Shown here piece after piece: positions 1 to 64,000 of a stretch of DNA of 64,000 bases. Source of the stretch: an uncultured SAR86 cluster bacterium (GTDB lineage: Bacteria; Pseudomonadota; Gammaproteobacteria; Magnimaribacterales; D2472); assembly GCA_902586925.1 (NCBI GenBank), contig CACIJE010000002.1:62001-126000 (forward strand), written 5' to 3'. Under the pieces are notes generated by a model. That model did not search any database and was not told where the DNA came from. It saw only the letters and a program-made list of their open reading frames with translations. Position numbers and translations under genes: made by a program. Position 1 is the first letter of the stretch; each line of letters starts with the position of its first letter.

Positions 1-82
1 TCTAGTATTATTAACATATTTACATTTTTTTATAATTTTTTTTCAAATGGTTACGTCCTGATACTCAAATCCTAATACATAA

Positions 83-1033
83 CTACTCAACAGAACTTCT
101 TATAATCTTTAGTTCTTTTGTAAGGACACTTCCAATTGCAGTATGTGATAAATTTTCTCTTGTAATACCAATTATGTCAGCTATGGTCTCTGCTGCGTAT
201 ATTCCTGTACAGTGACCACCCATAAATTTAGTTAAGCCATTATCTTTTAGCCAATTAGCTGTTGTAGATATTGTATTATCACTAGCCTTAAACAAATGAA
301 ATCCACCTATAGCACCATATACTGGCTCATTTTTTATTGATTGAAGTTTCATTGCAGTATTTATAATTCCTGAGTGACCACATCCTGACATCATTATCCA
401 ACCATTATCTGTTAACATACCAACAGATTGATCATCCCGGATTATGTCTGGTATTGTTAAATCCTTATCAAGATAAAATCCTTTTGGCCCATTATATTTT
501 TCAACAACCCTTTCGACTGTCCCAGTAGCATAAAGATTATTCGATATCTTTTTGTAATCATCTAATATGATGAAACTTATGCCCTCTTCTTCCGCAGCTT
601 TTTTGAATTTAGATGAATCTCTATAGTTTCCTGGACCCTCCATTGAACCATCCTTGTAATATCTTTGATCAAAAAAACCTCTAGCTACATAAACTTCAGA
701 AAAAGCATCTGCATTTAACTCTTTATATACTTGTCTTAATTTTATTAATCCGCCTGTGTGATCACTATGAAAATGACTCAGTACTACTTTATTTACTTTT
801 GAGAGGTCTTTGTTTAATATCTTTGCATTATGTAAAACTGTATCTTCATGGAAACCAGTATCAAACAAAACTGACTCTTCATCACTTTCATAAAGCGCTG
901 AAAAACTCCATTCGCCAAAACCACCATAATTTGAAATATTTGTTGCCAAAACTGTAATTTTATATTCGGCTGAAACATTTACTGTTAGAAATAAAATTAA
1001 GAAATTTAAATATCTAATTCTTTTGGACCACAT
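83..1033 (-). CDS. Secreted metallo-beta-lactamase-fold hydrolase
   Basis: Probable periplasmic zinc hydrolase of the metallo-beta-lactamase fold; substrate unknown. Residues 1-22 look like a signal peptide (basic start, hydrophobic core, VSA before EYK). SHFHSDH supplies His87, His89, Asp91 and His92; GCGHSG and a late GGHCTG supply the remaining ligands. GGFHLF followed by GGHCTG is typical of the branch often annotated as dihydropterin methyl-RFAP synthase-like. At 316 residues it is full length. It is last of three minus-strand genes and overlaps the ABM gene by 28 nt, so the two are probably translationally coupled. The fold is clear and the reaction is not. Confidence 0.8.
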   Translation of the reverse strand: MWSKRIRYLNFLILFLTVNVSAEYKITVLATNISNYGGFGEWSFSALYESDEESVLFDTGFHEDTVLHNAKILNKDLSKVNKVVLSHFHSDHTGGLIKLRQVYKELNADAFSEVYVARGFFDQRYYKDGSMEGPGNYRDSSKFKKAAEEEGISFIILDDYKKISNNLYATGTVERVVEKYNGPKGFYLDKDLTIPDIIRDDQSVGMLTDNGWIMMSGCGHSGIINTAMKLQSIKNEPVYGAIGGFHLFKASDNTISTTANWLKDNGLTKFMGGHCTGIYAAETIADIIGITRENLSHTAIGSVLTKELKIIRSSVE

Positions 1034-1311
1034 AATGCTACCTTAATACTTGATGCTCCACCTTCCAATATTGGATCTAAATTAGTAAGTAAGCCTGTCT
1101 CAATTCTCCAATTGAGATACTTGGCCTGATCATCCAAAGACTCCCAATCTTCAATTAAATGAACTGTATTTGTTGATTCATCTATATAGGTATCAACTGA
1201 TATACATCCTTTATATGCACGAGTATCAGGCAATGCATCTTTCATTGCATTCTTGAGTGTTTCTAATGTGTCAGCTTTAGCTGGAAATGAAACAATAACT
1301 AAGTTTTTCAT
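1006..1311 (-). CDS. ABM-domain (quinol monooxygenase-like) protein
   Basis: Small cytoplasmic protein of the antibiotic-biosynthesis-monooxygenase superfamily, a dimeric ferredoxin-like barrel that includes YgiN-type quinol monooxygenases. The usual pattern is present: a beta strand at the N terminus (VIVSFPAKA), a helix, TRAYKGCISVDTY, and a strand ending in IEDWES. It has no signal peptide. The start is set by a strong Shine-Dalgarno (AAGGAGG, complement of 1316-1322) that overlaps the stop of the upstream S10 peptidase gene. It lies between a secreted hydrolase and a secreted peptidase, which gives no clear pathway. Family call is good; substrate is unknown. Confidence 0.7.
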   Translation of the reverse strand: MKNLVIVSFPAKADTLETLKNAMKDALPDTRAYKGCISVDTYIDESTNTVHLIEDWESLDDQAKYLNWRIETGLLTNLDPILEGGASSIKVALCGPKELDI

Positions 1312-1320
1312 ATTTCCTCC

Positions 1321-2835
1321 TTATTTTATAAATTCAGTGACTTCCTCTAAAAACCTATCAAACGATGGTTGATGGTTATACATCATATGGCCAGACTCAA
1401 ACTCTGAAAATATAACTCTATTCATGTCTACAGAATTATCATACATGAAATTTTCAGCTGTAAAACATGGCGTAGCAAGATCAAAAAGCCCACATGAGAC
1501 GTAAACTTTAAAATCTTTGTTATATCTTTGTGCCCTTGCAATATGTGGAACAGTATTTACATATCCAAAATCATTACCTTTCCATTCTTGAGGATGTTTC
1601 CAGTTATAAAAAACTTTTGAATCTCCACTCTGATACAACATATCCATTTTTACTCCTATCTCACCAAACCAAGTATGAATAGCAGTTACATATGCTGACA
1701 TAAAACCTTCGCTTGAAACATCAGTATCAGAATACTGGCCTCCTGCAATATAGTCAGCATTTTTATATCTTGAATCTAACCTACCCACTGAAAAACCCTC
1801 ATCTCTCAATAATTCTTTTCTAAAACTTGATGGATCAACTCGCATATCAAAATCTTCAACAAATCTCTTACTGAGACCGGTAAAGTACGAGTATTTTTGC
1901 ATAACAGCATTTTTTTCACTTTTTGATATTCTTGTTCCTTTTAAAAGAGCTGGCCCATATTCATTTAGACTAAAATTTTTAGATTCAACGTAAAAGTCAT
2001 TTAATGTTTTATTAGTATCAATTTTTCCATGATAGTATGCTGTTGCAGCATACGATGGTAGAAATCCATAGTGAGGACTATTATTTCCTGGATGAAATAC
2101 TAAATACTGATAGTCTGAGGCTGGAGCAACCATCAGCAATCCATTAACCTCGATAGGAGTAATGTCACCTGATCTTAACTCTGATACTAGTAATGGACCT
2201 CTAATGCCTCCATAACTCTCACCTAATATATATCTTGGAGAATTCCATCGATTATTATCTGTAATCCAACGTCTAATAAATTCTGCAATTATTTTTGGAT
2301 CTTCGCTTACACCCCAAAATTCTTCACCTTTATGACAACCTATTGCTCTACTATATCCAGTTCCTACAGGATCGATAAAAACTAAATCTGCATCACTTAA
2401 TGGTGATAAATTATTGTCAATAATGTTGTAAGGAGGACCACCGTCATCTGTTGCATTACTTGGTACCTTGATAACCTTGGGGCCAAGAACACCCATATGC
2501 AGCCATAATGATGCAGAGCCTGGGCCTCCATTAAAGCTAAATATTATTGGCCTATTTTTATCAGAATTTATTGCAATATACTCTGTATAAAAAAATGACG
2601 CCATTGGCATATTAGGATTTTCTTTTTCATAAATAACTTTTTCTTTAAGGCTTGCTGAATACTCTATTTTCTTTCCATTAAACGTTCCATTAAAAGTATT
2701 TGTAAATGATTTTTCATTTATCGTTTCTTTTGTAATATTTTTACAACTTTCATCTGCTAGATGATCATCTCCAATTATTAAAAAAGAAAAAAATACTAAG
2801 AAAAAAAATTGAGTTTTTAACATACAATTTTTCAT
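1321..2835 (-). CDS. Secreted serine carboxypeptidase, family S10
   Basis: Exported serine carboxypeptidase expected to trim C-terminal residues from peptides in the periplasm or outside the cell. A hydrophobic leader covers about residues 5-22. The S10 oxyanion region reads SFNGGPGSAS (near 100-109). The nucleophile is Ser207 in GESYGG; Asp452 (GLFDLATP) and His483 (SGHMMY) complete the triad. At 504 residues it is a typical bacterial S10 length. The start has a GGAG six nt upstream. It is divergent from the M14 carboxypeptidase at 2906 across a 70-nt gap, pairing two exopeptidases of different chemistry. The family is certain. Confidence 0.9.
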   Translation of the reverse strand: MKNCMLKTQFFFLVFFSFLIIGDDHLADESCKNITKETINEKSFTNTFNGTFNGKKIEYSASLKEKVIYEKENPNMPMASFFYTEYIAINSDKNRPIIFSFNGGPGSASLWLHMGVLGPKVIKVPSNATDDGGPPYNIIDNNLSPLSDADLVFIDPVGTGYSRAIGCHKGEEFWGVSEDPKIIAEFIRRWITDNNRWNSPRYILGESYGGIRGPLLVSELRSGDITPIEVNGLLMVAPASDYQYLVFHPGNNSPHYGFLPSYAATAYYHGKIDTNKTLNDFYVESKNFSLNEYGPALLKGTRISKSEKNAVMQKYSYFTGLSKRFVEDFDMRVDPSSFRKELLRDEGFSVGRLDSRYKNADYIAGGQYSDTDVSSEGFMSAYVTAIHTWFGEIGVKMDMLYQSGDSKVFYNWKHPQEWKGNDFGYVNTVPHIARAQRYNKDFKVYVSCGLFDLATPCFTAENFMYDNSVDMNRVIFSEFESGHMMYNHQPSFDRFLEEVTEFIK

Positions 2836-2905
2836 ATTAACTCCATTAACTTATAATTTATTATATTATTTCTAATAGAAATTTGTACTTTATAAGGAGA
2901 TTAAG
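2836..2905. promoter_or_regulatory. Divergent promoter region, S10 / M14 peptidases
   Basis: This 70-nt AT-rich gap separates two divergent peptidase genes and must hold both promoters or their ends. Ribosome-binding sites flank it on both sides (GGAG for the minus gene, AAGGAG at 2894-2899 for the plus gene). No operator repeat stands out; TATA-like boxes are too common in this DNA to assign. Confidence 0.35.
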
Positions 2906-5752
2906 GTGTTAAGAAAAATTTTACTATTTTCTATTTTTTCAATAAATTTAGACTCTTCAACTTTAATGAATCCAACGTCATTATCTAAAGATTTATATGA
3001 TGGGGTTATTCTTGAGGGTTCATATTCAAGTAATATTGATAGGCCTATTAATTATCTAGGTTTTGAAGTTGGTGAGCGTGTCGCATCTCCTTTGCAAATA
3101 TCAAATGCAATTATTGGTTGGTCAAAACAATCTGATCGAATGATTGTAAAAGAATATGGCAAAACCCATGAAGGACGCCCTCTTTATGTTGTGTTTATAT
3201 CCTCCCCATCAAACTTAGCAAAACTGGATGAAATAAAAGAAAATGTGAATTTGCTTGCTGATGGGCTAAATACAAATGGAAATAAAGCTCGATCAATAAT
3301 TAAAGATTTACCTGCAATAGCCTGGATGGCATATTCAATTCATGGCAATGAGACATCTGGAGCTGATGCAGCAATTGCAGCTATTTATCATTTCATTGCA
3401 AGCAATGATGAAGAAACTTTAAAGATGCTTGATGATATGTTAATTATTTTTGATCCTTTAATGAACCCAGATGGTCGTGCAAGATTCTCTAAATCATTAG
3501 AACAATATAGGGGAACATCTCCAAATTATGATGATCAATCACTTCTTCATACAGGGGATTGGCCATATGGAAGAACTAATCATTATTTTTTTGATTTAAA
3601 CAGAGATTGGATATACCAAACACAACCTGAAACAAGAGGTAGAGTTAAGTTAATAAACGAATGGAGACCTCAAATACTACTTGATGCTCATGAAATGGGT
3701 CCACAAGATACATTCATGACTGGTCCACCAAGAGAACCAATTAACAAAAATATCGATAATGATTTATTAAAATGGGGTAATATTTTTGCACAGGATCAAG
3801 GTAATGCTTTTGATGAGAGAAATTGGCGATTTTATACCGGTGAATGGCATGAAGATTTATATCCTGGATATTCATTCTACATCCAATTCAGAGGCACACT
3901 TGGTATTTTATATGAACAATCTAGAATGGCTGAAGATGGTGTTAGAAGACCTGAGGGTACAATTCAATCATATAAAGAATCAGTTCATCATCAATATATA
4001 AGCACAATGGTGAATTTAAAAACTCTTCAAAAGAATTCAAAATTAATGTATCAAGATTTTTGGGAGGGTAGAAAATATAATGTTTCAAGAGAAAGTATTT
4101 ATGCAAATAGATCTTTTGTAATTCTACCAACTGATAATATAGGTAGATTAAATACTCTTATTGAGAAACTTCAACTTCAAGATATAAATCTATATAAAAA
4201 CGACAAACCTATCTTAGTTAAAAATGTCTTAAAACAATCAGGAGAAATTTTAGAAAATTATACAATTCCAATTGGAAGTCTAATCGTACCAAATCGTCAA
4301 TCCGAAGCTCCATTAATTGCAGCAATGATGGAGTTTGATGCAAAAATAGATGAATCTGTTCTGGTAAAAGAAAAACAAGCTAATTTAAGAGATGGCTCTT
4401 CTATTATGTATGATACAACAGCATTTAATTTATCAATGATGTATGGTCTTGATACCATTACAGTTCCTGAAAATCTAACTTCAAACTTAATACCTTGGAA
4501 GTCAAAATCCTCATATTTAGAATTTGAAGAAAATGCAGTTATGTGGTCAGTTAATGGAGATGATGATCGTTCTGTAGCTTTTGCAGCACGTTTAATGGAA
4601 CTTGGAGTTGAAGTAAGAGTTATCAATAAAAAGACTTCTCTATCTGGTCATGATCTGCCAAGAGGAAGTGTTGTAGTAATTAAAATGGATAATCCAAAAT
4701 TAGTAACATTAGAAAGATTAATTAAAAATGTTGCTATTCAACTAGATATATCTGTCGTATCAATTGAGTCAGGGTTTGGTCCAGAAGAACTACCAGACTG
4801 GGGAGGAGAACATTTTGAATTGCTTGAAAAACCTCAAATTGCTATTTTAAGTCACGAAGGTTTTAATTCTTATGACGTTGGTGTTTCTTGGTGGTCAATT
4901 GACCATCATTTAGGTATTAGGCACAGCCAAATAAATAAATCAAATATAAACTACACTGATTTGAGAAGATATAACACCATAATTATACCTAGTGGCAGTT
5001 CATTGTCGGAAAGTACCAGAGAAATCCTTTCTAATTGGATTAAACAAGGAGGAACATTAATTGCTCATAACCGAAGCGTAAGGCAATTTACAGATGATGA
5101 AGGCATCGGAAATGTTAAACAACTGCAGTATACTTTTGATGAAAGTCAAGATTTCAATATTGATCTTCAAAGAGAATTATTTTCTTTAAGCGAAGACATA
5201 AGTATAGATAAAACTTTGAGTAATAAAGTTAATACTGAAATTTCTTATCCTTGGGAATCTGTAGAAAATAAACTTTCTTCAGAGGAGCTTAAAAGTCGTG
5301 ATAAATGGCAATCACTCTTTATGCCATCAGGATCTATAGTTAGTGCAAGGTCAGATCAAAAACATTGGCTTACCTACGGTACTAATGAAACATTACCAGT
5401 TTTATATAGCAACTATCCTATTCTGATGACTGGAGGAAGCTCTCAAGCTGCAATTAGAATAGGAGAAATTATTGATTCACAAGATTTTCAAGACACAAGA
5501 TATCTAAATTGGTCATCAATACCATCAAAAACCGACATTAACATAAGAATGAGTGGTTTGGTCTGGCCTGAGGCTGCACAAAGGATTGCTAATTCTGCAT
5601 ATTTAACAAGAGAAAGACTTGGCCTTGGACAATTAATTTTATTCTCCGGAGAACCAAATTTTCGTGGTTCAGCTCTTGGAACTAATAGACTTTGGCTAAA
5701 TGCAGTGGTTTATGGGGCTGGATTAGGAACTGTTAATAATATTGATTTATAA
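2906..5752 (+). CDS. Secreted zinc carboxypeptidase, family M14 (large, multidomain)
   Basis: Large M14 zinc carboxypeptidase with a long C-terminal extension. The zinc ligands are His146 and Glu149 (HGNETSG) and His262 (DAHEMG). NPDGRARF and DLNRDW are the usual substrate-pocket motifs, and Glu337 (GILYEQ) is the probable catalytic base. Residues about 550-948 resemble the glutamine-amidotransferase-like and jelly-roll tail seen in the 850-1000-residue bacterial M14 proteins. The start is GTG at 2906, chosen because AAGGAG at 2894-2899 sits six nt upstream. The leader is hydrophobic but weak as a signal peptide. A membrane TPR protein follows after nine nt, probably in the same transcript. 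Confidence 0.88.
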   Translation: MLRKILLFSIFSINLDSSTLMNPTSLSKDLYDGVILEGSYSSNIDRPINYLGFEVGERVASPLQISNAIIGWSKQSDRMIVKEYGKTHEGRPLYVVFISSPSNLAKLDEIKENVNLLADGLNTNGNKARSIIKDLPAIAWMAYSIHGNETSGADAAIAAIYHFIASNDEETLKMLDDMLIIFDPLMNPDGRARFSKSLEQYRGTSPNYDDQSLLHTGDWPYGRTNHYFFDLNRDWIYQTQPETRGRVKLINEWRPQILLDAHEMGPQDTFMTGPPREPINKNIDNDLLKWGNIFAQDQGNAFDERNWRFYTGEWHEDLYPGYSFYIQFRGTLGILYEQSRMAEDGVRRPEGTIQSYKESVHHQYISTMVNLKTLQKNSKLMYQDFWEGRKYNVSRESIYANRSFVILPTDNIGRLNTLIEKLQLQDINLYKNDKPILVKNVLKQSGEILENYTIPIGSLIVPNRQSEAPLIAAMMEFDAKIDESVLVKEKQANLRDGSSIMYDTTAFNLSMMYGLDTITVPENLTSNLIPWKSKSSYLEFEENAVMWSVNGDDDRSVAFAARLMELGVEVRVINKKTSLSGHDLPRGSVVVIKMDNPKLVTLERLIKNVAIQLDISVVSIESGFGPEELPDWGGEHFELLEKPQIAILSHEGFNSYDVGVSWWSIDHHLGIRHSQINKSNINYTDLRRYNTIIIPSGSSLSESTREILSNWIKQGGTLIAHNRSVRQFTDDEGIGNVKQLQYTFDESQDFNIDLQRELFSLSEDISIDKTLSNKVNTEISYPWESVENKLSSEELKSRDKWQSLFMPSGSIVSARSDQKHWLTYGTNETLPVLYSNYPILMTGGSSQAAIRIGEIIDSQDFQDTRYLNWSSIPSKTDINIRMSGLVWPEAAQRIANSAYLTRERLGLGQLILFSGEPNFRGSALGTNRLWLNAVVYGAGLGTVNNIDL

Positions 5753-5761
5753 ATTTATTAA

Positions 5762-7213
5762 ATGAATCATTTAACAAGTTTATGGAAAATTGCTACCGCA
5801 TACTTGGTTGGTAGTTTTGCTCTAATCCAATTTGTAAATATTGCACTACCTTATTTTGAAATAGAAGAAATTCTTGGTTTTAATTCAAACGCAATAATGA
5901 GATGGTTATTTATTGGTTTACCTATTGGCCTACCCTTAGTCATGGCAATTGGATTTTTTTTAAATAAAAAGGGACTTATAAGTAATATAAATGAATTCAA
6001 TAATAAGCATGATATCGATGGTTCTTATAAACAAAAAATAGCAGTTTTACCTTTTAACAACTTGAATAAAGATGATGATGGAGCTTTTTTAGTTGATGGG
6101 ATAGTTGAAGATTTAATAACAGAATTTTCAATGATTAAAGAAATTGAAATATTATCAAGACAATCTTGTTTTGATTTTAGAGAAAAAGATTACTCTTTAG
6201 AACAATTTAAAAAAGATTTTGATATTGATTACGCTGTTTCAGGAAGTATCAGAGTTGTTAATAATAGAATAAGGATATCTGTTGAGTTGTCAGAACTTAA
6301 TGATGGAAATGTTATTTGGGGTAATAAATACGATAGAGTAAAAGAGGACATATTTGATATTCAGGACGAAATAGTAAGAAAAATAACTATATCGTTAATT
6401 GGCGAGATTGAATTATCTAGTCTTGAAAGAGCTAAGAGAAAACCAACAGAAAATATGAATTCTTATGAATGTTTATTGAAAGGAAAAGAACTTCATCATA
6501 GATTTACTAAAGAAGATAATCAGGAGTGTATTAAAGCTCTAGATTTATCAATTAAAGCTGATACAAATAATTCACAAGCATATGCTTGGAAGGCATGTGC
6601 ACTAGGACAGGCATATGGAAGAGGTTATAGAAATGATACTGAGCAGTTGATGACTGAAATAATGTTAAATATAAACAAAGCAGTTGAATTAAATAATAAT
6701 GATTTTGAAGCTCATAGAATGTTAGCTGAGGTTCATTTATCACTTCATGATTTTGACAAAGCATTAGATCATGGATCAAAAGCTTTTAAGTTAAATCCAA
6801 ATGATCCAAGAGTGAGTTCAGTATATGGAGAAATATTAATAAGAACAAAGAAATTAGATGAGGGTATTTCATATCTTGAAAAAGCTTATGAACTAGATCC
6901 AATTCCACAAGGTCAGAGCACTTCTGATAGAAGAATATGTGCTCTTTTAACTGGTTATTATATTTCAGACAATTTTGAAAAATGTTCAGAGATGATAAAT
7001 AAAATTGTAGATATTGATTTCAAATCATGGTTACTATCTTATGATATTTATAAAAAAAATGATTCATTTAATAAAAACGATGATTGGTTTCAAAAGGGCC
7101 TAACTAAATTTGAGAATATCGATGCAAAACTTGAAGTAGACAGATTTCATCTTAATGATATTAATTTAACAAATCAATTAATCGAAAAAGCAAATAAAAT
7201 CTTAGCTATATAA
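5762..7213 (+). CDS. Membrane TolB-like/TPR protein
   Basis: Two N-terminal membrane segments (about residues 8-30 and 47-67) are followed by a cytoplasmic or periplasmic TolB/FlgO-like domain. That domain starts at IAVLPFNNLN (residue 93) and ends near NGYVIWG-like NVIWGNKYDR, as in the adenylate-cyclase-associated TPR family. From about 225 to 390 there are TPR-like helical pairs (KAVELNNNDFEAHRMLAEVH, KAFKLNPNDPRVSSVYGEIL). No cyclase catalytic domain and no winged-helix domain is present, unlike CadC-type sensors with the same tail. It is probably cotranscribed with the M14 peptidase, so a scaffold or sensing role near peptide uptake is possible but only inferred. Confidence 0.65.
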   Translation: MNHLTSLWKIATAYLVGSFALIQFVNIALPYFEIEEILGFNSNAIMRWLFIGLPIGLPLVMAIGFFLNKKGLISNINEFNNKHDIDGSYKQKIAVLPFNNLNKDDDGAFLVDGIVEDLITEFSMIKEIEILSRQSCFDFREKDYSLEQFKKDFDIDYAVSGSIRVVNNRIRISVELSELNDGNVIWGNKYDRVKEDIFDIQDEIVRKITISLIGEIELSSLERAKRKPTENMNSYECLLKGKELHHRFTKEDNQECIKALDLSIKADTNNSQAYAWKACALGQAYGRGYRNDTEQLMTEIMLNINKAVELNNNDFEAHRMLAEVHLSLHDFDKALDHGSKAFKLNPNDPRVSSVYGEILIRTKKLDEGISYLEKAYELDPIPQGQSTSDRRICALLTGYYISDNFEKCSEMINKIVDIDFKSWLLSYDIYKKNDSFNKNDDWFQKGLTKFENIDAKLEVDRFHLNDINLTNQLIEKANKILAI

Positions 7214-7240
7214 TTAAATAAAATATTTTAATCTATTAAA

Positions 7241-8008
7241 TTAAGCTGCTGTAAATCCACCGTCACAAACATATACAGAACCAGAACAGTTTGATGATTC
7301 ATCGGAACCTAAAAACAATGCTAAATTTGCAATCTCTTCATTTGTTGAGTACCTGTTAGTTGCAACCATACCATTAACGATGTCTACAACCGATGAAGGA
7401 TCATCAGGGTTTAGTTGCTCTCCAATTGAATCCATCATTCTGTTATCAACGGGCCCAGGTGCCAACGCATTTACTCTTACGTTCATTGGTCCATTCTCCA
7501 AACATGCTGTCTTAACTATTCCACATACAGCATGTTTACTTGCAATATAGGGACATAACCCATTGAAACCAACCAGACCTGCTGTTGAAGCGACTGCAAT
7601 AAATGATCCACTTTTTTGTTTTTGCATAATGGGGAATGCGTATTTCATATATAACCATACTCCGATTAGGTTTGTATCGATAACATCGTTAAATTCTTCA
7701 ATAGTAAAATCTGTTAAGGGTTTAACAATTCCCTCTGTACCCGCATTTGCCACCACAATATCCACAGAACCAAATTGTTCATAAGTTCTACTAATACATT
7801 TACTAATTGCTGACTCATCTTTTGAGTCAGCAATGCAAGTAAAGGCATTTGATGGATTATCCAAAGATTTCATTAAAGATAGTAATTTTTCTTCAGACCT
7901 TCCAACCATTACAAGATTTGCACCCTCTTCTAAATATCTTTTTGAAGTAGCAGCGCCAATACCACCAGTTGCACCTGTAACAATTGCAGTTTTGTTATTT
8001 AATCTCAA
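7241..8008 (-). CDS. SDR family oxidoreductase
   Basis: Classical short-chain dehydrogenase/reductase of 255 residues. The NAD(P)-binding motif is TGATGGIG (11-18), NAG is at 88-90, and the catalytic residues are Ser141, Tyr154 and Lys158 (YIASK). It ends with the usual CDGGFTAA. The apparent start is TTG at 8008, directly after the TAA of the upstream secreted-protein gene; no ATG lies before the Rossmann motif. The Rossmann fold and chemistry (alcohol/ketone redox) are clear; the substrate cannot be told. Confidence 0.85.
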   Translation of the reverse strand: MRLNNKTAIVTGATGGIGAATSKRYLEEGANLVMVGRSEEKLLSLMKSLDNPSNAFTCIADSKDESAISKCISRTYEQFGSVDIVVANAGTEGIVKPLTDFTIEEFNDVIDTNLIGVWLYMKYAFPIMQKQKSGSFIAVASTAGLVGFNGLCPYIASKHAVCGIVKTACLENGPMNVRVNALAPGPVDNRMMDSIGEQLNPDDPSSVVDIVNGMVATNRYSTNEEIANLALFLGSDESSNCSGSVYVCDGGFTAA

Positions 8009-8533
8009 TTAATCTACCTTATTAATTAATGAATATTGATTCTGAAGTTCACCATCTAAATTTAAGGATGCATTTACTTTAACAGTATCCTTACCAGTAA
8101 ATGTCCAACCAATAGATTCAACATAATTATTGACCTTTGGATCATATCCAGGTGTTGGGTCAGATTTTAGTTGAATAGAATTCTTATCTAATGAGGCAAC
8201 TGTAAACATTGGCTCCGTCCCTAGGGCACAATAGTGTTTAATAACAAGTTCGCCATCTTTATCTGAATATGTTGTCATCATTTCTACACCATCTTCAACA
8301 AGTTTTTCAACAATTGTATTACCATTTGATACAAGCTTAAATTCTGAGGACGTATCTACAATTACTCCAGATTCTTGATAAAGTTTACCCTCCCATTTAC
8401 CTAGCATTTTTTTTATTTGATTAAATGCATTACTATTTTTAACTTCCCCCATATCAACATCGCCAATTGTTGTATTATCAGCGTTAGTAATCAACGAGGT
8501 AAGTAATATTCCAGTTAATAAATTTAATTTCAT
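8009..8533 (-). CDS. Secreted protein, DUF1579-like
   Basis: I do not recognise a specific function. A signal peptide covers residues 1-18 (ending ITNA before DNTT). The mature part begins with a helix and then KKMLGKWEGKLY, followed by alternating beta strands. This resembles the lipocalin-like beta-barrel proteins gathered as DUF1579 or similar. A good Shine-Dalgarno (AGGAG) precedes the ATG. It abuts the TTG start of the SDR gene with no gap, so the two are one transcript. Confidence 0.5.
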   Translation of the reverse strand: MKLNLLTGILLTSLITNADNTTIGDVDMGEVKNSNAFNQIKKMLGKWEGKLYQESGVIVDTSSEFKLVSNGNTIVEKLVEDGVEMMTTYSDKDGELVIKHYCALGTEPMFTVASLDKNSIQLKSDPTPGYDPKVNNYVESIGWTFTGKDTVKVNASLNLDGELQNQYSLINKVD

Positions 8534-8629
8534 TTATTTCTCCTATTTAATTTAAATACATTTAAAATATAACAAAAATTACTTTGTTTTGTATTACAAA
8601 ATAATATCTATTAAATATACATATACTAA

Positions 8630-9652
8630 ATGATCTATAAAAATATTCTAGAGACTATTGGAAATACTCCTTCATTTCAAACGAGTAATATATCTATTAA
8701 TGGTACAAACATTTATGTAAAAGCTGAATATTTTAATCCCGCAAGTTCTGTAAAAGACAGACTTGCAATAAGTATTATTGATAATGCAGAAAAGAATAAC
8801 TTACTAAAAGAAGGTCAAACAATTATTGAAGCAACAAGTGGAAACACTGGTGTTGGTCTTGCTATGGTATGTGCTGCAAAAAAATATCCATTAGTTGTAA
8901 CAATGCCAGACAGTGCTTCAGTTGAGAGAAGAAAATTAATGAGATTTCTTGGAGCAAAAGTTTTATTAACACCAGCATCAGAGGGCGGGACTGGAGCATA
9001 TAATATGGCAAAAAAATTAGTTGATAAAAATGGTTGGTTTTTTGCTAGGCAATTTGAGACTGAAGATAATGCAAATATTCATGAAGAAACAACTGGAATA
9101 GAAATTTATAATGATTTTAAAAAGATTGGATTGGATTACTGGGTCTCTGGTTATGGGACAGGTGGAACTTTTACAGGAGTATCAAGAGTACTAAGAAATA
9201 AAATGCCTGAAACAAAACTAATTTTAACAGAGCCTGATGTTGCGCCTCTTGTTGCAAGTGAGAACATCCAAAAAAGAAATTCTGACGGTTCAGCTGCTGA
9301 ATCACATCCATCATGGAATCCACATCCTATACAAGGTTGGACAACTGATTTTATTCCTCTTGTTCTTCAAGAATCAATTGATAAAGAATATTATGACGAA
9401 CTAATACCAGTATCTGGTAACGATGGAATATATTGGTCATGTGAATTAGCAAAAAAGGAAGGAATTATTACTGGTGTTTCTGGTGGATCAACCTTTGCTG
9501 TTGCTGTTAAAGTAGCAAAAAAAGCAAAACCAGGATCAAATATATTATGTATGATTCCTGATACCGCTGAAAGATATATGTCTAGTATTTTATTTGACGA
9601 AATTGATTCAGAAATGGATAAAGAAGAAAGAGATTTACTTAAATCTGTTTGA
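8630..9652 (+). CDS. cysK: Cysteine synthase (O-acetylserine sulfhydrylase)
   Basis: PLP enzyme that makes cysteine from O-acetylserine and sulfide in the cytoplasm. The PLP lysine is Lys42 in SSVKDR. EATSGNTG is the substrate loop and SGYGTGGTFTG the phosphate-binding loop. HPIQGW corresponds to the HKIQGIG region of CysK, and GVSGGST follows. At 340 residues it is slightly longer than E. coli CysK because of a C-terminal acidic tail. It converges with cysE, with only two nt between the stop codons, so both genes of the pathway sit together on opposite strands. Confidence 0.88.
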   Translation: MIYKNILETIGNTPSFQTSNISINGTNIYVKAEYFNPASSVKDRLAISIIDNAEKNNLLKEGQTIIEATSGNTGVGLAMVCAAKKYPLVVTMPDSASVERRKLMRFLGAKVLLTPASEGGTGAYNMAKKLVDKNGWFFARQFETEDNANIHEETTGIEIYNDFKKIGLDYWVSGYGTGGTFTGVSRVLRNKMPETKLILTEPDVAPLVASENIQKRNSDGSAAESHPSWNPHPIQGWTTDFIPLVLQESIDKEYYDELIPVSGNDGIYWSCELAKKEGIITGVSGGSTFAVAVKVAKKAKPGSNILCMIPDTAERYMSSILFDEIDSEMDKEERDLLKSV

Positions 9653-9654
9653 TC

Positions 9655-10377
9655 TTATATCTCTTTTGCAGGAATGCCTGCCACTGTTACACCTTCATCA
9701 ACATCCTTAAGAACTAAACTACCAGCGGCGATCTTTGCGTTTTTGCCAATTACAATGTTTCCAAGAATAGTACTAGAGGCAAATATTGAAACACCGCTTT
9801 TAATCTTTGGATGTCTATCACCTATTTCAAAACCTTTTCCACCAAGTGTTACTCCTTGATATATGGATACATTTTTATCTATTTTTGAAGTCTCACCGAT
9901 CACGACACCTGTTGCATGATCGATCATTACACCACCAGCAATATTTGCAGCTGGATGAATATCAACACCAAAAACCTCAGAAGCTCTATTTTGAAAAAAT
10001 AAAGCCATTGTATGTCTATTATCATTCCATAAACAATGAGCAGCTCGATATGTGGCAAGACCTTGAAAACCTTTGTAAAAGAGTATTGGAGTAGAAAAAT
10101 ACTTACAAGCTGGGTCATGATCTTTAAAAAAAACAAGATCATCTATTAAATCCTGTTCTATATGATCACATTTATTATAAACATCTAATATAAATTCTTT
10201 AATTTTGTTTGAGGATAAAGCATCGCTATTTAGTTTTGATGCAAGAACTGAAGCAACTGAATTTTTTAAACTATCTTGAGACAGGACTAATTGATATAAG
10301 TAAGGTTCAAGAGATGGTTCAGCACCTATTCTGAGATTAACTTCATCTCTTATAATTTTCCAAGTATCTTTATTCAT
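9655..10377 (-). CDS. cysE: Serine O-acetyltransferase, short C-terminal tail
   Basis: Acetylates serine with acetyl-CoA to give O-acetylserine for the facing cysK. The N-terminal helical SATase domain (about 1-130) contains ARAAHCLWN-like YRAAHCLW. The left-handed hexapeptide repeat domain follows, with DIHPAANIAGGVMIDHATG and IYQGVTLGG. It stops at GIPAKEI, about 30 residues shorter than E. coli CysE, so the flexible tail is nearly absent. The last residue is still Ile, the residue which in known SATs enters the CysK active site. Family is certain; complex formation is uncertain. Confidence 0.9.
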   Translation of the reverse strand: MNKDTWKIIRDEVNLRIGAEPSLEPYLYQLVLSQDSLKNSVASVLASKLNSDALSSNKIKEFILDVYNKCDHIEQDLIDDLVFFKDHDPACKYFSTPILFYKGFQGLATYRAAHCLWNDNRHTMALFFQNRASEVFGVDIHPAANIAGGVMIDHATGVVIGETSKIDKNVSIYQGVTLGGKGFEIGDRHPKIKSGVSIFASSTILGNIVIGKNAKIAAGSLVLKDVDEGVTVAGIPAKEI

Positions 10378-10406
10378 TTATTAATTTATTTTATTAATTT
10401 GATATA

Positions 10407-11825
10407 TTATTCTACAAATAATCCAAAGCCCTCTTGAAGGCCAATAACATCATTGTGGGTATTCTTATTTTTAGATAAATAAAAATCTTTAGACTCTTTG
10501 GTAAAAAGAATGTAGTTTAGTAAATCTGTATCTTTTTTTGAAAAGTCTTTTAAATTATTTTCATTACAAAAATTTGAAAATTCTTTTTTATATTCATCAA
10601 TTGACATTTTTATTGGATTGTCATTTTCAATATAGTTTTTATCTATTCTTTTTAAAAGTACTTTATTAATTTTTCCAGGTATTTCACCATACTTACCATT
10701 CACAAGATCAACAAATTCTTTATTTAAAGTTTTATACCTTTCATTGTCTAAAACATTCATAAGTGCCTGTGCGCCAACAATTTGAGAAGATGGTGTTACT
10801 AATGGAACATATCCTACATCTTCTCGAATTCTAGGTATCTCATCTATTAAATCTTTTAACTTATTTTGTTTTTTTAAATCAACAAGTTGTTTTTCAAGAA
10901 TACTTAACATTCCCCCAGGTACTTGATATAAAAGCATATTAATGTCAACGCCTCTCATAGATCCTTCAAATTCAGAATAGTTATTCCTTACTGTATGAAA
11001 ATGTTCAGCAATTTTAGTTAGCAACTTCATATCGAATGGATTGTCTTTATCTTTATAAATCATAGAAATAAAACTTTCTGTAGCAGTATGAGCATATAAA
11101 TTACTAAAAGATGATATAGATGTATCAATGTTATCTATGCCCGCTTCATATGCTTTGAGATTTGTTGCATCAGCAAGACCTGTAGTGGAGTGAGTATGGA
11201 GGTGTAATGGAATATTAATATTTTTTTTGAGTTTTTTTATCAATTCAAACCCAATATTTGGCCTTAACAATCCGGCCATATCTTTTATTGCTAATGATTT
11301 AGCTCCGATATCCTCAATACTTTTAGCAAGTTTTATCCAATATTTCTCATCATGGACTGGACTAGTGGTATAACAGATTGTTCCTTGAGAATTTCCACCT
11401 TCTTTGTTCACATATTCTATCGACGATTTGATATTATTTACATCATTTAATGAATCAAAAATTCTAAATATATTTATACCTTCTTTAAAAGAATTATTTA
11501 TAAAAAGTGATATTACTGAATCGTCGTATTCTTTATATCCAACTAAATTTTTTCCTCTTAAAAGCATTTGTAATTTAGTATTTTTAATATGCTTTTTAAA
11601 AACTTTTAATCTATCCCATGGATCTTCATTTAAGTATCTAAGGCAACAATCATAAGTGGCACCACCCCATACTTCTAATGATGAATACCCAACTTTATCA
11701 AGTAATGACAATACAGGAACCATATCTTTTGTTTTCATTCTAGATGCTATTAATGACTGCTGACCATCTCTAAGGACTACCTCTGTTATCTTAATTTTTT
11801 GTTTAGTCATATGAATTTTGCTCAC
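10407..11825 (-). CDS. Carboxyltransferase subunit (OadA/PycB type) lacking the biotin domain
   Basis: Carboxyltransferase of the pyruvate carboxylase B / oxaloacetate decarboxylase alpha family. The N terminus has TEVVLRDGQQSL and the GGATYDCCLRYLNEDPW region. KDMAG holds the lysine that is carbamylated in the family, and HLHTHS supplies metal ligands. The conserved helical domain follows (VPGGMLSIL, REDVGYVPLVTPSSQIVG). It ends at residue 472, where the carboxyltransferase part ends; family members with a fused biotinyl domain run to about 590. No biotin carrier, biotin carboxylase or OadB gene is in the window. The start is GTG at 11825; an ATG five codons later is the alternative. Confidence 0.75.
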   Translation of the reverse strand: MSKIHMTKQKIKITEVVLRDGQQSLIASRMKTKDMVPVLSLLDKVGYSSLEVWGGATYDCCLRYLNEDPWDRLKVFKKHIKNTKLQMLLRGKNLVGYKEYDDSVISLFINNSFKEGINIFRIFDSLNDVNNIKSSIEYVNKEGGNSQGTICYTTSPVHDEKYWIKLAKSIEDIGAKSLAIKDMAGLLRPNIGFELIKKLKKNINIPLHLHTHSTTGLADATNLKAYEAGIDNIDTSISSFSNLYAHTATESFISMIYKDKDNPFDMKLLTKIAEHFHTVRNNYSEFEGSMRGVDINMLLYQVPGGMLSILEKQLVDLKKQNKLKDLIDEIPRIREDVGYVPLVTPSSQIVGAQALMNVLDNERYKTLNKEFVDLVNGKYGEIPGKINKVLLKRIDKNYIENDNPIKMSIDEYKKEFSNFCNENNLKDFSKKDTDLLNYILFTKESKDFYLSKNKNTHNDVIGLQEGFGLFVE

Positions 11826-11854
11826 TGTATATTTTAGTTCATATTGCTATAAAT

Positions 11855-11881
11855 AAAAAATCCGCCAATAAGACGGATTTT
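11855..11881 (-). terminator. Rho-independent terminator
   Basis: AAAATCCG (11857-11864) pairs with CGGATTTT (11874-11881) around a nine-base loop. On the minus strand the stem is followed by a run of six T. It lies just below the stop of the cupin gene at 11899 and so ends the two-gene secreted-protein transcript. Confidence 0.75.
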
Positions 11882-11898
11882 AAGTAATCATTAATGAG

Positions 11899-12309
11899 TT
11901 AATCAATAAATACAGTATGATCCTTTCCAGGTTCGGCGACTCTAATTACTAATAAATCAGAACATACTTCACCCAATTCTGGCGCATCTGACTCACCACC
12001 ATGCACCCAATCAGATTTTTCAAACCAATATTCATTATTAGAATATGTTTTCCAATCACCTGTTGACTTCGATTGTGATTTCCCATCTAGCACATATACT
12101 AGTGTTCCTGCTGCTGGATGAAAATGTTTTGCAACTGTACCTTGATTACAGGTCTTTCTTCTTTCAACATGCATTACCATTCCGTCACTCATTTCAAACA
12201 TCTCAGATGATACTAAACCTGGAAATGACTTTGAATTATCAGCATGATCATCAGCGTTAATTGTTATTGCTAACATCATAAAAATGTAAATTCTAAAAAA
12301 TTTCTTCAT
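11899..12309 (-). CDS. Secreted cupin-domain protein
   Basis: Small exported protein with a single cupin barrel. A signal peptide covers about residues 1-19 (ending NADD). AKHFHPAAGTLVYVLDGK is the first cupin motif, with two His and a conserved Gly, and DWVHGGES resembles the second motif with its His. Cupins of this kind bind a metal or small ligand; no enzyme activity can be assigned. It begins two nt after the stop of the upstream secreted gene, whose last codons contain its Shine-Dalgarno (GGAG). A terminator follows. Confidence 0.65.
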   Translation of the reverse strand: MKKFFRIYIFMMLAITINADDHADNSKSFPGLVSSEMFEMSDGMVMHVERRKTCNQGTVAKHFHPAAGTLVYVLDGKSQSKSTGDWKTYSNNEYWFEKSDWVHGGESDAPELGEVCSDLLVIRVAEPGKDHTVFID

Positions 12310-12310
12310 A

Positions 12311-13048
12311 TTATTCTCCAGTATAAAATTTAACTAATTGAACCATTTCACTGTTGATATTGCTGAGCATATCAGAGGTTGCAGATGTATAATCTTTGTA
12401 AGATTCTGTCTGCCTAACTTTTGCTATTGAATCATTTAATTCACTTACAGAATCAGCGCCAATATATACCATATAATTTGCATATCTATTTCCATACGAA
12501 ACAGCATTTAAACCGAAAGATCCTTTTGTATTCTCCATTTGATCAAGCATCATAGATTTCCAAAGTTCAATGTATTCAGCATCTTTACCTCGTTCGACTT
12601 GAAAATTAAATTTAGCAAAAGATGTATTTGCTTTCCAAGCTCTACCTGAAAGTACATTCTGTGTTACCCAGTTCCATGATCTTGATGTATCAGTATTATT
12701 GCTTATTTTCACAAGCATGTCGGCAGCCTCTTTACAGGATGTAAAAATAGACCTTCCCTTTTCCATTTTGTCCCAATCATCATAAGAAACAAGAATGAAA
12801 TGTGAAGATGACCCTGATCCTCTTAAAGCCCATAGGCTTACATCGACATCAGACTCAGCTCTCCATTTCTTTGCACAACTTGATTTATCAAACTCATCTA
12901 GCGCTGTCATAAAGTTCATTGGGTTTGTTACAGTGACATAATTAAACTCACCAACAGATCCATCTGATTCAATTGAAACCATGTGATCGTCTGAATAAAG
13001 ATTGAATGTTATTAATAATGAAAACGAAATTAAATATTTTATAAACAT
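12311..13048 (-). CDS. Secreted protein with two ABM-like halves
   Basis: Not recognised by name. It has a signal peptide (residues 1 to about 20). Two halves of roughly 100 residues follow, each with the strand-helix-strand-helix rhythm of dimeric ferredoxin-like proteins: FNYVTVTNPMNFMTALDEF and then FAKFNFQVERGKDAEYIELW. Each half ends in a helix preceding a hydrophobic strand. This suggests an internal duplication giving a fused barrel. The start has a strong AGGAGG. It leads a two-gene transcript with the cupin protein. Function is unknown; ligand binding in the periplasm is a guess. Confidence 0.5.
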   Translation of the reverse strand: MFIKYLISFSLLITFNLYSDDHMVSIESDGSVGEFNYVTVTNPMNFMTALDEFDKSSCAKKWRAESDVDVSLWALRGSGSSSHFILVSYDDWDKMEKGRSIFTSCKEAADMLVKISNNTDTSRSWNWVTQNVLSGRAWKANTSFAKFNFQVERGKDAEYIELWKSMMLDQMENTKGSFGLNAVSYGNRYANYMVYIGADSVSELNDSIAKVRQTESYKDYTSATSDMLSNINSEMVQLVKFYTGE

Positions 13049-13201
13049 AATTTATATCCTCCTGCTATTAATCATATAGATGTTTATTAAACATACAAAG
13101 TAAAAACTATCTATATACTATTTATAAATAATTTTATTAAGTATCTAAACATATAAACATTTTTATATTATTATCTATATTCATATATAGGAGAAATAAT
13201 T
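13049..13201. promoter_or_regulatory. Divergent intergenic region, 153 nt
   Basis: Very AT-rich gap between the two secreted-protein genes (minus) and a small membrane protein gene (plus). It must contain both promoters. AGGAG at 13189-13193 is the ribosome-binding site for the ATG at 13202, and AGGAGG serves the minus gene. I see no repeat, riboswitch-like fold or small ORF. Confidence 0.35.
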
Positions 13202-13582
13202 ATGGCTGAATATCAAATATTAAATCTAATGCAAGTAGCTTTTATCCAAAATGCAATGTATTTTGTTGGAATGGTCCTGTTTACTTGGTTAGGTTTTAGA
13301 ATGGCAAATAATATATATAATAATCCTGATTCAAATATGCTTGGAAAAATTTTTACATCAATATTTTGTATATTTGTGGCAGCGTTTATGTTTGGAGTAA
13401 ATCAAATTGGTGGTTCTATTTTAGAGTCGGCAGTAGTTCAATTAAATGATATTGGTGCTTCATCTGCTGAAAGAATGGCAGCATACCTTGATTTTCCACT
13501 TGTTGTAGGGGCTCCGTTACAAACAATATTTGTTCTATTTATTCTTGCATTTCAGTTAGCAATAACTTGGACAAGTAAATAA
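13202..13582 (+). CDS. Small membrane protein, unknown
   Basis: 126 residues with three probable membrane helices (about 16-36, 49-70 and 98-122). I do not recognise the family. It has a good Shine-Dalgarno eight nt upstream and is followed directly by a strong terminator, so it is probably a single-gene transcript of its own. The loop between helices two and three carries ILESAVVQLNDIGASSAERM. No catalytic motif is visible. Confidence 0.6.
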   Translation: MAEYQILNLMQVAFIQNAMYFVGMVLFTWLGFRMANNIYNNPDSNMLGKIFTSIFCIFVAAFMFGVNQIGGSILESAVVQLNDIGASSAERMAAYLDFPLVVGAPLQTIFVLFILAFQLAITWTSK

Positions 13583-13587
13583 TATAT

Positions 13588-13612
13588 ATGGGGGCATATG
13601 CCCCCTTTTTTA
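13588..13612 (+). terminator. Strong Rho-independent terminator (perfect palindrome)
   Basis: GGGGGCATATGCCCCC at 13590-13605 is a perfect 16-base palindrome followed by six T (13606-13611). In DNA this AT-rich a G5/C5 stem is exceptional. It ends the transcript of the membrane protein at 13202-13582. It immediately precedes the start of the next gene. Confidence 0.9.
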
Positions 13613-14476
13613 ATGATTAAAGACAAAAGGATCAGTCAATTATTATGTTTATCAATATATATTGTTTCATTTTATCTTGCTTACATTGTATTACCTGAAT
13701 CAATAAACTTTATTTGGCTTAAAATTACTATATGGCATGTAAATGCAACTATTTTAATCTATCTTGGAAGTGTTCTTTTAAAGAATTCAAGTCTTTATGA
13801 TCCTTTTTGGTCCGTTGCTCCAGTTCCAATAGTTCTTTATTTATCAATTCAATCTGAAAATTCAATCTTATTAAAGATGTTAGTTGTATTTCCAATTTTA
13901 TTATGGGCAACTCGTCTAACTAGAAACTGGGTGATTAGTTGGGAAGGATTTGACCATGAAGATTTCAGGTATATAGATTTAAAAAATACAAACAAATATA
14001 AAGCTGAATTTAATAATTTTTTTGGAATACATTTGTTTCCAACTTTTATAGTAAATATTTGCTTATATCCGCTAGTCTATATCTTTATTAATGATGTTGA
14101 TGTCAATATATATCTATATATTTCATCAATTATTACATTTCTTGCAGTAATACTTGAAGCTGTTGCTGATGAACAGATGCGAAAATTTAGAAGTGATCCT
14201 AAAAATAAAGGTAAAACAATGAAATATAAGCTATGGAGATACTCAAGGCATCCAAATTATTTAGGAGAAATTGGTTTCTGGTTTGGAATTTATTTTATGG
14301 GAATTAGTTCAGGATTTGCGCCATTGTGGTTAATAGTATGTCCTTTAGCTATGTTATTACTATTTGTACTAGTGTCATGCCCAATGATGGATAAAAGAAG
14401 TCTCAAAAATAGACCAAACTATAGAGAATATATGAATAATACCTCACAACTAATGTTACTTCCTCCAAAGAATTAA
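13613..14476 (+). CDS. DUF1295 membrane protein (steroid 5-alpha-reductase-like)
   Basis: Integral membrane protein of the DUF1295 family, related by its C-terminal half to steroid 5-alpha-reductases and isoprenylcysteine methyltransferases. It has about eight hydrophobic segments. The signature YSRHPNYLGEIGFWFG near residue 210 is the conserved cofactor-binding region. I chose ATG at 13613: the frame is open to an earlier ATG at 13598, but that lies inside the terminator palindrome and adds only five residues. No Shine-Dalgarno is seen, so the message may be leaderless from a promoter overlapping the terminator. Substrate unknown. Confidence 0.75.
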   Translation: MIKDKRISQLLCLSIYIVSFYLAYIVLPESINFIWLKITIWHVNATILIYLGSVLLKNSSLYDPFWSVAPVPIVLYLSIQSENSILLKMLVVFPILLWATRLTRNWVISWEGFDHEDFRYIDLKNTNKYKAEFNNFFGIHLFPTFIVNICLYPLVYIFINDVDVNIYLYISSIITFLAVILEAVADEQMRKFRSDPKNKGKTMKYKLWRYSRHPNYLGEIGFWFGIYFMGISSGFAPLWLIVCPLAMLLLFVLVSCPMMDKRSLKNRPNYREYMNNTSQLMLLPPKN

Positions 14477-14513
14477 ATTTGAGATAAGGCTCATAATATG
14501 TAATATTAAATAA

Positions 14514-14936
14514 ATGAATGATTCAAATTTAGTTCAAAAGTTTATAGGGGTTTCTGAAAGAGTTCTGCTATTTATAATTGCTGTCGCAACTTTGTATGCA
14601 ACAGTATTTGAAATTATTAGAATGATAGATGTAAGAGTAGTGAATCTTAGCGACCTATTCTTACTTTTTATATATGCTGAGGTTTTAGGAATGGTTGCTA
14701 CATTTTATGTAAATAACAGAATACCTGTAACACTTCCCTTAATTATTGCAATGACAGCTCTTACAAGAATGATTATTCTTCAAAGTAAAGATGTGAACGC
14801 AATAAATATAATATATGAGGCGACTGGAATATTAATATTGGCAATTTCAGCATATATTATGACTTTAAAGGATAAAATCAGCTTAAAAAAACTTCTCTTA
14901 CGTGAAAAGATTGATAAATCTGATTCAAGTGACTAA
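14514..14936 (+). CDS. psiE: PsiE-family membrane protein
   Basis: 140-residue membrane protein of the PsiE (phosphate-starvation-inducible) family, with four helices. The conserved stretches are FIIAVATLYATVFEIIRMI, LFIYAEVLGMVATFY and ALTRMIILQSKD. Its function is not established in the family beyond regulation in E. coli, and nothing here shows a Pho box. It lies 37 nt after the DUF1295 gene and converges on the nitronate monooxygenase gene with a five-nt gap. Confidence 0.78.
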   Translation: MNDSNLVQKFIGVSERVLLFIIAVATLYATVFEIIRMIDVRVVNLSDLFLLFIYAEVLGMVATFYVNNRIPVTLPLIIAMTALTRMIILQSKDVNAINIIYEATGILILAISAYIMTLKDKISLKKLLLREKIDKSDSSD

Positions 14937-14941
14937 TTTTT

Positions 14942-15865
14942 TTAAAACTTAAGTTTTCCCATTGATACGCACTTATCATTAAATTCACTAATGGTTTCTT
15001 CGATAATTTGACTAACGGGTTTAATTTCGTTTATTAAACCTACAGATTGACCTGATAAAGCAGGAGCTGCTTCCATATCACCACCAAAATACAACTCTTT
15101 AATATTTAGTAATGCTGTCATATCCATATGTCCTTTTTCATTAATATCTCTTGTTAAATTTGTTTTTAAGGCTCTGATAACCGGTTTTGATTTCTTATTT
15201 AAAATATAGGTTCCATCAATTGAAGAATCTATTATTTTGTTTTTAAAATTGTTATGAACTGGGCTTTCAAGACTTGAAACAAATCTTGTTCCCATCTGAA
15301 TTCCTTCGGCACCAGCAGCGAAAACTGCAGCCATTCCTGCACCGTCTACAATTCCTCCAGCAGCGATAATTGGTAAATCTATATTTTGTTTAATTGATTG
15401 AATTAGAACTAACAAACCAACTTCAACTGGACTTTTAAAACCACCTCCTTCTGTGCCTTCAACAACTAGTCCATCAACACCTGCATTCGCAGCTTTAATT
15501 GCCCCATCGAGATTTGGTACAGCGTGATATACGGTAATTCCTGCACCTTTAAGTGTATTGATATATTTAGTAGGATCGCCTGCAGAAGTTGTTACAAATC
15601 TTACTCCAGAATCAACACAGAATTTAATCATTGAATCATCTTTCAGAAATAGTAAGGGTAAATTAACTCCAAATGGTTTATCAGTTAATTCTGACATGAA
15701 CTCAATTTCTTTTTTACAGTTATCAATTTCACCAGATGATGTCTCTATGATTCCCATGCCACCAGCTTCACAAACAGCAGATGCAAGTTGACTTCTTGCG
15801 ATCCAACCCATTGGAGCTTGAATAATTGGATATTTAGATCCTGTATGTTTGATCACTCTATTCAT
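14942..15865 (-). CDS. Nitronate monooxygenase family flavoprotein
   Basis: FMN-dependent TIM-barrel protein of the nitronate monooxygenase (2-nitropropane dioxygenase) family. PIIQAPMGWIA opens the barrel, EGTEGGGF and AAGGIVDGAGMAAVFAAGAE are the FMN phosphate-binding regions, and GTRFVSSLES follows. Known members oxidise alkyl nitronates, or in the FabK branch reduce enoyl-ACP; the branch is not decided here. I prefer ATG at 15865 over the TTG one codon upstream. It is a stand-alone minus-strand gene between PsiE and the glutathione/dehalogenase operon. Confidence 0.82.
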   Translation of the reverse strand: MNRVIKHTGSKYPIIQAPMGWIARSQLASAVCEAGGMGIIETSSGEIDNCKKEIEFMSELTDKPFGVNLPLLFLKDDSMIKFCVDSGVRFVTTSAGDPTKYINTLKGAGITVYHAVPNLDGAIKAANAGVDGLVVEGTEGGGFKSPVEVGLLVLIQSIKQNIDLPIIAAGGIVDGAGMAAVFAAGAEGIQMGTRFVSSLESPVHNNFKNKIIDSSIDGTYILNKKSKPVIRALKTNLTRDINEKGHMDMTALLNIKELYFGGDMEAAPALSGQSVGLINEIKPVSQIIEETISEFNDKCVSMGKLKF

Positions 15866-15935
15866 CAATTAATTGTATCTATAATCTGAACACTAATATA
15901 ATAATACATATAGTTTATAAAGATGAGATTCAATT

Positions 15936-16337
15936 ATGAAATTTGAAAATAAAGTTATTCCCAGTGAAGAACAAATAAATGGTTTTTTAGAAGATCCTGA
16001 CCTTGGACCTATTTCAATGGTGAATTTATTAAAATACAAAGATAAAGCATCTTACGAAGATGGAAGGAATTCTAACCTTTCTGGTGAAGAAGCATATGGT
16101 TTATATGCAATTGAGGTTGTGAATTTGGTTAAGAAATACGGTGGTGAATTTATATTCGCAGGTAAGGTAAGTAGACTAATGCTGGGAGAAGTTGATGAAT
16201 TATGGGATTCTGTTGCAATAGCAAAATATCCAAATAGAAGAGCGATGTTTGAAATGACAATGGATCCAGAATATCAAAAAATTCATATTCACAGAGATGC
16301 AGGGCTTGCAGGTCAGCTTAATATAGAAACAATCTAA
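15936..16337 (+). CDS. DUF1330-like protein
   Basis: 133-residue soluble protein that resembles DUF1330, a dimeric ferredoxin-like family of unknown function. PISMVNLLKYKDKA at the N terminus, GGEFIFAGKVSRLMLGE in the middle and AIAKYPNRRAMFEMTMDPEY at the end are the conserved parts. It is the first gene of the eight-gene plus-strand operon ending at 22009 and is followed after four nt by the MBL hydrolase gene. Confidence 0.65.
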   Translation: MKFENKVIPSEEQINGFLEDPDLGPISMVNLLKYKDKASYEDGRNSNLSGEEAYGLYAIEVVNLVKKYGGEFIFAGKVSRLMLGEVDELWDSVAIAKYPNRRAMFEMTMDPEYQKIHIHRDAGLAGQLNIETI

Positions 16338-16341
16338 AAAC

Positions 16342-17394
16342 ATGAAAAAAATATTAATACTATTAAGTTTTGTTGTTTCAATTTTTATCATTGGCTTAGT
16401 ATCAATAAACTCTCATTCTGTTCAAGACAGAATTTTAAATATTGGTATAAAAAATATTCTTTTTAGCGCAGAACCTTTTTTAGATAAAGAAGATACTTTA
16501 AAAGTTGTTATTTGTGGTTCGAGATCACCTCTTCCTTCTCCCGGACGAGCTGAATCTTGTGTACTTGTAGAAGCTGGTGATGACATTTATATTTTTGATA
16601 TGGGTAATGGAAGTGTTAATAACCTTACACAGTATCAATTACCATGGCCAAATGTGAAGGCAGTTTTAATAACACATATGCATTCAGACCATATGGCAGA
16701 CTTACCAGATGCACATCTTCAATCTTGGATTCAAGGGAGAACTGCACCATTAAAAGTTTATGGACCAGAGGGAATAAATCTTGTTACTAAAGGTTTTGAG
16801 CTAGCATATTCACCAGATTATCAATACAGGAATGAACATCATGGAGATGACATGTTGCCAATGAGTATTGCGGGGTTTAATGCGATCCAAATTATAAATA
16901 ATCAATTAATTCCAAATGATACTCCAGGATTAGAAATATTACCTTTTGTAGTTGATCATTATCCTGTTAATTCGTCATTTGGTTTTAAAGTATCCTATAA
17001 AGGAAGAACAGTTGTTATAAGTGGAGACACTATTCATGATGGAAGTGTTCAAAAATTTTCAAAGAATGTTGATCTTCTTGTTCATTCGGCTATATCAATA
17101 GATATTGTTGAAAGAATGAGAAAATTCGCCCCAATACCTCAAATGGACAAAATACTTAAAGACATTCAGGATTATCACACAAGCATAAAGGAAGCAGGTG
17201 AAATTGCTAGAGATGCAAATGTAAAACATCTGCTCATTTACCATTCCATACCCACACCTAGAAATACTTTAATGGAAAGAGTATTTTTTAGGCCTATTGA
17301 AGGCATATTTAAAGACTATACTCTCTCGGATGATGGAACTAGGGTTGTTATGCCAGTCGGTAATAATGAAATTATTATTGATGAAATAAACTAA
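16342..17394 (+). CDS. Membrane-anchored MBL-fold hydrolase
   Basis: Metallo-beta-lactamase-fold hydrolase with an N-terminal anchor or uncleaved signal (residues 4-24). The core begins near SRSPLPSPGRAESCVLVEAG. THMHSDHMADL supplies the His/Asp metal ligands. SGDTIHDG gives the bridging Asp, and LIYHSIP gives the last His. It resembles the RNase Z-like/arylsulfatase-like branch that contains secreted lactonases and phosphodiesterases. It overlaps the next gene by one nt (TAATG). It could act on a compound processed by the dehalogenase and GSTs of the operon, but this is inference. Confidence 0.75.
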   Translation: MKKILILLSFVVSIFIIGLVSINSHSVQDRILNIGIKNILFSAEPFLDKEDTLKVVICGSRSPLPSPGRAESCVLVEAGDDIYIFDMGNGSVNNLTQYQLPWPNVKAVLITHMHSDHMADLPDAHLQSWIQGRTAPLKVYGPEGINLVTKGFELAYSPDYQYRNEHHGDDMLPMSIAGFNAIQIINNQLIPNDTPGLEILPFVVDHYPVNSSFGFKVSYKGRTVVISGDTIHDGSVQKFSKNVDLLVHSAISIDIVERMRKFAPIPQMDKILKDIQDYHTSIKEAGEIARDANVKHLLIYHSIPTPRNTLMERVFFRPIEGIFKDYTLSDDGTRVVMPVGNNEIIIDEIN

Positions 17395-17852
17395 TGACAC
17401 TTTTTCCTAATAAATTAAATCATGATTACAAGGGTTCAAAAATAGCAATATATGGTCTTTATCCTATTTTTGCTTTATATATATTTAGATCACTTGTACA
17501 TTTTCTCACAGAAAATGCTGGTCTTGTAGGAATTGCAACAATAAAAGAACTTCCAATTACAGATACTATTGATCCGAATAACCTAGTTTATTTGTTTGCA
17601 TCGCTTTGGGGAGCAACGCAAGTATCATTAACATTAATTTTATTAATTTTATTTATCAAGTACAAAAACCTAGTACCGTTAATATATATGATATGTCTCT
17701 TTGATCACTGCTTTAGATTAATTTCTGGTTCACTTCATCCTTTGACCGATGACTACTATATAAATACACCTCCCGGGGTTATTGGTAATGTACCATTACT
17801 AATTTACTTTATGATAATGTTTTATTTGTCACTAAAAAAAGGAAACACATAA
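17394..17852 (+). CDS. Four-TM membrane protein, unknown
   Basis: 152 residues with four membrane helices (about 18-38, 62-87, 92-112 and 128-147). I do not recognise the family. Conserved-looking polar residues lie in the third segment (LFDHCFRLISG). The ATG overlaps the stop of the MBL gene and the TAA directly touches the ATG of the next gene, so it is firmly part of the operon. Confidence 0.55.
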   Translation: MTLFPNKLNHDYKGSKIAIYGLYPIFALYIFRSLVHFLTENAGLVGIATIKELPITDTIDPNNLVYLFASLWGATQVSLTLILLILFIKYKNLVPLIYMICLFDHCFRLISGSLHPLTDDYYINTPPGVIGNVPLLIYFMIMFYLSLKKGNT

Positions 17853-18497
17853 ATGATTGATTTTTATTTTTCATACAGAAGTCCTTATTCATATTTAATT
17901 CTTCCAAGAATGCTAAAACTTAAAAATGAATATAAATTGGATATTAACTTTAAAATTGTTTATCCAATAGCTATTAGAATGCCTGAATGGTTTGATAACA
18001 AAAATATATTTTTCTTTATTCCATTTATTAGAGACTTTAAGAAGAAAGCAAAAAAATTAGATATGCCATTAAATATGCCAATAAAACCCGATCCAATTAG
18101 GCAAAATACATTAACTGGAAAAATAGCTGATCATCAACCTTATATATTTGAAGTATGTCATATGGGTCAATTAATGTGTAATAGAGGTAAGGGAATAGAG
18201 TTTGCATATGAATTATCAACATTGATATGGAGCGTAAAGAATTGGAATTCAGATGATAGATTAAAAAATCTATTAGCTGATTTTGGAGAAGATTTAAATG
18301 AAGTAAGAGAATCAATACAGTCTAATGAAAAGAATTTAATTGAAGAAATTGAAATGAATCAATTAGATCAAAAAGAAGCTGGACATCATGGAGTTCCTTT
18401 AAATGTATATAAAGGAAAGTATTATTTTGGACAGGACGAACCATTTGAAGAATTAATAAATGAATTAATAAATGATGGAGTAATTAAAAGTTTTTAA
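17853..18497 (+). CDS. HCCA isomerase / kappa-GST-like thioredoxin-fold protein
   Basis: DsbA-like thioredoxin-fold protein of the 2-hydroxychromene-2-carboxylate isomerase and kappa-class GST family. The N-terminal FYFSYRSPYSYL carries the Ser that in known enzymes activates glutathione. The C terminus has GHHGVPLNVYKGKYYFGQDE, the conserved cis-Pro region and G-x-D loop. In PAH degraders this enzyme uses glutathione to isomerise hydroxychromene carboxylate, but no ring-hydroxylating dioxygenase is near, so the natural substrate is open. Its three GST-like neighbours support a glutathione-dependent role. Confidence 0.75.
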   Translation: MIDFYFSYRSPYSYLILPRMLKLKNEYKLDINFKIVYPIAIRMPEWFDNKNIFFFIPFIRDFKKKAKKLDMPLNMPIKPDPIRQNTLTGKIADHQPYIFEVCHMGQLMCNRGKGIEFAYELSTLIWSVKNWNSDDRLKNLLADFGEDLNEVRESIQSNEKNLIEEIEMNQLDQKEAGHHGVPLNVYKGKYYFGQDEPFEELINELINDGVIKSF

Positions 18498-19561
18498 TGA
18501 AGGTACTGAGAACTCCGGATAAGTATTTCGCAAATATTAAGGGTTATCCATTCGATCCAATATACACTGATATTTTTGCAGATGATGGAACTGAAATAAG
18601 GATTCATCATATCGATGAGGGCCCATCTGATGGTCCGATTTTGTTAGCTATGCATGGTCAACCAGTTTGGAGTTATCTATATTCTAAAATGATACCTATC
18701 CTTAATGATTCGGGGATAAGGGTAATTGCGCCTGATTTAGTTGGATATGGTAAGTCAGATAAACCAGCTTCTAGAAATAATTATAGTTATCAAAATCAAG
18801 TTGATTGGATGAATCAATGGCTGATTAAGAATGATTTAAATGATTTAATATTTTTTGGTCAAGATTGGGGTGGTTTAATTGGCTTAAGAATGATTGTTGA
18901 TAATCCTGAAAGATTTATCAAAATCTCTGTAGGAAATACTGGTTTACCTTATATGCCTAACACATCAAGTGACGTAATAAAACAAGTAAAGAAATTTAGA
19001 AAATCTAAAAAAAAGCTTACGCCTCTTAGTATGCAGAAAGAAGTTATGAAAATGGATTCGATTAAAGAACATCCAGCATTAAAGTTTATGTATTGGCAAA
19101 AATTTTGTTGGGATACATATAACCTTCCTATTGGATTGTTGAATGCTGCTATGATGGAAAATAAACCTAGACATGAAATTAGAAATCACTACATTTTACA
19201 TAATTTAGGATTATCAAAAATATCGCCCTATATAAGTCATTTAATGAAAGCATATGATGCGCCTTTCCCATCACCAAAATATAAAATGGCCTGCAGAGCA
19301 ATGCCTAGTCATGTCCCAATAATTCCTGACAAATCACTGAATGCACAAAAAAATGCACGGGAATTTTTCTTAAATTCTAACAAACCTTTTCTATCAGTAT
19401 TTGCTGGAAATGATCCTGTTACAAATGCAATGGAAAAAGATGTTTTACAGATGGTACCAAATGCAATTAGAGCTCCAAATATTGGTGGTGGACATTTTTT
19501 TCAGTGGACTAAACCAAAAAAATTGTCAAAAGTATTAATAGACTTTATATATAATAGGTGA
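18497..19561 (+). CDS. Haloalkane dehalogenase-like alpha/beta hydrolase
   Basis: Alpha/beta hydrolase closest in pattern to subfamily I haloalkane dehalogenases, which hydrolyse carbon-halogen bonds. MHGQPVWSYLYSKMIP matches the oxyanion region (HGEPTWSYLYRKM in DhlA-type enzymes). The nucleophile is Asp123 in GQDWGG, with Trp124 next to it as halide-binding residue. Asp306 (GNDPVT) and His333 (GGHFFQ) complete the triad. An acidic nucleophile excludes esterases but not epoxide hydrolases, though the cap lacks an obvious epoxide-hydrolase Tyr pair. At 354 residues it is longer than the usual 300-310. It overlaps the previous gene by one nt. Confidence 0.72.
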   Translation: MKVLRTPDKYFANIKGYPFDPIYTDIFADDGTEIRIHHIDEGPSDGPILLAMHGQPVWSYLYSKMIPILNDSGIRVIAPDLVGYGKSDKPASRNNYSYQNQVDWMNQWLIKNDLNDLIFFGQDWGGLIGLRMIVDNPERFIKISVGNTGLPYMPNTSSDVIKQVKKFRKSKKKLTPLSMQKEVMKMDSIKEHPALKFMYWQKFCWDTYNLPIGLLNAAMMENKPRHEIRNHYILHNLGLSKISPYISHLMKAYDAPFPSPKYKMACRAMPSHVPIIPDKSLNAQKNAREFFLNSNKPFLSVFAGNDPVTNAMEKDVLQMVPNAIRAPNIGGGHFFQWTKPKKLSKVLIDFIYNR

Positions 19562-19564
19562 ATT

Positions 19565-20251
19565 ATGATTGAGCTTTACACAGCCCCAACACCAAATGGA
19601 CACAAGGTTTCATGTACCTTAGAAGCATTAGAGATGAACTATCAGGCTATACTAGTAAATCTTTCTGAGGGCGAACAAAAAAAATCTAATTTCTTAAAAA
19701 TTAGTCCTAATGGAAGAATTCCCGCAATTATTGATAAGTCAAATAATCTTTCCGTATTTGAGTCTGGTGCCATAATGATCTATTTAGCAGAAAAGGCAGA
19801 CAAATTAATCCCCTCAAATACAAAGGAACGCGCAAAAGTACTAGAGTGGTTAATGTTTCAAATGGGTGGTATTGGTCCTATGATGGGACAAGCAAATGTA
19901 TTTTTTAGATATTTCCCTGAAAAAATTCAACCAGCCATTGATAGATATCAGAATGAATCCCGAAGACTATTTGAAGTACTAGATAAACATTTAGAAAAAA
20001 ATGAATGGTTAGCTGTTGATTATTCAATAGCCGATATTGCAAATTGGTGCTGGGTAAGAACACATAAGTGGTCAGGTGTATCAACTGATGGCTTAAATCA
20101 CCTTGAAAGATGGAAAAATGCTATGTATGAACAACCTGGAATGTTAAAAGGTATTAAAGTTCCTGTAGATTTAAATATTAATAAACGACTAAATGATAAA
20201 AAGAAAACTGAGGAGTTTATTAAAAATGCACAAAAAATGGTAAAAAAATAA
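19565..20251 (+). CDS. Glutathione S-transferase, YfcG/YghU-like
   Basis: GST of the Nu-like group. The thioredoxin-fold N-terminal domain reads [28 protein letters not shown] marks the cis-Pro and [13 protein letters not shown] the gamma-glutamyl site. The helical C-terminal domain contains the N-capping box [12 protein letters not shown]. Nu-type enzymes have disulfide-reductase activity on glutathione. It begins three nt after the dehalogenase gene and is the first of three consecutive GST-like genes. Confidence 0.85.
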
Positions 20252-20260
20252 GGAGATATC

Positions 20261-20896
20261 ATGATTAAATTATATTTAACACCAGGTACAAGAGCAGGCA
20301 GAGTTGCATGGCTTCTTGAAGAACTCAAGCTTGATTATGAATTAGAGGTCCTTCCATTTACAAAAGAGGGACTAAAGTCACCTGAGCATAGATCTAGACA
20401 TGCACTTGGAAGAGTTCCAGTAATAGAGGATGGAGACATATCAATATTTGAGTCGGGAGCAATTATTCAATATATTGTCGATAAATACAGTAATGGTGAT
20501 TTAAAACCTGATATAAACTCATCGGATTATCCATATTACCTTCAATGGTTTCATTATTGTGAGGGCATGGTAATGCCTCCAATGAATCAAATTGTTGTTC
20601 AGACAGTTTTGCTGCCTCCTGATAGAAGAGATGAAACAGTATTAAATCAAGCTAAAAATTTACTTTCAAAATCATTAAATCCAGTAAATAATTTTATACA
20701 AGATAAAGATTATTTAATAGGAGATTTTTCCGCAGCGGATTGTATGCTGGGACATTCATGCTACATGGCAACTCGATTAGGAGCTGTGAGTGAGGATATG
20801 CTAAATATTAAGAAATATGTTTCAAATATTGAATCTAGATCTGCTTTTCAAAAAGCAATAAAACTTGGTGAAGATGTTGACAATCCTATTGGATGA
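20261..20896 (+). CDS. Glutathione S-transferase
   Basis: 211-residue canonical-length GST. IKLYLTPGTRAGRVAWLLEEL opens the thioredoxin fold, LGRVPVIEDG carries the cis-Pro and IFESGAIIQYIVD the glutathione site. The C-terminal domain has FSAADCMLGHSC in place of the N-capping box. A strong Shine-Dalgarno (AAGGAGATATC) precedes the ATG, the best in the operon, so this protein may be translated most. It differs clearly from the GST before it, so this is not a recent tandem copy. Confidence 0.85.
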   Translation: MIKLYLTPGTRAGRVAWLLEELKLDYELEVLPFTKEGLKSPEHRSRHALGRVPVIEDGDISIFESGAIIQYIVDKYSNGDLKPDINSSDYPYYLQWFHYCEGMVMPPMNQIVVQTVLLPPDRRDETVLNQAKNLLSKSLNPVNNFIQDKDYLIGDFSAADCMLGHSCYMATRLGAVSEDMLNIKKYVSNIESRSAFQKAIKLGEDVDNPIG

Positions 20897-20902
20897 GTCG
20901 AT

Positions 20903-22009
20903 ATGAAAGATCCTATTAAAGTTTTTGGTAATGTCGGTTCACCATATACTCAAAAAATTCTAGCATTACTAAGATATAGAAATATTCCATATACAGTTTC
21001 TTGGGGTGATGTTGTTCATAATTTATCACTATTAAAAATTGAACCTCCTAAACCAGTTCTTTTGCCAACAATAGTTTTAAAAAACAATGATGGTAAAAAT
21101 ATTTGTAAAACTGACACAACACCTATTATTAGGTACCTTGAAGAAATTAATAAAACTAAATCTGTAATTCCACATCACCCAGTTTTAAATTTCTTAAATT
21201 ATCTTCTAGAAGATTTTGCAGATGAATGGACAACAAAATATATGTTCCATTACAGATGGCATTTTGAACAAGATGCAGAGAATGCAAAAAAAATGTTAGT
21301 TTTGCAACATAAGTTGAATATTGATAATGAATTGATGGAACAATTTAGTGAAGCTATAGCTGATAGACAAATTAATAGACTATGGGTTGTTGGTTCAAAT
21401 AATGAAACAGAAAATCTTATTGATCAAAGTTATAAGAGGTATTTAAAATTATTAGAATCACATCTTACAATTTCAACATTTATGTTTGGACAAAGGCCCT
21501 CTTCTGCTGATTTTGGAATGTATGGGCAACTATCACAACTTGTTGGATTTGATCCGACCCCAAGAGATATTGCATACAAGATTTCACCCAGAACAATATC
21601 ATGGGTAAATATAATGTCTGATCTATCAGGTCTTCACAATAAAGGTGGAATTGGTGAGTTTTTTGGAATTGATAACAATAAAGATACTGATAGTGAATTA
21701 AATTATTTCAAGGAAAATGATAGTGGTTGGTTTGATGTAAATAGTATTCCAAAATCACTTTTAGATATTTTTAACGAAATAGGCAGAGTTTATATTCCAT
21801 GTCTTTTTGCAAATGCTAGAGCTTTTGATAATGGAGATAAGATTTGGGAAACTAAGATTGATAATGCAGTCTGGAAACAAAAAACTTTTCCATACCAAGC
21901 TAAGTGTCTTAAATGGATAAAAGATGAATTTAATAAATTATCTGAAGATAATAAAGAAATAACTCTTCAAATATTAAAAGGCTCTGGGTGTGAAAAAATT
22001 TTAAATTAA
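20903..22009 (+). CDS. Large GST-like protein (368 aa)
   Basis: The N terminus is a GST thioredoxin domain (IKVFGNVGSPYTQKILALLR, with TDTTPIIRYLEE as gamma-glutamyl site). A GST helical domain follows with RPSSADFGMYGQLSQL. The protein has about 150 residues more than a normal GST; the extra C-terminal part (about 260-368) is helical and contains FPYQAKCLKWIKDEFNKL. I do not recognise that extension. It is the last gene of the operon and its end overlaps the convergent ceramidase-like gene by nine nt. Confidence 0.7.
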   Translation: MKDPIKVFGNVGSPYTQKILALLRYRNIPYTVSWGDVVHNLSLLKIEPPKPVLLPTIVLKNNDGKNICKTDTTPIIRYLEEINKTKSVIPHHPVLNFLNYLLEDFADEWTTKYMFHYRWHFEQDAENAKKMLVLQHKLNIDNELMEQFSEAIADRQINRLWVVGSNNETENLIDQSYKRYLKLLESHLTISTFMFGQRPSSADFGMYGQLSQLVGFDPTPRDIAYKISPRTISWVNIMSDLSGLHNKGGIGEFFGIDNNKDTDSELNYFKENDSGWFDVNSIPKSLLDIFNEIGRVYIPCLFANARAFDNGDKIWETKIDNAVWKQKTFPYQAKCLKWIKDEFNKLSEDNKEITLQILKGSGCEKILN

Positions 22010-22960
22010 TTTTTCAGATCTATAATGATAGAAGAAAAGAATGGTTGCTAATGCTGTAAGCAAATGCCAAATTCCATGAGCTTGAATTAACGAGTCTGGA
22101 TTACAGAATTCTGAGTTAGGATTTATCTCAAGATTTCCTTGTAACCAAATCAACCAAGCACTAATGTATGCAATCATACCAGCAAAAAACCATTTGTAAG
22201 TTCTTGAGTATTTTGGTTTTGATTTTGCAAAAATACCAGGAATCCAAAAGAAAATAATCCACCAATAACTATCAAAATTTTCAAATACTTCTTGTGGGAA
22301 AATTCCGAACAGCATTAATACAAGAAAACCAACGAAACCGGAAATAAAACGCATACTTGGCGACCAAAATCTATTTAAAAATTCACTCACTACCCAAAGT
22401 CCAATTGATACACCAAATAAATCTAATCCAATGCCTAATTCATAGCCAAATAATCCTCTCATTAATGCATAAATTAAGATTATTGAAATATAAATTTTAA
22501 TAAACATATTTGTGGACCATTCTGACATTTTATAAATGTTGTATAGCCAAGGAATTACTATATACATAACCATACTAAGATTATCAGCCCAACCACCCCA
22601 TTCTGTATTCGTACCATGCATCATCATTGATCCTGGACCTAAATAAACAACAGCAACACCATACAGGACAGTAATTTTATTTAAACCAGAAAATTCATTA
22701 AAAGATTTTTCATTAGATAAAACATATAAGATATATAGGCCAACAAACATAAATCCTAGGTTAGTAAATGTATTAATTGGTTCTCTGAATGGGCCATCAC
22801 TTATTCTTTCACACCATCTAGATGCCTCACCTATTAATCCATATGACTCTATAGATTGAATTACTTGAAAATAACTTAGTAAATAAAAAATAGATAAAAA
22901 TAAAATGCTTACTATTAAAGTTATCTTGAAACTATTTTTAAGTATAAAAAAATCTTTCAT
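22001..22960 (-). CDS. Ceramidase-like (CREST) membrane protein
   Basis: Polytopic membrane protein of about seven or eight helices matching the alkaline ceramidase/CREST pattern. ASRWCERISDGPFREPINTF near the N terminus is the conserved acidic region. MMMHGTNTEWGGWADNLSM gives the His and Asp, and QAHGIWHLLTA gives the HxxxH pair near the C terminus; together these are the zinc-site residues of the family. Known members hydrolyse ceramide, but bacterial homologues often lack a demonstrated substrate. It starts directly after the stop of the TonB-C-terminal-like gene, with which it is cotranscribed. Confidence 0.7.
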   Translation of the reverse strand: MKDFFILKNSFKITLIVSILFLSIFYLLSYFQVIQSIESYGLIGEASRWCERISDGPFREPINTFTNLGFMFVGLYILYVLSNEKSFNEFSGLNKITVLYGVAVVYLGPGSMMMHGTNTEWGGWADNLSMVMYIVIPWLYNIYKMSEWSTNMFIKIYISIILIYALMRGLFGYELGIGLDLFGVSIGLWVVSEFLNRFWSPSMRFISGFVGFLVLMLFGIFPQEVFENFDSYWWIIFFWIPGIFAKSKPKYSRTYKWFFAGMIAYISAWLIWLQGNLEINPNSEFCNPDSLIQAHGIWHLLTALATILFFYHYRSEKLI

Positions 22961-23470
22961 TTAAATAGAAATATTTACTTCATAGATAGGGCTGTTATAT
23001 GTATCTATATATTTTTCATTCTCGTTTAGAAATGGGTCTAAATTATCTGAGTTATTTTCTTCTCTCAAAAGAAAATTATTATTGATAACTTTAAAACTAT
23101 ATAGTGAAAAATTATATTTAATCGTTTTACCTTTAATTTTACACAGTTTTCCATTGGAATATTTGGGGATAGCGTATTTAAGATATTTTGAAGCAGCTAC
23201 TGATGTAGATTTAAAGAATGGACATTCTTTGAAAATAATCTTTCCATTGATATCTCTAGAAATTGCACACATTGATTCTGTTGCTTTAATATTTGAGATT
23301 GATGCATCGGTATCTATGTCAAATTTTACAATTGCGTAACCTTGGTAAATAGTACTTGGATAATTGGGTTTTAATACTTGCAAAATTTTTGTTTCACAAT
23401 TATTTAGGTCAGATAAAGCAATAGAATGAAACGAGAACAAGGATATAAAGAAAAGAATGTATTTGTTCAT
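22961..23470 (-). CDS. Secreted TonB C-terminal-like protein
   Basis: Exported protein of 169 residues with a signal peptide (about 1-18). It has the pattern of a TonB C-terminal domain: LKPNYPSTIYQGYAIVKFDID, DASISNIKATES, and then AASKYLKYAIPKY. There is no membrane anchor beyond the signal and no proline-rich linker, so it is not a working TonB. Such free domains occur as periplasmic or outer-membrane-associated proteins of unknown role. It contains five cysteines after the signal, which may form disulfides. Confidence 0.6.
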   Translation of the reverse strand: MNKYILFFISLFSFHSIALSDLNNCETKILQVLKPNYPSTIYQGYAIVKFDIDTDASISNIKATESMCAISRDINGKIIFKECPFFKSTSVAASKYLKYAIPKYSNGKLCKIKGKTIKYNFSLYSFKVINNNFLLREENNSDNLDPFLNENEKYIDTYNSPIYEVNISI

Positions 23471-23486
23471 TACTAAAAAATAATGA

Positions 23487-24416
23487 TTAAAGTGATGATT
23501 CTAATTCAGGCAAAGCATTAAATAAATCAGCAACCAATCCATAGTCAGCAACCTGAAATATAGGAGCATCTTCGTCTTTGTTGATAGCAACGATAACTTT
23601 GGAATCTTTCATACCAGCTAAATGCTGAATTGCACCTGATATCCCAACTGCTATGTACAAATCTGGTGCCACAATCTTACCAGTTTGACCAACTTGATAA
23701 TCATTGGGAACAAAGCCAGCATCAACAGCAGCTCTGGATGCACCAACTGCTGCACCAAGCTTATCTGCTATTGAATCTAATAGGTGGAAGTTATCTCCTG
23801 ATTGCATACCTCTACCACCAGAAATTACAACGTTTGCAGCAGTTAATTCTGGTCGATCACTTTTTGCTAATTCCTCTGAAACAAATTTGCTTATACCGGT
23901 TGATCCCATATTATCAATGCCATCAACAGCAACATCTGAATTATTCATTGTGACAGGATCAAAAGCTGTTGATCTTACAGTTATTACCCTTACACTATCA
24001 TTTGATTTGACAGTAGCAATACAGCTACCTGCATAAATTGGTCGCTTAAATGTATTATCAGATTCAACAGAAATAATATCTGATATTTGTTGTGTATCTA
24101 ATTTTGCAGACAATCTTGGCATTAAATTTTTGCCAAAAGTTGTGGATGGAGCCAGTATATGGGTATACCCTTCACAATTAGCAAATATTAAGGATGAAAA
24201 ATCTTCGGCTATAACATTTTCATATACATCTGAGTCACATTTTATAATCTTTGAAATTCCATCAAGAGTTTTACATTGATTGATTAAATTATCTAAATTA
24301 CTTCCAGCTACGAAAAGTGTAATATCACCGGTTAACAAAGTCGCAGCTGAAATTGTATTTAAGGTCGAACCTTTTAGACTTTGATTATCATGTTCTGCAA
24401 TAACTAATACGCTCAT
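23487..24416 (-). CDS. etfA: Electron transfer flavoprotein, alpha subunit
   Basis: FAD-carrying subunit of ETF, which accepts electrons from acyl-CoA and amino-acid-related dehydrogenases. The C-terminal FAD domain shows [23 protein letters not shown] and [18 protein letters not shown]. It ends with the DLFNALPEL motif. Length (309) is normal. It overlaps etfB by four nt (ATGA). Partner ETF-QO is encoded divergently 156 nt beyond etfB. Confidence 0.95.
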
Positions 24417-25165
24417 TGGATCACCTTCGCTTCATTTTTAAGCTTATCAACAAGCTCATCAATATTTTCTACTATTATGCCTGCTTCCCTTGTAGGAGGA
24501 AGTTCAACAGATAATAACTCAGTTCTTGGTTGTATATCTATTCCAAGATCGCTTACAGGTATTATATTAAGTTCTTTTTTCTTTGCTTTCATAATATTTG
24601 GAAGTGAGGCATACCTTGGCTCATTTAATCTCAAATCAGTTGTTATTATAGCTGGTATTGTTAATTCAAGGGTTTGAAGACCACCATCGATCTCTCTTGT
24701 TACCTGAATAGATGAATCTTCTATTGTGATCTCTGATGCATTAGTAGCTTGAGGATAATCTAAAAGAGCTCCGAGCATTTGTCCAGTTTGGTTATTGTCT
24801 CCATCAATAGCTTGTTTTCCTAAAATTATGATATCAGGTTTTTCATTTTCAATTAATTTTTGTAATACTTTTGATATTGCAAGGGGTTCTAATAGTGACT
24901 CAGTTTCAACTAATATAGCTCTGTCAGCACCTAATGCAAGAGCTGTCCTTAGCTGTTCTTGAGAGTCTGATTTTCCTACAGATACAGCAATAACTTCAGT
25001 AGCTTTACCAGATTCTTTTAGTCTGACTGCTTCTTCTAATGCAATTTCACAAAATGGATTGACTGCCATCTTTACATTATTTAGATCGACGTTTGAATTA
25101 TCAGAAAGTGGCCTTACTTTAACGTTATAGTCAACAACTCTTTTTATGGGAACTAAAATTTTCAT
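24413..25165 (-). CDS. etfB: Electron transfer flavoprotein, beta subunit
   Basis: AMP-binding subunit of ETF. It starts [17 protein letters not shown], as in most members, contains [17 protein letters not shown] and [10 protein letters not shown], and the [16 protein letters not shown] loop. It ends with the segment that wraps round the alpha subunit. It is first gene of the etfBA pair and reads away from ETF-QO. Confidence 0.95.
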
Positions 25166-25321
25166 AATTTGATTTAATACTAGTTAACTTGTAAATTGTA
25201 CTTATTTATATGTAAATTTAATATAAGTTTACTTTATTTAAAATACATTTTAATATAAATAATACTTATAATATAGTATAATTATAATGTATTTTTATTT
25301 ACTAATACACTACTAATTCTT
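25166..25321. promoter_or_regulatory. Divergent promoter region, etfBA / ETF-QO
   Basis: This 156-nt, extremely AT-rich gap must drive both etfBA (minus) and ETF-QO (plus). Several overlapping TATAAT hexamers occur at 25267-25288, but in this composition they are weak evidence. A shared control site for the whole ETF system is plausible. No inverted repeat long enough to call an operator is seen. Confidence 0.35.
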
Positions 25322-26944
25322 ATGCACAGAGAAATAATGGAATATGATGTTGTTGTTGTTGGAGGTGGTCCATCAGGTCTGGCTACTGCCATAAAATTTG
25401 CACAATTAAATAAACAAAATAATACAGATTATTCAATTTGCCTTTTAGAAAAAGGTTCAGAAATTGGCGCTCACATCCTATCTGGAAATGTCTTTCAGCC
25501 CAATGCTCTTGATGAATTAATACCAAACTGGAAAGAGCTGAATGCTCCACTGAATGTACCTGTTACAAAAGATAAAATCTTTTATCTTCTTAAAAATATT
25601 GGAATTCCAGTACCTCCATTTGTTATGCCTAATCTAAATAATCATGGTAATTATGTTATAAGTCTTGGAAATCTATGTAGATGGCTTGGCGAACAAGCAG
25701 AAAATTTGGGCGTTGAGGTATTTCCAGGGTTTCCTGCAAGTAAATTAATTTTTGAAAATGATGAGGTTGTAGGTGTTCAAACTGGTGATATGGGTATATC
25801 AGAAAAAGGTGAGCTAAAACCTGGTCATGAACCGGGTATTGAAATAAGAGCTAAAATGACAATTTTAGGAGAAGGTTGTAGAGGTCACTTAGGAAAACAA
25901 ATTATCAATAAATTTAACTTATCAGAAGGTAAAGACCCTCAACATTATGGTATAGGTTTTAAAGAAGTATGGAAATTGAAGCCTGAAAATCATGATGAGG
26001 GTGTTGTAATTCATACCAATGGATGGCCTACTCCTGATATAGCTGCCGGTTCATATTTTTATCATGGGGAAAATAATGAAGCCTATATAGGCTTTGTAAT
26101 ACCATTGGATTATAAAAATCCTCATTTAAGTCCTTTTGATGAATTTCAAAGATGGAAAACTCATCCAGCTATTAAAAAATATCTTGAAGGTGGTGAAAGA
26201 TTATCATATGGAGCGAGAGCACTTATTAAAGGAGGTTTACAATCCCTTCCAAAAATGGAATTTCCAGGAGGCTTATTGATCGGATGTAATGCTGGAACAC
26301 TTGTTTTTTCAAAAATAAAAGGATCGCATACAGCAATGAAGTCAGGAGAACTCGCTGGTGAATATGTATTCAATAAACTACATGGAGTTGAACAAGACGT
26401 ATATGACAAAAAAGTGAAGAACTCTTGGATAAATAAAGAGCTTTATAAATCAAGAAATTTTGGACCATTATTTCATAAGTTCGGCGCATTATTTGGTGCT
26501 GCATTAAATGTAATTGATCAATTAATTTTTAGAGGAAATCTACCATTTACACTTAGTCACCCTACCCCTGATCATGCATGTTTAAAAAAAGCTGACGAAA
26601 TACGAAAAATTGATTATCCAAAACCTGATGGAATTTATTCATTCGATAAACTGTCTTCTGTTTATCTTTCAAATACTAATCATGAAGAGGATCAACCTTG
26701 TCATCTTCAACTAAAAGATAGCTCAATTCCAATAAGCATTAACCTTCCAATGTACGATGAGCCAGCACAAAGATATTGTCCTGCAGGCGTATATGAGGTT
26801 GTTGAGAAAAATGGTGAAAATAAATTTGTAATTAACGCTCAAAATTGCGTGCATTGTAAGACCTGTGATATCAAAGATCCATCTCAAAATATAACATGGG
26901 TTTCACCAGAAGGGCCTGGTGGACCTAATTATCCTAATATGTAA
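25322..26944 (+). CDS. Electron transfer flavoprotein-ubiquinone oxidoreductase
   Basis: Membrane-associated flavoprotein that passes electrons from ETF to ubiquinone. The FAD motif VVVGGGPSGLA follows the start closely. CRGHLGKQI and LIGCNAGTLVFSKIKGSHTAMKSG are typical of the family. Near the C terminus RYCPAGVYEV and NCVHCKTCDI hold the four cysteines of the [4Fe-4S] cluster, and the protein ends in the conserved PEGPGGPNYPNM region. Length (540) is normal. It is the divergent partner of etfBA. Confidence 0.95.
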   Translation: MHREIMEYDVVVVGGGPSGLATAIKFAQLNKQNNTDYSICLLEKGSEIGAHILSGNVFQPNALDELIPNWKELNAPLNVPVTKDKIFYLLKNIGIPVPPFVMPNLNNHGNYVISLGNLCRWLGEQAENLGVEVFPGFPASKLIFENDEVVGVQTGDMGISEKGELKPGHEPGIEIRAKMTILGEGCRGHLGKQIINKFNLSEGKDPQHYGIGFKEVWKLKPENHDEGVVIHTNGWPTPDIAAGSYFYHGENNEAYIGFVIPLDYKNPHLSPFDEFQRWKTHPAIKKYLEGGERLSYGARALIKGGLQSLPKMEFPGGLLIGCNAGTLVFSKIKGSHTAMKSGELAGEYVFNKLHGVEQDVYDKKVKNSWINKELYKSRNFGPLFHKFGALFGAALNVIDQLIFRGNLPFTLSHPTPDHACLKKADEIRKIDYPKPDGIYSFDKLSSVYLSNTNHEEDQPCHLQLKDSSIPISINLPMYDEPAQRYCPAGVYEVVEKNGENKFVINAQNCVHCKTCDIKDPSQNITWVSPEGPGGPNYPNM

Positions 26945-26948
26945 TATT

Positions 26949-28757
26949 GTGAAAACATATTTAATTATTTTTACAGTTCTGTTGTCCTCATGTACCTCTT
27001 CCAGCATTCAAAATTCTCCAGAAATCTATAAAGAAATTGTCACTGAAAACAATTTAGAAATATTAGAATTAGATGAGAATAAAAAATTTTTAGATTTCCT
27101 TGAAAACGATTGGAACAAAACTTTAGATGAAAATCCTTTGTTTGCGTCATATGTTGGTGATAAAAGACTAAATGATAAAATTAACCCTAATACAATTGAG
27201 CAGTTTAATAAAGAAAAGCAGTCTAGTATTGAATCTCTTAATGATTTACAAACAATAAATGTATCTAATCTCAGTGATGATAATGTTCTTAACTATAAGC
27301 TTTATGAGTTTGGTGTAAGAAGAAATATTGAAATTGCAAATTTTCCAACATATTTTTTGAGAATTAATCAAAGGGGTGGAATTCAAAGTTTCTATGAAAC
27401 CGGTAACAGACTAGTATATACATCTAGTCAAGATTATTACGACTGGTATTCAAGATTAGAACAGTTCTCAAATAACATTAAAACCTTTTTAGAGATAAAC
27501 AAAGTTGGTCTTAACAAGGGAATTACCCAACCAAAAATAATTACACAAGGTGTAGTTTTGCAGATAGATACAATTATAAATAGTAATATAGATTCAAATC
27601 CATACATGAAAGTATTTTTAGAAGCTGATGAAAATTTGATCTCTTCATCTGAAAAGACTACTTTAATTAATAGAGCTAAAGAGCTTATAACTAATAAAAT
27701 TATTCCTGCTTATGTTGATTTAAATAATTTCTTAAAAAATGAATATTTACCTAACTCTAGAGATTCAATAGGCATAAGTGATGTTCCAGGCGGCAAGGAA
27801 TATTATGAATATTTATCCAAATTTTATACGACTACTAACCTTACACCAGATGAAATACATCAAATAGGTTTAGAGGAAATCGTAAGAATAAGATCTGAAA
27901 TGGAAGCAATAATTACACAAGTAAATTGGGATGGAGATTTTAATTCATTTTTGAATTATCTTAGAACTAGTCCGAGATTTTATTATGATAATCCTGATGA
28001 TTTATTTAATGCTTATTTAATTATGTCTAAAACAATTGATCCTCTTCTTCCAAAAATTTTTAAGGTTTTTCCTAGGGCTCCATACGGCGTTATTCCTATT
28101 CCTGAAGAATCTGCTCCTTTTACAACAACTGCATACTACAATAGCCCAAGTCCTGGTAGGCCTGGATATTTTTATGCAAATTTATATAAACCAGAATCAA
28201 GACCAAAGTATGAAATTCCAGTTCTAACTGTCCATGAAGCCGTTCCTGGTCATCATTTTCAAATTTCTATAGCGCAAGAGCTTGAAAATGTACCAACGTT
28301 CAGAAAATATCAAGGCATAACAGCATTTGTTGAGGGCTGGGGTCTTTATAGCGAAGAATTGGGTGAATTTATGGGAATCTATGAAGATCCATATGATAAA
28401 TTTGGACAATTGACTTATGATATGTGGCGTGCAATAAGATTAGTTGTCGATACAGGCATGCACTATAAAGGTATGACAAGAGATGAAGCGGTTAATATAT
28501 TCGTCGAAAATTCCGCTAAATCTATTCTTGATATCAATAATGAGATCGATCGTTACATAGCATGGCCTGGGCAAGCTTTGGCTTATAAGATTGGTCAATT
28601 AAAAATATTAGAACTTAGAAATAAAGCAGAAAAAATGTTAGGCGACAAATATGATATTAAAGATTTTCATCATGAAGTTCTTAAAAGAGGTTCACTACCT
28701 CTTAATCTCTTAGAGTTTTATATTGATCAGTGGATTAATGAGACTTTAAATTCTTAG
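26949..28757 (+). CDS. DUF885 lipoprotein, probable metallopeptidase
   Basis: Predicted lipoprotein of the DUF885 family. I place the start at GTG 26949 because it gives a compact lipoprotein signal ending in the lipobox LLSSC; the frame is open to a GTG at 26919, which would add ten residues and overlap ETF-QO. The core has the zinc-peptidase-like motif [11 protein letters not shown], followed by [13 protein letters not shown], the second conserved motif. [13 protein letters not shown] and the C-terminal [18 protein letters not shown] are also conserved. It is likely anchored to the inner or outer membrane facing the periplasm. Peptidase activity is inferred from the motif. Confidence 0.82.
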
Positions 28758-28881
28758 ATCTTCTACACTTCTCACTGCAATAAACCACATTAGCCCAATT
28801 TTTTTTCCATTTCTTTCGCCATGCAAATGGCTTTTCACAAACAGGACATATTTTTTTTTCAAGTTTAAGTTTATTATGCAA
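28735..28881 (-). CDS. DUF2256 small zinc-ribbon-like protein
   Basis: A 48-residue gene that a length cutoff would miss. The translation contains [17 protein letters not shown] and then YCSEKCRR, which is the DUF2256 pattern: two Cys pairs with a FxWRKKW core. The only start after the in-frame TAG at 28888-28890 is TTG at 28881, overlapping the end of the DUF1285 gene by eight nt. Its 3' end overlaps the DUF885 gene on the other strand by 23 nt. It closes the long minus-strand block that starts at trpS. The role of the family is unknown; metal binding is likely. Confidence 0.82.
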
Positions 28882-29404
28882 TTTTACCTATGATATGTTT
28901 TTGATTATCACTAACTAAGTAAAGTATATTTTGGTCAATATAATTATTCTCAAGCGCCATATCAATTAATTTATAATAAGTATTCCTATTAAAAAATCCT
29001 TCGATATTACCTCTAACCTTAACCAATGGTATTTCTGAATTATCATATGTAATTAATCTAGTAGTATTATTTTTGTTCAAAATAAAATCATAATTTAAAT
29101 TTGTAGTTAAATATATATTTTCATTATTTATATCAAAATCAATAATTTTATATGGTGCAAGTTCAACTTTTACAGGAACTTTTTCAACGGGCGTAACTAA
29201 AAAATAATCTTTTTTTTCTTTTTTTAATACTGTTGAGAATAAATTTATAAGTTTTTTGTTTTTTATAGGTGAATCATTATAAAACCAATCGCCTTCTCTA
29301 TTAATTAAAAATTCTTGTCCTTCACATATCTTAGGATTCCAAGTGTCTACTGGTGGAAAATCTTTTTGACCTCTAAGGTTATTTGCAATTTTAGTAATAC
29401 TCAT
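28874..29404 (-). CDS. DUF1285 protein
   Basis: 176-residue protein of the DUF1285 family. The diagnostic parts are PPVDTWNP near the N terminus, [24 protein letters not shown] and [10 protein letters not shown]. Structures in the family show a two-domain beta fold, but no biochemical role is established. It overlaps the LysE-type gene by 14 nt at its 5' end and the DUF2256 gene by eight nt at its 3' end. Confidence 0.85.
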
Positions 29405-29999
29405 TTAATGCTGAAACGATTATATAAATACCTATAAAGGATAATATAAATGACATAACTGATGTTAAGTATTTATTTGTATATATTTTATTATTAATTG
29501 AAGATGAAAGAGTAAGAACAATACTTAAAAAAACAAACCATAGAGCTGATGTGATCGAAAAATATAATGGAAATAAAATGTAATAAATTCCACTTAAGCT
29601 TTCGATAAGAATGCTAAATAATGATACAAAAAATAGAAATGCTTTTATGTTAAATATATTAGTGATCATGCCTGTAATAAAACTATTTTTTTCATAAGTG
29701 TAATCCTTTTTAATTAATACTTTATCTGAGCTACTTAAAAAAATTGAGATGCCTAAATATAAAATATATAAACCACCAATTACACTTATTAATAATTTAT
29801 AGAAGTTATTAGATATTATTAAGAGCGATATACCACTTATGGCAAAGAAACAATGAAACAAAATACCAAAACCAATTCCTAATGCTGTTTTGATTCCTGC
29901 TGATCTTCCATATAAAGAAACTTGTCTTACTACAACAGCAGTATCAGGTCCAGGACTTGTAAGAGCAATAAAATGAGCAGCTGCAGACCAAATAAACAT
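29391..29999 (-). CDS. LysE/RhtB-family exporter
   Basis: Inner-membrane exporter of the LysE superfamily (202 residues, about six helices). The family signature SPGPDTAVVVRQVSLYGRSA is followed by GIKTALGIGFGILFH. GMITNIFNIKAFLFFVSLF is the second conserved region. Members export amino acids or related metabolites; the substrate is not readable here. It lies three nt after murB. Confidence 0.85.
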   Translation of the reverse strand: MFIWSAAAHFIALTSPGPDTAVVVRQVSLYGRSAGIKTALGIGFGILFHCFFAISGISLLIISNNFYKLLISVIGGLYILYLGISIFLSSSDKVLIKKDYTYEKNSFITGMITNIFNIKAFLFFVSLFSILIESLSGIYYILFPLYFSITSALWFVFLSIVLTLSSSINNKIYTNKYLTSVMSFILSFIGIYIIVSALNEYY

Positions 30000-30002
30000 T
30001 GT

Positions 30003-31007
30003 TTAATTTAAGATTATCGTTGGTTCAATTTCAAGTTTAATATTAAAGTTTTTAAACACTTTTTCTTGGATATGTTCTGCATAACTAATAATTTCATCTT
30101 GTGATGTATGTTCATTTGTGACCAAAACAAGCGCATGATTTTCTGATACTTTTACATTTTCACTCTTATCTAATTGATTTTTTATTAATTCAATTAATCT
30201 TGCAGCGCCAACTTTTACATCTTTCGAATTTATTTCCCAAAGCACTAAATCATCTAACGAATAATTTTCTTCTTTGATATCTGTTTTTTTAATTATAGGA
30301 TTCTTAAAAAAACTTCCCACATTAGGAATTTGATTATGATCAGGAAGTGAAATTGATCTTATATTAGTAATTAGTTCTGATACTTGATTAAGTGAAATAT
30401 TAGAGAGTTTAATATCATTTAAATTTGAATATTTTTTTATTGAATCATATTCAAGATTTAGTTCTGAATATATATTAGTACCAAATATCACACTATATAT
30501 GATTAAGTTATTATTTTTGAAAATTGAATTTCTGTAAGAGAATTTACATTCCTTATTACTCAATGATAAAAATTTATTATTAATATAGTCATAACAATTT
30601 ATAGTTTTAATTAAATTAGATACTTCTTGACCATATGCACCTATATTTTGAATTGGTGCTGCCCCAACAGTTCCGGGAATTGATGATAAGTTTTCAAAAC
30701 CGTAAATATTACGTTTAATTGTTTCTAATACTAATTGATGCCAATTTATAGATGAGCCGACACTTACAGTGGCATGATCGTTGTTAAAATTTATATCTCC
30801 GAAACATAATTTTAAAATAATACCGTTGAAGAAGTTTGGTAAAACTAAATTTGTACAATCTCCAATTATAAGAACTGGTAAATTCTGTTTTTTTACAAAT
30901 TCATGGAACTCTATTAGATCATCCTTGGTAAAGCATTCAATACAATATTTTGAATTTGAATCAGTTTTTAATGAGTTATTAATTTGATAATTTTCAGTTA
31001 TCTTCAT
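30003..31007 (-). CDS. murB: UDP-N-acetylenolpyruvoylglucosamine reductase
   Basis: FAD enzyme that reduces UDP-GlcNAc-enolpyruvate to UDP-MurNAc in peptidoglycan synthesis. VLIIGDCTNLVL matches the FAD pyrophosphate loop, and LSSIPGTVGAAPIQNIGAYG is the hallmark. CKFSYRNSIFK holds the active-site Arg, NVGSFFKNP the catalytic Ser, and the C-terminal EPTIIL the catalytic Glu. It is a type I enzyme of 334 residues. It overlaps kdsB by 14 nt. Confidence 0.95.
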   Translation of the reverse strand: MKITENYQINNSLKTDSNSKYCIECFTKDDLIEFHEFVKKQNLPVLIIGDCTNLVLPNFFNGIILKLCFGDINFNNDHATVSVGSSINWHQLVLETIKRNIYGFENLSSIPGTVGAAPIQNIGAYGQEVSNLIKTINCYDYINNKFLSLSNKECKFSYRNSIFKNNNLIIYSVIFGTNIYSELNLEYDSIKKYSNLNDIKLSNISLNQVSELITNIRSISLPDHNQIPNVGSFFKNPIIKKTDIKEENYSLDDLVLWEINSKDVKVGAARLIELIKNQLDKSENVKVSENHALVLVTNEHTSQDEIISYAEHIQEKVFKNFNIKLEIEPTIILN

Positions 31008-31716
31008 GTTTATTTAGATAATTAATTGCAGTCACTATGTCGTCTTTTGTATCAATGCCATTTGGAATTGTTTGATCAAATTCTGAGACAAATATAGAGT
31101 ATTTATTGTCAAGAAATCTCATTTGTTCTAACTTGAGTTTCAATTCATTTTTCGTTGGTTCTAAAGATACAAGTTTTCTAAGCGTTTTCAATCTGTATCC
31201 GTAAATACCAATATGCCTCCTTGGATTATTTATTTTTTGTGTTCTACTAAAATTAGTTGCATAGTTATTAAAATCTGTTTCAACCAAAACACAATTAGGA
31301 TTTAATATTTCATCTTCAGAATTTATAACGCCTGAGACAGTTATAACATCACATTTTTTTGATTTGAAATCCTTAATAACAAGTTCTATTAATTGTGAGG
31401 GTATAAATGGCTCGTCTCCTTGTAAATTTAATATAAAAGTATTTTCATTTAGTCTTAAACTATTGGCAGCTTCACAAATTCGATCAGTACCTGATATATG
31501 ATCGGATTTAGTCAATATTACGTTTTTCGAAATTTCATAAATACTGTCTCTAATTAGTTCCGAATCTGTAGCAACATAAGAGTTTTTAGTGACTTTAAGA
31601 GCATTTATCATTACTCTTTGAATTAAAGTTTTATTATTTAGTTTAATTAAAGGTTTATTAGTAATTCTTGTCGAACCAATCCTGGAAGGTATTAAAATGC
31701 ACAAATCATCAATCAT
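30994..31716 (-). CDS. kdsB: 3-deoxy-manno-octulosonate cytidylyltransferase
   Basis: Activates Kdo as CMP-Kdo for lipopolysaccharide inner core. CILIPSRIGSTRITNKPL is the CTP-binding N terminus, SDHISGTDRICEAA binds substrate and LNLQGDEPFIP carries the metal-binding Asp. Length (240) is normal. The ATG overlaps the end of the lpxK part of the upstream gene by eight nt. Its presence shows a Kdo-containing LPS. Confidence 0.95.
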   Translation of the reverse strand: MIDDLCILIPSRIGSTRITNKPLIKLNNKTLIQRVMINALKVTKNSYVATDSELIRDSIYEISKNVILTKSDHISGTDRICEAANSLRLNENTFILNLQGDEPFIPSQLIELVIKDFKSKKCDVITVSGVINSEDEILNPNCVLVETDFNNYATNFSRTQKINNPRRHIGIYGYRLKTLRKLVSLEPTKNELKLKLEQMRFLDNKYSIFVSEFDQTIPNGIDTKDDIVTAINYLNKHEDN

Positions 31717-34477
31717 TTGAAGAGAGTTGTTTTAGCTTCTTGTCTAAGTTATCAATAAATTTATTATTAACATCTGCATCAATAGCAAGATACCAAATTT
31801 TATTATTATCAAAATCTTTACATTTTGATGCATCTTTTTCTGTCATAACTATTGGTAGATGATCTAAGTAAAATATGTCACTTGATGAAAAATTATGATG
31901 ATCAGGAAAGGGATGACGAACAATATCAAAACCGAGTTTTTCTAAAAGATCAAAGAATCTTCCTGGATTCCCAAGGCCAGCAACAGCATGAACTTGATTA
32001 TGCATAGGCCAATTTTCAATACTATATGACTTTCCTGATTTTAGGTGAACAAATTTAGTTGGACTAATATTCATCAAATATTCTCCTTCATCAGTGGGTC
32101 CACTATTGTTTACGATGAAATCAACTGTTTTCAGTCTATCTTTTGACTCTCTTAAGGGTCCAGCAGGAAACGTAAGATTATTTCCAAATCTTCTTTTTCC
32201 ATCTATTACTGCTATTTCTATATTTCGACCCATTTTGTAATGTTGAAGTCCATCATCTGACAAAATTACATCGCAGTCGTTATTTTTTATTATAGCTTTT
32301 ACAGCTCTCACCCTATTTTTGTCTATGTAAAACGGAATTCCTAACTTCGATAATATTTGAGCCTCATCACCCGTTTCTTTTACAGATGTTTCATTAGTTA
32401 CTTTTAAAGTTTTTTTAAATTGTCCACCATATCCTCTACTGACAATACCTGGTTTATAGCCTTTAGCAATTAATTCTGTAGCAATATATTTTACTAAAGG
32501 TGTTTTTCCAGTCCCACCTATTGTTAAATTCCCAATAACAATTATCGGAATCTTAGATGTAAATGATTTAATCTTGTTTTTTATGTATCTTCTTCTTCGT
32601 CTAGATGTTAAAAATGAAAAAATTAATGAAAATGGATATAGAAGATATAACCAAATACTTTTATTGTACCAACTATCAACAACAAAACTTGATGTAACTT
32701 CGTCATTATACTCTGGCATGTAAAGTTGAACTGACTGAACTGGCTTGTCACTAACATCAAGAGAATCTTCAAACTTATTTTTATAGAGTGAATGATAAAT
32801 TGATTTATTTTCAAGAAGTTCTTTATGAGAACCAGTCTCAACAATCTGTCCTTCATTTAGAACAATAATTTTTGATGCATTTTCAATAGTAGATAGTCTA
32901 TGTGCTATAACGATTGTCGTTCTATTAGAAATAAGTTTTTCAAGTGCTTCTTGCACAATTAGCTCTGATTCAGTATCTAAAGCAGAAGTAGCCTCATCAA
33001 GAATAATAATTGGGGAATCTTTATAAAATGCTCTTGCTATTGCTAATCTTTGCCTTTGACCACCAGAAAGCAATACACCATCATCGCCAATTTCTGATTC
33101 ATAACCTTCAGGTAAATTATTAATAAATTCGTCACAACCAGATAACTTTGCTGATTCTTTAAGTTTGTTAACATCAACAGAGGCATCTCCATAGGCTATA
33201 TTTTTCGCGATTGTGTCATTAAATAATGATGGATTTTGGTTAACTATTGATATTGCAGACCTCAAGTGCTCAAGTGAAAATTCGGATATTGGGACATCGT
33301 CAATAAAAATGTCACCAGAAGAGTGGTTATAAAATCTTGGAATTAAATTAGCAATTGTTGACTTACCAGAGCCTGATTTGCCCACAATTGCAACTGTTTC
33401 ATTTTTATTTATAGAAAAATTTATATCTGTTAAGACCTGCTTACCAGTTTCATAGGAAAAGTTAACATTTTTAAATTCTATGTTTCCTTCAATATCACTT
33501 TGATTTGTTCCTATATCAGATTCTATATCTTGATCTAATTGTTCAAATATTTCATTAGCAGCTGCTAAGCCCTTTTGAACAATGATATTTATGTTTGAAA
33601 GCTGTCGAATTGGCTTTGCCATTAAGCCTGCAGCTGTAAAAAATGCAACAAAAGTTTCCGCATCTAAAGATATTCCCAATTGAGCACCAAGAGCAAAGTA
33701 TGCAACTATTGATAGAGAGATTGATACTAAAACTTGTATTATTGGTGTTGCCATATTACCTGTCGCTTCAAGTTTAAGATTTTGATTTTTATTTGAAGTG
33801 TTAGCTTCTAAAAATCTAGAATTTTCATATTCTTCAGCATTAAAACTTTTAATTTCAACGTGGCCATCTACTGCTTCAGAAGCAATGTGAGTTACATCTC
33901 CCATTGCTGTTTGAATTTTTTTAGCAAGTTTTTTTAATCTCTTGCCAGCAATATATACAATTATTGCAATTAGTGGTGCTGTAGCAATCAATAATAAGGT
34001 AAGCTTAAAGTTTAAAATTAGTAAGTAAACAAATAAACCTATCAGTAAAAACCCTTCTCTAATAAGTGTTTTAACAGCATTAGATGCTGCTCCTGAAACT
34101 TGAGTAGTTGTAAATGTAATTCTATTGATCAATTGCCCAGATTGGTTTGCGTCAAAATATGATTTAGGTAAATTATGAAGTTTTTGAAATAGTTCAGCTC
34201 TTAAATCGTGAACTATTCCAAAGCCAACTTTTGACATAAAATAATTTCCAACAAAGAAGCCAATTCCTCTTCCTAGGGCAATAAGTATTAATGATAGTGC
34301 TAGTAATGAGCTAAAATTCTCTTCTTCTGAATTTATGAATCCAATAATCCTTCTAATCCACTCAACAGCGGCAATATCTGCAAATGCAAAGCTAATAAAA
34401 CCTATAACACTTATAAAAAATGAAAATTTATATCTAAATGTATATCCGAGTAATCGTCGTAAGCTTCCAGTTTTCAT
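31709..34477 (-). CDS. msbA-lpxK: MsbA-LpxK fusion: lipid A flippase joined to lipid A 4'-kinase
   Basis: One 922-residue frame covers two lipid A proteins. Residues 1 to about 570 are an MsbA-type ABC exporter half: six membrane helices, then Walker A VGKSGSGKSTI, signature LSGGQRQR and Walker B IIILDEATSAL. From about 587 to 922 it is a complete LpxK kinase with GNLTIGGTGKTPL (P-loop), VSRGYGG, SDDGLQHYKMGR and FPAGPLRES. The join lies near Tyr586-Met587; Met587 (ATG at 32717-32719) could be the old lpxK start. The codon before it is TAC, one base from a stop. No Shine-Dalgarno precedes Met587. Neighbours exbD (four-nt overlap) and kdsB (eight-nt overlap) match the usual lpxK context. Confidence 0.9.
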   Translation of the reverse strand: MKTGSLRRLLGYTFRYKFSFFISVIGFISFAFADIAAVEWIRRIIGFINSEEENFSSLLALSLILIALGRGIGFFVGNYFMSKVGFGIVHDLRAELFQKLHNLPKSYFDANQSGQLINRITFTTTQVSGAASNAVKTLIREGFLLIGLFVYLLILNFKLTLLLIATAPLIAIIVYIAGKRLKKLAKKIQTAMGDVTHIASEAVDGHVEIKSFNAEEYENSRFLEANTSNKNQNLKLEATGNMATPIIQVLVSISLSIVAYFALGAQLGISLDAETFVAFFTAAGLMAKPIRQLSNINIIVQKGLAAANEIFEQLDQDIESDIGTNQSDIEGNIEFKNVNFSYETGKQVLTDINFSINKNETVAIVGKSGSGKSTIANLIPRFYNHSSGDIFIDDVPISEFSLEHLRSAISIVNQNPSLFNDTIAKNIAYGDASVDVNKLKESAKLSGCDEFINNLPEGYESEIGDDGVLLSGGQRQRLAIARAFYKDSPIIILDEATSALDTESELIVQEALEKLISNRTTIVIAHRLSTIENASKIIVLNEGQIVETGSHKELLENKSIYHSLYKNKFEDSLDVSDKPVQSVQLYMPEYNDEVTSSFVVDSWYNKSIWLYLLYPFSLIFSFLTSRRRRRYIKNKIKSFTSKIPIIVIGNLTIGGTGKTPLVKYIATELIAKGYKPGIVSRGYGGQFKKTLKVTNETSVKETGDEAQILSKLGIPFYIDKNRVRAVKAIIKNNDCDVILSDDGLQHYKMGRNIEIAVIDGKRRFGNNLTFPAGPLRESKDRLKTVDFIVNNSGPTDEGEYLMNISPTKFVHLKSGKSYSIENWPMHNQVHAVAGLGNPGRFFDLLEKLGFDIVRHPFPDHHNFSSSDIFYLDHLPIVMTEKDASKCKDFDNNKIWYLAIDADVNNKFIDNLDKKLKQLSSND

Positions 34478-34878
34478 TTTTCAATAGTTCTAATCTGTAC
34501 TTCACTAAATCCATATTTATTTAATATATCCATAATAGAAATAACCCAGATGTGAAGACTATCGGATTCAGCACTTAATATGACTGGGTTACCATTATTT
34601 TCTAAATCAAATATTGCCTGTTCAATATTATCTATATTATCTATATTAAAATTATTATCATTTATGTATAAAGTTCCATTACCAGTAATTACAATTTCAT
34701 TATCTACTTGGACAACTTGAGATTGAAATGATTCAGTTTTTGGAAGTTCTAAAGACAAAAATTGAGAGTCACCTACTTTAGATGTAACGACAAAAAATAT
34801 GACTAACAAAAAAACAATATCAATTAGTGGAGTTATCTCTATCGCAAATGCAGACTTATTTTCAGAAACAAATTTCAT
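34474..34878 (-). CDS. exbD: ExbD/TolR-type proton-channel subunit
   Basis: Inner-membrane protein with one N-terminal helix and a periplasmic domain. ITPLIDIVFLLVIFFVV contains the proton-carrying Asp of the ExbD/TolR family. The C-terminal domain is the usual 90 residues. In Pseudomonas relatives the same place between lpxK and an exbB/tolQ gene is taken by such a protein. It overlaps the fused msbA-lpxK by four nt. Whether it energises TonB or serves another envelope task is not shown. Confidence 0.85.
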   Translation of the reverse strand: MKFVSENKSAFAIEITPLIDIVFLLVIFFVVTSKVGDSQFLSLELPKTESFQSQVVQVDNEIVITGNGTLYINDNNFNIDNIDNIEQAIFDLENNGNPVILSAESDSLHIWVISIMDILNKYGFSEVQIRTIEK

Positions 34879-35474
34879 TAGTTAATAACATCAATAAAAC
34901 CTGAAACTTCTTTTTGTAAATTTATTAAAAGATAGTTCACCTTTTGTTCAAAATACTTATGTAATACCAGTCCAGGAACAGCTATAAATAAGCCAAATGC
35001 AGTTGTTATAAGCGCTTGAGATATTCCAGCAGCAAGTAAATCAGGGTTAGCCCCAGTGGTCTCAGTAAGGCCTGTAAAAGCAGTAATCATTCCAACAACA
35101 GTTCCCAATAATCCTAACAAAGGACTAATTGTTGCAACAGTTCCTAGTACGCTTAAATATCTTTCAAGACTATATTTAACCTCAATCGCTTTTTCTTCAA
35201 TTTTTGACTCTAAGTTATCACGCTGCAAGTCTTTATACTTAAGACAGTTTATTAAAAGAAAGCCCAAGGAGGATAAGTTTGAAATCTCATTAGCTTGTTT
35301 TGACGACATCATGTCATTCTTTACAAGATTTATTATTTGATTTGGGAGACCTTTTGGTGAAACTAATCTATTTTGTAAAAACCATGATCTTTCAATAGAA
35401 ATTGTAATTATTAATACGCTGCATGCCAATAAAGGCCACATAAACGGTCCACCTGCAGATATAAATTCATTCAT
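34878..35474 (-). CDS. exbB: ExbB/TolQ/MotA-type proton-channel subunit
   Basis: Three-helix inner-membrane partner of the ExbD-type protein. The N-terminal helix [23 protein letters not shown]-like segment contains the SIERSW motif, and [20 protein letters not shown] plus [21 protein letters not shown] are the conserved pore helices. Length (198) fits ExbB. It abuts exbD by one shared nt. The window holds two TonB-dependent receptors this channel could serve, but the tonB gene itself is not here. Confidence 0.87.
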
Positions 35475-36147
35475 TTAAAATACTCATTTTTGAATTTACT
35501 AGTTTGTATATCTTTTCAAAAGAGCCTACAAACTTATTATCGTGAGTAGCTGCTATTAAAGCAATACCATGTTTATTTGATAGCTCCATAATAAGATCTT
35601 GAATTATCACAGAGTTACTCTCATCAAGATTACCAGTTGGTTCATCAAGAAATAAAAATCTAGGTTCATTTATTAATGCTCTGCCAATAGCAGCTCTTTG
35701 TTTTTCTCCCCCAGACAATTTCCATGGCAGATGGTTTTTTCTTTCATATATATTTAAGGTTTTCATTATTTCTTTTGCTTTGTATTTTTTGGACTTATCA
35801 AGAGAATTATTAAGATATGCTGGCATATAAATGTTCTCTTCAATCGTTAAATCTTCTAAAAGATGATGAAATTGGTACACAAAACCAAAGTTATTTAACC
35901 TAATATTACTTAATGAAACATTATTGAGTTTAGCAATATTCGTGTTATTAAAAAATATATTTCCGGATGTTGGTTTATCTAAACCAGCTAAGATATGGAG
36001 AAACGATGACTTACCTGCACCAGACATTCCAGTGATGGCAATCTTTTCTCCTTGAACGATATCTAGATTTATATCGCTTAAAACATTAAGTACATCATTA
36101 TTGATTACAAATGACTTATAAATACTTTTACATTCAATTTTATTCAT
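35467..36147 (-). CDS. lolD: Lipoprotein-releasing ABC ATPase
   Basis: ATPase that drives release of lipoproteins from the inner membrane to LolA. Walker A is [13 protein letters not shown], the signature [16 protein letters not shown] and Walker [31 protein letters not shown] is the LolD-type Q-loop. It overlaps the LolC-type permease gene by eight nt and the exbB gene by eight nt. Confidence 0.92.
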
Positions 36148-37369
36148 GTCTAAGTATTTCTATTGGGTTGAGTCTCAAGGCTCTTATAGAAGGAATTAAT
36201 GTTGAAAAAAGACTAATAAAAAACGAAATGATACAAATTATTGAAATTTGAAGATAGTTTATGTGGTATGGAAAATAATTTATAAAATAGGCATCTAATA
36301 ATTTTCTATTAAGTATTGTTTCAATTACATCAATAAAGTTATTTAAATTAAAAATTATTATAAAACCTAAAACTATTCCTGAAATTATTCCAATTAGGCT
36401 TACTAAAAATCCTTGAGTAAAAAATATCATGACTATTTGTTTGTAATTTGCACCTAGTGTCATCAGAATTCCAATCTCTCTTTCCTTTGATTTAACTGTC
36501 ATTATGACAGTAGATAGTACAAGTATAGATGCAACAGTAACTATGAGAAAAAGCATTAAGCTAATTAGTAGTTTTTCAAATTGTATTGCTTCGAATAAGG
36601 TGCCATGAGTATTTTTCCATGACACAGAAGTAAAGTTGCCATTCATACTATTAACTAAATCTTTTGCTATTAAATCTGCATCAAATAAATCAATAGTCTT
36701 TAGTCTTATTCCAATTGTCTCATTAACATTAAGCCTTTTAATTTTTTGTGCCGTTGTATGAGAAATTAAAGTTAAGTATTGGTCTATTTCTGTTTGAAGT
36801 TCGAATATACCAATTACCTCGAGATTAATTGATCTTGGGAAAGAGCCTAAAAGTGTTGTTTTTATTTCTGCAGTTGTAATATTAACTTGATCGCCAACAA
36901 AGGCCCCTATTTTTGCTGCAAGTGAAGATCCAATGATAATAGAATTATCTTTTTCTAGGTCGCTTAGAACTCCAGTAAACATGTAATCTGAAATAATAGA
37001 AACATTTTTTTCTTCTTTGGGATCTATACCAATAACTGAAATGCCACTAGTTTCATATGTCGAAGTAATAATACCTTCAAAACTAATATATGGAACGGCA
37101 TCAATAATATTTTCATTCTTGTTAATGTTATCTATTAAAACTTCATAATCATTAATTGGTAATTCGGAACTGATTACAGCATGTGGAATTACACCTAAAA
37201 TTCTTTCTTCTAATTCTTTTTCAAAACCATTCATAACTGAGGTGACAACAATTAGGCTCGAAATCCCAATAGTCAAACCAATAATTGCTAAAAATGTAGT
37301 AAAAGAGAATGTTCCTCCTTTATTAGATCTAAGGTATTTATAACCTAATTTAAGAGATATAAGAGACAC
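36140..37369 (-). CDS. lolC: Lipoprotein-releasing permease, LolC/LolE family
   Basis: Permease of the lipoprotein release complex: an N-terminal helix (about 20-45), a large periplasmic domain and three C-terminal helices. TFLAIIGLTIGISSLIVVTS and SVMNGFEKELEERILGV are family motifs, and KSKEREIGILMTLGA is the cytoplasmic coupling segment. Length 409 is normal. Only one such gene is present, where many gammaproteobacteria have lolC and lolE flanking lolD. It may therefore form a homodimer (LolF type), unless a second gene lies elsewhere. Confidence 0.88.
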   Translation of the reverse strand: MSLISLKLGYKYLRSNKGGTFSFTTFLAIIGLTIGISSLIVVTSVMNGFEKELEERILGVIPHAVISSELPINDYEVLIDNINKNENIIDAVPYISFEGIITSTYETSGISVIGIDPKEEKNVSIISDYMFTGVLSDLEKDNSIIIGSSLAAKIGAFVGDQVNITTAEIKTTLLGSFPRSINLEVIGIFELQTEIDQYLTLISHTTAQKIKRLNVNETIGIRLKTIDLFDADLIAKDLVNSMNGNFTSVSWKNTHGTLFEAIQFEKLLISLMLFLIVTVASILVLSTVIMTVKSKEREIGILMTLGANYKQIVMIFFTQGFLVSLIGIISGIVLGFIIIFNLNNFIDVIETILNRKLLDAYFINYFPYHINYLQISIICIISFFISLFSTLIPSIRALRLNPIEILRHE

Positions 37370-37373
37370 AAAA

Positions 37374-38801
37374 CTATTTCATTAGTTGCTTTAGAACTTT
37401 TTCAATATTATCTTTGTAGGGAGGTCTTACTGCATCAAAAAATTTATCTAATTTAAAACTAATATCTTTGTAATATGCTCTTGGATTTGAAAAGTTTTTG
37501 AAGCCTTCAAATGATTTATATCTTCCCATCCCTGATGGGCCAACACCTCCAAAGGATAAATTATTTTGTTGAAGATGGCTTATGACATTATTAACGGTAA
37601 CACCGCCAGAAGATGTTTTATTTAATATTTCATTTTCTTCATCTTTATCTTTACCAAAATAATAAAGACCAAGAGGTCTATCTTTAGAATTTATTAATTT
37701 TGTTGCATCTTCAATTTGGTTATATTCAATGATTGGTAATAAAGGTCCAAAAATTTCTTCTTGCATTATTTTCATATCATCTGTGGTATTAGTAACAATT
37801 GTTGGTGGAATCTTAAAAAATTCTTGTTGGCTAAAATCTTCGTTTGATGGATTTATTTCTTCAATGTTAGCGCCTTTCTCAACGGCGTCATCTAATAGAG
37901 CTTTTAGCCTATCATAATGCTTTTCATTAATTATAGATGTGTAATCATCGTTATCTTTAATATCAGGAAAATATTCTGAAACTGCATCTTTAGTTTCTTT
38001 TATAAAATCATCTTTCTGATCTTTATGAACAACAACGTAATCTGGTGCTAAACAGATTTGACCAGCATTCATCGTTTTACCAAACATTATGCGCTTAGCA
38101 GAAGTCTTTAGATCAGCTGATTTACCAATAACCACTGGTGATTTCCCACCAAGCTCCAGCGTACATGGAACTAAGTTTTTTGATGCAGAAGCCATAACAT
38201 GTTTAGCAACTGCGCCACCGCCTGTGTACAAAAGATGATCAAAACTTAAATTAGTAAAAGATTCGCCAACTTCAGGACCTCCAAGAAATGTTGCAAATTC
38301 ATTTTGATCAAAAGATTTATCACAAAGTTCTTTTAGCAATAATGAGGTTGTAGGTGTGTGTTCGCTTGGTTTATGCATAACTTGATTACCAGCGGCAAAA
38401 ATAGAAACTAGTGGAACAAAAGTTAAATTTACTGGAAAATTCCATGGAGAAATCATACCTACTGTTCCAAGCGGTTCATACTTTATATATGATTTTGCAC
38501 CTATTAATCCAAATGGAAAATTTGATGATTTTTTTTCAGGCTTACTCCACTTTTTAACATTTTTTATAGCCTGATTAATAGCAGGCATAATTCCATAAAT
38601 ATCTGACAGCATAGACGCATTCTTTGATCTATTACCAAAATCAGTATTTAAAGCATCAACAAAATCATATCGATTATCCATGATAAGTAGTTTTAATCTT
38701 TCCAATCTATCAATTCTTAAATCTACTGACGGTGCACCATTTTTAAGATAAAAATCTTTTTGCTCTTGTAACACCCTATTCATTTCATCAAAATTACTCA
38801 T
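37374..38801 (-). CDS. Aldehyde dehydrogenase (coniferyl-aldehyde/class 3 type)
   Basis: NAD(P)-dependent aldehyde dehydrogenase of 475 residues, resembling the coniferyl aldehyde dehydrogenase and class 3 group. PLGTVGMISPWNFPVNL, ELGGKSPVV (Glu base) and NAGQICLAPDYV (catalytic Cys) are present. The C-terminal GPSGMGRYKSFEGFKNFSN is typical of the group. It probably oxidises fatty or aromatic aldehydes. It lies in the long operon beside a dienoyl-CoA reductase-like SDR, hinting at lipid aldehyde handling. Confidence 0.85.
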   Translation of the reverse strand: MSNFDEMNRVLQEQKDFYLKNGAPSVDLRIDRLERLKLLIMDNRYDFVDALNTDFGNRSKNASMLSDIYGIMPAINQAIKNVKKWSKPEKKSSNFPFGLIGAKSYIKYEPLGTVGMISPWNFPVNLTFVPLVSIFAAGNQVMHKPSEHTPTTSLLLKELCDKSFDQNEFATFLGGPEVGESFTNLSFDHLLYTGGGAVAKHVMASASKNLVPCTLELGGKSPVVIGKSADLKTSAKRIMFGKTMNAGQICLAPDYVVVHKDQKDDFIKETKDAVSEYFPDIKDNDDYTSIINEKHYDRLKALLDDAVEKGANIEEINPSNEDFSQQEFFKIPPTIVTNTTDDMKIMQEEIFGPLLPIIEYNQIEDATKLINSKDRPLGLYYFGKDKDEENEILNKTSSGGVTVNNVISHLQQNNLSFGGVGPSGMGRYKSFEGFKNFSNPRAYYKDISFKLDKFFDAVRPPYKDNIEKVLKQLMK

Positions 38802-38814
38802 CTAAAACCCCCTA

Positions 38815-39684
38815 TTAACTTCTATTAGCTTTATCTTTATTGTTAGCATCTCTTATCAATTTTCTCATATTTTCCCAATCTTCGTCAGATAGTTTATCTA
38901 ATTGAGAAAAAGTACCTCCACCTGTCAAATACTGTGCTCCATCAATTCCAATTGTTTGTCCTGTAAGATAATCACACCCATCAGCCATTAAAAATGTGGC
39001 TAAATTTTGTAGTTCACTCATCTCACCAACTCTACCTAACGGAACAGTACTCATCATGTCGCCATCATTATTTTCAGGATTTAACCTTTCCCATGCTCCT
39101 TTCGTTGGAAAGGGTCCTGGGGCAATGCCGTTTACCTTAATACCATATTTACCCCATTCAGCTGCTAAAGATTTAGTCATAGCATTAATTCCTGATTTAG
39201 ACATCGCAGAAGGTACAACATAAGGTGAACCGGTCCAAACCCAAGTTGTAAGAATGTTTATTATGGAGCCTTTATACGACGATTCTATCCACCTCTTACC
39301 AACAGAATGTGTCATATAAAAAGTACCATGGAATACAATATTCGCTATCGCATCAAAACCTTTATGAGAAAGATCTTTTGTAGGAGAAATAAAATTTCCT
39401 GCAGCATTATTAACAAGTCCATCAAGTGGACTTTCTTCGAATATTGAGTGAACATAATCATCAACATCTTTTGAGGCTCTTATATCAAGCGTCTGATAAT
39501 TTACTTTCGTACTATATTTCTTCGAAATTTCATCAGCTGTTTCTTTGAGAACATTTTCTCTTCGTCCACATATGAATAAAACAGCACCATGTTTCGCAAA
39601 ATGAATTGCCATTTCTTTACCCAGGCCCGTGCCACCACCCGTGATAAGAATTCTTTTATTTTTTAATAAGTCTTTTTTAAACAT
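38815..39684 (-). CDS. SDR, 2,4-dienoyl-CoA reductase-like
   Basis: Short-chain reductase whose active site matches mammalian-type 2,4-dienoyl-CoA reductase and not a standard SDR. ITGGGTGLG binds NADP and VNNAAGNF follows. The catalytic region reads YVVPSAMSKSGINAMTKSLA, with Lys163 but without the usual YxxxK, just as in DECR. AAEWGKYGIKVNGIAPGPF is also shared. Such enzymes act in oxidation of polyunsaturated fatty acids. ETF and ETF-QO in the same window fit a beta-oxidation lifestyle. It follows the aldehyde dehydrogenase locus on the complement with 13 nt between. Confidence 0.8.
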   Translation of the reverse strand: MFKKDLLKNKRILITGGGTGLGKEMAIHFAKHGAVLFICGRRENVLKETADEISKKYSTKVNYQTLDIRASKDVDDYVHSIFEESPLDGLVNNAAGNFISPTKDLSHKGFDAIANIVFHGTFYMTHSVGKRWIESSYKGSIINILTTWVWTGSPYVVPSAMSKSGINAMTKSLAAEWGKYGIKVNGIAPGPFPTKGAWERLNPENNDGDMMSTVPLGRVGEMSELQNLATFLMADGCDYLTGQTIGIDGAQYLTGGGTFSQLDKLSDEDWENMRKLIRDANNKDKANRS

Positions 39685-39694
39685 GTACTAAAAG

Positions 39695-40693
39695 TTATTT
39701 AATAATATCAATGATAGCATCTGCCCATAAATCTGAATAATTTAGAGACTCAACATAATCCAAATTTTCTCCTCCAAACTTTTGAAAAAGCTCTTTATAT
39801 TCATCACCTATTTCTATAATTGTTTCAAGGCAGTCTGCTGTAAATGCTGGTGAAAATACTAAAATGTTACTATCTCCATTTTTTGGAGATAATTTTAAAA
39901 CATCGTCTGTAAATGGGGTTAGCCATTTGCCGAAAAGTCTAGACTGATATGTAACAATGTAATTTTCTTCTGGGATATTGAGTCTTGATGCCAAAAGTTT
40001 TGTGGTTTCATATGTTGTTGCTTTATAACAAAACTTATTATCATTTGTTATTTTATTTTCACAATCATTATCTTTACAAAGAGAATTTGGATATACATTA
40101 TCAACGTGACTGATTGGCACGCCATGATAGCTAAAAATTACTTTATCATAGGAGTTAACATCAAATTTTGAAGCTTTATCAACCCAAGCATCTAAAAACT
40201 TATCATTATCGTAAAACTGATTTATGAATTTAACTTGAGGGACAACCCATTTTTTTGATAGAAGTCTTGATATCTCCTCGTAAACTGAACCTGTTGTAGC
40301 TGCTGCATAATGTGGGAAAAGAGGTAATATAATTAGTTCATCAGGATTTTTTTCTAAAATTTTATCTAAAACATTTTTAATGGAGGGATTTTGATATCTC
40401 ATTGCAAAATAAACATCATAGTTTGACAGTTTTTTTTGAATTTTTTCTGACAATTTTTCAGTGTTATATAATAAAGGTGAGCCATTTTCGTCATCCCAGA
40501 CCTCTTGATAACTTTTTGCTGATGAGTATGATCTAGTTGGACATATTATAAAGTTAACTAAAAAATATCTTAGAACGGGATTAATATCTAATACTCTGCC
40601 ATCCATAAGAAATTGTCTTAAGTATTTATAAACACTAAAGTATGATGGCTTATCTGGCGTTCCTAGATTTACTAATAATAATGCTTTACTCAT
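39695..40693 (-). CDS. hemH: Ferrochelatase
   Basis: Inserts ferrous iron into protoporphyrin IX, the last step of haem synthesis. LLLVNLGTPDKPS starts the protein. His190 in FSYHGVP is the metal-inserting His, and the Glu in SPAFTADCLETIIEIGDE is the conserved acidic partner. YITYQSR-type VTYQSRLFGKWL is also conserved. A short stretch with several Cys (CKDNDCENK, KFCYKATTY) replaces the usual loop near residue 206-222; whether it binds a cluster is unknown. It overlaps the MFS gene by eight nt. Confidence 0.93.
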   Translation of the reverse strand: MSKALLLVNLGTPDKPSYFSVYKYLRQFLMDGRVLDINPVLRYFLVNFIICPTRSYSSAKSYQEVWDDENGSPLLYNTEKLSEKIQKKLSNYDVYFAMRYQNPSIKNVLDKILEKNPDELIILPLFPHYAAATTGSVYEEISRLLSKKWVVPQVKFINQFYDNDKFLDAWVDKASKFDVNSYDKVIFSYHGVPISHVDNVYPNSLCKDNDCENKITNDNKFCYKATTYETTKLLASRLNIPEENYIVTYQSRLFGKWLTPFTDDVLKLSPKNGDSNILVFSPAFTADCLETIIEIGDEYKELFQKFGGENLDYVESLNYSDLWADAIIDIIK

Positions 40694-41879
40694 AAGTTTT
40701 TGTCTTTCTGATAAGAGGATTAAATATTATAAATAATATTAAACATATACATAGGATTGAACTGAAATAATACAAGTAAGAAGGATTAATAGAATATATT
40801 GGCATTGCTATAAATGGAGTTGTCATGTGGCCTATTGGAATAACTGAACCTAAGTATCCTGCAGCTGATCCTTGATTTTCAGGACTTTGCGCTAATGATA
40901 ATGATGATGCGAGAGCAGGTCTAATCATTCCAAATCCAAATCCTAAAACAATTATTGATAAATAATATATAGACAAGGTTTGAAAAAATGCCATTGTAAA
41001 ATATGAAAATACTAGCGAAATTGATCCGAATAATAAAAGAAAAAAGTTGCTTAAAGGAAATGCATCAGTAAACACATATTGACTAAAAATTGTAGAAATC
41101 GCCAATAAACCAAAAGTCATACTAATCAAAGTTGGCAAGTTTTCTAAGTAACCAAAAAAGTCTGTTATATAAAATCCAATGGATTGAAGCAAAGATGCTT
41201 GGCATAAACTTAATATAGATGCGAATACTAAAAAAGGAAAAATAGTTCCTGAATTCCACCTAATTTTATTAAGTGATTTTGATGTTTTAATGGTTTTATT
41301 AGATGGTTCTAGTTCCCTGTAAATTCCTATTGCAGCAATTAAGGCACAAAAAGAAAATACATAAAAAGGTGTTTCATTTGTAATCAAAAATAAGAAACCT
41401 CCAGCTAAAGGACCTATTACTGTTCCAAGTAAAAAACTAGATTCAAGCCTTGCAAATTTCAGAGTTCTTTTTTCTTTTGGTGTGGTATCAGCTACATAAG
41501 CAAATGATGCTGGTCTTGTTGCTGAACCAACTAATCCATTTATTAATCTACCTAAAACTAAAGCTGGAAAAAGTAATCCAATATTTAACATATTTCTTTC
41601 AGCCAAAAATAAAGGTGTTATCAATGCTATTAATGAAATTCCATATCCTAGCAGACCTAATATAGCTATGTTTCTTCTACCATACTTATCACTAGCTCTA
41701 CCCCAATAAGCACTAGTTAATGCCCATGCAACTGCAGAAATTGCAAATATTGAAGATGTCTGAATTACAGATAATCCTAAATCTCTAGCAAGTGGTGGTA
41801 CAAGAACAAATACAAACGACTGACCTAAACCAACTGTAAAAAGGCCAAACTTTAACCATGAAGAGCCTGAAATAGACAT
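40686..41879 (-). CDS. MFS transporter, TetA/DHA1-like
   Basis: Major facilitator of 397 residues and 12 predicted helices. The A-like motif GRASDKYGRRNIAILGLLGYG lies between helices two and three. VLGRLINGLVGSATRPASFAYVAD and VIGPLAGGFLF match helices four and five of drug:proton antiporters. The substrate is unknown. It sits between trpS (one shared nt) and hemH. Confidence 0.82.
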   Translation of the reverse strand: MSISGSSWLKFGLFTVGLGQSFVFVLVPPLARDLGLSVIQTSSIFAISAVAWALTSAYWGRASDKYGRRNIAILGLLGYGISLIALITPLFLAERNMLNIGLLFPALVLGRLINGLVGSATRPASFAYVADTTPKEKRTLKFARLESSFLLGTVIGPLAGGFLFLITNETPFYVFSFCALIAAIGIYRELEPSNKTIKTSKSLNKIRWNSGTIFPFLVFASILSLCQASLLQSIGFYITDFFGYLENLPTLISMTFGLLAISTIFSQYVFTDAFPLSNFFLLLFGSISLVFSYFTMAFFQTLSIYYLSIIVLGFGFGMIRPALASSLSLAQSPENQGSAAGYLGSVIPIGHMTTPFIAMPIYSINPSYLYYFSSILCICLILFIIFNPLIRKTKTYE

Positions 41880-42871
41880 TAAGTAATTTTAGTTATGCCA
41901 GTAACTTCTTTAATTTCTAAAATTTTGGTTTTAGCAAGAGACCTTGCCTTCTTTGCACCATCGCTTAAAAGATCATTAATATAGTCAGTATCTTTTTCGA
42001 GTTCTAAATATTTTGATCTTATAGGCATAAGTTCAGCATTTATAACCTGAAATAGTTTCTCTTTCGCTTCACCCCATGATATTCCTTCTTTATAAGAAGT
42101 TTCAAAGGCACTAATATCTGATTTGTCTGCAAAATTTTTATATAAATTATAAATAGTACAATTCTCTGTTTCTTTTGGGACGCCAGGTTCAAGGGAATTT
42201 GTAACAATTTTCATTATAGATTTTTTTAGATTCTTTTCATTTTCTAATAGAGGTATTACGTTACCATATGACTTACTCATTTTTCTGCCATCTAGCCCAG
42301 GTACAACATTTTCTTTCTCTTTGATCATTGGTTCAGGAAGAGTTAGAACAGATTTATATAAATGATTAAATCTTGCTGCAATATCTCTTGTCATCTCTAG
42401 GTGTTGAACTTGGTCTAATCCAACTGGCACATGTGTGCTATCAAACATTAAAATATCAGCTGCCATTAATACAGGATATGAAAATAAGCCCATTGTAATT
42501 CCTTTATCAGGATCATTATCATTTAGTGAAGTTGCTGATTTGTATGCATGAGCCCTATTCATGAGACCCTTGGCAGTAACACAATTTAAAATCCAACTTA
42601 ATTCCATAATTTCTGGAACATCAGATTGTTTATAAAAGTAGGATTTATTTGGATCAAGACCACAGGATAACCATGCAAGGGCAATACTTTTAACTGAATT
42701 TAAAATATTAGTTGGATCATTATTTTTTATAATCGAATGATAATCAGCCAAAAAAAAGAAAGATTCGTCTGCATCTTCTACCATTGAAAGAGCTGGTCTT
42801 ATTGCGCCAACATAGTTTCCAATATGAGGTATACCAGTTGTAGTAATTCCTGTTAGAATTCGTTTCTTCAT
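41879..42871 (-). CDS. trpS: Tryptophanyl-tRNA synthetase
   Basis: Class I synthetase charging tRNA-Trp. The HIGH-like motif is GIPHIGNYVG and the KMSKS motif is GRKMSKSYGN. MAADILMFDSTHVPVGLDQVQHLE is the Trp-pocket region. At 330 residues it is a normal bacterial TrpS. It is the first gene of the long minus-strand block and divergent from the DUF349 gene across a 33-nt gap. Confidence 0.95.
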   Translation of the reverse strand: MKKRILTGITTTGIPHIGNYVGAIRPALSMVEDADESFFFLADYHSIIKNNDPTNILNSVKSIALAWLSCGLDPNKSYFYKQSDVPEIMELSWILNCVTAKGLMNRAHAYKSATSLNDNDPDKGITMGLFSYPVLMAADILMFDSTHVPVGLDQVQHLEMTRDIAARFNHLYKSVLTLPEPMIKEKENVVPGLDGRKMSKSYGNVIPLLENEKNLKKSIMKIVTNSLEPGVPKETENCTIYNLYKNFADKSDISAFETSYKEGISWGEAKEKLFQVINAELMPIRSKYLELEKDTDYINDLLSDGAKKARSLAKTKILEIKEVTGITKIT

Positions 42872-42904
42872 TTAGTATAATTATAAACATCATAAATAGA
42901 TATT

Positions 42905-44329
42905 GTGGAAACTAATCAACATTTATTCAAAGAACTAGAACTTGCAGAGAAACTGTTTTCAGATGGTTCTATTAAAAATGCACAAAAAAAAATAAGGAAT
43001 GTTTTAAAAGAAACAAAATTATTAAATAAAATTCCTAATAAACTGAAACATAAAATAAATGCAGCTATAAATAAATCAAGATATTTTGATGAAATTTCAT
43101 CCTTTGCAGTAAATCCGAAAAGAGATAAATTGATTAATGCGATCGAAAATCTGATTAAAAACCCCTTAGATAATCCAAAAAAACATGCTCACTCAATTAA
43201 TGATATCCAGACAAAGTGGCAACTTCTTGATCTTTCAAGTAAACCAGCATCAAAATCACAATGGTTAAACTTTAATAATTTAACCAACAAAGCTTGGGAA
43301 CCTTGTAAAGAGTATTTTGATGAGATTAAAGAGATAAAATTAAACAACGCATTAGAAAGGAAGAAAATAATATCAAAAATTAATCAATTCGTAAGTGAAA
43401 ACACTAATAAATGGCCTGAAACTAAAAAACTAATTTTGTTCCTTCAAAATACATTCAAAGAGTGGCAGAGATATGCACCTGTTCTAGATGATGATTTAAA
43501 TGAACTAAAAAAACTATATTTTGAAGCAAAAAAACCCATAAATAACGAAATAAAAAAACAAGAAATACTTAATAAAGAGAAAAAAGAATCATTAATAAAT
43601 AAAGTAAATGAGATATCTAGTGACAATAATGATCAATGTATAAGTGAGTTTAGTAAATTAAAAAAAGAATGGTTAGCTATTGGTACTTCAGGAAAAAAAT
43701 ATGAAAAAAAACTTTGGAAAGATTTCAATAGTTGTGCGGATAGATTTTTTGTTGAAAAGAAAAAAAAGCTAAATGATGAAATTGAATTAATAAAGAATCT
43801 TAATAAAAAACTAAAAAATGATGAAATATCAATTTCAGAAGTTAACGAAAAATTAAAAGAAACTAATATTGCTAAAAATACAAATGAATTCAAGAAAATC
43901 AAGGATGATATAAGGCTTAAAATTGAATCTTTAAATAATATAAAAATAAAAGACAAACATAGCTCATATTTAAAGATATATGATGTTTTATTAGGAAAAA
44001 AAGCTATAGAAGATGCGCCAAGTATTTTTATAGATTCGATTACTAGATCGTTTAATAATAAAAAAACAAATTCAGACAATTTAAGCTATGCATGTGTAAA
44101 ACTAGAAATACTTGCAGGAATCGATACCTTAAAAAAAGACCAAAACATTAGGAGCTCCATTCAATTAGAATTATTAAGTAACAAATTTAATAACAATAGT
44201 TCAACTCCTAACGATTTAGACTCATTAATAAACTATTTTATTTTAAATTTTTCAAAAAACGACTCAAAAGCTGGAAATGCCAAAATCTGGAATAGAATTG
44301 TTAAGTGTATTGATAAACTAATCTCTTAA
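42905..44329 (+). CDS. DUF349 coiled-coil protein
   Basis: 474-residue, Lys/Asn-rich, largely helical protein with repeated DUF349-type units, for example WLNFNNLTNKAWEPCKEYF, TFKEWQRYAPVLDDDLNEL and FSKLKKEWLAIGTSGKKYEK. DUF349 proteins are long helical proteins of unclear function found in many gammaproteobacteria. The start is GTG at 42905. There is no signal peptide or membrane segment. It stands alone on the plus strand and its end overlaps the GPH symporter gene by 12 nt. Confidence 0.7.
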   Translation: METNQHLFKELELAEKLFSDGSIKNAQKKIRNVLKETKLLNKIPNKLKHKINAAINKSRYFDEISSFAVNPKRDKLINAIENLIKNPLDNPKKHAHSINDIQTKWQLLDLSSKPASKSQWLNFNNLTNKAWEPCKEYFDEIKEIKLNNALERKKIISKINQFVSENTNKWPETKKLILFLQNTFKEWQRYAPVLDDDLNELKKLYFEAKKPINNEIKKQEILNKEKKESLINKVNEISSDNNDQCISEFSKLKKEWLAIGTSGKKYEKKLWKDFNSCADRFFVEKKKKLNDEIELIKNLNKKLKNDEISISEVNEKLKETNIAKNTNEFKKIKDDIRLKIESLNNIKIKDKHSSYLKIYDVLLGKKAIEDAPSIFIDSITRSFNNKKTNSDNLSYACVKLEILAGIDTLKKDQNIRSSIQLELLSNKFNNNSSTPNDLDSLINYFILNFSKNDSKAGNAKIWNRIVKCIDKLIS

Positions 44330-45712
44330 ATTTAAGTTCTCAATAATATCTTGATGTCTTTTTGCAGATAGTGAGTAATTGTAAAATATTAATAGTGGAA
44401 CAATCATCAAAATAGTTGTCATGGGCCCAGCAACAAACGCCAGTGTATATGCTTGTTCAGCTGTGTGATTTAATCTATCAAAATTAATAACGTTAAGAAC
44501 TTGGCCAGCAAAAAAAGAACCCAAGCCTGTATTTAGTTTTTGCATAAATCCAACAGTTGCAAATAGTATGCCCTCTTGTCTTTTACCGCTAGTTAATTCT
44601 ACTTCATCTGCAATATCGCCAACCATTGAATCTCGAACCATATTTCCAATAATGTTAAATGTTATTAGAACTAGTAGAAAGGAGCTTATAAATAGAACTA
44701 ACTCAAAAGAACCATTTTTTGGTGTAAGGCCTAAATTATAAAAAATAAATGCTGCAGGTGATAATAAACCAACAACAGATATTGATATTAATACAATGTT
44801 TCTTTTTTCGAATACATTTACCATTCTTGGTGTTAAATAGAATGCGAATAAAGTTCCAAGAAGGTAAATTGGTAAAAAATATTTAATTTGTGTTGCTTCA
44901 AATTCCCAAAAATAAGTATTTACAAAAAGTGTTAAGCTATTTGATAAGCCCCAAGCTAAAGATAAAAATAAATTACCAAAGAAAAATATAAGAAATGATT
45001 TGTTTCCTACAGCTATTTTTAGTTCATTAAATATATCTAGAAGTGATATTGCACCCGACCACTTTGATAATGAATTAATTTCATCTTTTGTACTTAAGGA
45101 TGAATAAAGTACGCTGAATACCATTATTGCAGCACCAGTCAATGCAAAAGGAAACCATACATCTGGATTAAGTTGTCCCTGAGGAAATTCTGGTGTAGAA
45201 GCAAAAAATACTCCATAACCAAGAAAGGCATTACTTAATCCGGCAACCCATGCAAACATTTCTCTCCATGACATGAGAATTGTTCTTTCTTTGTAATCTT
45301 TTGTAACCTCGCCTCCAAATGCACGATGCGGTATATCAAATAATGTCATTCCGATTCGAGTAATAACTGTAAATATTGTCATCCAAATAAAGAGATCAGT
45401 TTGTGACATGTCCCATTCTTGCCTTGGTGCAAATAAAAGTATGTAACCCAATGACATTGGTATAAATGAAATAAACATATATGGGTGCCTTCTTCCAAAT
45501 GATGAATTAGTTCTGTCTGAAATTGTTCCCATTAGTGGATCAGTTATTGCATCAATGCATAAGGCTATAAATATAGCTGAGCCTGCAAGACCAGGATTTA
45601 AGCCAATAATATTGCTATAGAAAAATAATAGAAAAAAAGTAAACGTATCAGTCTTTACGCCGTTTGCAACAGCACCAACAGAATAATTTACTTTGAACTT
45701 ATTTGATAACAT
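44318..45712 (-). CDS. GPH-family (MelB-like) sodium/sugar symporter
   Basis: Twelve-helix transporter of the glycoside-pentoside-hexuronide family. DAITDPLMGTISDRT near residue 52 is the family cation/sugar site and FGRRHPYMFISFIPMSLGYIL follows. VGDIADEVELTSGKRQEGILFA in the second half is also typical. GPH transporters usually carry sugars with sodium, but members in marine bacteria lie beside many catabolic genes, so the substrate is open. It is last of a minus-strand series with two alpha/beta hydrolases and an HD enzyme. Confidence 0.8.
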   Translation of the reverse strand: MLSNKFKVNYSVGAVANGVKTDTFTFFLLFFYSNIIGLNPGLAGSAIFIALCIDAITDPLMGTISDRTNSSFGRRHPYMFISFIPMSLGYILLFAPRQEWDMSQTDLFIWMTIFTVITRIGMTLFDIPHRAFGGEVTKDYKERTILMSWREMFAWVAGLSNAFLGYGVFFASTPEFPQGQLNPDVWFPFALTGAAIMVFSVLYSSLSTKDEINSLSKWSGAISLLDIFNELKIAVGNKSFLIFFFGNLFLSLAWGLSNSLTLFVNTYFWEFEATQIKYFLPIYLLGTLFAFYLTPRMVNVFEKRNIVLISISVVGLLSPAAFIFYNLGLTPKNGSFELVLFISSFLLVLITFNIIGNMVRDSMVGDIADEVELTSGKRQEGILFATVGFMQKLNTGLGSFFAGQVLNVINFDRLNHTAEQAYTLAFVAGPMTTILMIVPLLIFYNYSLSAKRHQDIIENLNLRD

Positions 45713-45718
45713 TATTAT

Positions 45719-46669
45719 TTATTTAACTGATGCTAAATGAACTAACAGGTTTTCTTTAAATTTTTCAAATACTGGTGGTTCTATCAAATGTCTCATTTCT
45801 GGTAAAACTATGAGTTTGCTATTTTTGATCAACTTATTTGACTTATAAGCATTTTTTACTTTAATTAAAGGATCTCCTTCGCCATGAATTATTAAAGTTG
45901 GTGCTTTTATAGACGAGACTTTATCTAATCTGTTTTTTGATCCAAGAATGGCGGTAAGTTGTCTGCTAAATCCTGTATCATCTTTTCCGCCTCTATCAAT
46001 TGCAGCAGATATATTTTCATAGAATTCTTCTGTATCAAGATTAATTCCTTGATAACCAATTTCTTTAAAAAGTCTTTTAGTTCTATTAACTTTTTCATCA
46101 ATTGTTGAATTTGGATTCTTTGTTCTCTCCATTAGTAATTTACGAACATTTCTTGTAGGTCCATTTAAAGGCGATGGAGTAGATGCAGTTGAGGCAATCA
46201 AGGTAAAAGTTTTGGTTCTTAAAGGATAATTTGCCGCAATAATTTGGGCGATCATACCTCCCATTGAAATACCTAGTATATGAGCCTTACTTATTTTTAA
46301 CTCATCAAGAACTGAGATGGCATCATCAGCCATATCGTCAATTGTATACTCTGATTTAATTGGAAGTCTTAAATAGTATTTCACATATGATTTAATAATT
46401 GTATTAGATCTTTTTTTATCATTAAATGAATCACTTTCTATTCTTGAAGAAAGACCAGTATCTCTGTTATCAAAAACAATAGGTCTAAAATTATTTTCTA
46501 ATAAAAATTCAATTAAATGTTGAGGCCAATTAATTAATTGTCCTCCAAGCCCTTGAACCAATAGAATTGGTTCAGCATTTATTGGTCCATAATCACGATA
46601 ATAAATTTCTACATCTTTGTTGGATGTCTTTCCTTCATTAAATGAAAATAAAGTCGAGTTTGTAAACAT
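45719..46669 (-). CDS. Alpha/beta hydrolase
   Basis: 316-residue hydrolase. LVQGLGGQL forms the oxyanion loop, LGISMGGMIAQ the nucleophile elbow (Ser), HGEGDPLIKV holds the acid and EMRHLIEPP the His. The pattern is that of esterases or lactonases similar to EstB-type proteins. It lies six nt before the symporter gene and so may hydrolyse the compound imported, but that is inferred. No signal peptide. Confidence 0.8.
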   Translation of the reverse strand: MFTNSTLFSFNEGKTSNKDVEIYYRDYGPINAEPILLVQGLGGQLINWPQHLIEFLLENNFRPIVFDNRDTGLSSRIESDSFNDKKRSNTIIKSYVKYYLRLPIKSEYTIDDMADDAISVLDELKISKAHILGISMGGMIAQIIAANYPLRTKTFTLIASTASTPSPLNGPTRNVRKLLMERTKNPNSTIDEKVNRTKRLFKEIGYQGINLDTEEFYENISAAIDRGGKDDTGFSRQLTAILGSKNRLDKVSSIKAPTLIIHGEGDPLIKVKNAYKSNKLIKNSKLIVLPEMRHLIEPPVFEKFKENLLVHLASVK

Positions 46670-46687
46670 AATTATTAATGCTATAGA

Positions 46688-47776
46688 CTATATGAATGAA
46701 GAGATTCTATCTTTAATGTTTTGCCTTAATGTTCCCCAAAAAAGCATAATATCAAAAGAGTGCAAATCACCATTAAAAAATTTCATTTTTTTAATGTTAT
46801 CAATTAAAGGTCCTTCGGTCTCTAATAGCCCTGTTTTATTATTTAATAAAGCACTAAAACCTTGAATTCTCATTAATCCAATAGATTTTTTTGACCCAGT
46901 ATGTTCAGGCCGAAATCGATCTAAAAAATCATAATTTTGTGCTTTGTTGATTATAGACCTATTATTTGAATCTGTATGCCATGTAAAGTCATTTTTCCAT
47001 GAAAATGGATTTGTTGAGATAGTTTTTTGATTCATCATTTCAAATGACCACCCAGAGGGTTTCCAAAATAATGATTTTTCACGATTTCTTTTAAAATTTT
47101 TAACGACAGTTGACCATGAAATAATACAGTTTGTATCTTTATAGCTGGAAGATTGGTTAATATTTATAAAAACTTCATTAAAATATTTTTCTGGGATCAT
47201 ATATCCGATTAAATAAGCACATATAAATCTTTTATGAATATTTTTATTACATACTCTCCGGTTTATTAATCTATGAGCAAGAAGTGCCCCTTGACTATGA
47301 CCAGCAATAATAAAAGGCCTATCGTCATTAAAATTTTCGATAAAATAATCAAATGAGCTTTCTACATCTTCATATGCCAAATTTAGTGCTTTTTTGCCAT
47401 TATCTTGATCAAAAAATGAATAATAAGTGGCCTGTCTATATTCTGGCGCATAAATATTACAAGATTCATTAAAAGCAGAAGCCTGATTACCAAGCATGAT
47501 TTCTGTTCTCTCAAAAGTTGATTTATTTTTATTCATATCAGAATTCCAATTTTTTTCAAAACAACCTGTAGGATGAATGTAAAAAACATCAACTTGGTTA
47601 TGTTTATTAACGATGAAAGATGAATCAGGAATGTAAAATTGTTGTCCATTAATATCTGGGGTAGCTGCCCAATTATCAGCATTTGAGTAATCAGGTTTAG
47701 GAGGATTATTTAACTCATCAAATGATGTGTTTGGTTTAATAAGTTCAAGAAACTCAGAAAACCTGTTATTAGACAT
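46688..47776 (-). CDS. DUF3089 lipase-like protein
   Basis: 362-residue alpha/beta-hydrolase-like protein of the DUF3089 family. VDVFYIHPTG near the N terminus, NIYAPEYRQATYYSF and the nucleophile elbow GHSQGALLAHRL are diagnostic. A C-terminal HSFDIMLFW supplies the His. It has no obvious signal peptide. It directly follows the HD-domain gene with no gap. Lipase or esterase activity is predicted by fold only. Confidence 0.78.
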   Translation of the reverse strand: MSNNRFSEFLELIKPNTSFDELNNPPKPDYSNADNWAATPDINGQQFYIPDSSFIVNKHNQVDVFYIHPTGCFEKNWNSDMNKNKSTFERTEIMLGNQASAFNESCNIYAPEYRQATYYSFFDQDNGKKALNLAYEDVESSFDYFIENFNDDRPFIIAGHSQGALLAHRLINRRVCNKNIHKRFICAYLIGYMIPEKYFNEVFININQSSSYKDTNCIISWSTVVKNFKRNREKSLFWKPSGWSFEMMNQKTISTNPFSWKNDFTWHTDSNNRSIINKAQNYDFLDRFRPEHTGSKKSIGLMRIQGFSALLNNKTGLLETEGPLIDNIKKMKFFNGDLHSFDIMLFWGTLRQNIKDRISSFI

Positions 47777-48349
47777 TTATGAATTTAAATAAATAGATTT
47801 TTTTGGTTTTCTAAATAATTCTTTGACCATTGGAACAAAAAATTCTAAATCTAGGGACTCGTAATCTGGATCAAAGCTATTTTGATCATACTTCTCGCAA
47901 AATTCTTTACAGCTTTCATAGTAAGGATTATCAATAAATTGTTCTCTCATATTTTTATCAAGTCCTAAAAATTCAAAGAAGTAGTAGCCCTGAAAAATGC
48001 CATGATGTTTTACAATCCAGAAGTTTTCTTCAGATACAAAAGGTTCAAGAATAGTCGCTGCAAATTCAGCATGATTTGCAGGTGCCAAATTATCACCAAT
48101 ATCATGTATAAGTGCACAAACAACATATTCATTATCTTTACCATCTCTATAGGCTCTAGTTGCTGTTTGAAGAGAATGTGTCAATCTATCAACCTGAAAA
48201 CCACCATAGTCATCTTTTAGCTCTAAAAGATGATTTAAGACCTTATCAGCTAAATGAACATAATCTTTAGCATTGCTTGCAGCAATAATTGAGTAATCCT
48301 CAGCATCACCATTTTTCATTTCAGTAAATTTAGCTCTTTGTTCAACCAT
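47777..48349 (-). CDS. HD-domain metalloenzyme, PhnZ/MIOX-like pattern
   Basis: 190-residue helical protein with an HD metal site. His58 (THSLQTA), His82-Asp83 (LIHDIGDN), His93, His115-His116 (VKHHGIFQ) and Asp155 (KYDQNSFDPDY) are the candidate ligands. The 24-residue step from His58 to His82/Asp83 resembles that in PhnZ and myo-inositol oxygenase, the mixed-valent diiron oxygenases, as well as ordinary HD phosphohydrolases. It overlaps nothing but abuts the DUF3089 gene. Either an oxygenase or a phosphohydrolase is possible; the sequence cannot decide. Confidence 0.65.
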   Translation of the reverse strand: MVEQRAKFTEMKNGDAEDYSIIAASNAKDYVHLADKVLNHLLELKDDYGGFQVDRLTHSLQTATRAYRDGKDNEYVVCALIHDIGDNLAPANHAEFAATILEPFVSEENFWIVKHHGIFQGYYFFEFLGLDKNMREQFIDNPYYESCKEFCEKYDQNSFDPDYESLDLEFFVPMVKELFRKPKKSIYLNS

Positions 48350-48370
48350 ATAAAAATTATATATTAAAAG

Positions 48371-48781
48371 TTATAAAACTATAATTTTATTCGTTGCTGT
48401 TGCTATAGCAATAAGCTGCTTATTTTGATAAATTTCGCCAGATGTGAAAACTACTGATTTACCTTTTCTTTTAATTTTTCCTTTTGCTATAACTAAAACA
48501 TCAGGGGCACATGGTTTTAAAAATTTAACATCGAGATCTAAGGTGAGAGGAATTTCTTTTCCCTTAGATAAATAGATTAGAAACTGTGACATTGCTGAAT
48601 CCACCATACCAGAAACAAATCCACCCTGAACCACCGTACCATTTGAGTGAGTAAGATTTTTAGATGGCAAATATTCAACAACCCATTCGTCAGATACTTC
48701 GTCATGATAACAGTCTTGATATCCAAGTATTGATAAAAAATCTGGAACTTCTTTAAATATTTCTGAAAGATAATTACTCAT
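48371..48781 (-). CDS. PaaI-type hotdog thioesterase
   Basis: 136-residue hotdog-fold protein. NGTVVQGGFVSGMVDSAMSQ is the catalytic helix region of PaaI-like thioesterases, where Asp of GMVDSA would be the acidic residue; LDLDVKFLKPC and FTSGEIYQNKQLIAIA form the later strands. It probably hydrolyses a CoA thioester. The ATG lies only 11 nt after the 3' end of tRNA-Ser and shows no Shine-Dalgarno, so the mRNA probably arises by cutting from a tRNA-containing transcript. Confidence 0.8.
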   Translation of the reverse strand: MSNYLSEIFKEVPDFLSILGYQDCYHDEVSDEWVVEYLPSKNLTHSNGTVVQGGFVSGMVDSAMSQFLIYLSKGKEIPLTLDLDVKFLKPCAPDVLVIAKGKIKRKGKSVVFTSGEIYQNKQLIAIATATNKIIVL

Positions 48782-48792
48782 AATAAACTATA

Positions 48793-48884
48793 TGGCGGAG
48801 GGAGTGGGATTCGAACCCACGGTGCCGATGAAGGCACGACGGTTTTCAAGACCGCTACAATAAACCAGACTCTGCCATCCCTCC
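48793..48884 (-). tRNA. tRNA-Ser (anticodon UGA)
   Basis: On the minus strand, GGAGGGA at the 5' end pairs with TCCCTCC, followed by discriminator G and an encoded CCA. The anticodon stem-loop reads CGGTCTTGAAAACCG with TGA as anticodon. A long variable arm (GTGCC...GGCAC) and the GGTTCGAATCC T-arm confirm a class II serine tRNA. Total 92 nt. It reads UCN codons. It is followed after 11 nt by the thioesterase gene. Confidence 0.97.
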
Positions 48885-48949
48885 TCTGGTAAAGCGCCAT
48901 TTTAAAGAGTTTTAAAAAGTTATCAATGTGAAGGTAACTTCTATAACCT

Positions 48950-50065
48950 TTAAATTACTTCTGCAAGAGAGTTTAAACAGTACTCGATATTCTTTTTATT
49001 AGAGGATTGCCCCATTAGTCCAATTCTCCATACTTTTCCTGCAAGAACTCCAAGACCAGCCCCAATTTCAAGATTAAATTCATTTAAAAGTTTTTGTCTC
49101 GATTCTAAATCATTTACACCTTCTGGAATATAAATCGCGTTTAACTGAGGTAATCGATCCTCTTCTTTTACTAAAAATTCTATATTCAATTTTTCAAGAC
49201 CTTCTCGAAGTTGAAGATGATTTTGTCTGTGTCTTTTCCATGAATTTTCTAGACCTTCTTCACATAACATCACCAAAGCTTCGTGCAATCCATACAATGC
49301 ATTTATAGGTGCAGTGTGATGGTAAGATCGACCTCCTTCACCTTCCCAATATGACATGATTAAATTTAAGTCAAGAAACCAACTCTTCACTTTTGATTTT
49401 CTATTTTTAATCTTCTCCTTTGCAGCATTGCTAAAACTAATTGGTGATAAACCAGGAGACGCAGATAAGCATTTTTGTGTTCCAGAATAAATTGCATCGA
49501 TTCCCCATTCATCTACTTTTAAAGGAACTCCAACCAAACCTGTTACAGTGTCTACAATTGATAAACATCCATGATCATGTGCTAATTTAGATATAGATTC
49601 TGGATCTGTAAGAGCTCCTGTAGAAGTTTCAGCATGAACTGAAGCAACAATTTTTGCATCTTTATGTTCATTTAAGGCTGATTCAATCTTATTTAAATCT
49701 ACTTTTGTTCCCCATTCATCATCAATAACTATTGGTATTCCACCAAATCGCTCCACATTCTCTTTCATTCTTTCACCAAAAAAACCATTTTTAGCAATAA
49801 TTACCTTATCATTAGGTTCAACAAGGTTTGCAAAGCAACACTCCATTCCGGCCATCCCAGGAGCTGAAACAGCAAAAGTTAGTTCATTCTGAGTCTGAAA
49901 TGCATATTGAAGTAGCTGCTTTGTTTCGTCCATCATTTTTATAAAAACAGGATCAAGATGACCAATAGTTGGTCTAGCCATCGCATCAAGAACTCTTTCG
50001 CAAACGTCAGAAGGACCAGGGCCCATTAAAATCCTGTTTGGTGGTATAAATGAATTTGCTTCCAT
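48950..50065 (-). CDS. Class V aminotransferase (alanine/serine-glyoxylate type)
   Basis: PLP aminotransferase of 371 residues. It begins with MGPGPSDVCERVLDAMARPTIGH-type sequence (GPGPSDV and PTIGHLDP), typical of alanine-glyoxylate and serine-glyoxylate aminotransferases. HAETSTGAL and SIVDTVTGLVG bind PLP and the PLP lysine is in YSGTQKCLSASPG. It would take amino groups from alanine or serine to glyoxylate or pyruvate. The start follows 31 nt after the gamma-glutamyltransferase stop on the complement side; both genes read leftward. Confidence 0.88.
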   Translation of the reverse strand: MEANSFIPPNRILMGPGPSDVCERVLDAMARPTIGHLDPVFIKMMDETKQLLQYAFQTQNELTFAVSAPGMAGMECCFANLVEPNDKVIIAKNGFFGERMKENVERFGGIPIVIDDEWGTKVDLNKIESALNEHKDAKIVASVHAETSTGALTDPESISKLAHDHGCLSIVDTVTGLVGVPLKVDEWGIDAIYSGTQKCLSASPGLSPISFSNAAKEKIKNRKSKVKSWFLDLNLIMSYWEGEGGRSYHHTAPINALYGLHEALVMLCEEGLENSWKRHRQNHLQLREGLEKLNIEFLVKEEDRLPQLNAIYIPEGVNDLESRQKLLNEFNLEIGAGLGVLAGKVWRIGLMGQSSNKKNIEYCLNSLAEVI

Positions 50066-50096
50066 GACGATATGATACTAGATAAATATGTATTAA

Positions 50097-51794
50097 TTAA
50101 TACCCTGATGCATGTCCATCCTTTCTACTTTCTGAAGCTCCATACAATACACCATCTTTATTCATTATTGCTTGATAGCCACCAAATGCTCCTTTCATAT
50201 AATTGTCCTCATTTTTATTGACAACTTTATGCCCAATGTTCTTAATTTTAGCTATTTCATTTAGATCAAAACCATTTTCAAAAATTATGTATCCTCCATC
50301 AGTCATCTTCTCACCAGTCGGCTGAGATGATCCAACGTGTCTAAATCTTGGTGCATCACCAGCTTCTTGTAAATTCATATCAAAATCTATCAAATTTATT
50401 ACTATTTGCGCATGACCTAATGGCTGCATTGCTCCTCCCATAACACCAAAACTTACAAATGGATTACCGTTTTTTGTTATAAAAGCTGGAATAATTGTAT
50501 GGAAGGGTCTTTTTCCTCCTATTAAAGAATTGTTATGAGTTGGATCAAGATTAAACATCTCGCCTCTGTCTTGTAACATAAAACCAGAATTATTAGGAAT
50601 TACTCCTGATCCCATACCCCTGTAGTTACTTTGAATTAATGAAACCATGTTCCCAAACTTATCTGCAACAGTTAAATAAATTGTATCTCCCTCTTCAAGG
50701 ATGTTTGAATCAACTGATGTTAGGACTCTATCAAAACTGATTAGTTTATTTCTCTTCTCCGAATACTTTTTTGAAATCAAATAATCTACTGGCACTTTAG
50801 CAAAATTCATATCTGCATAATATTTAGCTCTGTCCTCAAATGCTAATTTTTTAGCCTCGGTAAAAAGATGGATATATTCAGCGCTATAAAAACCTAATTT
50901 TTTAATATCATAATTTTCTAATATATTTAATATTTGTAATGCAGCAATTCCCTGTCCATTAGGCGGAAGTTCCCAAATATCATATCCTCTATAATTCGTA
51001 GAAACAGGATCTATCCATTCGGGTTTGAATTCAGAAAGATCACTCAAAGTGAAATATCCACCTTGCGAATTAATTGACTCTACTATATTTTTTGCAATAC
51101 TGCCTTTATAAAAATCTGTACCGTAAGATTTTGCTATAAGCCTGTAATCATTTGCTAATAATTTATTTTTAAAAATTTCTCCTTTTAATGGAGTTTTACC
51201 ATTAGGCATCCAAATCTTCTTAAAATTAGGATAATCTTTAAATACTTCTGAAGATCTATTTAAATAGTATGCTATTAACTCAGTAACTGGGAATCCATTT
51301 TCAGCATAATTAATTGCATCATTAAATAACAATTCAAAATTTAAGCTTCCAAATTTTGAATGAAGAGCCTTCCATCCTGCCACAGCTCCTGGAACAGTAA
51401 CAGGTAATGGTCCATAAGGAGGTATTATAGTAATCCCTTTCGCTTTTAACTTATCTATAGAAATATTCTTTGGTGCAGGGCCAGATGAGTTTAAACCGTG
51501 TAGTTTTTTATCATCTGCACTCCAAACAATTGCAAATAAATCTCCTCCAATTCCACACCCAGTTGGTTCAACAAGTCCTAAAACGGCATTTGCTGCAATT
51601 GCAGCATCAATGGCATTTCCACCAGCTTTGAGAATTGAAATAGCAGTTTGTGTAGCAAGTGGATGACTTGTTGCTGCCATTCCATTGGTGGCAATTACTT
51701 CTGATCTGCTAGCAAATTCAAGACCAGTTATTCTGTCATATCCATTTGTAAAATTTGATATTATTAATATGATTGCAATATATAAGAATTTCAT
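50097..51794 (-). CDS. ggt: Secreted gamma-glutamyltransferase family protein
   Basis: Ntn-hydrolase proenzyme that cleaves gamma-glutamyl bonds such as those of glutathione. A signal peptide covers about residues 1-18. The N-terminal ATSHPLATQTAISILKAGGNAIDAAIA is split here as ATSHPLATQ and GGNAIDAAIA. The autocleavage site is GDTIYLTVAD with Thr371 as nucleophile; E. coli Ggt has TTHxS at this place, and the TIYLT variant occurs in the GGT-like branch. GSGVIPNNSGFMLQDRGEMF and GVMGGAMQPLGHAQ are conserved. It is periplasmic and may recover cysteine and glutamate from glutathione or peptides. Confidence 0.88.
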   Translation of the reverse strand: MKFLYIAIILIISNFTNGYDRITGLEFASRSEVIATNGMAATSHPLATQTAISILKAGGNAIDAAIAANAVLGLVEPTGCGIGGDLFAIVWSADDKKLHGLNSSGPAPKNISIDKLKAKGITIIPPYGPLPVTVPGAVAGWKALHSKFGSLNFELLFNDAINYAENGFPVTELIAYYLNRSSEVFKDYPNFKKIWMPNGKTPLKGEIFKNKLLANDYRLIAKSYGTDFYKGSIAKNIVESINSQGGYFTLSDLSEFKPEWIDPVSTNYRGYDIWELPPNGQGIAALQILNILENYDIKKLGFYSAEYIHLFTEAKKLAFEDRAKYYADMNFAKVPVDYLISKKYSEKRNKLISFDRVLTSVDSNILEEGDTIYLTVADKFGNMVSLIQSNYRGMGSGVIPNNSGFMLQDRGEMFNLDPTHNNSLIGGKRPFHTIIPAFITKNGNPFVSFGVMGGAMQPLGHAQIVINLIDFDMNLQEAGDAPRFRHVGSSQPTGEKMTDGGYIIFENGFDLNEIAKIKNIGHKVVNKNEDNYMKGAFGGYQAIMNKDGVLYGASESRKDGHASGY

Positions 51795-51818
51795 TATTGA
51801 TTAATATATACTCATGTC

Positions 51819-52151
51819 ATGAAGATGTTAATAGGTATTTTTATTATGTCCTTCAGCTTTAATCTTTCAGCTGAATTTGATAATAAATGTTCAGTACTTA
51901 TTACCTTAAGATTTCAAAATAATAGTGATGCATATCAAGAGGCAATAGATAAGATTAATCAGTGTAATAAATATGATATTTTATCTGTGACAAGTTTTTT
52001 AGAACTTTCAATAAGCAAAGTTTATATTACAGATATCATCCAAACATATTGTATGTTTAATCACGAAATAATTACATTATTGGATAATAAAACATCGAAT
52101 CTCAGCTGTGTTCACAGAGGCAAAGGAAGATTAGAAAGAAAATTTGATTAA
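51819..52151 (+). CDS. Small secreted protein, unknown
   Basis: 110 residues with a signal peptide (1 to about 18, ending LSA before EFDNKC). The mature part has four cysteines (near residues 23, 48, 72 and 93), likely two disulfides. I do not recognise any family. It is divergent from ggt across 24 nt, so the two may share a promoter region. It has no Shine-Dalgarno. The ORF is convincing mainly because of the signal peptide and Cys pattern. Confidence 0.5.
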   Translation: MKMLIGIFIMSFSFNLSAEFDNKCSVLITLRFQNNSDAYQEAIDKINQCNKYDILSVTSFLELSISKVYITDIIQTYCMFNHEIITLLDNKTSNLSCVHRGKGRLERKFD

Positions 52152-52264
52152 AAATTTACGTTTTTGTCACAAAATCTATACAAAGCTTTTCAAAAAATTA
52201 ATACAAATGTATATAAAGTTTGTTTAAATAAAATCTTTATAATATGTATTTAATACTTAAAACA

Positions 52265-52301
52265 AAGGCATAGCTACTTTATCCCCTAGTTGCTATGCCT
52301 T
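52265..52301 (-). terminator. Hairpin terminator after the MAPEG gene
   Basis: AAGGCATAGC (52265-52274) pairs exactly with GCTATGCCTT (52292-52301) around a 17-base loop. On the minus strand the stem is followed by TTTGTTTT. It lies ten nt past the MAPEG stop codon. The remaining part of the 159-nt gap (52152-52264) is AT-rich and shows nothing else. Confidence 0.65.
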
Positions 52302-52310
52302 AAACATTTT

Positions 52311-52691
52311 CTATGCAGTAATATTGAGAGCCATCATTACTAAAACGATTATCGAAGGCACCCAAATTAATGGCCTAATAATAGGAAATCTGTATAGATT
52401 AATTATGTGTCCAATCAAATAGACTATTCTTAATCCAAACCATATTTGAGCTAAAGCTAAGTTATCAACCCCTTGAGCAATTGATAGGACTGAGACTGGT
52501 AAAAAAATAAATAGTGATTGTCTTAAGTTATCACCAGCAACGATCATCCTTTTTGATAAATCAGATAATTTTGAAAGGTCTCCATCAGAAATTGTGAATT
52601 GTATAAAAGGAACCTTATGTAAAGAAAACGACATTACAAAAAATAAATGAGCTGTATAAAAAAGTACAACACAAATTAATAAATCAACCAT
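52311..52691 (-). CDS. MAPEG-family membrane protein
   Basis: 126-residue, four-helix membrane protein of the MAPEG superfamily (membrane-associated proteins in eicosanoid and glutathione metabolism). RMIVAGDNLRQSLFIFLPV corresponds to the conserved R-x-x-x-A-x-x-N region, and LAQIWFGLRIVYLIGHIIN to the third helix with its Arg/Tyr. Known members bind glutathione. A strong Shine-Dalgarno (AGGGAGGT) precedes the ATG and a hairpin terminator follows. It is a fifth glutathione-related gene in this window besides the GSTs and Ggt, though not adjacent to the GSTs. Confidence 0.78.
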   Translation of the reverse strand: MVDLLICVVLFYTAHLFFVMSFSLHKVPFIQFTISDGDLSKLSDLSKRMIVAGDNLRQSLFIFLPVSVLSIAQGVDNLALAQIWFGLRIVYLIGHIINLYRFPIIRPLIWVPSIIVLVMMALNITA

Positions 52692-52725
52692 AAATACCTC
52701 CCTATAAGTATTCTTCCATATTAAT

Positions 52726-54729
52726 CTATAAGTTAATTAAAGCAATATCTTCTGGTTTAAGCAATTCCTCATCAAGATTAGATACTAGTTTTTTGAGATT
52801 TTTTGCATACGGTTTCCATCTATCCATACCAGATTTATTTATTGGTTTTCTAACTTGTTCTGAACTTGCAGTTCTAACAGATCTATCAGTTTCATAAAAT
52901 GTTATACATGACTCCTCAAAAGGCAGCCCCAAGAAATCAAGCATTCTTATAACTTGTCCCTCAAGATCATCAATGATATCTTCATTATTAACTCTGAGAA
53001 TTTTATTTGGGATTACTTTATCCCAATGATTCATTAATTTAACGTACATATTGTAATAACTGCCTGCTTCTTCAAGTCCATATGTAAATTCCTGACCTTG
53101 AGCAAACAATTGTTTGAACATACTAAAACAACAATCTAATGGGTATCTTCTGGCATCAATAATTTTTGCGTTTGGAAGAATTAAGTGAATTAAACCAATG
53201 TGACGAAAATTATTTGGCATTTTATCAGTAAATCTTGGTGCTCCTTTTCGATGCATTTGAGTGTCTTCAATAAATATTTTTCCCATATCAATTCTTTTCT
53301 GATTAGAGAGATTTTTCATACTTTTTGGATAATTTCCATCATTTCCGTATTTATAATCTCCTCTTAAACTTTGTGCCATTGATAAAATATTTGGAAGTTC
53401 AAGGGTTCCATCAATTTTAGAATGAGATGCTAAAATTTGTTCTATTAGAGTAGAACCTGCTCTAGGAAGGCCTAAAATAAAAATTGGATCACTTGCATCA
53501 TGCCCTCCAGTACCAAGTTTTTCAAAAAATATCTCATCGCAAGTATCGATTTGAGATTGAAGTTCTTTGTCCATTTTCTCAATAGAATATTTACTTTGAT
53601 TTCTTTTAATTTTATTACCAGCATTGAAATGATAAAAAGCTTCTTCATATTCACCAATAATTTCACATCCTTGAGCTAATGCAAAATGAAAATAAGCTTT
53701 ATCTTTAAGTGTTAAATCAACTCTCTCAAGTTGTTTTCTCATAATGTCTAGCTCATCCACTGAAAACTTATAAGTCTTTAAGTTTGATAATGAAAAAAAT
53801 GCTTCGCCGTGGTCCTGTTTTACTTTATATGCAGATCTATAACTATCAATTGCTTCTTTGGTTTTTCCTAGGGTCTTTTGAGCATGTCCTTTAGAAGTAT
53901 GAATACTAAAATTGAATGGATTTTTCACTAGAATTTTTTCAAATAGTTTTACCGCTTCTTCATGATTGCCATTTTGCATTATTTCACTGGCTTTCTGAGC
54001 TTGATATGAAAGGTTATCAGGATACATTTCACATAATATATTTACCTGTTCTAATGTTTCAGCAAACTTTTGTTTTTTTCTTAGAATCATTGCATATTTC
54101 ATTCTAAGATCACCATTTTTAGGTTTAAACTTGACTGCATTTTTTAATAAAAATTCAGCATCGTCAAAATAGCCAAGCCTATCTGCTATTTGAGATAATA
54201 GAGACATTGCATATGTATGAGTTGGATTTTTCTTTAGGAACTCCCTACATTTTGTTTCAGCAAGTCCTAATCTTCCTTCATTTAAGATTTGACTAATATA
54301 TAGCAGATTTGCAGGTATTGATTTTAATGTTTTAATTTGGTCTAGTGCATGATCTGCAGCAGGCTTGTTTTTAGTCTTAGTAAAATAATTATATAAAGAG
54401 TTCCATGATGATAATAGTGCTGGGTTCAGCTCACACGCTTGTCTATAATAAGTAATTGAAGAATTTTCATTACCAGAATCTCTGTTTAAATGTCCAAGTT
54501 CTTGATAAGCACGTCCCATATCAGGACTTATTGATAGTACAGTCTCAAGGTATTTTTGTGAATCTTTATAATTTTTAAGATATCTGGAACATACTGCTGC
54601 CAAATATAAGCTATCAATATGTTGAGGATCTTTTGATAGATTACCTTCTAATAAACTAAGTGCCTCTACAAACCTGTGGTCCTTAATTGATTGTGAGGCT
54701 CTTGATACGTCTAATTTAGATTGAGTCAT
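52726..54729 (-). CDS. TPR-sulfotransferase (copy 1)
   Basis: 667-residue protein with about ten N-terminal TPR units (residues 1 to about 370) and a C-terminal sulfotransferase domain. The PAPS 5'-phosphosulfate loop is FILGLPRAGSTLIEQIL and the 3'-phosphate site DARRYPLDCCFSMFKQLF. DKMPNNFRHIGLIHLILP and VRTASSEQVRKPI are shared with the second copy at 60858. There is no signal peptide, so it is cytoplasmic. The acceptor may be a protein bound by the TPRs, a sugar or a lipid. It lies 86 nt below a TonB-dependent receptor gene, separated by a terminator hairpin. Confidence 0.85.
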   Translation of the reverse strand: MTQSKLDVSRASQSIKDHRFVEALSLLEGNLSKDPQHIDSLYLAAVCSRYLKNYKDSQKYLETVLSISPDMGRAYQELGHLNRDSGNENSSITYYRQACELNPALLSSWNSLYNYFTKTKNKPAADHALDQIKTLKSIPANLLYISQILNEGRLGLAETKCREFLKKNPTHTYAMSLLSQIADRLGYFDDAEFLLKNAVKFKPKNGDLRMKYAMILRKKQKFAETLEQVNILCEMYPDNLSYQAQKASEIMQNGNHEEAVKLFEKILVKNPFNFSIHTSKGHAQKTLGKTKEAIDSYRSAYKVKQDHGEAFFSLSNLKTYKFSVDELDIMRKQLERVDLTLKDKAYFHFALAQGCEIIGEYEEAFYHFNAGNKIKRNQSKYSIEKMDKELQSQIDTCDEIFFEKLGTGGHDASDPIFILGLPRAGSTLIEQILASHSKIDGTLELPNILSMAQSLRGDYKYGNDGNYPKSMKNLSNQKRIDMGKIFIEDTQMHRKGAPRFTDKMPNNFRHIGLIHLILPNAKIIDARRYPLDCCFSMFKQLFAQGQEFTYGLEEAGSYYNMYVKLMNHWDKVIPNKILRVNNEDIIDDLEGQVIRMLDFLGLPFEESCITFYETDRSVRTASSEQVRKPINKSGMDRWKPYAKNLKKLVSNLDEELLKPEDIALINL

Positions 54730-54771
54730 ACATTGTTATATATTTTAGATTAAAACTTGTTTCAGTACATT

Positions 54772-54796
54772 AAAAAAGGGAGCCAAAGCTCCCTTT
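54772..54796 (-). terminator. Rho-independent terminator after TonB-dependent receptor 1
   Basis: AAAGGGAGC (54775-54783) pairs with GCTCCCTTT (54788-54796) around CAAA. On the minus strand the stem is followed by TTTTTT. It lies 19 nt beyond the receptor stop codon and before the TPR-sulfotransferase start, so the receptor transcript mostly ends here. Confidence 0.88.
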
Positions 54797-54815
54797 ATAA
54801 GTAAAGAATGAAAGA

Positions 54816-57404
54816 TTAGAAATTCTTCTTAACTCTAATGCCAACAGTCAAAGGCTTAATAACTGTTACACGCTGTCTATCAAACACAAAGTTATTGCTT
54901 ATTTCAGCTCTTTTGTCTGTAACATTATCAATATAAAGCTCAGCAACAACATCATCATTAGACATCCCAACTCTTATGTCGAGGTAGCTATATGAATCTT
55001 GTGTAGCCTTGTTTGGCTCCATGATATCCGAAGTTGATTCTCCAGAGTAGACCATTTGAATTTGTCCATGTCCTACATATCCATTTGACATACCAAACTC
55101 TTGTCTTATTCTGATATTACCTTGATATTCAGGTGCAAATGCCATATTTTCTCCAACAATAACATCATTGGTAGGTAACAATTTTTTTGTTATTTCGCTA
55201 TCTAAGAATGAAAATGCGCCTGCCACTGAAAGGCCATCAATATCTGTAAGATATGTAAAGTCACCCTCTAAACCTCGGATGGTTCCATCAGCTGCATTAT
55301 CTGAGAAGAACAAGTTAACATTCATAGCCGGATCTAAAATTGTACTTTGAAGACCTTCTACGTCAACATTAAAGATACTTCCGTTAAGTCTTAATTGTCC
55401 ATCAAGTAGAATAGTTTTCCAACCAAACTCCATATTCGTAATTTCATCAGACTCAACTTCTGGTTTAACTCTATAAGCATCGGTACCAGCACCAACTGGT
55501 CTATTTAAAAGACCAGGTCGGAAACCTTCTGACCAAGTCACATAATACATTACATCTTCTTTAGGGCGCCAAGAATAAGTTACTTTACCTATAACACCAT
55601 CAGTTTTTGCTTTGTCAGGGTAACCATTTGGATTTCCTGGTGCATACTGAACAGATAAGTTTGTTCCATATCTTTGTTCATCAGGGTTACCAAAACCATT
55701 ACCAAATGATGAGTTAGCGCTACCTTCAAAATCAACTTCGATATCGTACCATCTAGCACCAACAGTAAGTTCCGTTGTATCACTCATAGCAATATTTAAC
55801 TCACCAAAAACACCTTTTTGACTGTCAGTTCTTCTTATATCATTAAAGAAAATCACTGGTTCTGGAAAAGGACCAGCTGAGTACCAACCTGCGCCTGCAT
55901 TACATGCAGATTTACCACTACAAGTAGTTCCTGTAACAGCAACATCTGTTAATGCGTAGTTTGAAGCGTATTCGATATCATTCATTAGAGAACCAGGATA
56001 GGTGAATAAATTCAACTCTTTTAGTTCTGTGTCACTCTTAAATAACCCTGCTGTCAATGACATAGTGTCATTGATGGGAGCATTTACACGTACCTCATGA
56101 GTTTCAACACTTGTATCAGTAGTAGAGTCTACAAATAGATCAACTGAACCACATGTTCCAAATGGAGCACCTGTAGGTGAAAATGTTGTATAAGTTACGT
56201 AATAATCACAAATATAATATGGGATCCAATCACCAACAAATAAATAGTCGGTGTAATCAACAACTTGATTAGTTTCTCTATCTGTATATGCACCAGCATA
56301 CACAACCTCAAGATCACCAATTGAACCTTCTAATGTTAAACTCATATTAGAATATTCATCATCAATATAATCATCGGAATATCTTTGTATCTCAAGGTCG
56401 CCAAGACCAGGATCTGTGAAAAACACACCATCTGCTTCAATTGTTTGTTCAGCGTATACTAGAGTAGCCTTAAAGTTTTCACCAATATCTTGAGCTAGAG
56501 TAGAACGGAAGCCCACATACTCAGTACCATTAACATTATCTTCTTCAAGAGCACTTGTTGGAGTCATTATAACTCCAGAAAGATCAGCTCCACCTTGTCT
56601 ACCTTCTCTATCAACAGAAACAGGTAATCCATTATCTCTAACAGTTCCAGCTGCTCTAAAACTACCTGAAGATGATGCATCAAGGGTACCTGGTACTTGA
56701 TCAATGTAACCACCTCTTCTATCTTTATATCCAACAAATCTCCATGTAGTGCTATCACTAATAGGAATATTTGTCATAAATTCAGCTTTTGTTCCAGTGT
56801 CTCCTTCAGGCATAAACCTTGTTTCAAACTCTACATTACTCTCAAAAACACCTGGTTTTGGCTTATTTGTAATTAACCTTACAACACCAGCTTGTGAACT
56901 AGCTCCAAATAGAGTACCTTGTGGACCAGCTAAAACCTCAATTCTATTTATATCAGCTGCATAAACATCTAAATTTCTTCCTGGTTGGGCTAGAGGTTGT
57001 TCGTCCAGATAAAAACCAACATTTGGTGCTAAACCTGCAACACCTGCAGTTGTTAAGTTCGGTGTAGTGGAAGCAAGACCTCTAATGTAAATAGTACTTT
57101 GACCTGGACCTGAACCACCGGCAGTTACTCCCGGAAGTTGGAGAAGATAATCTTCGAATACATTAATGCCTCTTTCCTCAAGAGTCTCTTCATTTAATGC
57201 ACTGACTGACAATGGTACATCTTGAAGACTTTCAGTTTTTTTTCGTGCTGTTACAACTACTTCTTCAATAGTTGCATTTTGAGCTGCAATATAACCACTG
57301 AATACAGATGCATTGATTACAGCAAATGTAGACAAAGATGGTAGGATTGCAGGAATTATAGAAGGCGAAATATCCTTCCGAAATTTATTCAATTCTTTTA
57401 ACAT
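54816..57404 (-). CDS. TonB-dependent receptor (copy 1)
   Basis: Outer-membrane receptor of 862 residues. The leader runs to about residue 42 (FSGYIAAQ), followed by a TonB box-like IEEVVVTARKK. The plug domain follows (SLQDVPLSVSALNEETLEERG, YIRGLAS, VGFYLDEQP, INRIEVLAGPQGTLFG and GVVRLITNKP). The rest is the 22-strand barrel, ending with a C-terminal Phe (VKKNF). The pattern is that of the large marine gammaproteobacterial receptor family, in which ligands range from siderophores to oligosaccharides; none can be assigned. A good Shine-Dalgarno (AGGGGA) precedes the ATG. Confidence 0.93.
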   Translation of the reverse strand: MLKELNKFRKDISPSIIPAILPSLSTFAVINASVFSGYIAAQNATIEEVVVTARKKTESLQDVPLSVSALNEETLEERGINVFEDYLLQLPGVTAGGSGPGQSTIYIRGLASTTPNLTTAGVAGLAPNVGFYLDEQPLAQPGRNLDVYAADINRIEVLAGPQGTLFGASSQAGVVRLITNKPKPGVFESNVEFETRFMPEGDTGTKAEFMTNIPISDSTTWRFVGYKDRRGGYIDQVPGTLDASSSGSFRAAGTVRDNGLPVSVDREGRQGGADLSGVIMTPTSALEEDNVNGTEYVGFRSTLAQDIGENFKATLVYAEQTIEADGVFFTDPGLGDLEIQRYSDDYIDDEYSNMSLTLEGSIGDLEVVYAGAYTDRETNQVVDYTDYLFVGDWIPYYICDYYVTYTTFSPTGAPFGTCGSVDLFVDSTTDTSVETHEVRVNAPINDTMSLTAGLFKSDTELKELNLFTYPGSLMNDIEYASNYALTDVAVTGTTCSGKSACNAGAGWYSAGPFPEPVIFFNDIRRTDSQKGVFGELNIAMSDTTELTVGARWYDIEVDFEGSANSSFGNGFGNPDEQRYGTNLSVQYAPGNPNGYPDKAKTDGVIGKVTYSWRPKEDVMYYVTWSEGFRPGLLNRPVGAGTDAYRVKPEVESDEITNMEFGWKTILLDGQLRLNGSIFNVDVEGLQSTILDPAMNVNLFFSDNAADGTIRGLEGDFTYLTDIDGLSVAGAFSFLDSEITKKLLPTNDVIVGENMAFAPEYQGNIRIRQEFGMSNGYVGHGQIQMVYSGESTSDIMEPNKATQDSYSYLDIRVGMSNDDVVAELYIDNVTDKRAEISNNFVFDRQRVTVIKPLTVGIRVKKNF

Positions 57405-57554
57405 AGCTTCCCCTAATTAAAAATTTAATACCATAAGGTTACTAAATTAGGTAAAACTATGCAAATTTGGTTAACATTTAATTATGAATGTTTGGTGTAA
57501 TATAGATATTTAAAGTTAATTATGTTTCACTAGATTTAATCTAAACCCACAAAA
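57405..57554. promoter_or_regulatory. Divergent region, TonB-dependent receptor 1 / BCCT transporter
   Basis: This 150-nt gap must contain the promoters of the receptor (minus) and the BCCT transporter (plus). It is AT-rich with no clear operator, Fur box or hairpin that I can see. The receptor has a ribosome-binding site; the transporter ATG has none visible. Confidence 0.35.
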
Positions 57555-59045
57555 ATGAATAATTTAAGCAAACCACGATTTATTTTTTCTATTTTATTAA
57601 TATCAATAATAACTGCGGTTGTTTCCTTAAATTCAGACATATCAGAGTCATTTTTTCTTGATTTGCAGGCGGTTCTCTCTAAATATTTAGGTTGGATGAT
57701 CATTGTTCTTGCAAATGGGTTTGTCATTTTTGCGATTTACCTAATTTTTACTAAATATAAAGATATAAGACTTGGTGGTAAAAATGCAAAACCAACTTAT
57801 TCATACGTTAACTGGATTGCTATGCTATTTAGTGCTGGTTTAGGTATTGGTCTTCTATTTTATGGAGTTGCTGAGCCTATTATGCATCTTAACTCCTATC
57901 CTGGAATGATTGATGGTGATATTACTTTTAATTCAGGAAAGGCAATTGGTTTGGCGAATCTTCATTGGGGCCTTCATGGTTGGGCAATTTATTCTCTTTT
58001 AGGACTATGTTTTGCATTTGCCTCATATAATAAAAAACTTCCATTCAGAGTCAGCTCTTTATTAGGTCCGACTATTTCCAATAACAGACCATTAGCAGTT
58101 TTAATTGATATTATTGCAATTCTTACAACAATTTTTGGTGTAACTACTTCTCTTGGACTAGGTACGATTCAAATTAGCTCGGGTTTAGACTATGTTTTCT
58201 CAGTTCCAGAAAGTTTTAGTAATCAGATTATTATTATTGCGATTATAACTTTGATTGGTTTAATTAGTGTTTGTTTAGGTTTAGATAAAGGCATTAAAAG
58301 GTTGTCTCAAGTAAATATGATTCTTGCTACTTCCTTAATGTTATTTATTTTTATATTTGGACCAACAGTATTTATTATTAATGCACTAGTTCAAAACTTT
58401 GGTTCATATCTAAATACCGTTATTGAATCTGCTACTTGGACAGAAGCCTATAGCTCAACTTCTTGGCAGGATGGTTGGACTTTATTCTACTATACATGGT
58501 GGTTTGCTTGGGCACCGTTTGTATCATTATTTATTGCAAGAATTTCTTATGGTAGATCTATTAAAGAATTTATTATTGGAGTGCTGTTTGTGCCATCAAT
58601 AATTGTTTTTTTCTGGATGGGAATTTTTGGTAATGCTGGTATTTATCAAGTAATCAATGAAACTAGTCAAATTAATGAGATTGTAAATAATAATTATACA
58701 GTTGCTCTATTCGCATTACTTGAGAGTTATCCGGCATCAATATTAGTATCAGGTCTTACCCTTGTGATAATTGTTACTTTTTTTGTAACATCTTCTGACT
58801 CAGGAGCATTAGTGGCCTCCATGTTATCATCGAAAAGTCATATCGGAATTCATGATGATTCGCCAATTTTATCCAGAGTCAGTTGGGCTATATTTTTGGG
58901 TATTATTGCTGCTGTTCTTTTATATAAAGGTGGCTTGACAGCACTTCAAACCTCAGTTGTGATTTTTGGAGTTCCATTTTCTATTATTGTCGTTTTTGCA
59001 ATTAAAGAGTTTTACAAGTCTCTTGAAAGTGAATTAAAGCTCTAA
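57555..59045 (+). CDS. BCCT-family transporter (betaine/choline/carnitine type)
   Basis: Twelve-helix secondary transporter for compatible-solute-like quaternary ammonium or sulfonium compounds. FSAGLGIGLLFYGVAEP is the family signature in helix three, GVTTSLGLGTIQI lies in helix five, and WTLFYYTWWFAWAPFVSLFIARISYGRS is the aromatic box region (given here in two parts: FYYTWWFAWAP and FIARISYGR). Length (496) has short tails, so osmotic-sensing C-terminal extensions as in BetP are absent. Likely substrates in seawater are glycine betaine or DMSP; this is inferred from the family. Confidence 0.9.
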   Translation: MNNLSKPRFIFSILLISIITAVVSLNSDISESFFLDLQAVLSKYLGWMIIVLANGFVIFAIYLIFTKYKDIRLGGKNAKPTYSYVNWIAMLFSAGLGIGLLFYGVAEPIMHLNSYPGMIDGDITFNSGKAIGLANLHWGLHGWAIYSLLGLCFAFASYNKKLPFRVSSLLGPTISNNRPLAVLIDIIAILTTIFGVTTSLGLGTIQISSGLDYVFSVPESFSNQIIIIAIITLIGLISVCLGLDKGIKRLSQVNMILATSLMLFIFIFGPTVFIINALVQNFGSYLNTVIESATWTEAYSSTSWQDGWTLFYYTWWFAWAPFVSLFIARISYGRSIKEFIIGVLFVPSIIVFFWMGIFGNAGIYQVINETSQINEIVNNNYTVALFALLESYPASILVSGLTLVIIVTFFVTSSDSGALVASMLSSKSHIGIHDDSPILSRVSWAIFLGIIAAVLLYKGGLTALQTSVVIFGVPFSIIVVFAIKEFYKSLESELKL

Positions 59046-59191
59046 TTTATTTCGTCGTCTATTTTTTTTAACTCATCTTCATCCATCTCATCTTCAAAAA
59101 TTAAATCGTTTTTTTTATTCTGACTGAGTTTTTTAGACACTATAAGTGCTGCAACAATAATTATTAATATAATTCCGATTTGGTATAGCAT
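59042..59191 (-). CDS. Small acidic single-pass membrane protein
   Basis: A 49-residue frame from ATG 59191 to TAG 59042. Residues 4-19 form a hydrophobic helix (QIGIILIIIVAALIVS), followed by a Lys-rich stretch and a strongly acidic tail (FEDEMDEDELKKIDDEIN). This layout is typical of real short membrane proteins and unlikely by chance in a gap. It overlaps the BCCT stop by four nt on the other strand. No Shine-Dalgarno and no recognised family, so it remains a prediction. Confidence 0.5.
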   Translation of the reverse strand: MLYQIGIILIIIVAALIVSKKLSQNKKNDLIFEDEMDEDELKKIDDEIN

Positions 59192-59237
59192 TTTAACAAT
59201 ATATAATAAGTAATACTTATATTAACATTTGCAACAA

Positions 59238-59789
59238 ATGGATGCTTTAAAAAATATTCTTAATAGAGTTTCTGCAAGACAACTATCAGAACCGTATCCA
59301 AATAAAAAAGAAATGGATATTGTTTATAAAGCTGCGTTAAGGGCACCCGATCATGCGTGGTTAAAACCATCATGTTTTATTGAAGTAAAAAACGATGGAC
59401 TTGATAAGCTTTCAAAAATATTTTTAGAATTTGGCAAGTCTTGTTCCGATATTTCTGAACTTGTTTTAAAAAAATATCAAAATGCTCCATATAGAGCGCC
59501 TATGATAGTAATACTTGTGAATACATATAAAGACCATCCTAAAGTACCAGCCATTGAACAAAAGCTCTCAACTGCTACTGCAGCCCAAAACATAATGCTT
59601 GCTCTGAATGCTATGAATTATGCTTGTATATGGCGAACTGGAAAATTAGCCTTCAATAAGACTGTACAAAAATCTTTAGGATTACATGACAATCAAGAGA
59701 TTTTAGGATACTTGTATATAGGAACTGAGATTGGTACTAAGAAAAAAATACCATCACTTGATATTGATGATTTTGTTTCATATTTATAA
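59238..59789 (+). CDS. Nitroreductase family protein, YdjA-like
   Basis: FMN-dependent NAD(P)H oxidoreductase of the small nitroreductase group. I place the start at ATG 59238, giving MDALKNILNRVSARQLSEPYP as in YdjA-type proteins (MDAL...RxS); a TTG three codons upstream is less likely. ALRAPDHAWLKPSCF is the FMN-binding loop and AAQNIMLALNAMNYACIWRTG the conserved helix and C-terminal FMN site. The natural substrate is unknown. Its end overlaps the convergent DUF4345-like gene by six nt. Confidence 0.85.
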   Translation: MDALKNILNRVSARQLSEPYPNKKEMDIVYKAALRAPDHAWLKPSCFIEVKNDGLDKLSKIFLEFGKSCSDISELVLKKYQNAPYRAPMIVILVNTYKDHPKVPAIEQKLSTATAAQNIMLALNAMNYACIWRTGKLAFNKTVQKSLGLHDNQEILGYLYIGTEIGTKKKIPSLDIDDFVSYL

Positions 59790-60161
59790 AGAGTTTGATT
59801 TATAAAAAAAAGCAGACGTCCATGCGATCACTGTAAATAAAATTTCTGCAATCAATGAGCTAATAGCTATATCAGCATCATAATTAATAGATGCTAGAAT
59901 ATTAAATAATCCAGCTAACATATATATTATTCCAGCGCTAAATATCCATTGGTATTGCTTGGTAAAAAAAGAAATGAAACACATTGTTGATGTTCCTAAA
60001 AAAAATGCAGTAAAGTCTCTTATTTGTGTATTCCTGCCCAGTCCATCTAGATAGGTCATATTAAGTGTCTCTGCAGCTATTTCGGGTGAAAGAATCCATT
60101 GGATCGATATCATCCCAAGAACCAAGCCAAGTAACAACGATAATAAATTAGCAATTTTCAT
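59784..60161 (-). CDS. Four-TM membrane protein, DUF4345-like
   Basis: 125 residues with four membrane helices (about 5-25, 50-65, 70-90 and 100-120). ILSPEIAAETLNMTYLDGLGRNTQIRDFTAFFLG resembles the first loop of DUF4345-type proteins (quoted here only as GRNTQIRDFTAFFLG). Function is unknown. Its ATG overlaps the S51 peptidase stop by four nt (ATGA). Confidence 0.55.
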   Translation of the reverse strand: MKIANLLSLLLGLVLGMISIQWILSPEIAAETLNMTYLDGLGRNTQIRDFTAFFLGTSTMCFISFFTKQYQWIFSAGIIYMLAGLFNILASINYDADIAISSLIAEILFTVIAWTSAFFYKSNSL

Positions 60162-60865
60162 ATAAGTATTTTATTTACTCCCTTAAGTTCATTTTGAATA
60201 ATTTTATTATTTTTGCAAGTAACAGAGTAAGCACTATTATTTTTACCAAAACTAACAGAATATACAGGAGTATCGTTGATTAAATGTAGAGCGCAAAACC
60301 CCTCAATAGCAATACACTCATCGATCTTATTATTAATTAATATATCCTTAACAAAAGGAATTCTCTCTGGCTCTTCATCATAATGAGGGCAACAAATTCC
60401 ATTAACAAACCCAAGACAGGGTAAGATTGATTGATGATCTTTCCACGAATCTGTAATGCCTTTTTCAAACCAGCAAATTGCTCCTGCACTGACACCACTC
60501 ATAATAGTTCCATCATTGTATGCATTTTTAAGAATTTTATCTAAGTCCCATTCTCTCCAAACTGCTAGCATACTTTTAGTATTTCCTCCTCCAACAAATA
60601 TAATGTCTTGTTTATTAATATGTTCCTCCAATTTTATTGTTCTTTTAAAAAAATCAATATGTGATGTTATGCAGCCAAGTTTATCAAATGCTTTATAAAA
60701 GTTTTCTATGTATCCATCATCATCACCGGTAGCTGTTGGAATAAAACATATTGATGGATTTGTGTTTTCTGATTGATTTATAATATATTTTTCAATCTTT
60801 AAATCTTTTATTTCTCTACCGAAACCCCCGCCACCAATTGCTATAATTTGTTTTTTATTATTCAT
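60158..60865 (-). CDS. Peptidase family S51 (dipeptidase E / cyanophycinase-like)
   Basis: 235-residue serine peptidase. FVGGGNTKSMLAVW is the conserved strand-turn, and the nucleophile elbow is MSGVSAGAICWF with Ser in GVSAG. GFVNGICCPHYDEEPER holds the His. PepE-type enzymes cleave Asp-X dipeptides. It overlaps the upstream TPR-sulfotransferase gene by eight nt and the downstream four-TM gene by four nt, so the three form one transcript. Confidence 0.85.
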   Translation of the reverse strand: MNNKKQIIAIGGGGFGREIKDLKIEKYIINQSENTNPSICFIPTATGDDDGYIENFYKAFDKLGCITSHIDFFKRTIKLEEHINKQDIIFVGGGNTKSMLAVWREWDLDKILKNAYNDGTIMSGVSAGAICWFEKGITDSWKDHQSILPCLGFVNGICCPHYDEEPERIPFVKDILINNKIDECIAIEGFCALHLINDTPVYSVSFGKNNSAYSVTCKNNKIIQNELKGVNKILI

Positions 60866-62456
60866 TATTTAAAACAATATCTTTAAGAGGCTTAAGGTAC
60901 TCTTCATAATTTTTCCATTGTCCAATTCCTTTTGAATATATAGGTTGTCTAACTTGTTCTGAGCTTGGAGTTCTTACCGCTCTCTTATTTTTGTAAAAAT
61001 GAAAGCAATCATCTTCAATATCAAAACCACAGAATTTTATTAATTTGGTTATTTCATTTTCAGTATCACTGACCATATTTTCATATTTAACCATATGAAC
61101 TTTTCCTGGCAGCACTTTATCCCAATGATCCATTAATGAGATATATTCTAGATAGTAATTAGCTATTCTGTCTAAACTATAACTAAATCCCTGACCTGAA
61201 CCAAAAAGTTGTTTGTAATTGCTAAAACAACAATCCATTGGGTTTCTTCTGGCGTCGATTATTTTTGCGTTTGGCAATATTAGATGTATAAGCCCAATAT
61301 GAAAAAAATTGTTAGGCATTTTATCAATGAAGTAAGGTTTTGAAGTGTTCCTTTGATCAAGTGTATTATTAATGTAGGCATCACCCATTTTTTTAAATTC
61401 CTCTTTTTCAATATCAAGAATTGCTGATGGATATTGTGAGTCATCAGAAGACTTTCTTTTTTTCGAAATTTTTCTTGAAAGTGCAATTATATTTTGGTGT
61501 TCTGTAGTTCCCTCTATTAAAGAATGAGATGAAAGGATTTGTTCAATTAGGGTAGATCCTGATCTTGGTAGTCCAACAACAAATATTGGATCATTTAAGT
61601 CGGTTCCAACATCTGAAAATTTCCTAAAAAATTGTTTAGTGAAGAAATTTTTTATATTTTGACATTCGATTGCAAATTCTTTTACATTCCATAAAACCTC
61701 CTTACTTTTTACCTGATTACCTTTCATATAGGCGGCTATGGAATTCTTAAAATTTTTTCTATCCTCTTCTGCTTTTCCAAGTGTAAAAAGTAAGTGATAG
61801 TAGTCATGTCTTTTACAATTGCTGTCACTTAATAAATCTTTAATAGTATTAAAATCTTTATCAGAAAAAATGTATGTTTTTAGATTAGCTAATCCCCAAT
61901 ATGCTTCACCATAGCCCTCTTTGCACTTTATTGCATCAAGATAAGCACTTATTGCCTCCTCTATTTGACCATTTGCCCTAAGAGTATGTCCATATTGCAA
62001 ATAAAACTGACCATTATTGAGTGTATTTGAGCTGAACCTTTCTTTTATTTCTTTAAATAATATAAGCGCTTCTTCATGTTTATTAGCTTGTGCAAGATTC
62101 ACCGCCTTTAAATTTAAGTAATGGATATTATTTGGCTCTTTTTTTAATAATATTTCAAGTTGCTTCAATGACTCAAATGGTAATTGTCTAGCATGAAGTA
62201 AATTAGCATAACTTAATCTTGCTTCATCATAATCTGGCTCAATATCAAGAGCTCTTGTTAATAAATTACCAGCATCAAAATATGCTCTTTGTCTTATTCC
62301 TATATCAGCAAGTAATTTCATTGCATTGACATCCAAGGGATTATCAAAAAGATATTCTCTTAGTAATTTTTCAGCTTTGTGTTGTTTATTAGAAGCTAGG
62401 AGAACTGATGCTTCGTAAAGCTTTTCAGGAATAATTTTTTTTAAATCTGATGACAT
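60858..62456 (-). CDS. TPR-sulfotransferase (copy 2)
   Basis: 532-residue paralogue of the protein at 52726. TPR units cover residues 1 to about 250, fewer than in copy 1. The sulfotransferase domain has FVVGLPRSGSTLIEQIL (PAPS loop) and DARRNPMDCCFSNYKQLF (3'-phosphate site), then VRTPSSEQVRQPI. DKMPNNFFHIGLIHLILPNAK differs from copy 1 at one position only. It lies 40 nt below the second TonB-dependent receptor gene with a hairpin between them. It is cytoplasmic; acceptor unknown. Confidence 0.85.
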   Translation of the reverse strand: MSSDLKKIIPEKLYEASVLLASNKQHKAEKLLREYLFDNPLDVNAMKLLADIGIRQRAYFDAGNLLTRALDIEPDYDEARLSYANLLHARQLPFESLKQLEILLKKEPNNIHYLNLKAVNLAQANKHEEALILFKEIKERFSSNTLNNGQFYLQYGHTLRANGQIEEAISAYLDAIKCKEGYGEAYWGLANLKTYIFSDKDFNTIKDLLSDSNCKRHDYYHLLFTLGKAEEDRKNFKNSIAAYMKGNQVKSKEVLWNVKEFAIECQNIKNFFTKQFFRKFSDVGTDLNDPIFVVGLPRSGSTLIEQILSSHSLIEGTTEHQNIIALSRKISKKRKSSDDSQYPSAILDIEKEEFKKMGDAYINNTLDQRNTSKPYFIDKMPNNFFHIGLIHLILPNAKIIDARRNPMDCCFSNYKQLFGSGQGFSYSLDRIANYYLEYISLMDHWDKVLPGKVHMVKYENMVSDTENEITKLIKFCGFDIEDDCFHFYKNKRAVRTPSSEQVRQPIYSKGIGQWKNYEEYLKPLKDIVLNNE

Positions 62457-62458
62457 AT

Positions 62459-62489
62459 ATAAAAGGCTACATAAATGTAGCCTTTTATA
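62459..62489 (-). terminator. Hairpin terminator after TonB-dependent receptor 2
   Basis: AAAAGGCTACA (62461-62471) pairs exactly with TGTAGCCTTTT (62476-62486) around TAAA. On the minus strand the stem ends in TTTT and lies ten nt beyond the receptor stop codon. It is placed as the terminator of receptor 1 is, between receptor and sulfotransferase. Confidence 0.75.
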
Positions 62490-62496
62490 TTATCGA

Positions 62497-64000
62497 TTAG
62501 TTACTGTAATTCCAAGTAAATTTGATACCAACAGTTTGCGGTCTGTTTACTGTATGAAGTATATGAGTATTAACGCCATATCCATCTTCATTATTGATAT
62601 ACAAGTCTGCAAGCTCATCAAAAACATTATCTATGAACATACCAACAGACAAACTTTCATTGAGCATCTTTGTAAAATTAATATTTGTTAATTTATAACT
62701 GCCTTGATTTACTCTATCTGATACTGTTAAGTCATTCCACATTTCATCAACTGAAACATGATTAATTTGCATAGAACTTGTATCATCAAAGCTATAATCA
62801 ATCATAAAGTTATACTTAACGTCAGGTGTTAATGGCAAGTCTGTCCCACTTGGTGCTGATAGACTGCCTCGGTAAAAGTAGTCTTCCTCTAATTCAGCTT
62901 CGTTACTAGCATAGCTCATTGATAATGTTAATTTATCGTTAACTATATGCTTTAGATCAAACTCATAGCCTTTACTTGATGCTTTACCAACATTATCAAT
63001 TAAAGCAAGTTTTGAAAGAGTTACATCATAAAACCCTAATTGCATGTCATCCCAATCCATGTCATATAAAGCAGCATTCAATCTTGTTTTCCCATTATTG
63101 AATGTTGATTTAAAGCCAACTTCGGTGCTTGTTAGATAATCTGGTTTATAAGTCGCACCAATTTGGGTGGATCTGTTTATTCCACCTGGTCTATACCCCT
63201 CTGATACAGTGGTATAAATTAATGTATCTGGGGTTAGTTGGTAAGCCAGATTAACTTTACTAACACTACCTGAGCCACTCATTTGACCATTCACATTCTC
63301 TGGTGGAGCACTTAAACTTGAATATGCGCCAACTGCAGGAACGGTAGGTTCTGGTGAATAAAAGACGCTTCCAGAATATCCACTTAGAGCGTATTCATAA
63401 TCAAAATTCCTGTAACCAAGTGTTAACTCAAGCGCATCAGTAATTTGATAATAGACTTCACCAAAAAAAGCCTCGTCTTCATCCATTCGAATCTGGTCTG
63501 TTTGATACCAAGCATTTTCACTACCTGGAACAGCAGCACCGGATGGGAGATCTGCAATTCGCCATCTCGTATTGTAATCAGTTTCTAGTTCACCAAAAAA
63601 TGCGCCAACTATCCAATTTAATTTTTCATTTTCTTTAGAAGATAATCTTATTTCAGTATGGCTCGTATCTACCGTTGTCTCTTTGTTGTAATTCTGACTT
63701 GGATCAACACAAGCATAGAAATAATATGTATAACATGAATAGTAAGCTTCAACATATGGTGAACTTAGTGAATAATGTGAATAATCTGAATGTGTTTCAA
63801 AATCTTTTTCAACACTAGATGTTGCAAAGTTAAGATCTGCAAAACCTAAATCTCCACTTACAGATAAAGAAAATCTTGTGAAATCATCATCATTAGAATC
63901 CTCAGTGAATCTACTTGTATTATAGTCTCCTAAAGCAGGATCATAATCCCATGAACCTTTTGATTCCATTGTTTGACCCATCACATTTGCGTCAATGGTC
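62497..64000 (-). CDS. TonB-dependent receptor (copy 2), N terminus beyond window
   Basis: The C-terminal 500 residues or so of an outer-membrane receptor barrel. The frame is open to the window edge and continues upstream of the GTG at 63984, so that codon is not the start and the plug domain is missing only because of the cut. Barrel motifs include LNWIVGAFFGE, LTLGYRNFDYEYAL, TVSEGYRPGGINRS and STEVGFKSTF. It ends VGIKFTWNYSN with MFIDNVFDELADLY before it, the same end pattern as copy 1 (YIDNVTDKRAE). Ligand unknown. Confidence 0.92.
   Translation of the reverse strand, partial: TIDANVMGQTMESKGSWDYDPALGDYNTSRFTEDSNDDDFTRFSLSVSGDLGFADLNFATSSVEKDFETHSDYSHYSLSSPYVEAYYSCYTYYFYACVDPSQNYNKETTVDTSHTEIRLSSKENEKLNWIVGAFFGELETDYNTRWRIADLPSGAAVPGSENAWYQTDQIRMDEDEAFFGEVYYQITDALELTLGYRNFDYEYALSGYSGSVFYSPEPTVPAVGAYSSLSAPPENVNGQMSGSGSVSKVNLAYQLTPDTLIYTTVSEGYRPGGINRSTQIGATYKPDYLTSTEVGFKSTFNNGKTRLNAALYDMDWDDMQLGFYDVTLSKLALIDNVGKASSKGYEFDLKHIVNDKLTLSMSYASNEAELEEDYFYRGSLSAPSGTDLPLTPDVKYNFMIDYSFDDTSSMQINHVSVDEMWNDLTVSDRVNQGSYKLTNINFTKMLNESLSVGMFIDNVFDELADLYINNEDGYGVNTHILHTVNRPQTVGIKFTWNYSN

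Follow-up and report, generated by a model that had tools for sequence, protein, structure and literature searches.

RESULTS

Two receptor-sulfotransferase modules in the SAR86 window

The locus raises the question of why a sulfotransferase fused to tetratricopeptide repeats (TPR-ST) lies next to a TonB-dependent receptor (TBDR) twice within a short distance, and which acceptor such an enzyme would use. The window, the whole 64,000-nucleotide stretch of SAR86 DNA analyzed here, carries both copies on the reverse strand, with each TPR-ST directly 3' of a same-strand TBDR. In the first copy, receptor 1 (54816..57404, 862 amino acids) is followed by a terminator-like hairpin found by a hairpin scan (54775..54796) and by TPR-ST 1 (52726..54729, 667 amino acids). 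Receptor 1 consists of a plug and a β-barrel (PF07715 and PF00593), and its fold search matches were TBDR structures. In the second copy, receptor 2 (PF00593) extends from 62497 to the window edge at 64000, with its N-terminal part beyond the edge (769 amino acids in the genome). It is followed by TPR-ST 2 (60858..62456), which has 532 amino acids and a shorter TPR part. Both enzymes matched PF13469 and TPR models. The 10-bp hairpin in the second gap (62461..62486, reverse strand, 4 nucleotides before the ATG of enzyme 2) was read by eye; its T run lies inside the stem, and neither hairpin scan, one of them strict, listed it. The original prediction of a twofold receptor/terminator/TPR-ST module was thus confirmed with a hairpin in both gaps, of which only the one at 54775-54796 is terminator-like. 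The sequence motifs it quoted as common to the two sulfotransferases are present.

A third conserved member of the module, a BCCT transporter gene (57555..59045, forward strand; PF02028 over cut-off), is divergent from receptor 1. Transporters of this family are of the betaine/choline/trimethylamine type. Two diverged BCCT copies besides the one in the window also scored over the PF02028 cut-off. The BCCT gene and the tyrosine motif described below had been overlooked in the first reading of the sequence. A profile search of the whole genome gave three PF13469 and 13 PF00593 matches. Both TPR-fused sulfotransferases follow a TBDR; for the third PF13469 protein (non-TPR, 372 amino acids), no TBDR was found within the surrounding 15 kb.

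The receptor, enzyme and BCCT genes are linked across genomes

A set of 81 SAR86 loci contains 97 TPR-STs. In 61 cases the gene immediately upstream is a TBDR on the same strand, and in 30 a same-strand TBDR lies past a divergent BCCT gene; four TPR-STs lie at an edge, and two have an extra or split frame in between. Named records gave 80 loci, including 17 from SAR86; of the 87 TPR-STs in these loci, 81 lie immediately 3' of a TBDR, and a BCCT gene was present within about four genes in 66 of these 81 directly paired cases. The search was also run from the receptor side. A total of 24 receptors at E ≤ 1e-100, the window's own among them, came from 22 of 398 Pseudomonadota genomes. All 24 adjoin a TPR-ST (the receptor is upstream of the enzyme in 22 cases, downstream in 2), and the sulfotransferase domain was confirmed at each, 13 in short loci and 11 of 11 in longer flanks. 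BCCT occurred in the flank of about 1.5 kb of 15 of the 24. Chance or gene density as the cause of the pairing was ruled out by these counts.

Agreement between receptors and enzymes was assessed by comparing their distance matrices. For 147 pairs the Mantel r was 0.92 against a permutation maximum of 0.15 (999 permutations), and for SAR86 pairs alone it was 0.97, although part of this agreement is also expected from plain common descent. TPR length follows receptor class (Spearman 0.44 over all pairs); within SAR86, enzymes of 523-533 amino acids pair with receptors of 751-776 amino acids. The linkage persists at <50% identity, spans both Alpha- and Gammaproteobacteria and is found in several arrangements of the genes. 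Cultivated bacteria with the module include Erythrobacter sp. NAP1 (L195) and Sphingobium xenophagum (L205). In a FastTree tree with near-zero support at some inner nodes, the linked receptors form essentially one deep clade. A conserved module of TBDR and TPR-ST is near certain. Adjacency, matrix agreement and TPR length strongly support the original proposal of a functional pairing between receptor and sulfotransferase.

The gap between the two genes is itself conserved in character. A hairpin with a T run was present in 53 of 60 SAR86 receptor-enzyme gaps of 25-150 nucleotides (shuffle mean 0.1) and in 20 of 47 gaps of other loci (shuffle mean 0.5), the background being 20 mononucleotide shuffles. 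A hairpin of this kind is conserved in the gap and may keep the enzyme scarcer than the receptor.

The sulfotransferase domain resembles protein-tyrosine sulfotransferases

Enzyme 1 has a TPR superhelix at about residues 9-396 and a sulfotransferase domain from about residue 410. Its best match among solved sequences was human protein-tyrosine sulfotransferase 1 (TPST1; E 3e-12), almost equaled by CurM (7e-12) and followed by an olefin-synthase sulfotransferase domain (2e-9) and the best SULT (2e-4). In a fold comparison, the modeled sulfotransferase domain was nearest to TPST1 and TPST2 (Z 21.4-22.1; for TPST1, Z 22.1 and rmsd 2.9 over 243 aligned residues), with CurM (17.3) and the olefin-synthase domain (17.8) below. 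For the whole enzyme model, the top Foldseek matches were OGT and SPINDLY. The TPR part is OGT-like, but the catalytic domain is PF13469 and not a glycosyltransferase, which sets the enzyme outside the OGT family (GT41). The earlier suggestion that the TPRs choose the acceptor would fit such a superhelix.

Residues R423, E444, K503 and S536 are invariant in two alignments, of 13 and of 34 enzymes, and align with the PAPS-loop Arg, the second Glu of GEE, the Lys and the Ser of TPST1. According to a passage in PMC6637879, tyrosylprotein sulfotransferases have an Arg and a Ser that bind PAPS and, located between these two, a catalytic Glu or His. R423, E444 and S536 fit this three-residue pattern and, judged by alignment, would be equivalent to the catalytic TPST residues.

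PAPS supply was searched by profile. PF01507 had no match in the genome of the window and none over cut-off in 12 of 14 SAR86 genomes. For APS kinase (PF01583), one full-length match was found among 151 genomes, with weak, short, partial matches in 79 of the 151. The weak match in the genome of the window lies in a polysaccharide gene cluster, and one weak APS-kinase-like gene (family f2) adjoins the non-TPR sulfotransferase. Of the 80 matches, 79 were short and weak, and these genes were not taken as support for a PAPS source.

Linked receptors keep two tyrosines in a predicted outer loop

Linked receptors share two kept tyrosines, mostly as Asp-Tyr-x-x-Tyr, in a predicted outer loop. In receptor 1 this candidate target loop comprises residues 383-418 (DYTDYLFVGDWIPYYICDYYVTY...C; codons 56151..56258, reverse strand) with Y384, Y387, Cys399 and Cys418. 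The Tyr-rich loop of receptor 2 reads SDYSHYSLSSPYVEAYYSCYTYYFYACVDPSQNY (codons 63688..63789, reverse strand). Two redundant sets of linked receptors, of 147 and 23 sequences, have Tyr at positions 384 and 387 without exception. The motif [DE]YxxY was present in 16 of 16 linked receptors, taken as representatives at 50% identity, versus 8 of 61 unlinked receptors (Fisher 5e-11), counts that are not independent events since the linked receptors form essentially one deep clade. Among 15-residue stretches of the receptor barrel, the loop ranks second in conservation, and in one SAR86 receptor sub-group 25 residues contain 10-15 Tyr. In most good metazoan TPST substrates, according to a section of PMC9372746, an Asp directly precedes the accepted Tyr. 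Higher Tyr content of the whole receptor was rejected as an explanation: class A receptors contain 5.0% Tyr and unlinked SAR86 receptors 4.9%, and therefore only the local cluster differs there. The class B sub-group is richer in Tyr overall (7.3%).

Among close relatives, a single receptor lineage was found intact without the enzyme. Its motif reads DYSGF, with the second Tyr replaced by Phe; the lineage is represented by three genomes with receptors 99% identical and is nested inside the linked clade. At Woeseia locus L325 the TPR-ST is directly paired with a receptor that retains the second Tyr, whereas the first Tyr and the cluster are gone. A receptor with a Tyr cluster elsewhere in the genome of the window (L132) has no adjoining enzyme. 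Genome G086, which lacks the enzyme and keeps BCCT, was rejected as a natural knock-out: the receptor C terminus is cut, and the case was left uncounted because one deletion could explain both losses.

Neighbors of more distant TPR-STs

Eighteen distant loci were picked by hand as long open frames not already in the set, with some listed ones left out. A TBDR was the direct neighbor in 10, one gene away in L327 and four genes away in L332; six had none. Plasmid records annotate the family as "tetratricopeptide repeat-containing sulfotransferase." In a sample of 13 of 20 matching plasmid records (H7, H9 and five unlisted ones were left out), with incomplete gene tables, a barrel or autotransporter was separated from the enzyme by no more than two listed genes in 9 of the 11 annotated records, and a TBDR adjoins the enzyme in both unannotated records. 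Distant TPR-STs also adjoin glycosyltransferase genes in Enterobacter 638, Kluyvera and Komagataeibacter. In 13 receptors near distant TPR-STs the motif was not enriched (4 of 13 versus 8 of 61, Fisher 0.13), and Tyr clustering was slightly raised (p 0.015). The adjoining autotransporters had no Tyr cluster. A tyrosine rule for all TPR-STs was therefore unsupported.

DISCUSSION

From the computed conservation of the module, the fold, the loop and the hairpin, we propose that the module combines an uptake system with a dedicated protein-modifying enzyme. The TPR-ST would be a cytosolic protein-tyrosine sulfotransferase whose superhelix engages the partner receptor soon after synthesis, in the way that OGT holds protein substrates. 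The catalytic domain would move sulfate from PAPS onto the loop tyrosines (those of Asp-Tyr-x-x-Tyr and their neighbors), probably ahead of receptor export and folding into the outer membrane. With its sulfate groups, aromatic residues and bracketing Cys, the loop could then form an anionic surface cage for a methylated amine or related cation, which the receptor would import with TonB energy and the BCCT transporter would move over the inner membrane. We infer peptidyl-tyrosine sulfation from the conserved candidate target only. The chance that the receptor is the sulfation target is about even, and the whole reading, with sulfation before export serving to bind methylated amines, could equally well prove right or wrong. 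Several observations weigh against it: the near-equal sequence score of CurM, the single deep clade of linked receptors, the single enzyme-less lineage, the L325 receptor, the L132 receptor with a Tyr cluster but no enzyme beside it, the distant barrels in which the motif or cluster is not enriched, and the sparse profile matches for PAPS supply. The original prediction had left the acceptor open among a surface polymer, a lipid and a protein; a protein is now favored as the putative acceptor, most simply the receptor itself.

The enzyme might belong to the same uptake module and yet use another acceptor, such as a surface glycan, a lipid or the imported small molecule, with the loop tyrosines binding the ligand unmodified. 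Aromatic side chains can form a cage for quaternary amines on their own, PF13469 includes enzymes for other acceptors, CurM scores nearly as well as TPST1, and distant TPR-STs adjoin glycosyltransferase genes and barrels free of Tyr clusters. The receptor, however, is the constant neighbor (24 of 24, versus 15 of 24 for BCCT in the near flank), the predicted fold is nearest to TPST with a TPR superhelix as in the protein-modifying OGT, and the second Tyr is lost in the one enzyme-less lineage; we consider another acceptor rather unlikely. If the receptor is sulfated, the modification could instead hide the loop from phages or bacteriocins and give no aid to uptake. TBDRs are common phage and colicin receptors, and the extreme Tyr clusters of one sub-group would suit evasion. 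Loops under phage pressure usually vary, though, whereas this one is among the most conserved parts of the barrel, and the BCCT partner points to uptake, which makes evasion improbable as the purpose.

The neighborhood might also reflect shared regulation, with the enzyme acting on a different exported protein or serving as an export or folding helper without sulfate transfer. TPR proteins are often chaperone-like, and PAPS supply in SAR86 is unproven. A dead enzyme would nevertheless need none of the PAPS-loop Arg, Glu, Lys and Ser that are invariant in 34 enzymes, and we give this explanation little credence. Chance neighborhood or passive operon inheritance without joint function appears very improbable: a single ancestral linkage in one deep clade could have started the pairing, but it has been kept at <50% identity, in two proteobacterial classes and in several gene orders.

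To our knowledge, RaxST/RaxX is the only case of bacterial tyrosine sulfation, and we know of no TBDR-transporter uptake locus with a dedicated receptor-modifying enzyme. As described in parts of PMC6637879 and PMC9372746, RaxST of Xanthomonas, likewise a cytosolic, TPST-like enzyme, is encoded next to the exported protein that it sulfates before secretion; for the SAR86 module, cytosolic action and sulfation are proposals. The RaxST substrate is a small peptide with type I export, whereas the SAR86 enzyme has a TPR superhelix and a large outer-membrane receptor beside it, and neither a RaxX peptide nor a RaxAB exporter was among the scanned neighbor genes. Human TPST1 and TPST2 are the nearest solved relatives in sequence (TPST1 first) and fold, share the aligned Arg, Glu, Lys and Ser, and have the preference for Asp before Tyr seen in the candidate target, but are membrane-anchored Golgi enzymes (a section of PMC9372746), and the aligned domain lacks the TPR part. 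OGT and SPINDLY also fuse a TPR superhelix to a protein-modifying catalytic domain, a glycosyltransferase in place of PF13469. The CurM and olefin-synthase domains are close in sequence and fold, but are parts of polyketide-type assembly lines, with neither TPR nor receptor neighbor. Uptake loci that pair a TBDR with an inner-membrane transporter resemble the module in the adjoining transporter gene, here BCCT.

No work on sulfated TBDRs was found in the open-licence PMC literature. PMC10040529 lists TonB-dependent, sulfotransferase and BCCT genes as three separate gene clusters and draws no connection between them; "peptidyl-tyrosine sulfation" in a table of PMC12494485 is a COG label; and bacterial TPST genes are described as sparse in a 2022 review (PMC9372746).

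More broadly, and as a possibility that we hold tentatively, TPR-STs may be a widespread system modifying surface β-barrels, each dedicated through its TPR array to the adjoining barrel (TBDRs, and autotransporters in distant branches). The SAR86-type product would be a sulfotyrosine loop acting as a cation cage that captures methylated amines, analogous in protein form to sulfonated calixarenes. The TPR-ST family gains a directly testable putative substrate. If the proposal is true, an uptake route common among marine and sphingomonad bacteria has an unrecognized post-translational step. Such a step would bear on ligand prediction, phage sensitivity and proteomics and would give bacteria a new means of tuning uptake.

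Conservation of the Receptor-Sulfotransferase Module

The original prediction placed a module of TonB-dependent receptor (TBDR), hairpin, and TPR-fused sulfotransferase (TPR-ST; PF13469) twice in this DNA, and both copies were confirmed as minus-strand genes at the window's right end. TBDR 1 (54816-57404) is followed by a hairpin and TPR-sulfotransferase 1 (52726-54729). Further right, TBDR 2 (62497 to past the window edge) is followed by a hairpin and TPR-sulfotransferase 2 (60858-62456). The interval separating the pairs has genes for a betaine/choline/trimethylamine-type (BCCT) transporter and a member of the nitroreductase family, as well as a 125-aa ORF and an S51 peptidase gene. The neighbors at 48950-52691 are genes for a class V aminotransferase, a gamma-glutamyltranspeptidase, and a member of the MAPEG family, along with a 110-aa ORF. 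Profile searches gave 3 PF13469 and 13 PF00593 matches in the source genome, and PF13469 was present in at least 87 of the 151 genomes of the order.

A count of how often TPR-ST genes follow TBDRs in SAR86 and related genomes had been proposed as a check, and the pairing held there as well. The SAR86 set of 81 loci (79 regions around long-frame PF13469 matches among those listed, plus two from the source genome) contained 97 TPR-ST genes. A same-strand TBDR lay immediately ahead in 61/97, and in 30/97 a divergent BCCT gene stood between the two; four of the remainder were at an edge, and in the other two an additional or split frame intervened. Clustering of neighbors without preset families yielded one family in 76 of the 81 loci, in several gene orders, and its scanned members were BCCT transporters. 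In the named-record set (the best 80 of at least 566 confirmed relatives, 17 of them SAR86), a TBDR directly preceded 81 of 87 enzymes, with a BCCT gene no more than about 4 genes away in 66 of these 81. Two enzymes were at an edge and four lacked a directly preceding TBDR: those of L215, where the locus edge comes past the BCCT gene, and L248, where RNase R and rRNA methylase genes precede the enzyme and BCCT gene, plus two second copies in L241. From the receptor side, 24 receptors at E≤1e-100 were found in 22 of 398 Pseudomonadota genomes, the window's own among them. A same-strand TPR-ST adjoined all 24 (receptor first in 22), with the sulfotransferase domain confirmed for 13 in short loci and for the other 11 in longer DNA. 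The module is almost certainly real as a conserved unit.

Agreement between the two families, which the original prediction also implied, was evident in their distances: r was 0.92 over 147 partly redundant pairs (some genomes are present in two collections), and the largest of 999 permutations gave 0.15. The enzyme of the nearest receptor ranked within the three nearest enzymes in 121/147 pairs. Common descent accounts for part of this correlation. In a tree of 91 receptors, some inner nodes of which have support near 0, one clade (support 0.994) held all 16 linked representatives (those with a neighboring TPR-ST) and an enzyme-less lineage, together with 10/13 receptors near distant TPR-STs and 1/61 unlinked receptors. 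Because the linked receptors fall in one clade, the linkage is old and retained rather than the result of many independent events.

A hairpin with a T run occupied the receptor-enzyme gap in 53/60 SAR86 cases and 20/47 others (shuffle means, 0.1 and 0.5). We interpret the hairpin as attenuation that would keep the amount of enzyme per receptor low.

The Enzyme and Its Candidate Target

For the sulfotransferase domain, the closest solved structure by sequence was human TPST1 (E 3e-12), followed by CurM (7e-12), and the closest folds were TPST1/TPST2 (Z 21.4-22.1 versus 17.3 for CurM). The TPR part is OGT-like, and OGT heads the match list of the whole enzyme model (mean pLDDT 88.5). No signal peptide was seen when the TPR-ST sequence was inspected by eye, so the enzyme should be cytosolic. 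As candidate sources of PAPS in SAR86, matches to APS kinase were weak and partial in 79 of 151 SAR86 genomes and full-length in one more. The weak matches include short proteins of about 136 aa at L172:4439-5990, where one adjoins a non-TPR sulfotransferase, and at L175:5515-5925, and in the source genome G000:C1:156411-156659, within a polysaccharide gene cluster.

In the receptor model (pLDDT 82.7), residues 384-423 of TBDR 1 sit between two long strands on the long-loop side, which in TBDRs faces outside. This loop is the barrel's second most conserved 15-residue stretch. Tyrosines occupied both 384 and 387 in 147/147 and 23/23 linked receptors, sets in which the window receptor is counted twice and many members are near-identical. 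At 50% identity, [DE]YxxY was found in 16/16 linked representatives versus 4/13 receptors near distant TPR-STs and 8/61 unlinked receptors, evidence that comes mainly from one clade and one enzyme-less lineage. Class B, a SAR86 sub-group of 20 receptors, has 10-15 tyrosines within a stretch of 25 residues, often interspersed with Asp or Glu. Where a TonB-box-like motif was found (part of the set), the median leader ahead of it was 44 residues in linked and 30 in unlinked SAR86 receptors, with named-genome controls up to 39; a longer leader could slow export.

Sixteen SAR86 genomes without a listed TPR-ST were searched for a close receptor, and two had one. Genome G086 (L320) carries a decaying module, with the enzyme absent, the receptor truncated at the C terminus, and the BCCT gene intact. 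In genome G015 the receptor is intact and the motif is DYSGF, shared by 99%-identical receptors of two further genomes of the same genus; none of the three was among the PF13469-positive genomes listed in the 151-genome profile search. Locus L325 counts against the receptor as target, since the enzyme is kept and the receptor lacks the first tyrosine and the tyrosine cluster. We consider it about an even chance that the receptor is the target sulfated by its TPR-ST. A further TBDR of the source genome (L132:2645-5008, contig 3, outside the window) has 7 tyrosines within a stretch of 25 residues and was placed loosely within the linked clade. No sulfotransferase was found alongside; an enzyme encoded elsewhere might serve it.

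Distant Relatives and Possible Ligand

Plasmid-borne distant TPR-STs (24-40% identity) were near a TBDR in Asticcacaulis, Novosphingobium, Pseudoalteromonas, and Komagataeibacter (two genes away), near an autotransporter in Enterobacter 638, Kluyvera, Thalassospira, and Pacificitalea, and near a porin in Cereibacter. On the Methylovirgula and Roseibium plasmids, none of these was seen near the TPR-ST. Eighteen distant loci were also chosen by hand from named genomes: a TBDR was the direct neighbor in 10 and absent in 6. These neighbors suggest surface barrels as the partners of TPR-STs in general, but they do not suggest tyrosine as the general target. The Asticcacaulis plasmid (L402) reads TBDR, Sulfotransfer_2 protein, aspartyl/asparaginyl hydroxylase, TPR-ST, possibly one receptor trailed by several protein-modifying enzymes. 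On the Enterobacter (L404) and Kluyvera (L411) plasmids, a family 8 glycosyltransferase gene comes after the TPR-ST and ahead of the autotransporter.

Quaternary amines are bound by sulfonated aromatic cages. The closest solved relative of the window's BCCT protein is a trimethylamine transporter, followed by choline and betaine transporters, and other loci carry additional genes for homocysteine S-methyltransferase, carboxylesterase, an FAO_M-type oxidoreductase, and formate-THF ligase. In Erythrobacteraceae, TBDR, BCCT, and sulfotransferase clusters share a co-occurrence of 0.81 with halotolerance; the available text of that study names them among many other clusters and draws no connection between them (PMC10040529). 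From the BCCT relatives, the additional genes, and the Erythrobacteraceae clusters, our guess is that the ligand is methylated amines.
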